From Tetraselmis striata (Eukaryota; Chlorophyta; Chlorodendrophyceae; Chlorodendrales; Chlorodendraceae): DNA of 64,000 nt. The notes under the pieces were generated by a model that saw nothing but the letters and a program-made list of their open reading frames with translations, was not told the DNA's origin and ran no database searches. How positions within the stretch are numbered: the first letter of the stretch is position 1; every line of letters begins with the position of its first letter. Shown piece by piece: positions 1 to 64,000 of this stretch. The position numbers and the translations under genes are program-made. The stretch is taken from assembly GCA_006384855.1 (NCBI GenBank), contig VCJN01001504.1, positions 1 to 64,000 on the forward strand. The letters are read 5' to 3'.

Positions 1-599
1 TATACGCCAACGCGAATCGAGGTCACCTCGGTTCGAGTGGCTGAGCCCGAATGTTGTAGATCGTAGTACAGGAACGAAATCGGACTAGAGGTGACCATGG
101 GTTTACGGAAATCCAGTGTATTAGATTTGTTGAATTGGAAAGACGGTAATAATGATTGATACGATGCGACTTCAACATGAACAGGCATGCGACGATGCGA
201 CGGAAATCGACCCCTCGGAGCGCGGTGACGCACGTGAGGTAAGCAACACTAGAATGCTCGTGTAAATAAATATACGTGTGGTCATCTTGACTTTGAAACC
301 GGGATTCTATATTTTCGTCGGCAGTAACCTCAAAGGGTCGCCGGTTGCGAAGTATTACCGCAATGATACTTTATGGGCATGTATCCACAAGGGAGCTGGT
401 ATGACACCATGACATAATTTATTCGAAATTGACAATTTTCGGCAAGAAGTCGACTTCGATGAGCACTCAGAGGACACCAGCGCAGGTGGCGGGAGGGTGG
501 GGAACGCCAACCCAGAAGAGGTATATCGCTAGGTAGTAGTAGTATACAATTAGTAGCTGCAGGTAGCTGAGGCATTGTTTGCTCTGCTAAGAGGGAAAG
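1..599. other. No gene recognised
   Basis: I see no supported gene, RNA or repeat here. Reading frames are short and lack recognisable domains. It is probably the flank of the decayed material that follows. Confidence 0.5.
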
Positions 600-2430
600 G
601 ATCCTCCGACTCGCGACATGTACGGTACTAAATGTTATTCGATTTCGGTTCCAACTCAGCTCCTTCCTCTCCGCATCAATCATCAAGCCCCGAGCCCTCT
701 CCAAAAAAGCCAAGGAAGAGTGCATCGAAACCGAAGGGCACTACAATCAGGAAAAAGGCGAAGGACAAGCTGGAAGACCACCTCGAGTGGTGCCTTGTCG
801 ACAACCGTTGATTTTTGGAGCTGTACTTTGTTCCGGAGTTGGCTGCAACGCGGAGATCGGGTGTACCTCCCGGCACACGGATAAAATCTCCTGACAACGA
901 GGGCGAGGTCACAAGGATCGGTGTCGTCGAAACATACATGGGGGAGTACGACCAGTTCAAGCTTGACGACATGGTCCACGTACGTAAGGCTGTACGTCAA
1001 ACGGCCCGAGGCCAAACAAGCTTCGGCCATGCTCCTCGACCCAAAGAAGCTCGCAGGCATGATGATGCCGCATCTTGACGTCGGTATGTGGGGATACGTG
1101 CCGGGCGTCGTTGCCGACCCATCATGCATGTATCAGCCGGTTGCCAGGCTTATCCGCAAGAAGTACGAGGACGATGCCCCGGAGCTGGCGATGAAAAGCA
1201 AGCCACCAGTCTACGTCGGGGTCTGGCAGCCCCATCCATAGACTCTTCGAGGAAGGCTGGCTCGGAGCGTACGAGCTACAACATGACGCGGGCTCCATCA
1301 AGATATCCGGCAAAGCTCAGTGGCTCTCGACGCCATTGCGAAAACCTAGAGGTGACAACCGATTGTTTTAAAATTGCTTGTACGGGACACCCAAAACACG
1401 AAGATGGTTATGTAATATGTCGGCGAGTACTTCATTCAAACCGAGGAGTTGCTGTCCCCTCCGACGCTTTCCGCGCTAGAGGGCTCAACGACAAGACAGT
1501 TGCATCGATCATGCCAAAAATTCGGGTGAGTCACTCCTTGCACGTCCGTTGAGACCCTTGGCCATCCACTTAACCGGAGGTGGCCTCGGTTCCTGTGAAC
1601 GCGGGGTGTGGCCCGGATATTAAATCGTTATTCCCGTCGCGGTGTCTGGTTATCGATCAAGCCTAAGCCCTTCGGAGGTCCTCCTGAAGAGCAAAAACAT
1701 CACATCCAAATCACGCGATGCGGTCAACGAGCAGATGGACACATACGCGGAGAGCAAAGACCCGGTCGACTTGAGGTACAAGGCATTCGTGACCGCCGGA
1801 GACCAGCATAGGGAAGTCTACGAACGAATCATCAATGAGGATTAGGTCAAGGGACCAGATGACCACAAGCTTGCTCGAGCGAGCTCTATGTTACGCCAAC
1901 ATGTCCGACACCTTCGCGAGGTATGTGTAGCTCATGTTAGTAGGGGGTGGAGTCAGCTCCACGTACAGTCCGTTAATATCATATTGTGATACCAAACGGG
2001 TAATAACCGTTAGCTCGGTCATCGACATGTGGCTAGGTGCGCAACACAATAATATCAGCAGCACCATCGCGAAGAACACTCTATTCGACACCGCCGTCGC
2101 GTAAGTTGAGGAGGACCTACGACAAATGGGTCGATGGGTTGAAGAAAAAGGCACCCCACCTAGAACTTGACGACCTCTAGGACGCGGCCTTAGACGCCTT
2201 CACGAGCAGCAGCGCAACAACAGTGATTTCGGCGCGTGTTGATAACGAGAGAACATCACAGAAAGTCAGCCCCGCGTTGAAGCTGCTGAAAACCTCCGGG
2301 ATGGACCTCGACGGACCTGCACTGCCCTCATTTTCTGAAAGCAACCGTGATGAGGTCCGAGACCACGTGGAAAGCCGTGAAGGAGCTGATGGAAGCGTAC
2401 CGCGGCTGCATGATCCCACACCCAAACGAG
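600..2430 (+). pseudogene. Decayed coding fragments, unidentified
   Basis: A chain of plus-strand fragments in shifting frames looks like one or more decayed genes. Pieces with protein-like composition occur near 700-830 (lysine-rich, ending LEWCLVDNR), 815-1,240 (contains VVETYMGEYDQFKLDD, then MMMPHLDVGMWGYVPGVV), 1,240-1,320 (EEGWLGAYELQHDAGSIKIS), 1,640-1,845 (a charged helical piece containing DAVNEQMDTYAESKDP) and 2,220-2,430. Frame changes and stops between them prevent a continuous product. I do not recognise the family. It lies tail-to-tail with the minus-strand transposase-like relic ending near 2,467 and could be a partner gene of the same element, but nothing in the sequence proves that. 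Confidence 0.35.
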
Positions 2431-2466
2431 AAGGAGGTCAGAGCGACCCTCGCGAATAATAAGGCG

Positions 2467-2523
2467 TCAACGTGTAGTGCGCAACGTGTAGTGCGTTCCA
2501 TTAATAACGTGTAGTGCGTCAAC
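2467..2523. repeat. Short tandem repeat AACGTGTAGTGCG
   Basis: The motif AACGTGTAGTGCG occurs three times, with a short TTCCATTAAT spacer before the last copy. It overlaps the 3' part of the transposase-like relic. Confidence 0.7.
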
Positions 2524-2717
2524 GTTGCCATGCAGTTCCATCCATCGGGGAAAGTGCCATGCAACTTCATGCATATACGGAGTGACGTCCTTTGCTGTCG
2601 TGATGTCCAAGAAGGCTGCAAATAACATCTCCGTAGCTGTTCGCAGCGTGTTGTCTGAGGCCAGCCTGTCAGCCGTGAGGCCGTCAGGGTCTGCACTCCA
2701 TGCCGCTGACACATGCT
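2467..2717 (-). pseudogene. Transposase-like relic, 3' part
   Basis: This minus-strand piece continues the relic at 6,024-8,353 after the retroposon that splits them. It reads as a helical segment, then DITTAKDVTPYMHEVAWHFP, then RWMELHGNVDA. The TPYxH...HxP pattern near the C-terminus is shared by KDZ-type and related RNase H-fold transposases, where it precedes a glutamate-containing region. That family call comes from memory of the pattern, not from a search. The frame breaks against the upstream half, so the gene is dead. Confidence 0.45.
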
Positions 2718-2725
2718 CCGTCGTA
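2718..2725. repeat. Target-site duplication CCGTCGTA (left copy)
   Basis: CCGTCGTA lies immediately outside the 3' tail of retroposon copy 1 and is repeated exactly at 6,016-6,023 outside its 5' end. It defines the insertion as 2,726-6,015. Confidence 0.85.
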
Positions 2726-5700
2726 AAAATTCAAATTGAAATTGATTACAACTGCTAGTCTGCTGCATCCACTGGCCCAGACTGAGTTGTTCTTAGGACC
2801 TGCTATCTCTGACCATGATAGGGAACACTAGGTGTAATTATAGCTCAAGCTAACGGCCTTCCTCTAGCAGTGTGCCCAAGCCCCTCCTCCTTCCAGTGGG
2901 CTGAAGCTAGTATAGCAGCGCCCCCATGCTGCCCCTACCTAAGTCAGGCTTGAGTGGGGGCTGCGGTGCCCTCCGACATGTAATTGGGTGAGTGTTGTCT
3001 TTGGTGGTTGTGGGAGTCAGCGGGGTGTGTTCTGTGTGTGTGGTGAGTTTCCGGGTGTGTATTGGTGTACGAGCTGCACCGGGCACATGGTTAGTGATGG
3101 TGGGCGGTGTTCGTGAGTCAGCTGGCTTGGTTGTTGCTGCTAATGCAGCGGCTCGCTCAACAGTTGTTGCGAGCTGCTGGACGGGTGGGCTGCACCATCG
3201 TCTGTTTCCCCCTCACTGTTTGAGCCGCGGGTGCCCGAGAGGCGTGGCTTGCTCCTGCTGCGGTTGCGGGTGGCGCCGTCCGAGCGGCTGCGGCCCCGGG
3301 GCTGCTTCTTCTTAAGTTTAGGTGTTGTGGCCGCCTTGCCTTTGCATGATGGGGTGGGCTGGCTGGGATGACGTTCCGGCTGGATGAAGAGGTGCTGTGG
3401 GTTGCGCAGCTGGTGTGATTCCTCTGCGAGGCTGGCCACGTTGGCGGCTATTGCGGGTTGGCTGGCAGGAGAGGACTGTGCAAGCGGCTTTGTGGCTGCG
3501 GTGGTGAGGTGGTAGAGTTCTGCCAAGTGTTATGTGGTGCCACTGGGTGTGCCCTCCCGGAATATCTAGTGCACTGTTGAGCGCTGGGGGGAGTCGAGGG
3601 ATATGTCAGCCAGACCCGGTGTCTCTGCTGTCGCACGCTAGTCGGTGTCCACCTCCATGGCGCCGTCGTTGTCCTCGTAGTTGAGCTCGAGTTCTTCCTC
3701 GTCGTCCGCTTGCGCTCTAGGCATGGCAGTTGCCGTTGAAGCTGTGGCTGTAGGCGCGGGGGATGGGGGGGGGGGCTGTGCCGGGGGCGCGCTCCGTTGC
3801 TGCTCCGCGTTGGTCGATGGCTGCCACTGCATCTGCAACCGCTCCTCGCCTCGGTGATATGTGCTCGAATCCAGGGGGGGGGGGGGGGGGGGGGGGGGGC
3901 GTCGCGGACCGGGGGTGCAGTCTGGGCTGCTGGGGTCGCTGGAGGTGGCTGTTCGCTCGGGCCTGCTGGTGGTGGGGCTGGCCATGTGTCGGCAGGGCGC
4001 CTCTCGGTTGGCGCCGGAGTCGGCTCGGTCTTGATCTTCCCGCACGCTGATGTTGTGATTGTCTTGCGCCACTGTTTTGTTCTGCCGGTGCCGCGGGTGT
4101 CGGCGATGATGTTGTGGTGGTGGGCGGTCAGCTGCAGGGTGAGGGTGTAGACTGGGCGTCCGGCGGCTCGTATGTAGGGCGAGGGACGTTGGGGCCGTCT
4201 TTCGGGCCTTCCTTCGCAGGCCTATCGCTGCGCGTCGGATCTTGTTGTGGCCGGTGTTGCCTCCTAGTTCTCCCACCTCCCGGACCGTCTGGCTGAAGGG
4301 GTGGATGATCAGCTCCGAGGGGTCGAACTCGGACTCCGTGAGGTAGATGACGATGGTGCGGATGCGTATCGCCCGCAGTAGCGCAACAAGGGAAGTAAGG
4401 GCCACTGCCAGGCGCAGGGTATCCGCGAACTCCTCGTCTTCTTGGCCGAGGGAGATGGCGCAGAGGTTGTCGTCTCCCACGCGCAGCAGTGTCGGCTCGG
4501 TGTGATGGTGGTACACCTCGACGTCGGCAGCTGTCATGGTGTCCGCCAGCCATTCGCGTGATGCAGCTCTGGAGGTGTGTTAGTTGATGCGCTGGCTGAT
4601 GGTAGCCGCTATGGCCTCCGGCAGCTGCTCCACCGTCGGCAGCTCGAGGTTGGCCAGAGGGGCGGTGCATATCGCTTTGGCCGTCAGTGCGCATCGGAAG
4701 AACTGTTTGGATAGCGCTGGGGGCAGTACTCCCGCGAGCGGGGTGGTTGGTTGGTCCTCGCGGTCCTCGTTGTGTTCTACTGTGGCTTTGATCACTACTC
4801 CTGCGGCTGGTCGCCAAACGGCATTACCGGTACTGCGTCGCGGCACACGTCATGGAGTAGGCGCGTCGCATCAGGATCGAGGAGTTCGAGGCGCACCGAG
4901 TCGGCTGAGCGGCGGGCTTTCCATACCTGGCGGACCTCTAGGAGGGCCAATATTGTGCGGGTCGGGGGGCAGATGACGGCGTCGTCTGCGTCTATGTCGG
5001 CCTCGTACTCAGCCAAGGCTCTCACTCCAGCGAGTGCCATGACGTCTGCTGTTGCCGCCGCCGGTTGGTCTGTCGCCGCTTCGCTCGGCTGGGGTTGATC
5101 GTATGCTGGGAGTAGGCCCTCCGCCAAGTACAGCCACATCTCGGCCTCAGTGCGGCCTCTGAACGAGGGGGGGCGAAGCCACACCTAGTGTACCGGTCGC
5201 TCGATGTCATAGGTCGAGGTACGGTGCTCCGAGTTGGCGAGTGGAGTAGCGGCGGCCATGGGGGTCGAGGATTGGTGTGCCCTCTCATGTCCATAGGGTA
5301 TGTAGAACGCTCGCTGTTGTTTCTCTGCGCGCCAGTCGTAGGATGACGGACCCGGTGGTGGTGGAGAGCTTGGTGCCACTCGGTCCAATGGGGTCGGCGG
5401 TGGCGGGCTTAGGGGGGCGGCGGGTCACCACTCTGACGTCTGCTGGTAGTATTTGAACTCCGATTTTGGGGCTGAGGGTGCGGATCGGGCTCGTCACAGT
5501 CCGGCCGCGCGACTCCTCGTCCGTGGCTTGGTGTTGGGCCACCTGATCGCCGAACAGTAGGGCCACATGGGTGGCATCGTCTGTGCCGGCGGGGAGGCTA
5601 GTTAGAAGTAGGTGAGATGGGCGTTGTAGCACGCGTATGTGGCGACGGGTTGCTGGTGTGAGTTGGGTGCCTGCGAAGTTTTTGCAGCTACGACCGTGCG

Positions 5701-6015
5701 GATCGCTGGCTGTTGCACTCTGCCGCCTCGTAGCGCGGCCAGAAAGGTGCCGACCCCGGCGCCATGTTGCTCCTCAGATCTGTCTGTGTCCATGCTGGCT
5801 GTGGTGGTGTCCTCATGAAAGGCCTAGTCTTCACGCCACAGTGGGCGCATGCCGTCAATTGGCCTGGTGGTGGGTCGTCCGGTCGTCGGGCGGTCCGCCG
5901 TTTCACAGGAGGACCACGCTACCAGTACCAGTAGGCGCGCCGGCTCGCCCGAATTTATTTCATATACGCAGTACTTCGCCCGGTGTTAAGGGCCGGCTGG
6001 AAAGTGAGAAGTATG
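2726..6015 (-). mobile_element. Retroposon family A, copy 1 (full length, 3.29 kb)
   Basis: The element lies on the minus strand: its 5' end is at 6,015 and its 3' end at 2,726. The 3' end is a short CAATTT-type repeat tail, seen on the plus strand as AAATTGAAATTG, and an 8-bp duplication flanks the copy. Copies at 36,912-39,918 and 45,516-47,505 share the 3' untranslated region, the tail and the coding body. Copy 3 also shares the 5' end, so about 3.3 kb is the whole unit. The body encodes a proline-rich protein with a conserved core (motifs GSVILRLARRET and LYLTESEFDPSEL-like, near 5,300 and 4,350), an acidic DEEELELNYED stretch and a basic SRSDGATRNRS tail near 3,250. I see no reverse transcriptase, so movement would need an outside LINE. 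This copy has frame breaks and a 26-base G run at 3,874-3,899. Confidence 0.75.
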
Positions 6016-6023
6016 CCGTCGTA
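6016..6023. repeat. Target-site duplication CCGTCGTA (right copy)
   Basis: This exactly matches 2,718-2,725 and marks the 5' end of retroposon copy 1. Confidence 0.85.
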
Positions 6024-8353
6024 CCTCTCCCACACCGCCAGAATCTTGACTCAGTCAGCATGTGATGCATGGATCATGGCATCAAGCACAACCTGGCGGC
6101 CCTCCAGCATCTTCTTCACCTCAGGCCCGCTCAGGGCAGGGATATTTGCCTTGGTGATGGCCTTGCCCTTCCCGCTATGCACCTTCACCTCTCTGCCAGG
6201 TAGCCCGATAAGCTTATTCATCGCACACATTGCCGCATGCTGTGCCGTCTGCTTTTCTTTGCACCGCTTGTGCACGGTGTGCCACACAACATGCGGACGT
6301 ATCTGAATGTCTGCATGCATGGTGTTCCCAATCATGTCCTTTGGCCCGATGCACATGAAGCCAAGCGGGCATTTGTGACGCTGGCCGAAGTGTGCCCACT
6401 GGTAGTCATGCCTGTCCTCCATGCTATCACCATCATTAGGGAAGTTCCCATGGCGCTGGATGGTGAGGCCTCAGCCATGGCAGAGGTATGGCTCCTCCAG
6501 CCCGTACGCCTTCCCCATGGCATGCGCCATCATAGCTGCATACCATGTAGACTTGGTGATGGGCTTGGTCATGCCCTTCCGCTCATAGTCCGGCGAGGTG
6601 AGGTGCATGTACAGTGAAGGCATGTCAGAGATGAAGCAGAAGAAGGTAGACGTCGCTGCGCCGGCGTGCCCAAAGAATACCTCTATGGAAGGCCATGTCT
6701 CCTCCGGGCACCGGCTTGTTGGAGGTGAAGACTTCTCCATGCAACTTCATCCCGGGTCCGTAGAAAATCTCCATGAGCTGGTCCTCCATCGCCTCCATCT
6801 AGTTGATGAATCGATCATACTGCGTGTCTTGCCCTTCGTAGAGCATAATCTTCACACCATTATGAATGGTGTTCACTGCCCAGCCCTCCGCACGTATCCG
6901 CTTTTGCATACCCTCATCAACAAGGGCTTCAAGATAGCAAGAACGCCTCTTTGGTGTCCAAGCTTGAAGGTTGTGCTGCCATCATCTGCAAAGAAACATG
7001 AATAAGAATTAGAGATCAATGTCATGTTGTAGCCATGCGTGTAGCACAACAATCATTCTATAATACATACCTAATTTACTGCAAAACTGGATGATGATGA
7101 CTCTGTCTTCCGGCAGCTGGTCTTTCAAAAACTGTGATAGTCGGGTGCGAAGAGCATGCAACACGTCGATGATGGCCCTCTTGCCATCTTCATACATCTC
7201 GAGTTCCGCCAGCTTTGCCACTCGGTCCTCCCACTCCCATACATTGTTCTTGCTCGGTAGCAAGCACATAAGCGTGCTGTATGGCAGCACCAAGACCTCA
7301 TGCTCGCCTCGCTCCTCCACCCACTGCTGGCTCAAGGCGTGTATGAGGTGTTGGTAGCGTCGCCATGTCACCTTGCATGTCACTCGTATGAACGACGCGC
7401 GCGCGATCGACCATTGGTCGCGAATGGCTTTGATGCCGTGCTGCTCGATAGTGTTGTGCAACCCGCGTTGCAGAGCCACGGCCTCGAGAACTTCTAGACA
7501 CTCGTTAAAGAAGCAATCCACCCGCTGCACAACGGTATCACCCTCTACGCCACCTTCGCAGCGGCGGTAGAGGTAGGCCTTAAGCTTCGCTACCTCGCGG
7601 CGTTTGAAGCCGCAGTATTACGAGGCGTTCAGCACGGGTGGGGCTTCTTGTTCGGGCGGCGCATCAAGCCAAAGGCTTGCAACAGCGTCCGCTCCTTGAT
7701 GGCGGCCCGAGCTTCCGCTCCAGCCCGATTCGAAGTTTTGTAGCCGCTGGTCTCTTTGCTCGCCGAACGGCTGCCTTGGCAGAGTCACGTTGAGTTATGG
7801 CCTTTGCGAGTTGTTTCGCAAGTGCAGCCTCCGGTTGTACGGCGGCCGCATGCATGAATCTCCTTTACCGCCGCGTCCTTCGCCCGGGATAAGCGCACCC
7901 GCTCCGCCTCAAGGTAGACTTGTGACGACTCAACGTTCTTGTCCAGCTTCTCAACAAGTTTGTTGAGCCCGTCGACGTTGCCGCGAAGCGAGGCGCTCTC
8001 CGCTATTGTCCGATGTGTCCTCGCCGCCGCCGCTCGCTCGCTCGCTTGCATTTTGCGGCTTAGCAACCGCAGCTTCCGCCGCCATTGTCTTGCGTTGCTT
8101 CGACTCCTCCACTCGCCGACAGGTACCAGACCTGCTCCGCTTCCATGCGCGTGCAGGTCTGCCGCCGCTAGCAGCGGCGGGCTGTTGTGGGCCTAGCTGG
8201 TCACCGGGCATGGTGGGATGCGATAGGTGTGCTGCTGGTACGCCGTCGCCATGCCGCCGCATACGTCCACCCATATCAGCACCGACCCACCCACACCGCC
8301 GCCTCCCGAGCGCCCCACACGCCACTACGCCCGCATATGCAGGTACGCATTAA
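6024..8353 (-). pseudogene. Transposase-like relic, 5' part
   Basis: A minus-strand gene relic. From its start near 8,353 it has an alanine/arginine-rich leader, a coiled coil (about 8,066-7,785, containing NVDGLNKLVEKLDKNVESS), a helical body (7,530-7,080, containing CKVTWRRYQHLIHALSQQWV) and a likely intron whose donor GTATGT lies at about 7,072 and whose acceptor is near 6,990. Then comes a region with WAVNTIHNGVKIMLYEGQDT, KPITKSTWYAAMMAHAM and IQIRPHVVWHTVHKRCKEKQ, ending at 6,051. Several frame changes and stops break it. The retroposon at 2,726-6,015 separates it from its C-terminal piece at 2,467-2,717. Position and C-terminal pattern suggest an RNase H-fold DNA transposase, but no catalytic triad is securely identified. 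Confidence 0.4.
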
Positions 8354-9566
8354 CCCGTGCATGTCACATACGAGGTCCACAAGGGTTTCGGGTAAGCCAT
8401 GGGGTAGTCGTGTGGTAGCCAAGCACCGCTGATAGATGGTGTGGTGTTACAAGGACGTACAAAAAGCGCATTTTCGCGTTTCAGGAAAGCCGTGACGAAC
8501 TGCCGCACCTACATTAAGTCCTACCAAGGCTCTAAGGACCACCTCGACGCGTGCGGCCGCCCCGTCAGCTCTCCGTTGCACGGCGCCAACTGGGCGTATG
8601 GGGCGCAGCTCGACAAGCCGATCGACGACGACAAGGCCCGACAAAGGCACGAGCTCCACGGCTATCAGCCCCCGGCAAACCCGTCGCGGCAACCCTACCC
8701 CGACCGCCGCCACCTCGAGGCCTACCACGTCTTCATGCTCACCCGGCATTGGGAACTGTTGCACGTGGCCGACTTCCCGCTCTTCCACAACTTCTCGACG
8801 GTGGAGCGGCGCGTGGAGATCATCCTTGGCGTCACTGGCTGCATCCGCTTCATGCACGCCGTGTAGACCTGCGAGCACGGTGACAGCGGCCCCGCCCTGA
8901 GTTTACCCTCGGTCTATGCGTGCATTGCAACGATACTACCGCACGTTCCATGTCTCTCCCGAGTTGTCCGTATTCGATCGGTGGTTCCCGCGGCTGCATG
9001 CCAAGCAAATGGACATGTTCGTCCGCGAGGGGGTGGCTCCGCACCTATACGACGACGTCCAACGTCAGCTCATCTTCGCCGCTCGCGGTCTCCTCGACAC
9101 CCGCTGGGTGAACGAGGTCTGCGGCAACGCGGGCCGCCCCCGGGCAACGAACCCTACTGTCCCGGGCCGCCCCAACCCGAACCCCGCCCCGTCGAGGCCA
9201 CCCAAGGCCTGCGCCTATTGCCTCGGCGACCACAAGACCTGCCAGCACCCGGCGGACGAGCCGCTTACCCAACCGTGCCCCAAATGCCGCCACCCAAGCT
9301 GGCCACTCCCTGCCCCGCCGGTCCCTCCGCGGACCAGTGACAAGGGCAGCCGTGGGGCATGTGGAGCTCGGGTCTCACATATTCTGCCCCCTCAGCTCGG
9401 ACTGCGACTATCAAGGTTTCCAGTACCCGGTCACGAAGGAGTATTACCGCTACCGCTACGTCCCGTTCAGTAATCGCCAGGCCCCGGCCATGCAGCAGCG
9501 TTTGACTCAAGTCATTTGCGACATCCTGCTGAAAGAGGGGCTCATCCGATTCTGCGTAGTACACAT

Positions 9567-10765
9567 CGCTTCCCGATACAACCCGTACTGTAGTTCGCGC
9601 TCCGAAACAACCCCGGACATAGGTACAAATCACCGCCGCGCGCGCGTGCGCGCTCACCCCCTCGCCCGCCCGCCCGCCTACAGAGCCCGCACCAGCGCAT
9701 CTACCCACCAACACGTCCGCACCTCCTTGTCCCACGCTAGCGTGAGACAAGGAGCCGTGACCCTCTCGGTAGGCTACTAACACCCATTCCTCGGAGATGC
9801 GGGATGGTCGTGGGGTTTTGTTTGACCAGGGGCGTGTGAGGGTCCTGAGGATGTGGCCGCTCCGCTAATCCTCGCGACTTCTCAATCCATCCCCACGTCA
9901 ACACGTTTTCCCGACGATACACGGCATTAGAGCCAAAAGTGCTAGGATATAACCCTAGTTTTAGTCAAGTAGATGGCCTAGGGCGTTTACAGCTTCACGA
10001 ACCGTGCACGACCGAGTCGGCGACATGGGCGCCTTTTTTCGTTAATTGGCTCGGCGCGTATCTGCTGCACGGCTGCTGCAGGATCCCCACCAAGATCTTG
10101 CAGCACGCCACCTTCGGGGCAAGGTTAGCCGTGAAAATCACACCATAGCTGCAAGAGGCATATCTCTTGGGGCTACGGGTGGTCGCACATAAAAAGATGT
10201 AGATATGGGACGACGTGGGCGGGGCGTCGGAAGCGATGCTATCGGGTGTTTGGGTCACGCGCCTGTTTGACCCATCCCCACGGAAACACGTTTTCCCGAC
10301 CGCACACGCCAGTAGAGTCCAAACTTTCTCTGTCAAACTTTAGTTTACACCATGTAGATGGTCTAGACAATGTACGTTGTGAGCTTTTTGGCTCGGTGGA
10401 GTTAGGGTTATCCGTGGCTTTTGGGTGATGGGATTGGGCAGCGGCGGGGGCTATCTGCTGCTGGAGGATCGCTACCAAGATCCTGCATCAAGCCGCCGTC
10501 AGGGCAAGGGTAGCCGCGACGCGCCCACCATAGCCGCAAGAGTCATACCTCTTGGGGCGACGGGCGGTCGCACCGTGAACAAGTCAGATATGGCACGGCA
10601 GGGGGCTCGTGTGCGATGCTACTGGATGAGCATGTCGCGCGTCTCGCTGCGCCGCATTTGATCTGTGTACCAACGGTTAAAACGTTAAAACCGCAAAACG
10701 GTATAACAGTTTCGTGTTGTTTTCGCACTATCGTACGGGTTAGTTTGGGAAGCGATGTGTACCGG
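9567..10765. mobile_element. Nested non-coding element with inverted termini
   Basis: About 1.2 kb interrupts the retroelement fossil between two parts of its reverse transcriptase. The ends are inverted repeats: GTACACATCGCTTCCC at 9,570 and its reverse complement ending at 10,763, with weaker inverted similarity continuing for about 50 bp. No coding potential is seen inside. I could not find a convincing target duplication. It is probably a non-autonomous DNA element (MITE-like). Confidence 0.55.
9884..10640. repeat. Diverged tandem duplication of about 375 bp
   Basis: Two adjacent units (about 9,884-10,255 and 10,262-10,640) share blocks in the same order: CATCCCCACG, ACACGTTTTCCCGAC, AGTAGATGG/GTAGATGGTCTAG, a CCACCAAGATC/CTACCAAGATC block, GGGCAAGG.TAGCCG and CATA.CTCTTGGGG. 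They are clearly duplicated and considerably diverged. They fill most of the nested element. Confidence 0.7.
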
Positions 10766-13576
10766 GGTCCCCCGAGGCATCGTACTCAAATTTCGACGTC
10801 GCGGGCATTTACTTGAATAATATCTTCCTCAAGTTCGACAGCTCCTTGTCCCCGTGGCAGCAGGAATTGATGTACTTGTCGTGCGTCAACACTTGCACAA
10901 GTACGGCCTTCCGGTCAAACTGGCCAATAACGAGTGGCCGTCCATTCGCTGCGAGTTTGTCGGCGTCCTCATCGACACGTCCGAGGCACGGTCGCTGTCC
11001 CCGCGGCCCGCTTCCACAAGCTTAGAGTCCGCGCGGACGACCATCTTGGGTACAAGTGCTCAAAGGACACGGTAACCTCTTTCATTGGCAAAGTCCAGTG
11101 GACTTGTCCGGTCGTCCTGCACGGACATGCCCACTTGGCATGGTCAGCCTCTACCGCGCAACTGACTGCCTCGTTAGCGTCGCTTCAGCCAACCCAACCG
11201 ACGGCTGGGACCCCGCCGAACCATGCGTCGTGGACCCTGCGGCGCGCGCGGACCTTCTCTATTGGCGCGACACCTTGGCAGCCGGCGCGTCGTGCCGGGA
11301 TCCCTCCCCCTCGGACCTCATCCGGCCTTTCGAGCGCAGCTACCGCCGCGTCCCCTTCTTCCCAAGTTTTTGGCCCAAGACCGTGGTCCCCTGCCTCCCC
11401 ATCGACCCCCAGCTCCCCATGGACGGCTCAGTGAGCTTTGAGGTCCTTACATATCGGACGCCTCGGGCTGGGCGGGCGGCGTTTGGTGGGGTGACGTCCG
11501 CCTCCTCTACGCCTTCACCCCGGAGCAGCTTTAACGGTGGGGCGCTTCCGCGAACCTCCGCGAGCTCTTCATGTTCCCGTGGACCACGGAGGAGATCGGC
11601 GCCCGCCGCCTCACCGGCAGCAGCATTCTCTTCCGCCATGACATCTCCTTAGTGGGTGCGGTCAACAAGGGCACCTCGCCTCGCCCGGAATCCCTTGCAC
11701 TGCTTCTGTGGCTACTCAAACTCTTGGAGCGCTACGATATCGGCGCTACGATATCGAGCTCATCGCCCGTCACATCCCGGGCGGGGAGAACGCCCTCGCC
11801 GACTGCCTCTCCCGGCTTAGTGGCACCATCGACGACCAGTAATGGCGCCTCCTCGGCGCAAGTTTCCGCATGCAACCCCTTCGACGTTGACGCATGCTCC
11901 AACCCCCTTGGCCGCAACTCTTTCTGCCCCACCTTTTGGTCGGCGATCAACAGCTGCCTCGCCCATGACTGGGCAAGGTCTCCTGCAACCCCCCCTTTCG
12001 CTACCATGCGCGACATCCTCCGCCACATATGGGTATGTTGCTATACTGCCGCCCCATCGACCTTGGTAGGCACCTTTGTGCTCCCGGTCTAGGCAGAGGC
12101 CGCTCGGTGGCTCTCGGGCGGTGCGCATGTCATTGCGTACTTCCGCCGCGGCCACGCCCTCTTTACATCCTCCGAGTGGACTAGGGACGCCATCCGGACC
12201 AACCCCGCCCCCTCTCGCCGTCTCTACCGGGGCCCCACGACCTGGGGCGTCGTGCTAATCCATGTCCCCACCGTTGGCCCCATGGACAACCTCTCCGCCC
12301 AAGCCACCGGCGCGCTGCCGCGCATGTCCGGCGATGGCCCCATGGACCTTCTACGCTTGCGTCAGCTGTCAGACGGCTTTGTGCGCCCGGTGCGCGAGAC
12401 GCCCGGACACATGGGTACCTGAATTTACTCGTGCCCCTCCTGCGGTGCCCCGGCGGTGCCTGCCGCCCACCTCCTCGAGTGGCGCCGCTTGTTCACGGGC
12501 GCCGACGGCCTCGACGACCTTCGGCTCGTCCGCTCCATTATCTACCACCGACACCTACCGCAGCAACATGCGCGACTATTGTTCCTTCGGCACCGCGCGA
12601 GGCGCCACCCCCTCCCCGCACCACTATAGGCCTCTTGCGCGGCTACATCTACCATTGCACGAGCGACCGCTCGCTCGCCCCGTCTACCGTTGCCGGCCGC
12701 ATGGCGGCCATCTCAGACTGGCATCGTAGCCTGCTCCCGCACCTGCGCCTCGCGGGCTGCCTCGCGGTCAACCCGTGCAAGGATGAGAGCATCGGCGCCC
12801 TCGTCGCCATCTTGAAGTGCCGGATCACGCGTCCCGCCAAGGATCGAATCCCCCTTCGGATTCCGGACCTCCGCGCGATGCTGCATTGCGGCTTCTCCAT
12901 GTCGTCGGCTTTCGGCAGGCACCAGCAACGGATATGCATCACCTTCCCGAATAACTCAAGGTGCCTCCGCCGCAAGGCCTCCGCGGCAATCACATGTGAC
13001 TACCGCTGTCATGCTGCTCCGGCGCCGTGTCCTACGCAGAACTCGGCGCGGTCCGCGTGCTGTTCAACGCCGAGCTGGGCTGCCGCTACATCCGCTTGCG
13101 AGTGGACGTCCAAAAGAACGTCGACGACCGACACGAGTGCTTCGCCTAACCCCAACCACGTGCCTCGCCTGGCTATCCGCCAGATCGACATGCTCGAGGA
13201 TTTCATCCGCGTGTTCCGCCCACCCCCTAGACGCCGCATGCTGGCCGCCCCAACGTCCTCCCGCGTCGGACCCCAGACCTTCCACACTACCCCATGCTCG
13301 GGCTTCAACTCGGCATTCAAGGCCGCATGTACGCGCTTTCCCCCGCCCCGCCACCTAGACGACTCCCTCGAATGTGTCGGCAGTCAGTCCAGACGCAGGT
13401 CCCTCGCGCAGTGGCTTTGGGACTGCTGTAGGTCCTCATGGGTCATCGCCCATGTCGGGCACTAAGCGTGCCGCTAGGACGCACTAGACACCTACTTCAA
13501 AACGTCTGCCACCGCGATTCTACGGCTCATTGCCGCCCTCTAACTACCTCTTCATTGGGCCAATGGGAGTGCAGCC

Positions 13577-14100
13577 GCGTCTTCACAACCATCGTTGTTA
13601 CTCACTAGCATGACTTCTCCTACATACCCATGCAAGCGCCCCTCGTGTGAGGTTACCAACACATTGCCTCATGATCTCTTCAAAAAGGCATGTTTGGCGG
13701 TGGCCTGTGGGCCAGGGCCACACCGGTTTCTGCACAGATGAAGGATGAGGCAAAAGCAGCTCAAGACCAAGAATTATTAGAAAAGGATATAGTTACAATG
13801 ACTAGTAATTGGTGGTTGGATCCGTGAGGGAACCCAATTGGCAGCAGACCTGGGGCTGCGCCCGGGCGGGCTGTCTAGAAACGCGTTGCGTTTGTTAGAA
13901 ACTAGGGGGGCAGCCGGGGATGTTCATCACAACAACCAGTATTTTCAGCATCTCCTGCCTACCCGCTCCGAGGAGTGCATCGGCGACTTCACAGACACCG
14001 TTGTTACTTAGTGGCAGGACATGCATGTCCTACACACTACCCAGGTAATGCGCCCACGTGTCAGACTACCACCATATTGCCTCATGATCTCTTCAGCAAG
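13577..14100. repeat. Direct repeats of about 115 bp
   Basis: The segments 13,577-13,690 and 13,987-14,100 share CTTCACA...CGTTGTTACT, a middle block and the end block ATTGCCTCATGATCTCTTCA. About 300 bp separate them. The layout fits the split direct repeats found at one end of PAT/Ngaro-type retroelements. Confidence 0.6.
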
Positions 14101-15319
14101 CACACCAGTGCCGCCTACACCTCCACCTACTGCTCACCTCTAGTACCGTACGAGGTGACACCTGGGCAGGGCGAGGAATGGAGAAGTTTGCGAGGTAGAG
14201 GTACATTGGCGTTGAAGGCAGACTCAATAGGTTGTGGCTGCACCGCAAATCGGTAATTCGGGTGACGCACCGGAAGCCTCGGGGGCGTACGCCATCGTCC
14301 GGTCGAAGTCGCTGCTCAAAACGGGAGGGATAAGCTCCCTAGCCCGTGACTAAGTTGCATGGATGGCCTGTAAGCAAAATCTCAGCAAAATTCCCTGACT
14401 GGTGAAAAAGCTAAGAAGCAATTGATAGTGAAATTATTATCATAGTCGGTCTGATTAAAGGCCAATCAATGTCAATGCCATGCATCAAACAGCGGCGCGG
14501 GTGGGCTGCGCTGGGCCGGCAATCTCGCAATAAATGACCATAGTGCTGCCGACTTCACCCATTAATTAGATGTCGACTTTTGAAATTGATAATAAATATC
14601 TAAGAATTCATTTAATTGGAGGTCAGTTTTCACCAAAACCTGCCTCACCTGTGACATGTGCACTGTGCAAATGAACGCCGTGGTACAATAATAACGAGTA
14701 TGGGCGCAGGAATACTGATCATGATGATACCCATGCTGGTCTGACGATCTGATTGATTGCTGAACGAGCACTAGGTACAGGAAAACACGAGCAGTGACGG
14801 TCATTCATCATGGATGGTGCAAGCGGTCTGGAGCAATTATTGCTAGATTACGTGTTCGTCACAAGACTGCGAGTATGTACATGAGCAGCCTGACTCTTTC
14901 CATTACAACATACAATGGTGAAGAATCAATCACCTGGGAGACTGTTTGCATGTTGATGAACGCACGGGTAGTATGAGCGACCTTAGTACATCCGACATAG
15001 CGATAAATGCACCTGCGCTGCGTGCTGGTGCGCCAAGACACCAGCATTTCACATGCAATAAACTGCTTGGTCAGCCTTGGTCGCTTAGAGAAACATTACA
15101 TATCGAAGGGCTTCCGACCTTGTTGATTTGACCGAGAAATCCCGCAGCCAAGTGAAATACATGCACGTGCAGGGGTGTGAATAGCCACAAGTCATGTACA
15201 ACCGTCGAAAACAGCAATTGGGCAGACAATCATCTAGGTCATGAGAGGAAAAGCAGGCAAGGGTGGTATGCAGGCAGTGGTGGAATCAGGCCTGCCAGGC
15301 ACTGCAGACTGTGTGTGTA
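14101..15319. other. Intergenic, no gene recognised
   Basis: I see no supported gene. The right part is the 3' flank of the acetate-transporter gene and probably holds its untranslated region. Confidence 0.5.
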
Positions 15320-16604
15320 TTACTCCTGCTTTCCAGGAGCATCCAGGGATTTCCTGGTTCGCAGGGCCACAACACCAGCAGGGTCCGCCTTTGAAAGGAT
15401 CGCGCCACGGCCGGGCTTGGAGTTGCCAAACTCAGCCTTGTGGGTGTTGACATGGCCGAGGGGAAGGTGCAGGCTTCCCAGGTCGTTGTACAATTCGGCG
15501 GTGGCGGTGTACACCACGGTTGCCGCCAGGATGATGCCCACCACGCCGCCGCCCATCTTGGATCCTTGGTTGTACTCTCCACCAGCCAGCAAGAAGAACG
15601 CGAGGGCAAGCTGAAAAAAGATTGCCTGAAGGCAAAAGTTGATGTAGATCGTCTGCACAAACATTATAGAGGTGAAGATGCCCCAGATGCTTAGCCATGC
15701 AGCCCTGGCTGCGTGATAAGGGCCAGCCTCCAGCACACCGCCCGCCTCCAGGATGTGGGTCAGCGCAAAGCCCATCCAGAATGCGCCATAGCTGGCAAAG
15801 GCGGTGGCACCAAACAGATTGTTGCGATAGATCTCGATGAAGCCCACCACCAGCTGCACCAACCCTAGCAGGGAGCATTAGGGTCGGGGGACTTCACCGT
15901 CAGCAGCGCATTCTTCGTGCGCAGCGCAGTGCATGCTGACCAACACCCCCCCCCCCCCTACTACGGGAACTTGCCATCGGCATGAGGCCTATACCATGCA
16001 GAGCGCGCATAGAGGGAGCCGGATACTTGCAGAGAGGAAGGCAAGGAAGGGGGCTGGTTGTTGGCCTGGATGCAGGCGTGAGCGTACCGCCGTGGAACAT
16101 CGCGAAGCCAATCACCAGGTTGATCGAAAGCGACTCAACAGCGCCGGTTTCGATGAGCATCAGCATGCACGTGGTCATAGCAAAGGCGAAGAGCGCCATC
16201 GGCCCGGGGTTGGCCAGCACAGGCGCGGCCGCCGGCTTAGGCGCCGTGGAAGGCTCCTCGCCCATCTCGCCCATTGGGCCCGCCAGCGGCGTGAACCTCA
16301 CGTCCACACGCATCGGGCCTTGACCCTCGCCTGTGAGCTGAAGCACCAGGTCGTCGTCCAGGTTGCAGTAGCCGCCAATCGCGTCTACATAGGCCTGTGG
16401 ATGGTGGTTCTCCAGCGGGATGCCCTTGTTCTCCAGTAGAGCACGCAGCTGGGTGCCGGTGACGCTTTCGCCTTCGGCGTGCCCGAACACGACGCTGCCC
16501 TCATCCTTGGGAGTCACCGACGTGAAGTATCGCACACAGAGGTTGCTCGCGCCCGACTTGGCGGTATCCGCGGTCACCAATACCGTCGTGTGATCATCTG
16601 CCAT
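15320..16604 (-). CDS. GPR1/FUN34/YaaH (GFY) family acetate transporter-like protein
   Basis: Two exons, 16,088-16,604 and 15,320-15,864, joined by a GT-AG intron of 223 bases (phase 1), give 353 residues. The first roughly 130 residues are a soluble extension rich in acidic residues and Pro/Ala. The membrane domain then opens with ANPGPMALFAFAMTT, the counterpart of the family's NPAPLGL signature, followed by about six hydrophobic segments (VESLSINLVIGFAMFHGG; LVQLVVGFIEIYRNN; FGATAFASYGAFWMGFAL; then three more). The C-terminal tail is hydrophilic. Members move acetate or other small carboxylates across membranes. Green algae have several, some linked to peroxisomal microbodies. The start is the first ATG of the open frame. 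The gene is intact and stands alone in a transposon-rich setting. The unusually long N-terminal extension has no function I can name. Confidence 0.85.
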
Positions 16605-17408
16605 TATATGTGGCTGGCTCGCTTGACAGGTAGCGAAGTTGCTGGTGTACAGCCGGTCGTCTGTCTCTCTGCCTCCGCTCGTACCGGCTCCGGTATGGTC
16701 GACTGCGGGAACGATCGCTGAGCCGACGGCGGAACGCGTCTGGCGGAGTGGCCCGTCAGGTTCTAGCGAGCTGTTCCACGCACTCCCGCTGGTTGCTATC
16801 GCAGCGACCGGGAAGGAATGGGTGGTATCGAACCCCGATACGAAACCTTACCAACTTTGGACCGCCGGCGTGGTCCCGCAGAAAACGCGTGCAGGCCACG
16901 CCGAATGGGAGCGGCTAACTGGCCAGTCCGGGTACCTGTAGCGACTACCGGTGGTACGGGTAGTCGCTGCGTGATGAGATAGCCGGGACGCGTGTGAGTG
17001 TGCGACTGGCGGGTTGTGATAGTCGCTGCTGAGGGGAGGGAAGACCAGCTCTCTTTCTAGCTGGTGCCTGCGCCACTGGTGACGACGTTGTGCGCGCGAC
17101 GTGGTCTCGGACGACAGTAGGCATCCGGCGTACAGTAACGACCAGTACTCACACGATAATCCTGGGATATTTTTCCCGCCCCCGGGACAGGACTGGCAGT
17201 CGTAGATGAACCCTTGCAGCGTCTCGTCTACGACGGCGGCCGTTTAGGCAGCAATCCATCTGCGGGAAGCCCTGGCCGGGTGGGCGACGCTCTGTTATAG
17301 TCATTAAGCAAATTGCCGGAGCATTCTGCAAGACTAACTAGTGGTTAGTGATAGAATTTCCAACACTGTTATTTGATGTTTGATGATTACATGTGCTAGC
17401 TGCAAAAT
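16605..17408. other. Upstream flank of the transporter gene
   Basis: No gene is seen. At 16,940-16,973 a short inverted repeat (AGCGACTA...TAGTCGCT) could form a small hairpin, and another TAGTCGCTGC follows near 17,020. The right part holds one arm of the inverted repeat described next. Confidence 0.5.
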
Positions 17409-17565
17409 TCAAGAAATCCATGTTTCATCACCGTCTAAAACACTACTGCCAGCATGAAAACCCAAAGCAGGGCTTTCCGTAACTGGATTGCTGCCTAAAC
17501 GGCCGTCGTAGAGACGCTGCAAGGGTTTCACTGCCAGTCCTGTTCCGGGCGGGGAAAAAAAAACT
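17168..17565. repeat. Inverted repeat from the LINE 3' end
   Basis: The segments 17,168-17,277 and 17,469-17,565 are inverted copies of each other. Shared blocks include ACAGGACTGGCAGT, CCCTTGCAGCGTCTC and CGTTTAGGCAGCAATCCA in the first arm. The second arm lies within the last coding residues of the LINE, so the first arm is a piece of a LINE 3' end in the opposite orientation. Confidence 0.75.
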
Positions 17566-18840
17566 ACCATGAAAATACCCGGCACTGACCACGAAAGGTC
17601 CGCCCTACCCGTTTGGACGTCGGCCCATTCGAGTAATGCGAGTTGGGGCAAGCCCCAACCCGCGGAGCAAAGCATTTCGGGAGTGCGATACATATGCAAC
17701 AAAGAAGGCAATGTGAGGGAGGGCCCGACGCCATGGCTGGAAAATTTTCCCATTCCCAGTAAAATCCGGGCGCCGTGAAGGGAGCATGGGGGGACCCCGC
17801 CCAAAATAAAGGCAGTTAAGTCCTCATGTGTTGACGCAATAACCTGACTACTAATACAATCCCTGAACTCCGGAACTAACAACCCAAAATTATGACGGTG
17901 ATATTCCCACCGCGGGCACTCCACCAACATATGTTCGATAGTCTCAGATTCACCTCCGCCACATGCAAGGCAGTGTTCCAAGGAACCGCTCATGCATGGC
18001 ATGAATCCGGGCCAATCGGCGGGCAGTGGGAAGTACTCGGGTGCGTAATTGTATCATAATGTGCAGTCCGGCCACAACCCCCACGGGGACATCCACACCG
18101 TACTGTGGCAACGGATTTGACGCATAAGACGCCTGGACATATATACCCCAGGTTTTTATTGCGTGCTAACGATGCCGACGATTCGTAACGCGCCCACACC
18201 GAGGCATGTACTAGTTTAGCGGCATCGCGCGCGGCCAATGACCACCACTCAAGTGGTCAAGGTGCGCCCCCTCAGCTAGCCCTACGTTCGCCCTAGCTAG
18301 TCGATCTAACCACCGCACAGTCCCCGACGTCTACGTGTTAGGGCGCGCCCGACTTTGCTGATCTACTAAATGGGTTATACATGTATTCAAGTCGGATAGA
18401 TGCTTTAAGGAACGCCCGAGCCCGTGCCGCAGCGGCCGTAACCTCTATGGGCGCAATATCCAACTCCCGCCCGCATCATCGGTGCAGTGGCCACCCCAGG
18501 GGAGTTCTTACCCACCCCAATGCGGCACAGCAAGCACTGATAGATTGAGTATGGTTTGTAATTTATCATTCGCGCCGCTAGTTCTATCCATGCCCCATAC
18601 TTCACACCCGTAACTTAAAACCGGCAGTACACATGCTTTAAAGACAGACACACGCACATTAATAGGAATTATGTCCCGTCCACCGACTACTACCGAATCA
18701 GCGCCTCAATGGCGCGCTTACCCGCCTTCTTAACCCGGTCGTCTACTGTGTGTTGCATACCTAAATCCGACTTAATGACCGTACCCAAATACCTATATTC
18801 ATTTACAACCGGTACCCGTTCCGCCCCAAGCTGCCATCGG
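17409..18840 (-). mobile_element. LINE, 3' part (interrupted by the 12-kb transposon)
   Basis: The minus-strand LINE continues here from 30,916. Coming out of the transposon, it reads WQLGAERVPVVNEYRYLGTV, followed by DLGMQHTVDDRVKKAGKRA, the conserved region after the reverse-transcriptase palm. Later comes a zinc-knuckle-like CLACGGGESETIEHMLVECP (about 17,940), typical of LINE C-termini. The frame ends at 17,409. Stops and frame changes lie between these blocks, so the copy is dead. The joined LINE, from about 33,950 to 17,409 without the transposon, is about 4.5 kb and belongs to the group with an apurinic-type endonuclease. Confidence 0.8.
18837..18840. repeat. Target-site duplication TCGG (left)
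   Basis: TCGG directly precedes the left terminal inverted repeat and is repeated at 30,916-30,919. Collapsing the two copies joins the LINE in frame across the site (EQAAR then WQLGAER). Confidence 0.85.
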
Positions 18841-18870
18841 AACAGTAATTTAACCTATTTTGCACCGTGG
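18841..18870 (+). repeat. Left terminal inverted repeat
   Basis: It starts AACAGTAATTTAACCTATTT and continues TGCACCGTGG. It matches the reverse complement of the right end at about 25 of 30 positions. Further in, TAGGGTTTG is also shared with the right end. Confidence 0.85.
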
Positions 18871-19037
18871 AATTCATTTTGCACCGTAGGGTTTGTTTAT
18901 ACCCTAGTTCCCGGGTCTACTATCAGTACTTAAGACTCACTGGTGATGTAGCTTGGGTTTGTAGACCTTGGGTGCAGTGCAACATTCATCAGCATGCAGG
19001 CCAGCCGCGACGCATATCCAATGTTGGTTTTGGAGCA

Positions 19038-19055
19038 TTTTGTCCAAAATGCGAC
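19038..19055. repeat. Subterminal palindrome GCATTTTG/CAAAATGC
   Basis: GCATTTTG, two bases, then CAAAATGC: an 18-base inverted repeat with a TTTTGTCC-like core, about 200 bp inside the left end. It is a candidate transposase-binding or hairpin site. That role is inference. Confidence 0.6.
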
Positions 19056-19133
19056 AAGATGAGGGGATGAAATCAATATTTATTATGATGATTACATCCA
19101 GCGGCTAGCTAGCCACAAGACGTTGCTAATAGT

Positions 19134-22100
19134 TTATTCGTTGAGCATCCCCAACTCAAGCAAGTCCTTCTTCGTGGCTGCGTTAAACTTGACGACTCCG
19201 CCGGGTTTGCGTTGCGCTGGGGTGGTTGACATGACGTGGCCGCAGTTGTTTCGTGGCTGGCTGATTTGCCACCCAGTTTGCGCATATGTCTTCACGACTT
19301 GGACGCTTTTACCGTACCACTTCTTTCTGACCATGGTGCCGTCCTCGTTGAACACCTCTCGACTTCCCGACGCGTCGTGGATGGCCTTCGCGTACGATAG
19401 GGGGACGGCTTCAACAAGCTTCCAAGGAAGCGTCAGGCACTTCTCCCAGCTTGTGTCAACTGGCTTCTTCCCTCCTTTTGTCTGCGCGTACAACCATAGG
19501 GGCATGAGGGGTTTGCCCTTTGCATCGGCATGGAAGGGCTCGTATACGGCCACGGTCAACGTGTCTTCGGTAGTCTCGCGCGACTTCACAAGCCCGATGA
19601 CGAATCTCGACTCCCAATCACCAAGAGTTTCAGGACACTTGTCTTCCTCATGCACCTAACGATGACCAAGACCGCGAGCTATGTTAGTCCCGAGCGAGAC
19701 GCCACGCCATTTTTGTCCCAGCTGGGACAAAATAACAAGCAAGGTAGAAGAACCAAATTGTTTTGTCCCGTAAAGGACAAAAATGACAAACAATGGGACT
19801 CACATCGGAGACGTCGATGACAACGAGGTTCGAGCCCTTTGCATCGCTGGGCGATGTGTTGTCATGAAGCCTCTCCTTGGCGCCGGCGTGAACTCCCCGG
19901 AAGGCGCTGTCATCTTGAAGCACTTGAGCACGAACCTCGGCTTCAACGCGAGCGGCTTCGTCATTGTTGAGGTCTGCGTTGGTAGCCATCGTGTGACGTG
20001 CCTCAGCAGGCGCGGTCTGCCCGTGCTCGCGCAAGAAATCGTCAACTTCCTCTTTCCGTTGCGGCCAGAACCCGGAGAAAGCTGCCGAAGGAGCAGTTTG
20101 CATCTCATCCAAGTCGTCGAGCAGATTCTTCCAGCTCTCGCGCTCGACTGGGGAGAAGTGCCACTGGACCGCCAGGTCCGTGATGTACGACCTGACCTTC
20201 TTGAAATCATCCAAGTACCTCTGGACCTTCACCGCGTCGGGCTTCTTTTTGTCGCAGAGAGCGTACAAAAGGGGCCGGCCCGCACGAATCTCGGGCGTCC
20301 CAGTTGGCGCGCTCTTCAAGATCTGCACGGGCTCAGAAAGCGGTGTGTTGGACCACAAGGCGGTGCGCAACGAGCCGCCAGACGCGGCGTCGTCGTCACG
20401 GGTGAACTCGAATTTGTGCGGCTTACTGATGTCCTGAATGTGGTCTTGGAAATGGGGCCTTAACCACTCAGAGAAGTCGAGGGAGAATGAGAGCTCAGCA
20501 ATCTCCGGAGTGGGCGAGAATGCCTTTGCCACCAAGTCAAGAAAGGCCTCGATTGTGTAGGCGGAGCTGCGAGATAGCGCAAGACTGATGCGGCTGAAGA
20601 TCTGGTCAACCCGTTCGTGAGTGTGCCCGACAGGCAAGAAGACCAAATGAATGACGTCGCAGATGCCGATAGACACAAGCCAATTGCAGAGGGCCGCCAC
20701 GTTCCTATTCTTGTTCTCCCTGACGGTGTTGTCCATCTGGATTCTGATGTACGGAATCTTTCTACCACGGTGTTAAATTAATTTCCTGCATCGCAGACCA
20801 GATTTCATCAGTCCATGGCTACCGGACAACCACGGCGAACCTATCGGGAGGCTAACGAGCTCACCTTCATGATCGTGATCCATATCAGAAAGCACGTCGT
20901 GGACGAATCGTGGGGGATGGTGTTGGTGTAGTAGTAGATGTCGTCCGGGCGGTATCCGTCGTACTTCACACAGGTGAGGTGGTACTTGAGGAGCATGTCG
21001 GGCTTCACAGTCTTGGGGATGCGAATCCAGTGAGGCAGCAGGGTCTTCGCGGAGTCCATGCTATCAATTTCGAAGAAGAAGAAGTTTCCATGGCCAAGGC
21101 GCGACTGGAAGACGGCGTTGTTCAGATCCCTTCGTTCCTGGCGCACTCTCTCGAGGTGTACCTTCTGCTCAGCTCTGACCTGACGCCTCACCAGCTGCTG
21201 ATGTTGACGGTGCACTAGACGTTCCTCTGGCGTCATGTCCTTTGTGCAAATCTCGCGAGCTTGGTCTCTGAGTGCTTTGCCCGCCGCGCGCGCATATGGG
21301 ACAGTGGCTGAATCGCTTCACCTTCGGCGTGGTGACATCCGGGAAGTCTTCCTTCCCGGCGGAAAGTGTCGAACGATGCGAGCTTCACTTCGCTCTCGGT
21401 AGCCAAATCTACAAAGGGGCAGGGGCATGATAGGTCGGTATACAAATAAGGTCTCATACTGCGAGGCAGAAAAGTTCGGTCTAAAGTGGGTCGAAATAAT
21501 TATATCGGTAGTTGGTGAATAATTCTGTAATCAGCATGGCGAAACAATCCGTCATCAGTGTGACGAAACGGTATGTCAGTACTGGGACAACACCGTCTCT
21601 CAGCAGTGGGACAAGACGTTCTCTCTGCAGGGGGACGATATCGGCTACTTATGTGGGACAAATACTTTTGTGGTCGGTGGGACGAAACGGTATGCCATGA
21701 GCGGCGCGAAACGTTCTGTCATCAGTGGGACGAAATCGGTCGGGCGTCGGTAGGACTAAACGTTCTGGCGATAGCGGGACGAAACGGTTTGTCATCAGCG
21801 GGACGAAACGGTCTGTCATCAGCGGGACAACACGGCATGTCATCAGTGGGACGAAACGGTCTGTCATCAGTGGGACAAAACGGTCTGTCATCAGCGGGAC
21901 AAAACGATTTGTCATCAGCGGGACGAAACGGTTTGTCATCAGTGGGACGAAACGGTTTCTCATCAGCGGGACGAAACGGTTTGTCATCAGTGGGACGAAA
22001 CGGTTTGTCATCAGCGGGACAAAAACGGTATGTAATTAGCGGGACGAAACGGTCTGTCACCAGTGGGACAAAACGGTTTGTCATCAGCGGGACAAAACGG

Positions 22101-23005
22101 TTTGTCCTCAGTGGGACGAAACGGTTTGTCGTCAGCGGGACGAAACGGTATGTCATCAGTGGGACAAAATGGGCCTCACCACGGAGAATGGCGTTGTCGT
22201 CCTCGGCCCACGACTTGTAGTAGTAGTAGACGCAAATCTTGGTCATCCAGGGAGGTAGGTGCTTCTTGAAGGTCTCGCTGTTTCCGTCATGAAAAGGCAT
22301 GATCTCGACGTGACCGAGGTCATCCGAGAAGAAGTGCTCGAGAAACATGCGCACATGCTCCCTCGGTCCGGTCTGTCTGCTCTCGTATTGCTTGCGCTGC
22401 CTGATGTACGTGGGTTCGTTATCCACCACCGACCGCTGGATCACGAGACGTCTGTGTTTCGAGACCTGATGCAAGACCTCCCACGCACGCCCACACGTGT
22501 AGATGGGGCCGCGATGATCGAAAGATCGCAAGTAGCCACCGTGATCGAACATGTAATCGAACTTGTCGGATGCCGACTCGTAGCCACCCCTGAGAACCTG
22601 AGCGAGCCGGTCAAAGGAGCGGTTCTGATTGCCAGAGTATACGGTCAACGCACGGTCCAACACGGCATCAACGAGGGCCTCTCCGCACTGTGTGTATAGC
22701 TTGTGCACGCACTTGCGCGAACAGCATGGCGACTGCTCGCTAGCCTCCTTGGCGAGCATGAGGCGGATACAATCGCGAGAGGTGCGCTTGCTGATCAGAG
22801 ACGAGACCTTGCCATTATCGCTTTCGGCGACCTCATCGGAGCCCTTGCCCCACGTGTACTTCCTTTTCTCAGGCTCCTTACGATCACTCGCACGCGCGTC
22901 GCAATCACACGAGTACCCGCTGCGGCACGAACACAGCGGTAATGTAACTGTAGTGTCCGACTCGCCGGATCTTGGAGAAGAGGCCATGCTTTCGACCACC
23001 GCCAT
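19134..23005 (-). CDS. DUF7869-like RNase H-fold transposase
   Basis: Four exons: 22,180-23,005; 20,865-21,408; 19,804-20,757; 19,134-19,655. Exon 1 has a cysteine-rich N-terminus (CSCRSGYSCDCDARAS), then CCSRKCVHKLYTQ and a HTH-like segment ending KHRRLVIQRSV. Exon 2 carries FSHCPICARGG and, later, FFFEIDSMDSAKTLLPHW, the likely first catalytic Asp region. Exon 3 opens with IPYIRIQMDNTVRENKNRN, which holds the second Asp, then VFLPVGHTHERVDQIFSRIS, the family's hallmark. This order matches DUF7869 proteins, which I take to be transposases. The last exon is charged and unassigned. Intron 1 (771 bases) holds a 24-bp repeat array. Exon 2 reads in three frames along its first 150 bases, so frameshifts are likely. 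The start is either ATG 23,005 or 22,987. Confidence 0.75.
19711..19782. repeat. Perfect and interrupted TTTTGTCC palindromes
   Basis: At 19,711-19,732 TTTTGTCCCAG is followed directly by its exact reverse complement, a 22-base perfect palindrome. At 19,761-19,782 TTTTGTCC and GGACAAAA flank a six-base loop. Both lie in the last intron of the transposase gene. Related but weaker forms occur at 30,676-30,692 and 30,757-30,775 near the right end. Confidence 0.8.
21515..22170 (+). repeat. 24-bp minisatellite array 1
   Basis: About 27 units of a 24-bp repeat that begins GGGACGAAACGG and ends TCATCAG plus one variable base pair. The first 200 bp are degenerate. It lies wholly in intron 1 of the minus-strand transposase gene. 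Because 24 is a multiple of three, all frames stay open on both strands, giving spurious repetitive proteins. Confidence 0.9.
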
Positions 23006-23550
23006 GCAGCGCGGGGCGAGTGGGTGGGGGGGGGGGGGGGGGGTGAAGGACTGTGATCTGTGGTGAGGAAGAGTGACGGCCGATGACCGTTCTCGGACGG
23101 GCCGTTGACCGGGGTGCATAATATCCAGCTACGGGTCAAAATAATTGATGACTCAAATACCGTGTTATTTCGTGCTTCTTTCGTATGTCGGAAATAGTTC
23201 TATACTAGTAAGTACACCCGAATCCAATCCAAGGAATATATCATCCCATGAAGGAATATTATTGCCACGCCACTGTACTCTCGTACCGTTATGACTCTCG
23301 AGTAGGGAATATTTTATCTTCCAGTAATAGTAATATATAGTCGCAGTAGTTAGCCCTGTATATTCGTCGCGGTGCAAAATACATGAACCTGATGACGACG
23401 ACGAGGTACACTGTAGTGTGCGCACGCGCGCCGTTGGTCCAGCAGGGGTCAGAGCGGCGGCAGACAGAAACCACGTCATTTCCACCTCTCCCTCACCGCT
23501 ACCCACCAAGAAACCCGCTCATCTACCGCGTCAACCTACCTACCGCCAGA
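23006..23550. promoter_or_regulatory. Shared divergent promoter region of the transposon
   Basis: The transposase gene leaves leftwards from about 23,005 and the methyltransferase-like gene rightwards from 23,551, so the 545 bp between their start codons must hold both promoters. An 18-base G run lies at 23,026-23,043, close to the transposase start. I recognise no specific element. Confidence 0.55.
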
Positions 23551-26500
23551 ATGGCGCCGAAGAAGAACGAGCCTGCCAAGGACAAGGAAGACAAGGACGA
23601 CGCCACCCCAGGTGAGTTGCGCGCGCGTACAGTAGCTGCCTGCCTGCTCGACGCGTGATACGGCCAGATATAGCGAGTTCAGTTAGGGTTCCCTGTAGAA
23701 GCGGTGTAATCTAGGACCGCTCGAGGTGTAGGCAGACGAGTGGGAATAGAAACCCAAACGAGACGAGCGGCATCAGGGTCCTGCAGGGTAGTATTACGTC
23801 CCGTCGAGGCAGCTGCGGCAAGCAGTAAGGATGCTAATTGGTGGTGGGAGGGGGTGGGGGTGAAGAGCGGCCAGGGGGAACCTCTGCCTGTACTCCGCCG
23901 TAAGGAGTGGTTTAATATTAGTGTGAAGCACAGTACTTAAAGACATAACATTATTAAACCGCAGTACATAATGTATTGAAAATAGTTTTGTCATCAGTGG
24001 GACGAAACGGTTTGTCATCAGCGGGACGAAACGTTCTGTCATCAGTGGGACGAAACGGTTTGTCATCAGTGGGACGAAACGGTTTGTCATCAGTGGGACG
24101 AAACGGTTTGTCATCAGCGGGACGAAATGGTTTGTCATCAGCGGGACGAAACGGTCTGTCATCAGTGGGACGAAACGGTTTGTCATCAGCGGGACGAAAC
24201 GTTCTGTCATCAGTGGGACGAAACGGTTTGTCATCAGTGGGACGAAACGGTTTGTCATCAGTGGGACGAAACGGTTTGTGAGCAGTGGGACGAAACGGTT
24301 TGTCATCAGCGGGACGAAAGGGTTTGTCGTCAGCGGGACGAAACGTTCTTTCATCAGTGGGACGAAACGTTCTGTCATCAGTGGGACGAAACGGTCTGTC
24401 ATCAGTGGGACGAAACGGTTTGTCATTAGTGGGACGAAACGTTCGGTCATCAGTGGGACGAAACGGTATGTCATCAGTGGGACGAAACGGTCTGTCATCA
24501 GTGGGACGAAACGGTTTGTCATCAGTGGGACGAAACGGTATGTCATCAGTAGGACGAAACGTTCTGTCATCCGCGGGACGAAACGGTCTGACAGGATATA
24601 ATATTTATAGGCCGAAGGTCCAAGCGGACATCAAAACCTACCGAGAAAGCAAAAGAATTCGATGCGCTCGGAGCGCTAGTCGGGAGAAAACACAAGGCGT
24701 CATCTTCTGTGCCAGAGCAGCCGGCGGCGAAGAAGAGCCGTGCAGCCTCAGCTTCTGCAGCTAGAGCCGGCGCTGAGGCATCAGGTAACCCCTGGAAACC
24801 GAGCCTTTTAGGAGGTAGGGTGCCGGCTTACGGCACGCACTCGCAAGGAGAAAGATCGGCCGCCTTGCTTTTGAGGGCCCGAATCAAGAGCGGTCAGGTC
24901 CTCTCAGATGCTCAAATGCAGACAGCGCGAAGGCTAATGGATTACGAAAAGCTCATGCAAGCTTACTATCAATCAGGTCCTTGCCTCTCCAATCATATGA
25001 TTTTTGTGAGTGCACTGTGTCATATTGACATTGTTTGAAATCATGTGCGTTGACAGGTTCGAAAGGACGCGCACATGAGCCAGTAGCGACTCAAGCTTCA
25101 AAGGAATCCAAGGGAAAAGAGAAGGTTTCAGAGACGATTGTGACTCCAGGTAATTGTGACTGAAAGTATCAATCCCTGCCTTCTCACTCCCTTCGATTAC
25201 TTTCTCGTCAATGAGTTATCTGACGTTCCAACAGGTCGTAAATTGTCGGAGGCAACCGCGTCGGAAGCAGCTGGTAAATCGGGATCCCCAGGTAAGAAAA
25301 AATACGCTTGGCTTTGATGGTGTATGGCGATACCGTTCAGTAGTTAATCGTGACGCCCACTGCAGGTGTGTTGAGTACTCTCTACTCATTCTTTACAGGT
25401 TCCCCGAATCAAGCCTCTTCTTTGTCTAAAGGCCCATCTCAAGTACCGGAAACATAGCCGGAGCCGGAGCCCGAGCCCACTCGGCTTGACCCGGAGCCAG
25501 AGGCCGAGCTCGAGACTCCAGCGCCGACTACCGGGCAAGCGTCTGGTTCTGGAGCCTCTGGTTCTCGAGCCCCTATTGCCGAGGCTCCGAGAAGGGTTCC
25601 TGAATTCCTCAGTATGTGCACGGATGAAGAGGTCTTCGGCACAGAGAAAGAACAGCGGCAACGGGCGGCAGAGAAGCGTAAGCAAGCTCTCGACATCACC
25701 GGCACTTCCGGACCCGAGAGGAAGACAAAGCTGATGACGGTCGCCTCTTACGACGACTTCTTTGACGAGAGGGACGGGTCCCAAGAAGATGACTCCTACA
25801 GCGACTTTACCTCAAGGAGCTGGACTATCCACTGGTTCAAGAACGCAAGTGCTGAGGTCGAGATCTATTTGTACATCGAATTGCACAAGGCGAGCCTGCT
25901 GACTGGCAAGGACTTTTTCGATGATCCGAAGGGGCCACTTCTCGCATGTATCGGAAAGATCAAGGACGTCGAGCTGGACTCGGCCGGAAACTACGAGGTG
26001 AGTAAAGCTTATATGATGTCTGAATTCGTGTCAATGTCGTGTTTCAATAAGTATTAATATTCTTGTGCTTGTTACCGCAGATATCTCTTGAACCTTATCG
26101 CTTGACAGTGCACAAGGAGTTCAGGATCGATGTCAGCTTTGAGAGGTTGCTACTCCACGCGATCCAACCGCCACTCTCCTTCCAACCGCGGTTCCAGTCT
26201 TACTACGCATGGACTTTGGTCGAGCGCAATGTGATGGCGCAGGCGCTGACAGCTTTCGCGTCTGGTCAGATTGACATCGATGACTTGGCCAACATTGACA
26301 AGGATTTTAAGAACGCGCTTCCATACGTCAACACGTTGGCCGTCCCGCCGGCCTTGAATGGCTTCAACAACACCGGTGCCGTCGACTGGATCTCTTACGG
26401 CCACCTCAGAGTCGAGATTGTTGATCCAGAGGTGAAGACATCTCACGGTGGCGACATCAACACGTTATACGCCGACAGAGTCAACCTCGTCGTCGACAAG

Positions 26501-29500
26501 GATACGGGGCTGCCTCACATTTTCAGCTTCATATCCGATAAGTTCGTCGCTCCGCCGCCGGAATTTGAATTCCGTTCCCCAAAGCTGCAAGACTGCAATA
26601 TGGTGGCGCAAAGCTACAAGGTAAAAGCCTATCGCGACATGTTGTACCTATCCGGATCAGATATGTGTAGTTACATGTAAATCAATACACAATGCAACTT
26701 ACTGACATCCATTTCTTGCATTTGTTATTCAGAGGAATCCTTCCCTGTCCGCCGAGAATTTCTCGGTGTCCTTTCCAGTAGTCCACAAGAACCGCGATTT
26801 TTTCTCCGAAGAGTACGAGCCCCTCGCTCTGACCATGGCCAACTTCAAGGAGCTAGTCGCAGCACACGAAGGCGGGGAGAACCCGGGGTTGGCGGATTCA
26901 AGTTCCTACAAGCCAGAGATCGACGTCATCATCGATTTTCTTAGCGCCTACGGCGCGCGTCAAGCCAACATCGACGGCAGCCACAGACGGGAGGCGAAGC
27001 GCATGGTGAAAGAAAACTACCCGGAAATCTACAAAGCCAACAAAGGCATCCACCTCACGTCGGCTAAGATGTACATCGGCCTCTCGCCGGAAGTCTGCCG
27101 CTACATGTCTATGAAGCTCAACGAGGCGGGTCACACCGTCGTGGGAGACACGTCGATGCACAAACTCCTGGTGAGTGACCCATTTTCCAAGATTACTATT
27201 TAGCAGAGCGTGGCAGCAAATAGGCGTAAAGTGTGACAAAAGTCGTTCTGTCGTTAGCGGGTTAAAAATATGACAGCGGGACGAAACGGTCTGTCATCAG
27301 CGGGACAAAACGGTTTGTCCTCAGTGGGACGAAACGGTTTGTCATCAGCGGGACGAAACGGTCTGTCATCAGTGGGACAAAACGTTCTGTCATCAGTGGG
27401 ACGAAACGTTCTGTCATCAATGGGACGAAACGGTCTGTCATCAGTGGGACGAAACGGTATGTCATCAGTGGGACGAAACGGTATGTCATCAGTGGGACGA
27501 AACGGTCTGTCATCAGTGGGACGAAACGGTCTGTCATCAGTGGGACGAAACGGTATGTCATCAGTGGGACGAAACGGTATGTCATCAGTGGGACGAAACG
27601 GTCTGTCATCAGCGGGACGAAACGTTCTGTCATCAGCGGGACGAAACGGTCTGTCATCAGTGGGACGAAACGGTTTGTCATCAGTGGGACGAAACGGTTT
27701 GTCATCAGTGGGACGAAACGGTTTGTCATCAGTGGGACGAAACGTTCTGTCATCAGCGGGACGAAACGAAACGGTCTGTCATCAGCGGGACGAAACGGTT
27801 TGTCATCGAGGTACAAGCGTTCGGAATTTTGAAATCGGTGCAATTGTTTCTGCAGAACCTTCGCAGATGTTTCGAGAGCTGGTATGCAAAACAGGATGCA
27901 AATCGCCCCGGCTTTAGGGCACTTCCGCAAATCAGGGTAGTGAAGGAGTTCAAGAAGTCTGAAGTTCTTCAAGTTGAACTTGAGAAGATCGGCATCAAAG
28001 ATGAGAAGAGCGGCGAGTTCTCAAATTTGATTGACCTCTGCTCGCGCCCACAACGGTGAGCTGCGTACATGATGAAAATTTATCGTGTTGTTAATGCTCC
28101 TAGATTCTGACAAATGATTTGCGCAGTGTTTTTGAGCCCCTTGAGCAGATTTCTGAAGCCTACCGGCATGTGGACCTCGGGGTTCGAGGATGGGACGAAG
28201 CCAGAACCAAACTCGGAGACATGTTTGTGTACTACCAGCAAGAACTCGATAGAGTCAAGCGCCTCAATAGCGGCAGGCAACTCACCCAGAAGGAAGTGAG
28301 CAAGGTTTACGAAGCAATTCGGAAGCCTATCAATACAATCCTCGATAACAAGAAGTACGGCTTCGGGAAAGACAGAGCTCACTTCCGAGTCGCCCTCATG
28401 GAGGTAAGTTGTGACCGACCCCAGTGTCTTAATCATATGGAATACTATCATTGATTCCTTTCTCCGTACTGAAGTTTGTTTTTCGACCCAGGATGTCGGC
28501 TTTGGACCCCATGCGCCCTGGCTAGACGAGCCGTCTCTTGCCAAGCAGAGCGACAGCGCGGATCTCCCTGTGGGCCAGATGTACCTGGTGGTTGGACTGC
28601 TCATCCAAGGCGAGCACAGTGTGACCCCGAGCCTCTACGAGCTGGTGGATGACATTAAGCACGCCGGCGACAATGGCCCCATGGCTGTTACGCACACCAA
28701 CGCGGAGTGGCTCGCGATGATTGAGACCTGGAGGTTTCGCGATCTCTTGCGTCGAGCAAGCATCAAGCTCATGAATGTCATTGACACGGCCAAGGGCAGG
28801 GAGACAATCCAACTGCTGACGCCGGACGAACCGGCCAGGAATTGGGGGAAATATCTCTCGGACCACATCATCGATTGGGATGTGCAAGACAAAGTGTCGG
28901 ATGAGCAAGCGGCCGCTCGCCTTGACGCCATCACCAAGTTCCGAGCCAATGTTGATGACCTCGGCCCAACAGGCTTCCCCAGAAAGTTCCAGGATTTGTT
29001 CAAAGGTGCTCATCGCTCCGGTCCGTTGATGGTCTTGCTGACCCCTCCTGCCAGATGGGGGGATATGAAATCCGCCGATTGTCTCACACCACTACCGGTT
29101 CGAGAGCATATCGCGGCCACCAACACCACCATCAGGAGTGAGGCGTATCGCATCAAGAATCAGATGCCGGACTTAGTCATCTCCTTCTTCACAGAGTTTG
29201 CTCTTCTGGCATGTGCGCCGGAGCTTATCGCGGTTTCCGTTCCGAATGTTTATAATGAGCTGTGGATATCGATGAAGGTAACTAAGATCTTGTGCAACCA
29301 CAAATGCTCTTCTGAATTTTCGTTGTGAGCTATTAACCTGAATCTGTTTTCTGACACACACAGGCCGAGGAACTTCCGGTGATGCCCAAGGGAGAAGGGG
29401 TCGAGAAGGATGACAAGGTGTGGTTGAACACGGAGCTTTGCAAGACTTGCATTGTGGAGGGGAACTTCAAGGCTCCCGCGACAAAACAATTCGTCGCGGA

Positions 29501-30645
29501 CGCCATGTCGGCAGTTCGTGCCAAAAAGGCAACAGTCTTCATTGCCGACGCGCTTTTCGGAGCTGGTTCGCACACATGGGACTCGAAGGATGCTGCGTGG
29601 GGTACGGACGACTTCAACGACGTGTTTGCTTTCGCGAGGCAAGACAACCCCCACAACCCCGGTGCGTACTAGATGACTGTGCTTTCATTTATCTCATTCC
29701 CGATTTACCCCCGCGCAGGCAGTTGAATATCCATACTGGATCTTCTGACGTCCACACTGCTCTCGATGGGTGCCATTTCTTCATTCACCTCTCGGACCAG
29801 CAACTTGGATCCGCAATCACAGCCGTTCAAAAACAAGCTGAGGACCTCATCTATCACGTCCTGACTTGGGCCAAGGATTGCGGGATGAAGATGGGCAGCT
29901 CTCTGCGTCACGACGCTGAGTACTACCTCTACGTCAGGAAGCCCCCGCCAAGCATCATAACTGACAACATCCGTTTCGATGATCCCCGAAGGTGAGATTT
30001 GATCCGTGGAAAATAGCCGGCTTGTATTTATTTACTCGCTAAGCCGGTTGTGCCTTTCCAGATTCTCTACATCCATCATATTGGGTCACTTCAAAGACAG
30101 TTCGAAATTGAAGGACGAGAACAGACATACGGTGAACAAGTACCAAAAGCCTATCGCTCTCTTCGCCAAGCACCTTAAGATGGCGGCAACAGACGGGACA
30201 ACAATCGTCGACGTCACAACCGGAACCGGGACAACCGCGGTGCGTGAGGGGTGCAACCCGGGTGGGTGTCTTAATGGATCAGCATAAAAAAACTAACGCC
30301 TTGTGCGGTTTGCCACGCCTTTTCCAGGTCGCTGCGGCCTTTTCCGTGTGATGGGACCATATGGATCATACCTACTCGTTCACACACAAGAACTTGAAGA
30401 TTATCCTCATTGACAACCAGAAGACGCAAATCGCTGGGATGAAGTCCAGGATGACCTCATGGTTCAAAGAGAAGCCATGGGACGAGACTCAACAACTGCG
30501 TCCAAGTGACTTCGAGAAGTGGCCGGGTCTACCCCATCCAATGACCGTGTCAGAGGAGTTCTCAGAGCGTCTTGCGGCAGCGAAGAAGAGGCAAGAGGCG
30601 GCAGAGCGCCGAGGGGATTATGTGATCGAAGATGATGATATGTAG
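23551..30645 (+). CDS. Large protein with degenerate permuted adenine-methyltransferase-like C-terminus
   Basis: Fourteen exons keep phase throughout: 23,551-23,611; 24,611-24,784; 25,057-25,149; 25,235-25,291; 25,399-25,997; 26,081-26,620; 26,733-27,170; 27,856-28,055; 28,127-28,403; 28,492-29,277; 29,364-29,665; 29,719-29,991; 30,062-30,239; 30,328-30,645. They total 1,432 codons. The first exons are lysine-rich and low complexity, all joined in phase 1. The middle (about residues 200-1,100) is globular and unrecognised. The end resembles permuted N6-adenine methyltransferases: VFIADALFGAGSHTWD...DDFND sits where TDPPYG...WD is usual, then KYQKPIALFAKHLKMAATDG, then VDVTTGTGTTAVAA in the place of DPFxGSGTT, then NLKIILIDNQ. 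DALF replaces DPPY, so catalysis is doubtful. One in-frame TAG is at 25,455-25,457. A TGA at 30,349-30,351 falls inside a possible 45-base GT-AG intron (30,346-30,390). Confidence 0.72.
23984..24592 (+). repeat. 24-bp minisatellite array 2
   Basis: About 25 units of the same 24-bp repeat in the same orientation as arrays 1 and 3, inside intron 1 of the methyltransferase-like gene. Variation clusters at two places: GGTTTG/GGTCTG/GTTCTG/GGTATG, and CAGTG/CAGCG. Confidence 0.92.
27277..27808 (+). repeat. 24-bp minisatellite array 3
   Basis: About 22 units of the same repeat inside the 685-base intron between exons 7 and 8 of the methyltransferase-like gene. It has the same orientation and the same variant classes as the other two arrays. 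Confidence 0.92.
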
Positions 30646-30885
30646 TACAATTCCGCAAAATTAGCCGCTCATATGTTTTGTCCTAGTTTGGACAGAGTTT
30701 CAGCCCCCGATGGCGCAAACTTCTTGTAACCATCCCGTTTCCTTAAATCTTTTGATTTGTCCCTGCTTGGACGGAATTGGTTTCCCCGACTTGGCACAAA
30801 ATGAACCAACCGGCATTCATATTAGCTTGCAATCCCACTGCTGCCCCCAAACCCTAATTTAGACCTAACCACAATGCACCGCGTG

Positions 30886-30915
30886 CCTCGGGGCAAAATA
30901 GGTTGCATTACTGCT
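30886..30915 (-). repeat. Right terminal inverted repeat
   Basis: Read on the minus strand it starts AGCAGTAATGCAACCTATTT and continues TGCCCCGAGG, matching the left end with about five differences in 30 bases. TTAGGGTTTG follows further in. Confidence 0.85.
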
Positions 30916-33900
30916 TCGGGCAGCTTGTTCGCGTAACGCGGTCTCGTCGGAATATCGGCCTAATGCCATCACCCCGCACTTAAGTACCCCAAACCCCATG
31001 GAATGGTCCTCCGCCCACTGCGACACTGAAGTGGGCGAACATGGCATGCATGTTGTCGAAACAGCCCGTGATACCAACAGCGTCGTCCGCGTATAACTGA
31101 CCCGGCACCCTTAGTGGTTGTTTTGCCGCTAATGTCGGTGCACCCTGGTACATCACACCCTAGATGTTCTACCCCATCGAATATATCGTTAAAAAAATAT
31201 GTTAAATAGGATGGGAGAAGCGGGGCATCCCTGTCGGAGGCCACGCTCTATGGGTATGGGGTCTGATAGTGTTCCCGGGGCCACCCCTGTCTTGACCCGT
31301 ACCATACTATCCATGTATAAAGTTTTAATGAAGGTAAGCATATGACCCGTGACTCCTATGGCTTGTAGTTTTAGGAATAAAAACTCGTGAGGTACGGTGT
31401 CGTATGCCTTCCTAAAGTCAATAAAACCCGCGTACGTGGGTAGACCTCCCGCTTGCTTGGCGACGAGCCGCGATATCGAGCAAGCTGACGACTAACTTCC
31501 ATGGGGCCCTCCTCATTCCGCATGAAACCCGCTTGCCAACGGCGGATTATCCCTTTAGCTTGGCAGATGTCTTGCAAGCGTTGGGCAATGACGGTCATAA
31601 GGAGTTTCATAGCCGCACCCATAGTCGAAATTCCCCTATAATTGTCCATAACCGCCGTGTCGCCTTTGTTGGGCACCGATACTATGGCCGAGCTACGTCA
31701 CTGCTGGGGGGTATAGTTCTTAGTCCATACCCCGTTAATTAAGGCCAGCAATGTCTTGCCAAAAAGGCTATTTGGGGCGTACGTATATCGCCAATTTTAA
31801 AGCCCCCGCAGTAATCCCATCATGCCCGTGGGCCTTATTATTTTTTTAACGCCTAAGAGCCTTGACTAGTTCCTCCCATGTTATATGCCCATTATCCCCG
31901 TTTAGTGCGGGGGCAATGGGTGGCGATGTACCGTGGCGGTGTTACCACGCCGCACGGTATATCGCAACCCGTTGTGCTAGGTGGTGGGGGTCACGCAGCA
32001 GCTCCCGATTGTGCGGCGCCAATCATGCATTGATTTCGTCCGGCTCGGTATGAAGTACCCCCGATACCGGATCGCGTATTGATTGGTCGTTCGCGCCCTC
32101 GAATGAGCCCTGCCCCTTACGGAGAGAGCGCGCCCACTTCCAGAACTCATGTCTCCCACCACCCTTCTTGAAATCCTGAACCGCTTTCTGCACGGCCCGC
32201 TCCCTCTGGCGGCGGCGATTATTACGTACTAGTGTCCGGACCCTATGCCGTGCAACAGCATAATCTGCCGACGCTAGAGTGGCATCCCGAGGGCCCCTAG
32301 TCCCCCGGCACGCCATAAAGGCCATGCGCCGACGAGTAATCGCACCTAGGATAGACCGTTGCAGCGGCGGCCCTAGGCCACGACGCTTGGGCTTGGTAAC
32401 AACCCCTACCTCACGCGCCGCCGACCATATTGCCTGGTTAAAGTGGTCGGCGCCGGTGTAGTCTAGGGACCCCCCCCCCCCCCCCCTTCCCCCTCCCGAG
32501 GGCCCGCCGTCTACAGGTGGGTCATCTAGAAGGGTGAGCACCGCGAACGGATTAGTGGTGACAAAATCGTGGAACGGCTTCGGCCATTCAGAGGGAGAGT
32601 CACCGTGGGCAGGTTTGGGAATGGACCTTGCAGACATGCGTTCATGCATGGGACGAGGTGGAGAGGTATCCTCACGGATGGCGCCCATGGGGAAACAAGA
32701 CAGGACAGGGAAGTGATCGAAGGTGTCCCAAGAGTAGTCCACCCATGCCGAGGGCGAGACGAGGGGGGGGAGGGCCCATAGTGGGAGGCCATACGATGAA
32801 GTGGTCGAGAACGCGGCAGCTGCCCCTACGACAAGTATCGCGTTCTCGCGCCGATGCATCCCGCGGCCACATGGGCTTACCGCCGGGAAGGCACCGCCAA
32901 CGCCTGAGTAGAGCCGTCAACTCCCTTTCATCCATGTTCCACCCCCCCCCCCCCACCCCCACCACCACCACGATCATATCCCTCGGATAACTCGCACAAA
33001 GCCGTACCAACTCTTTGCGCATGCGGTCCCGATACGGTTCCCTCTGTGAGCCGGTGTGCAAATAGGCCGAGATAAATATGGTGGCCGCGGAGTCACTGCA
33101 ACCTCCCCCCACCCGGACACATGTCCAACGTGGGTGGGGCGCGCCGACTGCCCGCGCCCGGTACGGCGACTGGACTAACACACAACACCCACGTTCCGAT
33201 GCAACGCGGTCACCGAACGACTAGTAGTAAGAGTACCCATTAAAACGCACTCGCATATCGGTCACCCTGATCGTGGTCTCCTGAACGAGCAAAACATCTA
33301 CATTTCACTCGATCAGCAGCGCGCCAACATCCTCCTTAGAAGACAACCCATTCACATTAAGCGTCGCAACGCACAGGTGGGCGGGCATGGAAGGGAAGGG
33401 AAAGGGAAAGGGGAGGGCGGGCGGCGTGGCGATCCCAGTACGAGCGGTGTTCTCGCAAGTATCACCCCCACCGGCATGCAAAACGTTGTAAACGCTCGCG
33501 GATATGCCCTTGGGTATAATACACATCAAAGCGCACTAGCCCATCCCGCTGCAACACACGAACGATCTTCGGAATGGCCGAGGGCCGGCTATTAAACGCC
33601 CGATCGACGCGGCTCCAATAGGCATGTAGTGGCGACGGGTCCCCCCAACAACAAACACGACGCATGGACGCCCTAGCGCCCCCGGCCAGGTGCCCAACCG
33701 TCCAAGGGAGAACCCCCGTCACTATGACGGCTGCACCCGGTGGCGCGCGGTTGCCCATATCGGGCCAACTCTACCGGAGCTACGGTTATGTTATACCAGG
33801 TGGGAAAACTCGGTAATGCGGTAGGGTCATGGCAAACATTCCCTAGCGCGAGGTATAAGGGTTACGGATCCCCGAGTCGCCGCATCAGGGCCGACATCGG

Positions 33901-33950
33901 CACAGGGGCGGATACCACTCGGTTAAGGACTAGTTCTTACGCGATGGGGC
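30916..33950 (-). mobile_element. LINE, 5' part (interrupted by the 12-kb transposon)
   Basis: Minus-strand LINE. From its 5' side it has an ORF1-like piece (about 33,758-33,462, containing VRVLQRDGLVRFDVYYTQGH), then the endonuclease start CVATLNVNGLSSKEDVGALL (about 33,370) with VDVLLVQETT downstream. A linker lies at about 32,490-32,025. The reverse-transcriptase block DNYRGISTMGAAMKLLMTVI is near 31,620, and the palm motif YADD is at 31,082-31,093. It ends KCGVMALGRYSDETALREQAAR at the transposon junction. TCGG (30,916-30,919) is the right copy of the target duplication. Several stops and frame changes, plus C runs at 32,470-32,486 and about 32,941-32,954, show that it is dead. Confidence 0.8.
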
Positions 33951-34846
33951 GCTAAGGCCTGCCGTTTTGACCGCAGGCGGGCGGGCGGGCGGGGGTAATC
34001 TTGCCTGCGGAGCGGAGCCGGGTTGCACCAAGAATCCTGTTCCGACCTCGTGACGTCATGCCCTGGCCTTTTCAATCCAGGCTTGTCCTGGTCGATCTGA
34101 CCTCTCGGCGGGGGGGGGGGGGGGAGGGGGGGGGGGGGGGGGGGGCTCGACGCAGGCAATTAATTAGTCGGTTAGTTCCCTAACCGCGCGACCGATCGCG
34201 GGATCCTCGCCGACACACGCAACCGCGACAACCGGTAAAACCCGCGAAGCTGCGCGTCTAGTCCCAAAGGAGGGCCGTTGGAGTGCTGATGACCGGCTGG
34301 CTGGCTGGCTGCCTAGCGCTGGGGGCTTGGCGACGGCTGGCGGGCTGGCGGGCTGGCGGGCTGACGGGCGATCGGCTCGCTCGGCGGAGCGGACGGCGTC
34401 GCGAGTACTTAAGGGCAGTGCTGCGCTTAACACAGGGAAAAAGCGGCTGAGAAGTGAGAATAATCCTGGGTTATTCTCATTTTAAGATATCAGAATACTG
34501 CTGGTTTAACCATTGTGGGGGCGCATTTGCCATAGATGTGAATCTTTTACATTTTTGGGTGTGAGTAGGCCCACGGGGCGTACTGTCCGCACTGAAAAGG
34601 CCGGTAGCATAGCGGAGTGGGTGGGTTGCGCAAGCTGGTCAGTTGGCGCAAAGGCAGAAGGTGGACTCCCCTCGTGGTGCGGGTGAGTCATGTAGTAGGG
34701 CTGTCGCACGTTGTCGCTAGCGCCGCTGGAGATCGGGAAGTCCAAGCGGTACGCCTACTGCGAGTACAAGTAGCTAGCATTCAAACTAAAATGTCAACGT
34801 TCCCAATACCGGTGACAAATTAGCCCGGTGTAATCAAACCTCTATA
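33951..34846. other. Low-complexity stretch, no gene
   Basis: Contains GGCGGGCGGG repeats (about 33,976), G runs at 34,110-34,124 and 34,126-34,145, and short GGCT/GGCG tandem repeats (34,290-34,365). I see no supported coding sequence. Confidence 0.6.
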
Positions 34847-36490
34847 TTACCAATATGACCATTCAACCATTGTGGGGCCGCCAATCATGCCGCCCATGGG
34901 CGGGCAGCCTGTCGCCGGCGGCCCAAGAGCTAGCAAGAGGAAGCTAGCCGAAGAGCTTCCACGATGCCGCACATGGCGGCTCCGTGGGATTGATGTAGTC
35001 GAGCACGACGCTTGACAATTGCGCCCAACCGCCAAAGTTCTTGATCTTCCGCAGCACCACGCCGATGGCATACGCCGCAGTGGCCGCGCCTTTGCGGAGA
35101 GAGTGTGACGTCCACACATACAAACCCAGGAGGCGGGTGCTCCCCCAACATATGTGCCACCAGCTGCAACTACTCTGTAACGGTGGCCGATGTCCACGAT
35201 GCCGCCGGCTCGTCGTGGGTCACCGCCCACCGGGCTGCTGGCACTCCGCGCTGACCGCAGTAAACTGCGCGTGCGGCATCAAAATAGAGCAGCGGGGCCG
35301 CAATCCGGGGCTGCGCGCGCCAGAATCTGGCACTATAGCTTACGGTCACGGACTCACGGTGTTGCCCTCGTGTGCCTTTTCGATCCCGATGGTACAGTGA
35401 ATTAGGATTGTATATTATTAGGATTGTACCATCCGCAGTAACCGTCGAATCGCCCGTTTGGCAAGCTATGCCGGCCTTGCCACTCGCGTAGAACATATAC
35501 ATGGCAACGACGGCCCTCGCTGCGCGGAACGCGCGTGCGAGAGGATACGAGGATGCTGATCGCGGGTCCATGTGGGTCCCAACTCCTCACGCAGGGTCTC
35601 CGCCAGCCACAATGTCCGTGTAATCAACCGGGCGGGCACGTCGGTGCGGACTCTAGGCGGGTCGGGGTCAACGTGCGATGCCGCGAGGCCCTTTCTCACT
35701 TTGTTGATGAGGTCGCCTTGCGCCACCGGCTCCGCGCCGTGGTCGCGGTAGAGACCGTTGATCGCGGAAAGATAAGGCTGCAGACTGGTTGCCTTGACAC
35801 TCTCCCGCAGACCCTGCCACGCGATGTAGCCCGCGACGTTTGCCGCTGTGGCACCCAACGGGGGCGGCACACCCTGCTCAGATGTTGTAGGAACGGGCGG
35901 ATGACACTACCGTGCGTGCGTACTGGGGGTAGTCTATGCCCACGCCGACGCGTACAAATGAAGCGCCGGTTCGCTGAGTTGGTCGTTGCGTAGTACTGAA
36001 CGCATGTACGGACGCATAGTAGCAAGCCGTGAAGTATCGTCGCACCCCGGGATACTTCATTGAAGGCATTCCGAATATCCAAGAGTAGTAGCCCTTAACC
36101 GCCAGTACCACGCCGCCGAAAAGTTGCAGCGCCACGCGCATGCTCACATGCGCCGTCTCACAGCCACCTATCGACTGAAACCTGCGTTACACCGGGCCCA
36201 TGGCCTCCCGCGCATCCGAACCCACATGCACCAACGCGTGGGCGGAGTCCAAGCGCACCAGCACGGAGCCGACGCCGAGCGGGCGTACTCGCAGCGAATC
36301 GCCGCTCTTCGCCCGTTCCTCGCTCGCGGCCGAATCGTCCTTGTGGAGCGCAAAGACGGTGCCACTCGCCAAGAAAGCCGCAGTTAGCGAGTGGCACCGC
36401 CCCGCCAAGAAGCGGCTCACCCACATGCGCCATGAAGGTACGTCTAGGTCCCTGATGTGCTCCCAATGCCACCACTCCACATGCTTAGCG
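34847..36490 (-). mobile_element. Tyrosine-recombinase retroelement fossil (RT and recombinase remains)
   Basis: Minus-strand remains of a DIRS/PAT-like element distinct from the one at 8.4-14.1 kb. The higher coordinates hold reverse-transcriptase and RNase H-like fragments (about 36,480-35,880). The lower coordinates hold a tyrosine recombinase, with its N-terminal core-binding region (about 35,870-35,540) and the catalytic HxLR-type region (about 35,130-34,970). It has many breaks, is truncated at both ends and looks old. Confidence 0.6.
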
Positions 36491-36595
36491 GAAAGGCGGG
36501 GTGGACGGCACAGAACCCGCCGTTGGCCCTCCCCTCACCGCCAAACCTCGTCCGCATTGCGACGGCGGCGCCCGCCGCAGGTCCGGTGGTTCCTT

Positions 36596-36775
36596 GGGGG
36601 GGGGGGGGGGGGGGGGGAGTACTCCGGGTCGGTGGGAGCAGGAGGCGGATGGAGGGCTTCCAAAACAGGGAGCGCCGCAGCGGGGGGGGGGGGGGGGGGG
36701 GGGGGGAGTACTCCGGGTCGGTGGGAGCAGGGGGCGGATGGAGGGCTTCCAAGACACGGAGCGCCGCAGCGGCGT
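36596..36775. repeat. Tandem duplication, each unit headed by a long G run
   Basis: A 24-base G run (36,596-36,619) and a 25-base G run (36,682-36,706) are each followed by the same segment, AGTACTCCGGGTCGGTGGGA...CGGATGGAGGGCTTCC...GAGCGCCGCAGC. The copies differ by only a few bases, so the duplication is recent or homogenised. Confidence 0.85.
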
Positions 36776-36911
36776 CGGACACCATACCAAGTGGCTAGAT
36801 CGGCGGGTCCAACGCCCGGCGAGCGCAGTGCATCGTCTCATGCACAACGGTTTGTTTCGCCGCCCGGCGGTGAGCATCTACCACCGCTGGCGCCCCCCTT
36901 TGCAGCCTTTG

Positions 36912-39900
36912 CAAATTGAAATTGAAATTGATTACAACTGCTAGTCTGCTGCGTCCACTGGCCCAGACTGAGTTGTTCTTAGGACATGCTATCTCTGATC
37001 ATGGTAGGGAACACTAGGTGTAATTACAACTCAAGCTAACGGCCTTCCTCCAGTGTGCCCAAGCCCCTCCTTCTGCTTCCTGCGGGCTGAAGCTAGGACA
37101 ACAGCGTCCCCGTGTTGTCCCTACCTAAGTCAGGCCTATCCCATTCATCAGAGCTCAGCATGCAAGCTTAGGCAGCCGAAGCGTCCCGCCTGCAGCTACC
37201 AAGGTGAGATGGGGAAAGGGGGCTGACCGGAATAGCTATGTGGTGCTCAGTATTTCTCCACCGCTGAGCCGGCTAGTATGATTGGTGGGGGCTGCGGTGC
37301 CCTCCGACAAGTAATTGGGTAGGTGTTGTTTGCGTTGGTTGTGGGAATCAGCGGTGTGTGTTATGTGTGTGTGGTGAGTTTCCAGGTGTGTGTTGGTGTA
37401 CGAGCTGCACCGGGCACATGGTTAGTGGCGGGCGGTGTTCTTGAGTCAGCTGCGTGGTTGTTGCCGCAGTGGCTCGCTCGGCAGCTTACTGGTGCGAGCT
37501 GCTGGACGGGTGGGCTGCATCATCGTCGGTTTCCCATTCGTTGTCTGAGCCGCGGGTGCCAAAGAGTCGCGGCTTGTTTATGCTGCGGTTGCGGGTGGCG
37601 CCGTCCGAGCGGCTGCGGCCCCTGGGCTGCTTCTTCTTATGTTTAGTTGTTGTGGCTGCCTTGCCTTTGCCTGTTGGGGTGGGCTGGATGGGGTGACGTT
37701 CTAGCTGGATGGAGAAGCGCTGTGGGTTGCGCGGCTGGTGGGACTCCGCTGTGAGGCTGGCCAGTTTGGCGGCTATTGCGGGTTGGCTGGCAGGAGAGGA
37801 CTGTGCAAGCATCTATGTGGCTGCGGTGGTGAGGTGGTGAAGTTATTCGAGTCTCGCTGTGGTGCCATTGGGTGTGCCCTCCCGGAATGTGCGGTGCACT
37901 GTTGAGCGCTGGGGGGGAATCGAGGGATATGTCAGCCACACCTGGTGTCTTTGCTGCCGCACCCTGGGTGGTGTCCACCTCCATGGCGTTGTCGTTCTCC
38001 TCGTAGTTGAGTTCCAGTTCCTCCTCGTCGGCCGCCTGTGCTCCGGGCATGGCAGTTGCCGTTGGGGCTGCGGCTGTAGGCGAACGGGCTGGGTGGGCTA
38101 CTCCGGGGGCGCGCTCCGTTGCTGCTCCGCGCTGGTCGATGGATGCCACTACGTCTGCGACCGCTCCGCGCCTCGGTGGTCCGTGCTCGAACCCACGGGG
38201 GGAGCGTGGCCGACCCGGGGTGCGATCTGGGCTGCTGGAATCGCTAGAAGTGGCAGTTGGATTGGGTCTGCTGGTGATGGGGCTGGCGATGTGTCGGCAA
38301 GGCTCCTCTGGGTTGGTGCCGGAGCTGGCGCGGCCTTGATCTTCCCGCACGCTGTCGACATTGTTATGCGCCACTGGTCTGTTCTGTCGGTGTTGCGGGT
38401 GCCACCGATGATGCTGTGGTGGTGGGCGGTCAGCTGCAGGGTGAGGGTGTAGATTGGGCGTCCGGTGGCTCGCAGGGCGAGGGACGCTTGGGCGGTCTTC
38501 CGGGCCTTCTTTCGCAGGCCTATCGCTGCGCGTCGGATCTGGTTGTGACCAGTGTTGCCTCGTAGTCCTCCCGCCTCCCGGATCGTCTGGCTGGAGGGGT
38601 GGATGAGCAGCTCCGAGGGGTCAAACTCGGACTCCGTGAGGTAGATGACGATGGTGCGGAGGCGTATCGCCCGCAATAGTGCGACAGGGGAAGTGAGGGC
38701 CACTGCCGGGCGCAGGGTGTCCGCGAACTCCTCGTCTTCTTGGCCGAGGGAAATGGCACAGAGGTTCTCGTCTCCCACGCGCAGCAGTGCCGGCTCGGTG
38801 TGGTGGTGGTACATCTCGACGCCGGCAGCTGTCATGGTGTCCGTCAGCCCCTGCGCGTGTTGCAGCTCTGGAGGTGTGTTGATGCGCTGGCTGATGGTAG
38901 CCGCTATGGCCTCCGCCAACTGCTCCACCGTCGCCAGCTCCAGGTTGGCCATGGGCCGGTGCAGATCGCTTTGGCCGTCAGTGCGCATCAGAAGAACTGT
39001 TTGGATAGCGTTGGGGGCAGTACTCCTGGGAGATAGCGGGGTGGTTGGCTGGTCCTCGCGGTCCTCGTTGTGTTCTACTGTGGCTTGGATCACTACTCGG
39101 CCCTGCGACTGATCGCCAAACGGCAGCGCCAGTACTGCGTCGCGGCACACGTCATGGAGTAGGCGCGCCGCTGCAGGATCGAGGAGTTCGAGGCGCACCG
39201 AGTCGGTTGAGCGGCGGGCTTTCCATACCTCGCGGACATCTAGGAGGGCCAGTAATGTGCGGGTCGGGGGGCAGATGACGGCGTCGTCTCCGTCTGTGTC
39301 GGCCTCGTACTCGGCCCATGCTCTCACTCCAGCGAGTGCCATGACGTCTGCTGGTGTCGCCGCCGGTTGGTCTGTCGCCGCTTCGCTTGGCTGGGGTTGG
39401 TCGTACGATGGAGAAGGCCCTCCGCCAGGCGCAGCCACATGTCGGCCTCCGTGATGCCTCTGAACGAGGGGGAGCGAAGCCACACCTGGCGTACCGGCCG
39501 CTTGATGTCGTCGAGGTGCGGCGCTCCGAGCGGGCGGGTGGAGCAGCGGCGGCGCTGGAGGTCGAGGATCGTTGTGCCCTCTCCTGTCCATTGGGTATGT
39601 AGAACGCTCACGGATGTTTCTCTGCGGGCCAGTCGTAGGATAACGGACCCGGTGGTGGTGGGGGGCCTAGTGCCACTCGGTGTTGCGGGGTCGGCGGCGG
39701 TGGGTTTGGGGGGACGGCGAGTCACTACTCTGACGTCTGCTGGTAGTATTTGAACGCCGAGTTTAGGGCTGAGGGTGCGGACAGGTTCGTCACAGTCCGG
39801 CCGCGCGACTCCTCGGCCATAGCTTGGTGCTGGGCGACCAGATCGCCAAACAGTAGGGCCACATGGGTGGCATCGTTCGTGCCGGCGGGGAGGCCGGTGA

Positions 39901-39918
39901 GAAGTAGGTGGGCGGATG
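36912..39918 (-). mobile_element. Retroposon family A, copy 2 (5' truncated)
   Basis: It shares with copy 1 the CAATTT-type tail (36,912 onward), the 3' untranslated region and the coding body up to the block GAAGTAGGTG at about 39,910. Beyond that the sequences part, so this copy is 5' truncated as LINE-mobilised copies often are. It has the longest open stretch of the family's protein (38,149-39,591). A target duplication is not evident. Confidence 0.75.
38149..39591 (-). pseudogene. Retroposon family A protein, longest open segment
   Basis: A 480-codon open stretch. Conserved between copies 1 and 2: DQPQPSEAATDQPAA, ALAGVRA.AEYEAD.D.DDAV, ICPPTRT.LALL.VR.VWKARR, TVEHNEDREDQPTTPL, VEMYHHHTEPALLRVGDENL, ISLGQEDEEFADTLR, IRLRTIVIYLTESEFDPSEL and IRRAAIGLR. 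Downstream in other frames are an acidic DEEELELNYEEND segment and a basic Arg/Ser tail. I know no family with these motifs. The mix of a structured core and a basic tail would suit a nucleic-acid-binding ORF1-type protein, which is inference. Conservation across two diverged copies argues that it was once a real protein. Confidence 0.5.
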
Positions 39919-40274
39919 CACTAGGCTCCTAGCCTGTCTCGTAATTATAATGTAATACCCTGTATTTATCTTGTAATCTTACCAGTAGTATGACACCCGT
40001 CTATAGTCATTCCGTGACGTACTCGTAATAAACTGCATCAGGCGCATATCACACGTCCTCGCGACGCTGCATCGATCCAACGCGGACTATTTTTGCATCT
40101 GCCCCTTGAAGCCCGACAATCTCGATGCGCTCTGGCCTAATCCGCGATAGCGCGCGCGCGGCAGTGCCGGTGGGCGGGCGCGCGGCAGTGGGCGGGGGGA
40201 ATAAATTATTTACATCCGGTTTTGACTGGGACCGCCTCGGCGGCCGGCCTGCTGCTCGCGGGTGGCGGCAGCGG
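39919..40274. other. Junction region, no gene
   Basis: AT-rich around 39,940-40,050, with several TGTAA-like motifs, then GC-rich. It may contain the 3' end of the minus-strand gene that follows. Nothing further is supported. Confidence 0.4.
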
Positions 40275-40860
40275 CTACGGCGGCCCGGCGGCCGGCCCGC
40301 GACCCGAGCGCCCCACCGCCCGCCCTGGCCCCGGCACATCCCCGGCCCTGGGCCAGCCCTCCAGCCGCCGGCTTGGCGGGCTGCTTGGCCTTCTTGGCCG
40401 GGGGCTCCGGGCTACTGCCCTCGTCGACGTTGTCGCCGGGGACGGCTTGGCGATGGCGGCCAGGTTCTTGACCGCGTTGGTGTTGTGCTTAATGATGCCG
40501 CCCGACCTCTTCCGCTGCTGCGCCAGCACGCCCACCAAGCCGTGGAGCTTTGGCGACGCAGCGGTGCCCGCCAGCGGCAGCGACACGATCTGTTGCGCTG
40601 AACACTCGATACGATCGGCTTATTACCGCCGAACGTAGGGACTGGACGGGCGTCTGACACAGCAACTGCGAAAGTCAGTAAGCGTGTTGATTGCTTGTCG
40701 TGGCGGCGGTGGATGTGTAATCGAACAAGTGCGGAAACAAACGCGACTCACTTGGCGATTGGAAACTTGTGCGTCTTCTTCAGAGGGTAAGGGATCCCTG
40801 TCTGATTGTCGCGCGGCCAGCATTCGTCAAAGACAGCCGACAGCACCGCCTTGTCCTTGG
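40275..40860 (-). CDS. Partial spliced gene, product unknown
   Basis: A tentative minus-strand model. An exon at 40,752-40,860 has a good acceptor (TTGCAG) and a good donor (GTGAGT), and reads KDKAVLSAVFDECWPRDNQ then TGIPYPLKKTHKFPIA. It joins in phase to an exon starting KRPSSPY near 40,656. A 45-base GT-AG intron (about 40,591-40,635) would then skip a TAA and lead into IVSLPLAGTAASPKLHGLVG and QQRKRSGGIIKHNTNAVKN, followed by a Pro/Arg/Gly-rich tail ending at 40,275. Upstream exons were not resolved. I do not recognise the protein. Splice signals and codon composition favour a host gene rather than a transposon, but this is a low-confidence model. Confidence 0.35.
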
Positions 40861-41431
40861 CTGCAAGAGCAAACAGCAAAACGCGGCACGGGGCGGTCAA
40901 CGCCTGTGAAATTCAAATCCTCCACGCAGTCATGTCAGCCACTCGCCGACTCGGTGTACCTTTCAGGGTGGACTGGAGCCTCCGGCTCGTAGTGAGAGTA
41001 TGGGATGGACCGTCGGCGGAGGCGTTCTTAACCGCGCTCTGCGAGTGCGGTATGCGAGTGCGGCCTGCGGGTGCGAGTGTGCGTCAGGCGGGCGCAGCGC
41101 TGCTGCTTTATTAAAAAAACACCAAGTCCGGCGCCTAGAAGACCTCATCGCGCTCCGCTGTTGGCGCACTCCGGCTTGCTGTGTAATCATCGCCTAATGT
41201 CCCGTACGTATATATCCCGTATTTTGCGTTTACATGAGGACACATTTGACACACAATTGTGAAAGAACCGCAAATCGGCCGTAGATAACCCTTAACGGGG
41301 AATGGTCGCGTAATCTGGCGTACTCCGCTTCTAAATCGACTGCACGTGTCTACTGCACAAGCCCAAACAGTCGGACAAACGGCTGATTATACGTCAGGGC
41401 TGCCGACGGTGGGGTAGTAGGTCATAACAAC

Positions 41432-41911
41432 ATGTGTCGTACTGCCCAACTGCGCGCGATGGATGTAGCCCCGGAAGGGAAGCCACAGCCCGTGGCGAAA
41501 AGGGCAGCCCCCGGACCCAAACCCGACGAGTGGGTGAAGGAAACGTCAGCCCCCGCGCCCGTACCCGGCGAGGTGCTGCACTACCCGTGGGACGATCTAC
41601 CTGAGGACGTGTGGGCGAACATTCAGGAAAAGGCCGCTAACATCTGCCCCGTAGTGTTTGGCGCCCTAAAGGAATGGCTCCCTCGAAGGACTGTGAGCCG
41701 CGCGTGGTCCAAGGCTTGGCTGCCCCTCCAAGAGCACACAAGCTTCGAAAAACTTCGGAGGGTTCAAGAGGACACATGGAGTAGGCGACCATACGTGCCT
41801 AAGTTCAAACGAGGCGATCTTGAGACGCCTCCTGCTGCCTTGCCCGACCCCCTCCCCCCCTTGCCAAGGTGGGAGCTACTAATTATCCATAGCCGGGAAA
41901 GTACAAGGTAA
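41432..41911 (+). CDS. F-box-like protein, 5' exon only
   Basis: The open frame starts at ATG 41,432 (a second ATG lies at 41,459). It reads a Pro/Ala-rich leader, then YPWDDLPEDVWANIQEKA...LPRRTVSRAWSKAWLPL. The pattern LPxDVWxxI, a helical stretch and then VSRxWxxxWLPL is what an F-box looks like. Such proteins usually link substrates to SCF ubiquitin ligases. A good donor (CAAG/GTAAGT) occurs at about 41,908, so the frame probably continues in an exon that I could not find. It may be a host gene or an abandoned first exon. Confidence 0.35.
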   Translation: MCRTAQLRAMDVAPEGKPQPVAKRAAPGPKPDEWVKETSAPAPVPGEVLHYPWDDLPEDVWANIQEKAANICPVVFGALKEWLPRRTVSRAWSKAWLPLQEHTSFEKLRRVQEDTWSRRPYVPKFKRGDLETPPAALPDPLPPLPRWELLIIHSRESTR

Positions 41912-42194
41912 GTAGCGAGTAGCAGCACGCAGAAGTGCTGTAGTTTTAGGATTGTGTAACAGTCCGGCAAGCCTTACCCATGTGACTGTCCCAACTGTAT
42001 CACCTCTCTTTGCAATCCCTCGCACCCAGCAGACTGCCAGCCGGGGCTGTTTAAAAACCGCCGTGGATTCAGATTGCAAAGGGGGCTAGGTTTATTTGGG
42101 CGGTGGGTGCGCAGGGCATCATCGGAGCCGGGGCGCTGCGCGGCATTGCTGGGCAGCATAAGTTTGATCGATTACGTTTACAAGCTATACGGAA

Positions 42195-42700
42195 ATTCAG
42201 CTAGCAGTTCAAGGTCATTGTGTTATATGTGCACCACACGTACTGCCCCACATCCTGTGAGGACATGCCAAACTTGAATAAGTGCTGGCCTGTCACTATG
42301 TCTGGATCAGCATAGAAGCAGCACAGTTTCTCCCCGATGTGCTTCAGCGAGACAGGGAAGGCGTGATGCCTCTGCAAATGTTTGGCCAAAGGGCGCGTTG
42401 CTCTGCCAATCACCAGTGCCAAGGGGGGACCCTATTGCCATGCGCTCATCTGCATGCAGTTGGCACACAGCGAGGGAGAGGTCCGGCAGCGAAGGGCTGG
42501 TGGGGGTCACCTCCAGGAAGTACTGAAATCCCCAACATACATATGGTTGTCATGCTGCTCCACCTTGGCATGCTTGCCGTATTCATAAGTTGGCACCCAC
42601 TGCTCAGCTCATGTATTGTGTCTGCACACCACATGCATGTCTCGGGCTTCTTATGCACAACCTGCATGTATGTGTATACCAGAACTCAGCAAGGCGACAC
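42195..42700 (-). pseudogene. Unidentified gene remnant
   Basis: The minus strand reads protein-like segments in two frames: YFLEVTPTSPSLPDLSLAVC and HADERMAIGSP, then LALVIGRATRPLAKHLQRHH, FPVSLKHIGEKLCCFYADPD and QHLFKFGMSSQDVGQYVW, ending near 42,201. A frame change lies between them. I do not recognise the family. Confidence 0.3.
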
Positions 42701-42726
42701 TATGTAGGCAGTTTGGAGTCAGGCGT

Positions 42727-42751
42727 GGGGGGGGGGGGGGGGGGGGGGGGG
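42727..42751 (+). repeat. 25-base G run
   Basis: An uninterrupted guanine tract, one of about ten tracts of 17 bases or more in the window. Confidence 0.9.
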
Positions 42752-42936
42752 CTTTATCGAGAAGATGCGCTCCTATCTTGCACTGGTGATACAGGTTGTA
42801 CCCGCGGGGTAGTGCAGCCAGCAACCTCATTAATCATAATCAACGATCATAACATATCAATTTCGACCGCAGATAAGAGTTGAATCGACTCATGTCCGTC
42901 GATTTCACAAACCGCATTTCCATTGCTAGCGCGGCC

Positions 42937-43084
42937 GGGGCAGAGGGGCGCCAACGCGCCGCGGCCGGGGCAGCGGGGCGCCAACGCGCCGCGGCCGGGG
43001 CAGCGGGGCGCCAACGCGCCGCGGCCGGGGGAGCGGGGCGCCAACGCGCCGCAGCCGGGGCAGCGGGGCGCCAACGCGCAGCAG
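42937..43084. repeat. 30-bp GC-rich minisatellite, about five units
   Basis: The unit contains GCCGCGGCCGGGGCAGCGGG followed by GCGCCAACGC. Five nearly identical units occur in a row. They keep all frames open, which explains the Ala/Arg/Pro repeat proteins seen in translation; I do not call those genes. Confidence 0.9.
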
Positions 43085-43599
43085 GGTAGCAACGCGCAAC
43101 AGGGAACGCAGTAGGCGGTTCACATATGATAGCAGAACGTTGCGTATATACCCGGAACATGCTGCGTTGAGATTCTGACCTATGACCTGAGTTCAGGTTA
43201 TGATTAAATGGGGGTAGAGAGGGGGCATGGGTCCGGGGGGGTCACTTGATGTTATGGGGGTCGAGCTCCATTTCATATGCGCGCTTCCATGCCGGCTCAA
43301 GCTCCAGTGTGCCAGTTCCTTGACAGTACTTATCCAGCGCCTCTGCGCAGGCCGCTCAGTTGGCGGGGGCGGCTGAGGCGCCTTGCTTCACGGCGGCTGA
43401 CGTCCCGGTACTGAAGTCATACCTCGCAACAGCGTCTCTCGCCGTCGCTGTCGCTGCGGCGGTCGTCAGAGGGGTTGCCTTCCACAACCCCCGCGACAAT
43501 GCCTTCGGCGTCGCTATCGGCGTCGAGAAGCTGGCGTAGCTCATGTCATGTGCACATATGCGCGCAAGCATCTAAACAAATGCGCGTGTAGTAGTAAGG

Positions 43600-43885
43600 A
43601 TGAAGCATAGCAAATCATCGTTTACACGTGGCCAGTGCGATACCCTCACCCCTTAGCGAATATCTAAGGACCCCCCCGAAGGCACAGTCGGTGGGTGCGC
43701 AAGGGGCGCACGCCGGAAGGGCGCCAATGGCGCCTTGAGGCACCCTGCGACTGAAATCGCTCAGCTGCTCTGTCGTCGGGTATAGCGGTTGTATCTTCGA
43801 CTCAGTTAGCTCTTCCGAGTCGCCATCGTCGTAAATCACCTTCATCACCAGCTCCCTATCAGCCGGGTCTGCGTCCTCGTTATCC
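43600..43885 (-). CDS. Possible exon with a Tudor/Agenet-like segment
   Basis: The minus-strand frame opens after a possible acceptor (GGCTAG) with RWDNEDADPADRELVMKVIY, then DDGDSEELTESKIQPLYP. The YDDGDSEEL block recalls the loop of Tudor- or Agenet-type chromatin-binding domains in plant proteins. The frame then runs on to a stop at about 43,615. It could be one exon of a minus-strand gene that also includes the cysteine motif at 44,302-44,532. The link is unproven. Confidence 0.3.
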
Positions 43886-44301
43886 CATCTCTAGCCGACG
43901 ACCTGGGTGTTGGATGATACACACGGGTGGCTGTCACATGTCGGCGGTGGGGCTATATATATGGCAGGTGGAACAGGGGGGGGGGGAGGAGACTACCTGG
44001 CCGAGAAAGGCCCCCCGCGTCCCGAACGTCTTGGTTATAATAGCGCCCACGTGAAGTTCGGCATTCATCTCATGCGTTGCCATGCTTGCTGCCAGGCCAC
44101 CATCAGATGACACCGAACGCCCCTCCCCTCCGCCGGGTGCGGGGCTCGCTGATTCGTTTCGGGGAGACGAGAGCGGCAGAGAGGCGGCGGGGGCGATGGC
44201 GGCGGCGACGGTATCGATGCACCCGGCGGCTCGCCCCGCATTTCGGTCTGACCGGGTCCGGACGGAGCAGAGGGGTGACGGCCGTGCGTACATTGCAGCA
44301 G

Positions 44302-44532
44302 CTACCGCAGGGCGCCATCATCACCGGCTGCGACAGGCGCGGCGGTGGACGGGGGCGACTGGGTGCATGCCCATCTGTGTGTGTCGTAGAACCGAGTCTT
44401 CGTGAAGCAGGCGCCACACGCGCAGCAGCGCATTTTCTTGGTCACCTCTACCCAAGCAAGTCCCCTCGGAAGGCGTCTAGCCCTCCTTGCCCTCAGGAAT
44501 ACGGCGCTTGGATTTGCGATGCCCGATGGCAC
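44302..44532 (-). CDS. Possible exon with a zinc-finger-like motif
   Basis: The minus strand reads KKMRCCACGACFTKTRFYDT then HRWAC. CxxC followed by H...C gives a possible C2HC zinc finger. The piece is short, has no clear start, and is offered only as a candidate exon of the same minus-strand gene as 43,600-43,885. Confidence 0.25.
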   Translation of the reverse strand: MPSGIANPSAVFLRARRARRLPRGLAWVEVTKKMRCCACGACFTKTRFYDTHRWACTQSPPSTAAPVAAGDDGALR

Positions 44533-44589
44533 ACCACTACTCGGCGCCGGCGGCTCGCAGCGGCGGGGGTTGGTAGGGGCTAGTCAATG

Positions 44590-45515
44590 GCGCTCCGACG
44601 CTGGTGAGATGCATGGTAGTAAAGTGTCCGTTGCGAGTCGTCACGGAGCCTGTATTGTGAGGCGTTAAAGTACAGCGTGGCGGGAGTCCCAAAGATTACG
44701 GCAAACCACGCGAGGCGCGATGCAGGCCCAATGTACTACGGGGACGGCACGACATGGTACTGGTATAAATTACGGAAGGCGGGCCCGCCGGGGACTTCAT
44801 TGCGACTACCGAGCCTAGCAGAAAAGTGGCGATTACACGGTATATACAGCGATTACAAGCCCATTCCGTGGGAAAATCGCGATTACATGCCATTACAGTA
44901 TAATTCCGGGACAGTCTGGGAGGCTAGTGTGGGCGTTGAGCCTCTGCAGAAGCCGCCCGCGCCCTCGCAGACCGCCGGCCCTTCCGCCGGCAGGCACTTT
45001 GAGACGCCTCTATCTGGTAATTGTGTTACTCGCTGCTATCCCGCGACTCGCGCCACAATTGCTGGATCCCGCAAACTGAGAAGCCGGCGCGCACATCATC
45101 CCCCGCCTCTCGCAACCGCACTCGCCGCTCCGCCAATTTCCGAAAAACTGCGGGGCCGCCGGATGTGCAGGGTCGCAGTAGCAGCCCCGCAAACACGCAA
45201 ACAACGCCTTCGGCCCGCCGTCATCGGTAGGACGGAAACGGTCAGCGTTATAGGCCAGCGTACGATAAAGCATGGGGAAGATGACAGACCGAGCCGCGGG
45301 ACAGACGCCGAGAGCTGCACCCCGCAGCGGGGTACGGGACAACATGCGGTAGACATCGCGGTTGGCGCACCGGCGTGGTGGCCACGAGGGCGACATGTTG
45401 GGCAACTGAGGCAGCAACTGGCGTGTTCTGGCGCTGCAGCGCCCGCAAGCCAACTCCTGACGCCGGGAGAGAGCAACACCGGGGGGGCGGAGCCGTGGGA
45501 GGGGGGGGGGCAATT
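44590..45515. other. No gene recognised
   Basis: Open frames exist because the region is GC-rich, but they look non-coding. The phrase GCGATTACA recurs about three times near 44,830-44,890. A short G run precedes the tail of retroposon copy 3. Confidence 0.45.
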
Positions 45516-47505
45516 GAAATTTGTTACAACGTCTAGTCTGCTGCATCCACTCGTTCAGACTGAGTTGCTCTTAGGACTTGCTATCTCTAACCACAGTGGG
45601 GAACGCGAAGTGTTATCACAGCTTAAGCTACCGGTCATCCTCCTATGTTTCCTAGCCCCCCCGCCTTTCAGTGGGCTATAGCTAAGACAGCAGCGCCCCC
45701 ATGATGTCCCTACCTAAGTTAGACCATTCCATCCCGAGCTCAGCAGGCACGCTAAGGCAGCCAGAGGCGTCCCGCCTGCTGCTACTGAGGTGTGATGGGG
45801 GAGGGGACCCACCGGAATAGCTATATGGTGCTCAGTATTTATGTACCGCTGAGCCGGCTAGCTTGGTGGGGTGGAGGCTACAATGCCCTCCATCTCTTCT
45901 TTTTTTGGCACGACATACTGCTTTTGATGGCATGATGACTTCGTCTCGTGCATGTACCAAGCCCGCGGGTCGGGCGATACTCTGTATGTAATACTTGCGG
46001 GGAAAGTGCAGGTAAATTCGAAAACATGCATCCGGGCGTATCGACTAGAAACGTCCGTAGTTCTTGGGCTGCGGCGCTGATAGTCGCGGACGTGCGTCCG
46101 GCTTGAGGTTGGGTGCCTTGCCGGCGGAAGGTATCCGTAGACGGCCCACCTGCAGTAGCTGCAAGGGGTTCGTCCGGCGCGGGGGGCGACCGGGGCGGTG
46201 AGCCTCTGCCGTGAGCTGGGCCAGGCGGGGCGCCCGGGCTGGTGTGCTGGTTGTTTAGGATTGCTCGAGGGGGGCGGTGGCCTCCGAGGCCTCTCCTGTC
46301 GCGGTGGGGGCATGGGCTGCGGCCGGTGGAGATTGCTCGGGGTGCGGGGCTGGATCGACGCTTGTCGCCGGCTGTTCGACTGCCGGTGGCGAGTCGTCGC
46401 CGTCCATCTCCGTGGCTTGAGGGGCTGCCGCGGCCGGGGCGTGGGCCGCTTGTAGCTGGGTAGTCGGTGGTGGCCGGAGCTCCTGGGGGAGCTGGCCGTG
46501 GTGCATCGCCGACCGGTCGGCTGCAAGCGGCGCCGGTTGGTTAACAGTCGCGATCTTCTCCCGCCCATGTAGGTGCGTGATAGGTGGCGGCGACGAGTTT
46601 CACGTCAAATCCCGTGTTAGTGGCGAGTCCGGCTCTGCTTACCCCTGCCGGAGCGGCGGCAGTCTGCATAGGGGCGCGTCGGGTCACCGCTTGGACGTCG
46701 TGAGTCGATGGGTATACCCCGAGCTTGGGGCCGAGGGTACGGATCGGGTTCTGAAACACACGGCTGCGGCGTCGGTCGACCCCCGTCGCACGGTTGCGGG
46801 TCGTCAGATTGCTGAATAACATGGCGACTTGCGTGGCACAGTCGCTATCAAGGGGAAGATCGATTGGGGGCTGGCGGGACTGGCGGCTCAAAACGCGGAG
46901 GAGACGGCGGACAGCAGGTGGGAGCCGGGTGTATGTTTTTCTTTTCGCGGCAATGGTTGCTGGGATCTTGAGGGGTTCCGCTCTGCCGCTGCGCGGCGCA
47001 TCGAGCGTGGCGCCAATCGCGGCCGCCTGGTGCTCCTCGGGTCTGTTGATGTTCATGTTGGCTGTCGAGATAGTCTTTTGTGAAGCCTGCTCTTCACGCC
47101 TCTGTGGGCGTTGGCCGGCAATTGGCATGGGGCGGGCAACAAGTGGAAATCTGGTCCCTGCGATTTGTTCCGCAGCGATGGCGGTTCGGATCATGGGAGG
47201 TTGGGCCGTGCCGCCGTGCGGCGCATCGATAGTGGCGCCGACCGCGGCCTTCTGTTGCTTCTCAGGTGTGGTGATGTCCATGGTGGGTGTAGCGATGGTC
47301 TCCTACCTGTGGAGCCTGCTCTTCGCGCTGCTGCGGGCGCTGGCCGGCAGTTGGCCTGGTGGTGGGTCGTCCGGTCGTCGGGCTGTCCACCGTTTCACAA
47401 GAGTACACTATCATCACCACCAGTAAAACCGAGCCGGCTCGCCCGGATTTAGTACATACGCAGTACTTCGCCCGGTGTTTAGGGCCGGCGGGAAAGTGTG
47501 AAAAT
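45516..47505 (-). mobile_element. Retroposon family A, copy 3 (rearranged)
   Basis: The 3' tail and untranslated region (45,516-45,870) match copies 1 and 2. The 5' end (near 47,505, CACTTTCCCGCCGGCCCTAAACACCGGGC) matches copy 1, so both ends are present, but the body is about 1.3 kb shorter and therefore internally deleted. Near the 5' side two related blocks follow each other (about 47,290-47,150 and 47,070-46,930), both encoding GAT[IL]DAP.[HS]G.A.P..I..[TA]IAA. This is a local duplication not seen in copy 1. Confidence 0.7.
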
Positions 47506-49264
47506 GGGGGGAGGCACGCATAACTCGCAGGTGGCGGCACGGGCCGCGCCGCTCGCTCGCCATGGAACACGTGGTGGCCCAACCGCGGCGAGCCGGCGCA
47601 GGGGGCGCCCCGCACATACACATAGGGGTCGAAAGTCGCGGCGTAGGTGAGGTGCATGGCAACTATTGCCGGGACGTTGGAATCCATTTCGTGGTTCACG
47701 TGGGTGCACATGGGCCTGGGCCGCTGGTAGGTGCGTTTGCAGCCGCCATCGCAATACCGGAACTTCCAGTCAACGCCCCCGCCGGGCATCGACGAATGCA
47801 CCCGCGCCATCGCAGCGCCGCGCGTCCACTACCACCACCACCGCCCCCGCCGGAACCGCGACCCACACGGCAGACGCCCTGCCGTGCTGTCCCGTGCTTG
47901 TGTAGTTGGGAATCGGACGGGATTCCATATCGGGGGCATTGAGCGGCCGTGTGAAATTGCGCGCTTATTCAAGGAGCTGAACTGCCAGAATTAGCCAAGG
48001 TGCATCTTCTCTTGGCAAGAATGTTGCAACATTGTACTTCCACTGCGAGCTGATGAGGAGCCACCTCACACCAGAGGAGACTACAAACTACTAGCGGTGA
48101 GCTGCTGCTCTGCCTTCTCATGCATGCCACATTCAATGTATCATATTCAGCTGGCACGCCACTGATTAACCATCATGTCACCTAATTGCTGTGGCGCAGG
48201 TGGATGGCTGCCAATGGCCTTGCAAATGGTTAGAATAACTCTGACATTTTCATGTGTGGCATGCAACCTCTGGATATGAGGACCACCTTCATCACGCGTC
48301 CTTTATTGTGTGCGATTCCCGCCTGACCTGCGCTGCTCCGGTGAAGATTGAGTATTACACACACAAGAAGAAGAACCCCACTTGGGAGTTCATCCCCACC
48401 TTGTGTGCAGTGTGTGAATGATCATTTGGTGAGGTATGTTGCCACTATGTGCTTCCCCCAGCCCCCCTTACTTCACGCTTGCCACACTGCTCCCACTGAT
48501 GATGCGTTGTGCTGATCATTCCATGTGATGAAGACGGAGGACTCACAGATGAGGTGTTACAGATTGTACACACCAATGTTTGCCTTTGTGCAAAACCTGT
48601 GAGCGTGCCGGCTATTAGGTGTTCGTAAGGGGCGCCAAGGCCAACTGTGCTGAGAAGATGCGAGAACTTGATATAAGCATGCAACATTGCGAACATAGCA
48701 GCGCAGCGCGGTGAGAGTAGCAACACATAGCAGTGGCATACAATAACAGCTTAGCAACGTCATAGCACTACATGGAGAGGTGGATATTGCCACCGTATGG
48801 AGGGGTAGATATTGCCATGATGGACATTGTCGTGATGCTGACTATAATATTGCGATTGTTCCAAAAATTGCCCCACACCTTTCCATTTTATGCTTGCATA
48901 TGGCAGAGAACACATTTCTGCACACAGCCATGCATTGAAACTATAAAAAAACGTCACGCAAGTGATAGTTATTATGCAACTTTGGGCATGTTCTACTAAG
49001 TACTGTGAGATCAACATAAATAAAAAGTAGGGAGAGCGGGGGGGGGGGGGGGGGGGGGGGGGGGGAGGTTCATAAAACCTGAAATTAAATCGGACCTGCC
49101 CAATAAACAATATCATTATAATAAGGCCAGTCAGAATTGTTAGTGTGTTTTAGGTACCCCCACCCCTCTGATCTGACCCGCCCCTCCGCAAGTTTTGTCG
49201 CTGGCTGATGTACTGTGTAAAGTACTATCAACATCAGTGTCCACGGGAGAAGTGTTGCAATTGT
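47506..49264. other. Mostly unassigned, with gene scraps
   Basis: A minus-strand open frame (about 47,810-47,510, containing WKFRYCDGGCKRTYQRPRPM) has no recognised relative. The stretch 48,001-48,420 looks like an old spliced gene and is listed separately. The remainder is AT-rich and ends in a 28-base G run at 49,038-49,065. Confidence 0.35.
48001..48420 (+). pseudogene. Unidentified spliced-gene remnant
   Basis: A plus-strand stretch with a plausible donor after CTACTAGCG (GTGAGC, about 48,096) and an acceptor GGCGCAG at about 48,200. It continues to segments reading FIVCDSRLTCAAPVKIEYYT and KKKNPTWEFIPTLCAVCE. The frames are interrupted. I do not know the family. Confidence 0.3.
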
Positions 49265-49706
49265 CTATATATTGTGTAGGGGGCAGCTGCCACACACGGT
49301 GTGCATATCAAGGCATGGGGGCAGCATTGAGAGCACAAAGCACAGCACGATTATACAGCAGTGGGGCCGAGTGGGCACCTCTTCCATCGCATCACACAAG
49401 TTAGGTTGTCTTGGAGCATGCGGCCGCCCACCGGACTTGCCGGTCACATGCCGCCTCTTATTGCCCGAGGATGGCGAGTTGAACAGCTCATACTCCACGA
49501 TGACCACTACACTGTGTTCAACGAGCTCAAAGGATAGGCTAGGGTGCAGGTCGCTCATTGCATACTCTATAGCATGCCGCGCACGGTACGGGCCGCTAGC
49601 CAATCCTGCTCTAGGGGGGTAGAGCACAGGCTTAACGGAAAACCGAAAACTCCATGCCGTCCCACTTCACCTCAACCTTTACGGTGTGCCTGGTGGATAC
49701 CGACAT
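49265..49706 (-). pseudogene. Small unidentified gene or remnant
   Basis: From ATG 49,706 the minus strand reads MSVSTRHTVKVEVKWDGMEF, then SVFR. After a frame change it reads LYPPRAGLASGPYRARHAIE, YAMSDLHPSLSFELVEHSVV and VIVEYELFNSPSSGNKRRH. The composition is protein-like over about 130 residues. It may be a real small gene with a short intron or a recent pseudogene. No relative is recognised. Confidence 0.35.
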
Positions 49707-49995
49707 GGTGTCAGCTACCCAAGCAAAACATAGGCTGGCGACGTGAGGTGGGCGTGGTTGTGGACTGATAGGTATTTGCGCTCGGGGCAACAGCAACATG
49801 CCGGTCTAGCGCGGCGGCGGCAGCGCTGGCGAGGGTTGTGCGGGGCGTACGGTACGGCGGTTAGTTGGAGCCGCCGGTAAGAAAAGCGGAAAGTACTAGC
49901 TACCACACTTTGCCCAGATACAAAATCCCCCCCCCCCCTCTGTTCTGAGCGACATGTGGCACCTAAAACACATTTAAAAATTCTTACTGGCCGAT

Positions 49996-50176
49996 AATGT
50001 TCTAAACTAGTTTATGTGGTTTCTCTACCTGTACGAGATAGCCCTGGCGCGGCGCCCGTAGCGCGTGTGTGCGCGCGCACGATTGCGGGGGCCGGTCAGA
50101 GCCACCACCTGCCTTCACGGCGGACCGACCGGTCACTCTCCTTTGCTGTGGCACGCTCCATCGAGCGCACCACAGC
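49996..50176 (+). repeat. Terminal repeat A1, 181 bp
   Basis: Starts AATGTTCTAAACTAG and ends GCACCACAGC. It appears identical to 52,760-52,940. Confidence 0.9.
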
Positions 50177-52734
50177 AAAGTCGCGGCAATTTTGCCGCGC
50201 AGGGTGCCGGTCTTCCGCCATCGTACCATGTACGGTGAGCGACGCCTTTCGGGGCCCCCCCTGGGAGAAACCCGTTAGGGTTTGTGTGGTTAATGTACGC
50301 GCGCCGCTTGCGACGTGCTAACTACTACCCGCGAACGAGCTGCTGATTACTCGCCCAACGCGAGGAGAGGACGAAGCTGCAGCGCTTCCCCATTCAGTGG
50401 AACAAGGTCCAAGACCTTCGACCATTGTCGACCAACAGTAACCCCTGGCTGCCCCTTCCCTTGTGGGCATGGCTCGATCCGTACTGGCCCCTACTCGGCG
50501 TAGGTGTCGCGATGCGCTCCGATTGGGGCGTATGCCGACGCACGCCCGCCGTCTAGTACAGATTCGAGTACAAAGTGACAGTACACTGCCAGTGGCCAAG
50601 CCAGCGCCCAGTGGCACATGGCTACTCCCACGCCGCGGCACTCCTACTGTGCCGCGCACCGTGGACCCTGACGCCGACGCGGAGAGGGCCAGCAGAGCGA
50701 CAGGGCGCTCTGCTCGCCCCCCTCGCGACATCCATCGCGCCAATTCATGTACTCCCGACTCCCCCTTTATGAGACATCGCGTCCGTCGTAATCTCGGCAA
50801 CTGGCAAGCCGCTGGCGCAAATCGCAGTGTTCTCAACTGGATATCCCGAGGTGTACGCGTTCCTTTCTTGGACGGGCTTGCCCCACCTTCTTTTCATCAA
50901 GGGGTGTCAATGGGGGATGCTACTCCTGCTCAACTGGAGTTTATGGACGGTGAATTGGCTCGCTTCCTGGCCGTTGGGGCCTGGGAGCGAGGCTACTGCG
51001 CAAAATGGGTGTCCCGGTTGTTCCTGGTTCCTAAGCCTGGAACAAACAAATGGAGGCTCATCATTGACCTTCGCCCCCTGAACCGCTATTGTGAGACGCG
51101 CGATCTTTCGTTTGAGACGCTTTCGCATTTACGCAACCTGGCGCGCCCTGGGGACTACATGTTGCAGATGGACCTGCAGGACGGGTTTTACGCGGTTGGA
51201 ATCGCCCCTGAGGACAGGGATTTTTTCACTGTCGATTACCGCGGCACTCTGTACCGACTGGCTGGCCTTCCCATGGGCTGGTCTCTGTCCCCCTATTACT
51301 TCTGCCAGTTCACCAACGTCCTCACTAGGGCATTGCGTCGTAACCCGGCTGAAGCAGACGGCACACCTATTCCCCGGCGGCGATTTGGCCTGCGCATGTT
51401 GCCCTACATGGACGATTTCCTGTTTCTAGCTCGGACTCAGGCTGAGGCCATTTGGCAACGTGACTACATCGAACGCCACCTCTCGGGCTTTGGTCTGCTG
51501 CGCAACCCCAACAAGGGCGTGTGGGAGCCCACCCAGAAGCTCGTGCACCTGGGGTTAGAAATTGACACATCGGGGTCACCTACTCTTCGTGCGCCCGCTG
51601 AGAAACTCGCCAGCATTGCTCGCGCGGCCAAACGCCTAATTTAACGAGCAAAACGCGATCGTCGGTGGTTGCCAGCTCGCGAGTTGGCCGCTCTCGCGGG
51701 CAAATGCCAGTTTCTCTACTTGGCCATTGCCCCTGCCCGTTTCTACCTTCGTGAGCTGCATGATGTGCTCAAGACGCGCGACTCTTTGGTCCGTCCGCGT
51801 CAAGCTTACCCGCCAGCTCGAACGCGATCTGCAATGGTGGGTGGGTGTGCCCACCCAACACAACGGCCGTCCCATTAACCGCCCCGTCGAAACCGGATAC
51901 CTACACGTCGATAGTTCGTCGTACGGCTGGGGTGCCGTTTTGAACGAGCACCATGAAGCTCGGGGTTTTTGGTACGACGATGACCGCAATGCGCACATTA
52001 CCCTGAAAGAGCTCAAAGCCGTCCGCTTGGCTATTGAGTCCTTCCTCCCCATGCTCCAAAACCGCCACATCCGCTTGCACGAGGATAACCAAGCAGTTGT
52101 CGGCGTCCTCACTAACCTTACCTCTCGCTCTCCACGCCTCATGGCTGAGCTACGCAAAACGTGGTACCTCATGGACACGCACGGCATCACCCTTTCCGTG
52201 TGCTACATCCGTTCTGCGGCGAATATCTGGGCTGACCGCCTTAGTCGCGAGGTTGATTGCGACGACTGGCAGTTCAACCCTCGTCGATTCGCCTCGCTCA
52301 CTGCTAAATGGGGCGCCTGCACCATCGACCGCTTCGCGACTTCTGAAAACGCCCTCCTGCCCCGCTACAACGCCCGCTGGCGTGACCCGCGGTGCGAGGC
52401 CGTCGACGCCCTGCGCCTCTCCGACGCTGCATGGCGTTGCGAACGTAACTGGTGTAACCCTCCGTGGAACCTCATCGGCGATCTAGTCTCCAAACTTGAG
52501 TCCAGCGGTGCCTCAGCCATCGTCATTGTTCCCTACTGGCCTGACAAAGCTTGGTACCAGCTCCTCTCAGAGATGTGCTCCGACATGCGCTCTTGGAAGC
52601 CGCGCCACGACCTCTTCATTCCTGGCCGTACCGGCGACCGCCTTCCTGTGGGCGCACCCCGCTGGCCTGTCGTCGCCTTCAACATTCCCGCCCGTGACCC
52701 CCGCCCGTGGCCTGCTACGCCCGGCATTTTCTAG

Positions 52735-52761
52735 TCGGCAAACCAGACGATCCTTGTGAAA
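52735..52761 (+). repeat. Repeat B1, 27 bp
   Basis: Starts TCGGCAAACCAGACG and ends CTTGTGAAA. It is repeated exactly at 53,021-53,047 (B2). Confidence 0.85.
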
Positions 52762-52940
52762 TGTTCTAAACTAGTTTATGTGGTTTCTCTACCTGTACGA
52801 GATAGCCCTGGCGCGGCGCCCGTAGCGCGTGTGTGCGCGCGCACGATTGCGGGGGCCGGTCAGAGCCACCACCTGCCTTCACGGCGGACCGACCGGTCAC
52901 TCTCCTTTGCTGTGGCACGCTCCATCGAGCGCACCACAGC
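52760..52940 (+). repeat. Terminal repeat A2, 181 bp
   Basis: Second copy of A1, located between B1 and B2. An 80-bp segment of unknown origin separates A2 from B2. Confidence 0.9.
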
Positions 52941-53409
52941 CCGCCCAACCCTCCCTGGCTGTGGGATCGTATGCCTGCAAATTCCTGAATATCACAACAT
53001 GTAACCAGACCTGGCATTCTTCGGCAAACCAGACGATCCTTGTGAAACGCATCTATCTGCTCCTGCTCAGTGCTGGTCTGCTGGATAAGATCTGCGTAAT
53101 TATTTCGTTGTGTATCTGAGAAATGCCAGCAGTGCTTTTTTTTTTTAAGTGCTTTTCTCAACCCGCGAAACTGTACACGATCGTACTAGTTGCGTAATGT
53201 TACTAGTGTTCGATTTCAGTTTTTAATCAACACGAAATATCCCCGGCACGGATCGAGGAGTGTACAGCCGCCGCCAGTAGGAGCGGGGCTTCGTGGCACT
53301 GCCCCCTGCGGCGCCGCGGGTCCCGGTGCAAGGAGCCCCGCCGCCACTTTACTCGGAACAGGAAGCCTGTCCCACCTCCCCACACCCCAAACGCAGCAAG
53401 ACAGGCAAA

Positions 53410-54268
53410 ATGACCTCCCTCGTCGGCGCGTTTTCGCGCATTGCTCTTGGTAGCTCCGTGTCCGCGCGCCGCGGACAGGCGCTTACAGGTGCGGGGTGGG
53501 TCTGGCTCCTTGGCGGCCGGCCAATGCGGCGCCCAGCCTCCCTCCAGCATTGGCCCCCGCACCCCTGTCACCCAACCAACCTTAACGCAGCAGTGGGTTA
53601 TGAGCCCTGCGCATGTCATTCATTGGAACAGTTTAGCAGTCATGAGCTAAATCCAGCGCTGCTGTCTGCGGGAGGCGCGTTGGGCTCGGTCAGCTTTTTT
53701 CTGCACTCACTGTCACCCCCTGCTCGCCGGAGCGCGGCTCATCCGCACACTTGAACTAACCGCCGGGATACTGGCATTGTGCAGTGTCCGCTCCTACTGC
53801 CGCTCCGTCTGGCCGCGTCAGCCTCATTGTTGACGCTAAGCAGAACTCGCTCAAGCGCCAGCGAACCAGTGAGACCGCCCGCCTGTACAACAAGGACAAG
53901 AAGTCCGCTGTTGCAACACGTGTCAAGAAGGTGCGCTGCCTGATGATGCGGACACTTTGCAGAGCCAGCGTACTAAGTTCCTTGGATGCGGATGTATTGG
54001 CAGGCACAGTGCACATGCAAAGAGGCTGAGATTGAGCCTGCAACCATTTTAGGTGCTGAAGTCAGCTGATGAGCTCAAGAAGGCTGATGTTGCTGAAGCT
54101 GATATCCTCAGCCTGGAGGGCCTGATCAGCGAGGCGACCAAGGCGATCGACAAGGCTGTGAAGAGGGGGATCATCAAGCCTAACACCGGTGCGCGCCGGA
54201 AGTCCAGGATGTCCATGGTCAAGCAGAGGCTGATGATTGAGAAGGGCCTCTACACGCCCGCCAACTAA
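53410..54268 (+). CDS. rpsT-like (nuclear PRPS20): Plastid 30S ribosomal protein bS20
   Basis: Three exons (53,410-53,488; 53,785-53,930; 54,053-54,268) joined by GT-AG introns in consistent phase give 146 residues. The N-terminal part (MTSLVGAFSRIALGSSVSAR, then Ser/Thr/Ala/Pro-rich, few acidic residues) looks like a chloroplast transit peptide. The mature protein has the bS20 pattern: KQNSLKRQRTSETARLYNKD, then KSAVATRVKK, a helical hinge, and AIDKAVKRGIIKPNTGARRK followed by SRMSMVKQR. bS20 binds 16S rRNA at the base of the small subunit during assembly. The ATG at 53,410 is chosen because it opens the transit-like leader in frame. TGTAA, the algal polyadenylation signal, is 22 bases past the stop. 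The gene is intact and begins just 360 bp after a retroelement. Confidence 0.9.
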
Positions 54269-54289
54269 GCATTAGCAATTCCTGCCCGC

Positions 54290-54294
54290 TGTAA
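54290..54294 (+). other. TGTAA polyadenylation signal (bS20 gene)
   Basis: TGTAA 22 bases downstream of the bS20 stop codon, the motif commonly used by chlorophytes. Confidence 0.55.
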
Positions 54295-55643
54295 AGTCTT
54301 ACTCTCCATATGAATGATCAGTTGCTTCTAAAATGCAAGTTCCCCCTAGTTCCTCCACATGCGCTACAGCAGGGATCTGCATGGCGTAGTACATGCACCC
54401 AGCGTGATTATCTTCTGCACTCTGGGTTACCCTTATGCAGGCTTTTGTGTTACAGCCTTTTCATCGGTGGAATTGATGCAAATGTCGGCATGTCTATCGA
54501 GACAGGCAGAGCAGCATCAATCAGATATTTTCTCTTGCATGTGGACCCGTCTCTCTCACCATCGCAAAAGTATCATGTTGGTTTGGTGAGCAAGATTTCC
54601 GTACATTCAAATAAGCTTCCTTGTGTGCCGTGGGGAGGTACATCGCATCGCACCTGTGGTTTACCCTCTGCGAAAGTGTAAATGGGTTGTTCTCCTACGA
54701 GTTGAAGTGCCCGCCCTGACATGGGATGCAAAGCTGCTGCGTGTTCAGCCTCCAGACGCTGCAAATCACAACTTCATATGGCAGGTGTGTGTGTGCCAAC
54801 GACAGCAGTTGGACAAGTGTGTGAATTGCTATAGTGGGTCAGACGGCCAATTTGTCTGTCTCTGAGTTCCTGCCAAGCTTGTGCGAATCGGTTCCTGACG
54901 CATCCATACATTCACTTCATGGAGGCACGGTGGCCCAGGCAGGTCACGTGAGAATGCAATTGTAGCTGCGGCAAAATCACAGCGTTCTGCATTACAGCAC
55001 TGGAAGAAAGTTGGTGATACTGACAGGAACGCATTTTTTTAGGACAGCGCGTGAGCCGATAGTTTGGTTTGCTGGTGCAGATGCGGTATCCTGTTTGTAT
55101 TTTGTGTTCCTATCACTTCCGCACCACCATCTGCCGTGGCTGCAACCATGGCTGCAATGACCTGCAGCAGGTATGTATGATCGTATGAGTACGGATGGAT
55201 ATTATGCGTACACATGTAACTATTATACCATCAGCATAGAACATCGTAGCTTCGCATTTTTCTGCTACAGCTGTAGTCTGGCACTCCAGCGATGTAAGAA
55301 TTATAGAGCGCAAGTATGATTAGTTGAGTGCTCGTACTGCTGATCTGCAAAGGTTTCACTGTTACCAGTCCTGTCAACTTTTCAGGGGCGAAAACAAGAA
55401 ACTGCTCGAGCACTGCGCTACTGTTGCTAGCTGCTACTGCTGCTGATCTAGCGCTAATTACGAGTTATATAATAATTACATGAGCTGTTAGCAGCAGAAG
55501 GCGATCATATCAGGAAATAATTGTGAGTTATATGCGTTGCTAAAGTCCCGCCGCCAGCAGTATACGTTAAAATATCGAGCGAGTATAATATTAACCGTTG
55601 TACAGTAGGTATCAGTAGGTATCGTTATCATACAAAATAAATT

Positions 55644-56723
55644 CCCCTACCTCTTGGGTTGAGCGGAGGAAAAGGAGAGCCTCGTCCGAAATCGCCTGGA
55701 ATACGAGAGAATCGATACCGGTTACAATACGGTTGTATCACGGATTTTTAGGCGTCCGTCCTCCGTCCTCCGTCCTCCGTCCTCCGTCCTCATGTGCTGC
55801 GTCTTCGTGAATGAACCGTCATACGTTCGATCTGTGCTCGTTTGATTTCTAGGCATTGCTACCACAGTCCGTAAAAATCCTGCGACTAAGACGAATCTAT
55901 CGTGAATTATACCGGAAACATACTGAAAAAATCACGAATATCCTCCGTCCGTCCTGTCACATACGCGCTTCGCGTATGAACCGTCATACGTTCGGTTTTC
56001 GGTCGTTTGATTTCACGGTACTGGTACGTGTACAGTAAGATTCTGAATGAATGCGCGTGTATTCTAGCCCAGGCACGTCATATATTCGTCTAAAACGCCA
56101 AAATAACGCGGTACCGCATAACCGGTACGCGTTTTTGCTGCTGAATCAGCAAGCGAGACTATTCAGCGACTATTCCTTACCTATACGGTAGTCCAAGTAT
56201 GGTGCTGTAAAAAGGGGTCGCCGCGGTGCGGGGGCAGTCCGCCGACCCGGGGCCCGGCGTCCGTCGACGGACGGGCGACGGTCGAACGACGGCGTCCGGC
56301 GTCCGGTGCCGGTACAGGCGGCGGGCGTGGCGATTCGCGGCGTGCCTGCCCCGTAGACCTGACGACCGGCCCGACCTGCGCGGCCTCGTGCGGGATGCGG
56401 GCCGACTGTGGGCGGCTTATACTGTATTGCTGATCTTGTAGTGCTGCTTTTTTTTTTTTTGGGTAATACAACTTTTAGCGGTGGGTTGGGTACCGGCCTT
56501 TTTGTAATGCACACCAGTAGTCAGCGGCCCGCTTTTACGCGGCTTGCAGATTTAATCTGTTTTACAAAATAATACGTCTCTTTTGAAAAATAAATTACTG
56601 ACAAATCTAACGCTAAAAGCATTATTACCCGGAAACAACAGTATTAAAGATCAACACGACAAGCCGGCTAAAAGCGGCCCGCATCCCGCACGGCCGCACC
56701 ACGCTCAACCCAAGAGGTAGGGG
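55644..56723. repeat. 22-bp perfect inverted repeats 1.04 kb apart
   Basis: CCCCTACCTCTTGGGTTG plus AGCG at 55,644-55,665 recurs as an exact reverse complement at 56,702-56,723. No further similarity extends outward or inward. It could be the ends of a short non-autonomous DNA element or a chance relic of one. No coding sequence lies inside. Confidence 0.6.
55754..55791 (+). repeat. 7-bp tandem repeat CTCCGTC
   Basis: Five consecutive CTCCGTC-type units. Confidence 0.85.
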
Positions 56724-56970
56724 CACCTCCACAAATCCCCGGTCCGCAGCGCCGCTTAGTACATAGCGACTATATAAACTGTAATTTATCACGTGAATAA
56801 CACAATAAATAAACCGGCCAGGTACCGGTGCCTGAACTCGTATCTGCATCAATTTTAAAAGCAAGAATTATTCGCCGTTAGTGGTAGTAGTTTAGCGACT
56901 AGTAAGGATGAATACTTACCCAGCGCATGCCCAGCCGGCGTGCGGCATAGTCGCGCTGCTGCTGCTATCA

Positions 56971-57008
56971 GGGTTAGGGGTTAGGGGTTAGGGGGTAGGG
57001 GGTAGGGC
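56971..57008 (+). repeat. Interstitial TTAGGGG-type repeat
   Basis: Three TTAGGGG-like units followed by GGTAGGG units. This resembles a degenerate telomere-type or G-quadruplex-forming tract, about 300 bp before a gene start. Confidence 0.7.
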
Positions 57009-57308
57009 AGGGGCTACCCCTGCTGCTATCGGGGGGGATACTCGTACTACTGCTGCTGGTGGCGGTCCACCGTCTGACGGTCCATCCACCACAAAGAAGC
57101 CGATGGTCAAACATCTATTCGACGCGACCCACAAGTCGGTGCTGGTATCCCCGTGTACCGCCGGCGGTGCGTACCGTACGTCACTGCGCTGCTACGACTC
57201 CCGACCGAACGAGTAATTGCCCATAGAGAATACCCGTGCTTCCCGCGGCACTTCTGTACGCGAGCCGCCACGCAGATTGCGCCCACACAAGCCAGTGCAC
57301 ACTTCACC

Positions 57309-59178
57309 ATGACCCGGCGCCTGGTGGTGTCGCTGCTGCTGCTGCTCGCGGTTAGCCGTCTCGAGGCGACCGTGCGAGTGCGAGTGCGCGCGGGTGCTCG
57401 TAGCAGGAGCACTCCTGCTCATAACAGCGGCAGCAAATGGATCCTACGGGGGCCTCGAATCGGGGCTGCCTCGTCGGCCGGCGGATACAGCGACTACGAC
57501 CGACAGCGGCTATTCCGGTGAGTGCAGCACTCGCAGGCCACTCCTGCCCTTTAGCAACCTCTCCCTTCGCGCAGTGCACCGATGCGCCAGCCACTACTCA
57601 TACTATATGCGGAGCCATTCCTCGTTAACCGCAGCAGTTGCGGGCGGCACTTATTTTTTTTTCGCTCTTCTCACCGTGTCTTAGACGGTGGCCGTGCGAT
57701 GATGGCTGGTAGAGCTAACCAGCTGCGCATTACGCGCTCGGCCAAATGTATGGGAATGGGCGAGTGGAGCGCTGGGAGAAGTTTGAGGGAGCAGTTGATG
57801 TGTTCACCGCTGAGTATCACGCACCGCGTTGTGTAGGAGCAGCAATAAATGCAGTGGGGTCATGTGAGGACGGGATGGGAAGAGGGGGTAGGAGAGTACA
57901 TTTGTGCTCCATCACTCTCCATGTCCATCACTGTCTTAATCTTTAGGAGACAGGCAGATGGGATTCTGTCGGCCCTCCCACCTTTTCCCAATTGCTGCCA
58001 TGTGATTTATCCTGGGCTGTTCATGACGGCAGGTGGCAGCCACGCACCTTCACACGCTACAGCGACGAGCCACAGGACCAGGACCGCCTCGGCGGCGCGC
58101 TGCCCACCTGGCTGGAGGAGGCGGCAGCAGAGAATCGTGAGATGGAGGCTTTGCGTCAGGTTCGTGCTCTTTCGCGTACGATCGTACTGGGGCAGGGAAC
58201 GAGCGTGCTGGCGCGAGAGTTTGGGCCAGCGGTGGACCGCTTCCACCATGTTGTGCGCTTCAACCGCTTTGAAGTGGAAGGCTACGAGCGCTGGGTTGGC
58301 AACAGGACAACGGTGTGGTGAGGATTTAGCGCTGGCTCTGTCTGCCCCGCACCTCCCTTTTTCCATATGGTTGCTGCTGCACGCGTTTCCGCAGGCTGGC
58401 AGTGTCACTCACTGTCCGCTGGCTGGCCGCCTCGCAAGGGTGTTGAACAACATCGACATCAAGCTAGGCTCCAACTTGCCAGGCATGAAGCTGCTGCATG
58501 ATATGAAGCATGTCCGGGTGGTTGCGCCTTCACTAAGAGCAACACGCAAGATCAAAGATGCCACCAAGGGGCTGCACGACAACATTGGGGTTGGTACCCA
58601 TGGCCGCGATGGGCTTTGAGCCTCGCCGCTCCTGACTGAAGTTTGCGAGTTTGGGGTTGCTTTGAGTGCCATGGCTTGCGTTTTGTGTTTCGGTGCAACA
58701 GATCACGGCCTTTGACTTCAAGCAGCAAGAGCACTGGAAGGCGGCCTTGAAGTTCACGTCAAAGTATTTCAGCACGGGCATTGTGGCGCTCATTCATCTG
58801 CGGGAAGAGGCGCCGATTGCCATTCATGGCTTCGACTTCGCAAAGGGCTCGCATGGCCACTACTTTGCGCGACTGACCGGGGATGCCTGTCACGATGTGG
58901 CAGCAGAGGGCTTCATCTTCCAGCAGCTCCAGCGTGACGGCGTGATCGTGCCTCTGGCATGCTTGGAGAGCGAGGACCTTGAGGAGCTGCGCCGCGAGTG
59001 CGCCATCACACGTATCGTGCCCCCTGCGAACCCCTACGCCAAAAAATGCAAGAAGGATGATGCAGGCGTGCGCACAGACATCGCAAATCCTGAAACGGGT
59101 GATGTTGCCGTCCATGGCAAAGCCGGGCTTCCTCCGCCTATGGAAATCAGCAAGCCACTGGTGCCACAGCAGAACTAA
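57309..59178 (+). CDS. GT29 sialyltransferase-like glycosyltransferase
   Basis: Four exons (57,309-57,517; 58,033-58,317; 58,439-58,589; 58,702-59,178) give 373 residues. The N-terminus MTRRLVVSLLLLLAVSRLEA is a signal anchor, so a type II Golgi membrane protein is expected. Sialylmotif L is recognisable (SRTIVLGQGTSVLAREFGPA, then HHVVRFNRFEVEGYERWVGN, then RTTVW). Sialylmotif S follows (FSTGIVALIHLREE...IAIHGFDF), and motif VS (HxxxxE) is HDVAAEGF. The family moves sialic or related acids from CMP-sugars to glycans. Algal homologues exist but their donor sugar is uncertain (CMP-Kdo or a relative is possible; that is inference). The exon 3 donor (GGG/GTTGGT) is weak and that junction is the least certain. 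The C-terminal 50 residues are hydrophilic and unassigned. TGTAA lies 49 bases past the stop. Confidence 0.8.
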
Positions 59179-59226
59179 AAAGCACAAGGTAGAAATTACA
59201 TCGTGTATAGTACATTCAGGATTGCT

Positions 59227-59231
59227 TGTAA
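59227..59231 (+). other. TGTAA polyadenylation signal (GT29 gene)
   Basis: TGTAA 49 bases past the stop codon of the sialyltransferase-like gene. Confidence 0.5.
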
Positions 59232-60352
59232 GGATCATGTCATTGAATGGCAGCAGGCTGCTATGTTGGATCACCCAGCATCTGTATTTAGATTGTCAGC
59301 ATTTTCATGTTAGAAAATTGGCTGCAAATATCTGGCAAGGCGTTACCACCACAAGCAGGGAGTGCGCCAGGCTATGTCTGAGTGTCTTAGTGGGGTCCTG
59401 TTCAGTGTATGCTTCTTCAATTGAGCTGCTTCTGTTGCTGTTAACCACGTCACAAAATAATAACATACTGTGGTGACACAACCTCTGGAGGCATTTATGT
59501 CGAATGTAGTCGCTATGGGCATGCAAGGTCATTGCAGGTACATTCAGCTTGATTTCAGCTGGATATTATTGCTCTTACTAAAAGTTAAATGCATCGACGA
59601 ATATGCCGCCCTCAACTGCTTAATTTTATTTTTGTACACGAGCATATAGCGACTATATATAGCCAGATATGGGTACTTGTAATCCTTTCAAGTTGCTGTC
59701 CGTCGTCGCCATACGGCTACAAGGATCAACACGGCTTCAAAGCTTTTAAAAAGGATTGAATTAAAAATCCTTATCCATATACCTCGTGCGGTTTTTTTTC
59801 CCCGTGCCGGGTTGTCGTCGCCGTAACACGAATAATCGTAAAATTCAAAATGTATGTTACTTTACTCTCGAGTTCGTGATATATCCGTAAATTTCAGGTT
59901 TTCATTACTGCAGCCAACAGTCGGTTACTGCCCATATACAATAACCGTGACTACTCGTAGGGGTAATAGGTTGTCCGGCCAAACTGGCATCAAAGATGTT
60001 TTTAACATTATTAAATAGTAAATATGCCGCGCGCGACTGCCGCCCGTCTCAATATTTGTCGAGTGCGTGTGACCATGTGCTGGCCTGCTGAGTGAAATCT
60101 GGGGTCAAGCCGCCTATCTAGGGACGCCTAGAAGCAGAGGCACAGCCCAGTGCGACGTCGTTGTGACACCGGCCCTGCACTGGCGGCCACCACTCAGCAC
60201 CTCAACACCAAGGGGCGAGACAGAAGGGTAGTCAAAAGCGGGAATTTATCCTCCTTCAACACAGTGCCTCCCGCGTCTGTGTCACCCGGAACACAGTCCC
60301 ACTTCGGATCGGATTGCGCGGTGCTTCCGTCGGCAAGCGGTCTCTAGACAGT
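59232..60352. other. Intergenic, no gene recognised
   Basis: AT-rich sequence without supported coding regions. The end should hold the promoter and 5' leader of the mL40-like gene. Confidence 0.55.
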
Positions 60353-61194
60353 ATGGCTCTAGCTCGCGGCTTGTGCGGCCGATTGCTGGGCCAGGGCGCC
60401 GGCGGATGGCCTGGTGCGTGCGCACCGACGCTATCCGAGGGGCTGCAGGGCTGGCTAGGGTCCCCGAACAGTGTCCGTGGGGCCAAAACAGAGACCAAGG
60501 CGGAAAAGAAGGCCAAGGCCAAAATGAAGGATGAGTCAGACAACACATCGATCGGCAGCAAGGCGCAGACGCTCTTGAAAGTGAGCACCTGGACGCTTCG
60601 TAGCGTCTCCGTTGATGCTAACCAGAACGCATGGCGATGTTCTCTGAAAGCCGTGGCTGCTTATCCGCCCCGCAGACACTGGAGCCGCAGGAGGTGCCCA
60701 AGCTGAAAATGACTCCTGAGGAGAAGGAGGAATACAAGCAGCGCGCCAAGGAGTACAGGTAGAGCTATCCGTGTGGCTGGACTGCGGCACTTCTTGCGTT
60801 CGCGTTGGTATGCTGCAAGTAGCTGGCTCGCATCCACGGGGACATCAGCTTCTTACTCACCGCCTCCTCCTTACCCCTTCCGACAGTCGCATTAAAATGG
60901 CGGAGGAACGGGCGTGGCAAAAGTCGCTGTCTGTGAAACTGCAGCTGAAACTTGCTGCCATTGAGGTCAGTCTGCGCCTTTTCCTGCCTGCCTGCGCTGG
61001 CATGTGCGAGTCGCCAGAAAACCAACCACCAGACGGCTGTGCAGGCCCTGCCTTCGGGGCTCAAGGAGCATGCAAGCACCCCCGACTACGAGCCCTTTCC
61101 AACCAACAGGTGGATTGCCACCGACACACCGCCAATCAAGGGCTACTATGAGTCAAAGTCTGGTGTGAGCGACCGCAGCAAGCGCAGGCGATAG
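60353..61194 (+). CDS. Probable mitochondrial ribosomal protein mL40
   Basis: Four exons (60,353-60,580; 60,676-60,758; 60,887-60,965; 61,045-61,194) keep phase and give 179 residues. The N-terminal 45 residues (MALARGLCGRLLGQGAGGWP, arginine present, no acidic residues at first) look like a mitochondrial presequence. A lysine-rich helix follows (TKAEKKAKAKMKDE), then MTPEEKEEYKQRAKEYSRIK and MAEERAWQKSLSVKLQLKLA. The end reads ALPSGLKEHASTPDYEPFP, NRWIATDTPPIKGY. The long charged helix followed by a P-x-x-x-TPPIxGY end is the pattern I associate with mL40 (fungal MRPL28) in the mitochondrial large subunit. The assignment is by remembered pattern. The gene converges with RPS15A on the other strand. 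Confidence 0.6.
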
Positions 61195-62322
61195 GTGCAT
61201 AGAGGCTCCACATGCTACTAATGTCAAGCCCCGGCGCGCAAGGCCAGCAGGTTGGCTTCTTTGATGCATGAATGTGCAGCGATGTATGGCCATCATGTTT
61301 TTAAGCATCCACACGACCAAAATGTGCCGCTATAGGCCTCGGACACCAGAGCTGTTTGGCAATGTCTACAATTTTTCAACCTTGCCGCATTGTCCATTGC
61401 AGCTCGGTGATACTGCGCATCACTCGCTCATTGGGTTGGGTCTTTCCGTACAATCCCGGCTACTGGAAGGTACTCAAGAAACTTCGCAACCAGAAACATG
61501 GCTCCTGGCAAAAATCGCCCTATCACTACCAGCGTACGTGTAGCAGGTGTTGCTGCCACATCCTACGATACTGCAGGGGACTGCCACATCTTGTGAACAC
61601 CCTTTAATGCATCCCAGGAGTCACGTGTGCCGCGCTGCCGATGTGAGACAGGCATATGCTCAATTAGGTGCGAATAATAGCTTTATTGGAATGGACACAC
61701 GTTGGGAGACAAGGCGTATGCACACACTGCCCATGGTCCGCAGTAGTGCTGTTGCTGGGGCAGGATTTGTTGTGCCGTAACCGCAACAAGAGCTCCACCC
61801 ATTCCGACATTCAAGCTCCTGCGGGAATCACAGGAATTCAAGGCCGGTCCCACCTTTTCCCTTGCTAATATGGTGAAACGAACACCACCTGGCCGCGAGC
61901 ATGTCCAAATACTACGAGTATTTACGACCCAAAAATACACGGTCCGCTCATGTTAAGCCATGTCAATCTCCCTGTTGGTGAAAAGGTGTGGCAATGAGTG
62001 AGGGAAACTCCCAGCGTCACGACATGAGTGTCCGAGTATTTGCACGAGTAGTTATGGCCTGGGCTGAACATAAACCTGCAGGATTCACGGCGATTAGAGC
62101 TGAGTAGGCACCACGGCAAAAAGATTGGCTACCCAGTTTCTGGTGCTGCCGGCCATCAGTGCATATGCTCGCTCGTGGATAACCCAACAAAACAAAGACA
62201 AAGGACGCTGCAGAATGGGGAGTAGCAATAGCTCAGCTGTTCCAATTCATGCAGTCTATTCAGTGGCCCGCAAGAAAAAGGGATCAGTGCCAAATCGGGA
62301 CTGCATTAGGCGGTGAAATGTG
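61195..62322. other. Intergenic between convergent genes
   Basis: No supported gene. It holds the 3' untranslated regions of the mL40-like gene (plus) and RPS15A (minus). Open frames here lack recognisable domains and splice structure. Confidence 0.5.
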
Positions 62323-62327
62323 TTACA
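62323..62327 (-). other. TGTAA polyadenylation signal (RPS15A gene)
   Basis: Read on the minus strand, TGTAA lies about 36 bases past the RPS15A stop codon. Confidence 0.5.
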
Positions 62328-62362
62328 TTATGCAGCCCGGGCTGCCCGGCGCGGATGGCAGC

Positions 62363-63857
<1,495 letters not shown>

Positions 63858-64000
63858 GGTGGCAACTGTTGCGGGTGGGGCAGGCGGGTCGGGCTGGCGT
63901 CGACGGGGGAGAGGGACCTCACGCGTCGTTCGCCCGCAGGGAGTTCAGATGCACGGCCGCCGGCGGGGCTAGGCTGGGTGCCCTTGGCGGCGGCCGCCGC
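63858..64000 (-). promoter_or_regulatory. RPS15A 5' flank
   Basis: GC-rich sequence immediately upstream of the RPS15A start on the minus strand. It must contain the leader and the proximal promoter. I recognise no specific element and cannot tell whether another gene starts beyond the window. Confidence 0.4.

Follow-up and report, generated by a model that had tools for sequence, protein, structure and literature searches.

DNA transposons of the Sola superfamily generally duplicate 4 bp of their target, and their acidic triad has been reported as DDD. A giant Sola1 element of Ectocarpus, Sola1-1_Ec32, carries a ParB-plus-methyltransferase accessory gene on the strand opposite to the transposase (PMC12477816), and two other reports describe a 4-bp target duplication for Sola2 (PMC3627910) and TET/JBP accessory genes that move between transposon superfamilies in fungi (PMC12730594). 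Since accessory genes move in this way, possession of a common one is no proof of a common transposase. Here, we describe an element of the alga Tetraselmis striata that occupies positions 18841-30915 (~12.1 kb) of the window, the whole 64,000-nucleotide stretch that was analysed, and that combines fixed inverted ends, a 4-bp target duplication, empty target sites, many copies and two genes arranged back to back. Our preferred reading, to which we assign a probability of about 0.72, is that the copy in the window has decayed and belongs to a recently active family of cut-and-paste DNA transposons encoding a DUF7869 transposase and an accessory protein, the product of gene 2.

Ends, target site and copies

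The element is bounded by imperfect 30-bp inverted repeats, with TCGG on either flank:

18837-18840, no strand: left target duplication, TCGG
18841-18870, plus strand: left terminal inverted repeat, AACAGTAATTTAACCTATTTTGCACCGTGG
30886-30915, minus strand: right terminal inverted repeat
30916-30919, no strand: right target duplication, TCGG

These limits and the TCGG duplication had been proposed in a first-pass annotation and were borne out. At up to 3 mismatches the window contains two occurrences of the 23-base terminus, a result given by none of 100 shuffled sequences. Genome-wide, with at most 2 mismatches allowed, the terminal motif was found at 658 places and a reversed control at 3. 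In this family (family 1) the termini read AACA...TGTT. Of 22 copies, 16 carry an exact 4-bp duplication (binomial P 2e-34 versus a chance of 1/256) and 6 lack an exact one, and no other length is in excess among the 22. The annotation had also claimed that a LINE frame is restored on removal of the element: when the element and one TCGG are removed in silico, that frame indeed continues across the junction (REQAAR/WQLGAERVPVV). Empty LINE sites, which it had suggested seeking, are present as well: all 40 genome places that were scored, out of 605 first-look candidates, match the joined 120-bp site over positions 1-120 at 98-99%. Chance ends or a misread boundary are ruled out by the shuffles together with the empty sites. 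The family numbers well over a hundred copies in the host genome; these are related by descent, and counts across copies are therefore not independent. Inverted ends and a target duplication of fixed length, as found in cut-and-paste (DDE/DDD) transposons, are both present in the family.

A transposase-like gene and its divergent partner

Gene 1 encodes a product of 950 aa, identical in length to JGI model P0010:

22180-22987, minus strand: gene 1 exon 1 (splice model)
20865-21408, minus strand: gene 1 exon 2, with HCPIC and the first D of the conserved triad (EIDSMD); in the window copy its frame is lost
19804-20781, minus strand: gene 1 exon 3, with the other two D of the triad, second (QMDN) and third (GHTHERVDQ), and PF25273
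19134-19655, minus strand: gene 1 exon 4 (splice model)

That this is a DUF7869 gene, as first annotated, is confirmed by a match of the window exon to PF25273 (E=3.4e-37, 128.3 bits; curated cut-off 26 bits). All 150 scored matches in the genome, from 548 candidates, exceed the cut-off, and the count in control genomes was 0 of 14. A triad of conserved aspartates, D-82-D-41-D, is complete in 98 of 100 aligned relatives, with the first and second D 80-84 residues apart in 98 of 98 and the second and third 41 apart in 94; given this conservation, the DUF7869 protein is very probably a transposase. The enzyme, presumed to be of the RNase-H type, would very likely cut both ends of the element and attach them to the two strands of the target at points 4 bp apart. 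Searches of solved structures gave no significant match for the product of gene 1 or gene 2 (best E 0.92 and 1.2).

No transposon name is carried by any of 72 DUF7869 relatives, nor by the 120 listed of 403, and we found no mention of DUF7869, PF25273, its InterPro number or the motif strings in open-licence literature. Together with the AACA...TGTT termini, these absences would fit a separate, unnamed superfamily defined by DUF7869, in which the algal ParB-methyltransferase gene was acquired independently. A name missing from sequence and literature sources carries little weight, however, and we regard this reading as possible but doubtful.

Gene 2 lies on the other strand, and its product measures 1,523 aa when read from an unbroken copy; the first-pass annotation was right that a second gene exists but put its product at about 1,400 residues.

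23551-30645, plus strand: gene 2, 14 exons (splice model)
23551-23611, 24611-24976, 25057-25149, 25235-25291, 25399-25997, 26081-26620, 26733-27170, plus strand: gene 2 exons 1-7
27856-28055, 28127-28403, 28492-29277, 29364-29665, 29719-29991, 30062-30239, 30328-30645, plus strand: gene 2 exons 8-14
26967-27005, plus strand: ParB-like motif, NIDGSHRREAKRM
29538-29582, plus strand: motif IV region, FIADALFGAGSHTWD (canonically DPPY)
30203-30238, plus strand: motif I, SAM-binding, IVDVTTGTGTTA

Among the matches listed, comprising at least 150 for DUF7869 and at least 129 for gene 2, the two genes form at least 79 divergent pairs and none in the other opposite-strand order. Matches without a listed partner (71 of 150 for DUF7869 and 50 of 129 for gene 2, again among those listed) are no doubt due in part to contig ends, deletions and the limits of the listed matches. 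Further copies with the same ends, duplications of the same length and more divergent pairs, all of which the first-pass annotation had proposed seeking, were thus found, and none of the outcomes it had named as damaging (different ends, absence of any further copy carrying both genes, terminal similarity by chance) materialised.

Both genes are broken in the window copy, gene 1 by loss of the exon 2 frame and gene 2, under the splice model, by two in-frame stops. Gene 1 is open in copies C154, C58 and C238 and gene 2 over 1,523 codons in C154 and C54, so that both are open in only one of 12 spliced copies, C154. Against C154 as reference, nine copies differ at codon positions 1/2/3 by 0.5/0.7/1.6% in gene 1 and by 3.0/2.2/4.0% in gene 2, with 2.7% in introns; because third positions of gene 2 change faster than introns, we consider this gene weakly constrained.

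The same genome holds a second family (family 2), whose transposase is 31% identical to that of family 1 over 547 aligned positions and whose methyltransferase is 29% identical. The ParB-like motif, IDGSHRREA in family 1 and VGNHRRAAS in family 2, is present in 10 of 10 full-length copies of family 1 and is missed by the Pfam ParB_N profile (PF02195). Since the 4 matches to that profile genome-wide all lie outside the element, the putative ParB reading of gene 2 draws on the motif and on the literature parallel.

The methyltransferase-like end of gene 2 is permuted, motif IV preceding motif I. As first annotated it is real, but in the window its similarity to PF01555 is weak (E=2e-4, 21.8 bits, under the 26.7-bit cut-off); scores reach 24.8-25.7 bits in gene models, about 25-29 bits in genomic frames running across a stop-containing intron, and about 38 bits in family 2. 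A gene model related to gene 2 also matches PHROG 67 (E=4.8e-7). With up to 3 changes allowed, motif I (VDVTAGTGTTA or a near variant) was recovered from all 10 full-length copies, its leading D being kept in 9 (C455 has TYVT). Catalytic motif IV follows the consensus (D/N/S)PP(Y/F/W), with Pro-Pro common to active N6/N4 methyltransferases. At this position, about 180 residues ahead of motif I, gene 2 departs from the consensus: all 12 gene models and 9 of the 10 full-length copies have DALF instead of DPPY, and family 2 has DSNY. The retained motif I and the similarity to PF01555 and PHROG 67 are what would be expected of an active N6-adenine or N4-cytosine methyltransferase modifying the element's own DNA; the loss of Pro-Pro from motif IV in both families makes such activity unlikely, in our judgement. 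A stretch reading LLTPPARWG (gene 2 residue 1087 onwards), missing from 9 of 12 JGI models, was rejected as motif IV because it lies about 320 residues ahead of motif I and only the DALF site falls inside the family-2 alignment.

In viral contigs, neither DUF7869 (two patterns, 48 stretches) nor gene 2 (two patterns, 109 stretches) was confirmed, and gene 2 had no match in phages; a viral or phage origin of the element is without support in these searches.

Intronic arrays in two families

Three arrays of a 24-bp unit, all in introns and on the same strand, recur in each of the 10 full-length copies; a single array holds 4-42 units:

21540-22169, plus strand: array 1, gene 1 intron 1
23987-24587, plus strand: array 2, gene 2 intron 1
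27274-27807, plus strand: array 3, gene 2 intron 7, which follows the exon bearing the ParB-like motif
19038-19782, plus strand: left subterminal cluster of TTTTGTCC and GGACAAAA motifs, core shared with the array unit
19711-19732: 22-bp palindrome inside the left subterminal cluster, preserved exactly in 6 of the 10 full-length copies
30676-30683, plus strand: right subterminal TTTTGTCC motif

The arrays, like the ParB-like motif and the breakage of both genes, were absent from the first-pass annotation. In family 1, sites with a GGGACRAAA core occur near both ends and in all three arrays. Array words are enriched in the left 1 kb, where none of 300 shuffles reached the observed count in each of three copies, and in the right 400 bp (7, 1 and 0 of 300), with no enrichment in the middle of the element (159, 193 and 85 of 300). 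The three family-2 copies examined repeat the layout at corresponding distances, with a different, unrelated 25-bp unit, and the transposase array of family 2 sits at a residue that no intron interrupts in family 1. In its right 600 bp, the only end seen, array words were not enriched (1 versus a mean of 1.4).

The arrays could be neutral intronic minisatellites, grown by slippage and without any function in the element. Their copy number varies freely, introns tolerate repeats, and the one end of family 2 lacks enrichment, so we consider this a real possibility, if somewhat below an even chance. Against it stand the retention of three arrays in the same orientation in every full-length copy, the words common to both subterminal regions of family 1, and the recurrence in family 2 of a near-equal period with unrelated sequence at corresponding distances, including an array at a residue that is intronless in family 1.

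Under our preferred reading of a transposase with an accessory gene, the gene 2 protein may well act as an accessory factor whose ParB-like part binds the element's own DNA, and it probably keeps a SAM-binding methyltransferase-like domain. The GGGACRAAA-core sites at the ends and in the arrays are candidate binding sites for this protein or for the transposase, and the gene 2 protein might mark or gather element copies, by methylation if motif IV still works and otherwise by non-catalytic binding; the outcome could be aided transposition or shielding from silencing. A bolder and, we think, rather improbable extension is that these are self-marking transposons, in which a ParB-like, methyltransferase-derived protein binds family-specific arrays of a 24-25-bp unit lying in introns of gene 1 as well as gene 2 (in family 1 also sites near the ends), somewhat like plasmid parS or iteron sites. 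Each family would recognise only its own copies, protein and unit would co-diverge, and the methyltransferase fold may have shifted from catalysis to binding.

Comparison with described transposons and enzymes

Gene 2 shares with class-beta N6/N4 methyltransferases (PF01555, CcrM-like) the order of motifs IV and I and the SAM-binding motif, and differs from them in having DALF or, in family 2, DSNY for DPPY. Among transposons, KDZ (Kyakuja-Dileera-Zisupton) elements likewise pair a transposase with a DNA-modification gene, there TET/JBP, but their duplication is 7-8 bp rather than 4 bp, and EnSpm/CACTA elements have CAC..GTG ends and a 3-bp duplication in place of AACA..TGTT and 4 bp (PMC12730594). 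The Pfam matches for gene 1 include no KDZ profile. Duplication length and termini therefore rule out both groups.

With the Sola superfamily the element shares short inverted ends, the D-D-D triad and the 4-bp duplication expected of Sola1. Sola2 duplications, of equal length, are described as AT-rich (AWWT; PMC3627910), a preference not seen in the 16 exact duplications here. Sola1-1_Ec32 resembles our element in its description: in the available part of its account it too is a large DNA transposon with an opposite-strand accessory gene combining ParB-like and N4/N6 methyltransferase domains, at 21.5 kb versus 12.1 kb and 1,104 aa versus 1,523 aa, and that part makes no mention of intronic arrays, which are present here (PMC12477816). 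It is thus quite conceivable, only a little short of an even chance, that DUF7869 is the Sola1 transposase, gene 2 the Sola1-1_Ec32 accessory gene and the element a plain Sola1 member, in which case little would be new beyond host and arrays. The passage of accessory genes across superfamilies, as for TET/JBP in fungi (PMC12730594), weakens this argument.

The first-pass statement that no described superfamily has such a combination accordingly stands in part: the opposite-strand ParB-methyltransferase accessory gene was already known from Sola1-1_Ec32 and the 4-bp duplication from Sola2 (PMC12477816 and PMC3627910). DUF7869, a domain of unknown function, gains a setting: it is encoded by complete transposons that are present in many copies and have defined ends, a target duplication and a conserved D-D-D triad. 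Its pairing with a ParB-like, methyltransferase-like protein is seen in two families that have diverged from each other and share an algal genome. The intronic arrays open self-recognition to direct biochemical test. Neither gene is broken in at least one copy. Beside the described systems, what is new here is the link of DUF7869 to a complete element, the three intronic arrays of a 24-bp unit, whose words recur at the left and right ends, and the existence of a second family that has the same layout and an unrelated 25-bp unit.

A multi-copy element family with defined ends

A DNA transposon occupies 18841-30915 within a LINE, with the boundaries proposed in the first-pass annotation. A 23-base terminus has two inverted occurrences in the window and none in shuffled sequences, a direct sequence count gives 25 identical bases out of 30 between the left and right ends, TCGG adjoins both ends, and the LINE reverse-transcriptase frame is continuous across the junction once the element and one TCGG are taken out. 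Empty LINE sites, suggested earlier as a check, are also present: all 40 places scored in the window's own genome (605 first-look candidates) match the rejoined 120-base site from end to end, with 98-99% identity. Elsewhere in the window, a short telomere-like tract (GGGTTAG x5.3, 56971-57007) lies internal to the contig, and G homopolymers of 25-36 bases are found at 3874, 34110, 36682, 42727, 49038 and 63676, with a shorter tract close to 23030, immediately 5' of the DUF7869 gene.

We searched the 224-Mb assembly to which the window belongs (2,903 contigs) for further copies of this family (family 1). With up to two mismatches, the terminal motif occurs at 339 and 319 places, versus 1 and 2 for a reversed control. 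Copies were chosen as inverted end pairs on one contig from 100 listed terminal-motif places, giving a set of 22: 11 whole copies, the ends only of 10 more, and the window copy. Nine whole copies are full-length (12.0-12.6 kb) and two are derivatives (7.3-7.5 kb). Exact 4-bp duplications, which have no strong consensus, flank 16 of the 22 copies, and none of the 22 has a longer duplication; among the six others (contigs C58, C226, C455, C488, C200 and C436), C455 and C488 show a one-base mismatch each. Two long copies with exact 4-bp duplications, on C345 (64-88 kb; 24 kb long) and C264 (10.5-38.5 kb; 28 kb long), presumably hold nested insertions. A 7.5-kb derivative on C48 (259790-267800) is rearranged, with some of its array units (18) on the reverse strand. 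The element family is real, complete in outline and multi-copy. Since its copies are close to each other and their duplications clean, it has been recently active; the window copy itself is decayed.

The divergent gene pair

The element encodes a DUF7869 (PF25273) protein, very probably the transposase (gene 1), and, divergent from it, a ParB-like and methyltransferase-like protein (gene 2). Further copies of this pair, suggested earlier as a check, are present. Our count drew on at least 150 DUF7869 and at least 129 gene 2 genome matches; among the matches listed, 79 opposite-strand pairs have partners 5.1-12.4 kb apart, and all 79 are arranged back to back, with none in the other opposite-strand order. 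Among these same listed matches, 71 DUF7869 and 50 gene 2 matches have no listed partner, and two DUF7869/gene 2 neighbours within 13 kb share a strand. Adjacently numbered JGI models repeat the pairing (e.g., 428262/428263, 466057/466058 and 456709/456710), and such numbers probably denote neighboring genes.

Gene 1 has four exons on the minus strand and is stop-free in C154 and C58 (950 aa) and in C238 (949 aa); its frame is broken or partly deleted in the window and in the remaining spliced copies, where splicing relied on fixed anchors and may itself fail if a copy has diverged. Proteins that match the element's gene products exactly or almost exactly are found in the JGI set labelled Tetstr1, a label we read as the chlorophyte Tetraselmis striata, and the model P0010, which represents 29 member sequences, has the same length as gene 1 (950 aa) and 97% identity over the searched region. 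PF25273 spans the middle of the protein (E=3.4e-37 for the window exon, 1.7e-43 for P0010) and is present in 120 of the 120 listed among 403 relatives from an alignment-based search. Of 100 aligned rows selected from 190 relatives, 98 have all of D385, D468 and D510, and two are gapped at the first D. The first and second D have 80-84 residues between them in 98/98, and the second and third have 41 between them in 94; H504, T505, H506 and Q511 are invariant. Gene 1 thus looks as a transposase should, with a putative RNase-H fold. One JGI model, P0046 (Tetstr1 459753), fuses DUF7869 to the methyltransferase end; the fusion arose by deletion or is an artefact of annotation.

Gene 2 has 14 exons on the plus strand and is stop-free in C154 and C54 (1,523 aa) and in C24 (1,567 aa); two in-frame stops interrupt it in the window, and the remaining spliced copies are broken or deleted. 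Both genes are open in only one of 12 spliced copies, that on C154. The N-terminal part of the protein includes a PE-rich stretch, and residues around 679 read NIDGSHRREAKRM, found in 10/10 full-length copies, which we take to be the pattern of ParB/sulfiredoxin domains. Because the Pfam ParB_N profile has no match at this motif, the ParB assignment remains motif-level. The C-terminus shows methyltransferase motifs in the order IV to I; PHROG 67 matches the gene 2 model P0074 (E=4.8e-7), and PF01555 scores 24.8-25.7 bits on gene 2 models, slightly under its cut-off. Motif I is present in 10/10 full-length copies and its D is kept in 9/10. Active enzymes carry (D/N/S)PP(Y/F/W) at motif IV, whereas gene 2 has ADALF in 12/12 gene models and in 9/10 full-length copies (lost in C238), so that catalysis by its product appears doubtful.

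Differences among element copies, which are kin by descent and therefore not independent events, number 45/55/136 at codon positions 1/2/3 of gene 1 (~8,280 sites each) and amount to 3.0/2.2/4.0% in the faster-changing gene 2. Purifying selection is clearer on gene 1; gene 2 is under some constraint, although weak. Third positions of gene 2 (4.0%) exceed the 2.7% rate seen in introns of these elements, as though gene 2 had a separate history or had mixed between subfamilies.

The assembly contains other methyltransferase genes. Contigs resembling bacterial contaminants (loci L075-L080; C2280, C935, C1010, C185 and C2009) carry bacterial-type genes (ParA/ParB, phage-like, adenine methyltransferase), and methyltransferases at L081-L083 (C1597, C803) have a viral or polinton-like look.

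Intronic arrays and a second family

Three arrays of a 24-bp unit were located in the window copy with Tandem Repeats Finder and the splice model.

Arrays of the 24-bp unit in the window copy
Array 1: 21540-22169, gene 1 intron 1
Array 2: 23987-24587, gene 2 intron 1
Array 3: 27274-27807, gene 2 intron 7, directly after the exon that encodes the ParB-like motif

All three are found in 10/10 full-length copies in constant orientation, with 4-42 units per array, and the unit pattern has 7,472 exact genome occurrences versus 0 for a reversed control. Over 633 units, the most conserved part is GGGAC-R-AAA. Each copy has 5-7 further instances of this core outside its arrays (0.3 expected), in the form TTTTGTCC or GGACAAAA, and every one lies no more than 1 kb from the left end or 0.35 kb from the right. 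Because the core had been picked after looking, we tested every 8-letter word with at least three array occurrences, in three copies against 300 dinucleotide shuffles. Array words were enriched in the left 1 kb, where 0/300 shuffles reached the observed count in each copy, and in the right 400 bp (7, 1 and 0 of 300), but not in the element middle (159, 193 and 85 of 300).

A further multi-copy methyltransferase gene, at no fewer than 17 places (profile span 54-196/198), belongs to a second DUF7869 family (family 2). At C2248 it is divergent to two exons of the second DUF7869 protein (P0055 residues 1-178, ~87% identity), is 29% identical to gene 2 in that stretch (E=2.6e-17), and has ADSNY as motif IV. 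The family 2 counterpart of the ParB-like motif reads VIVGNHRRAASKL. The transposases of the two families share 31% identity over 547 aligned positions. The methyltransferase-side end reads AACATTGRTTCAAAATAAATG, or AACAGT... in some copies, AACA being common to family 1. This end motif occurs at 138 genome places versus 0 in a reversed control. At 15/17 places it follows the methyltransferase, on its downstream side, at a distance of 1.3-1.5 kb; of the other two, one is at a contig end and one is without a listed end.

Family 2 has its own 25-bp array unit, unrelated in sequence to that of family 1. In three copies, its arrays precede the methyltransferase by 1.7, ~4, ~8 and 10.3-11 kb; they were placed by sequence in C2248 and from the first 100 of 999 pattern places in C401 and C144. 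The family 2 transposase array precedes TCREAW, a position that lacks an intron in family 1; arrays are therefore kept though intron positions differ. At the methyltransferase-side end of family 2, neither the last 600 nor the last 1,000 bp show enrichment of array words, which counts against a simple reading of the arrays.

Comparison with known transposons

Duplication length and termini rule out membership in KDZ and in EnSpm. DUF7869 was named nowhere in the open-licence literature found, and the open-licence articles listed for repeats and introns in such elements did not look relevant by title and abstract. The combination of gene pair, terminus and 4-bp duplication had been proposed as undescribed, and for the gene pair precedent exists: the 21.5-kb Sola1-1_Ec32 of Ectocarpus carries, like family 1, an accessory gene with ParB-like and DNA methyltransferase domains opposite its transposase (PMC12477816). 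The same paper points to green and red algal cases of ParB-methyltransferase accessory genes and suggests that the proteins act on the transposon that encodes them, by binding and modifying it (PMC12477816). Sola2 elements have 4-bp duplications (PMC3627910), the length seen in family 1. DUF7869 could quite possibly be the transposase of Sola1. While the pairing itself has this precedent, what is new here is that DUF7869 is explicitly tied to an element with defined boundaries, that motif IV is altered, that a second family exists, and that the arrays are family-specific and, in family 1, common to introns and element ends.
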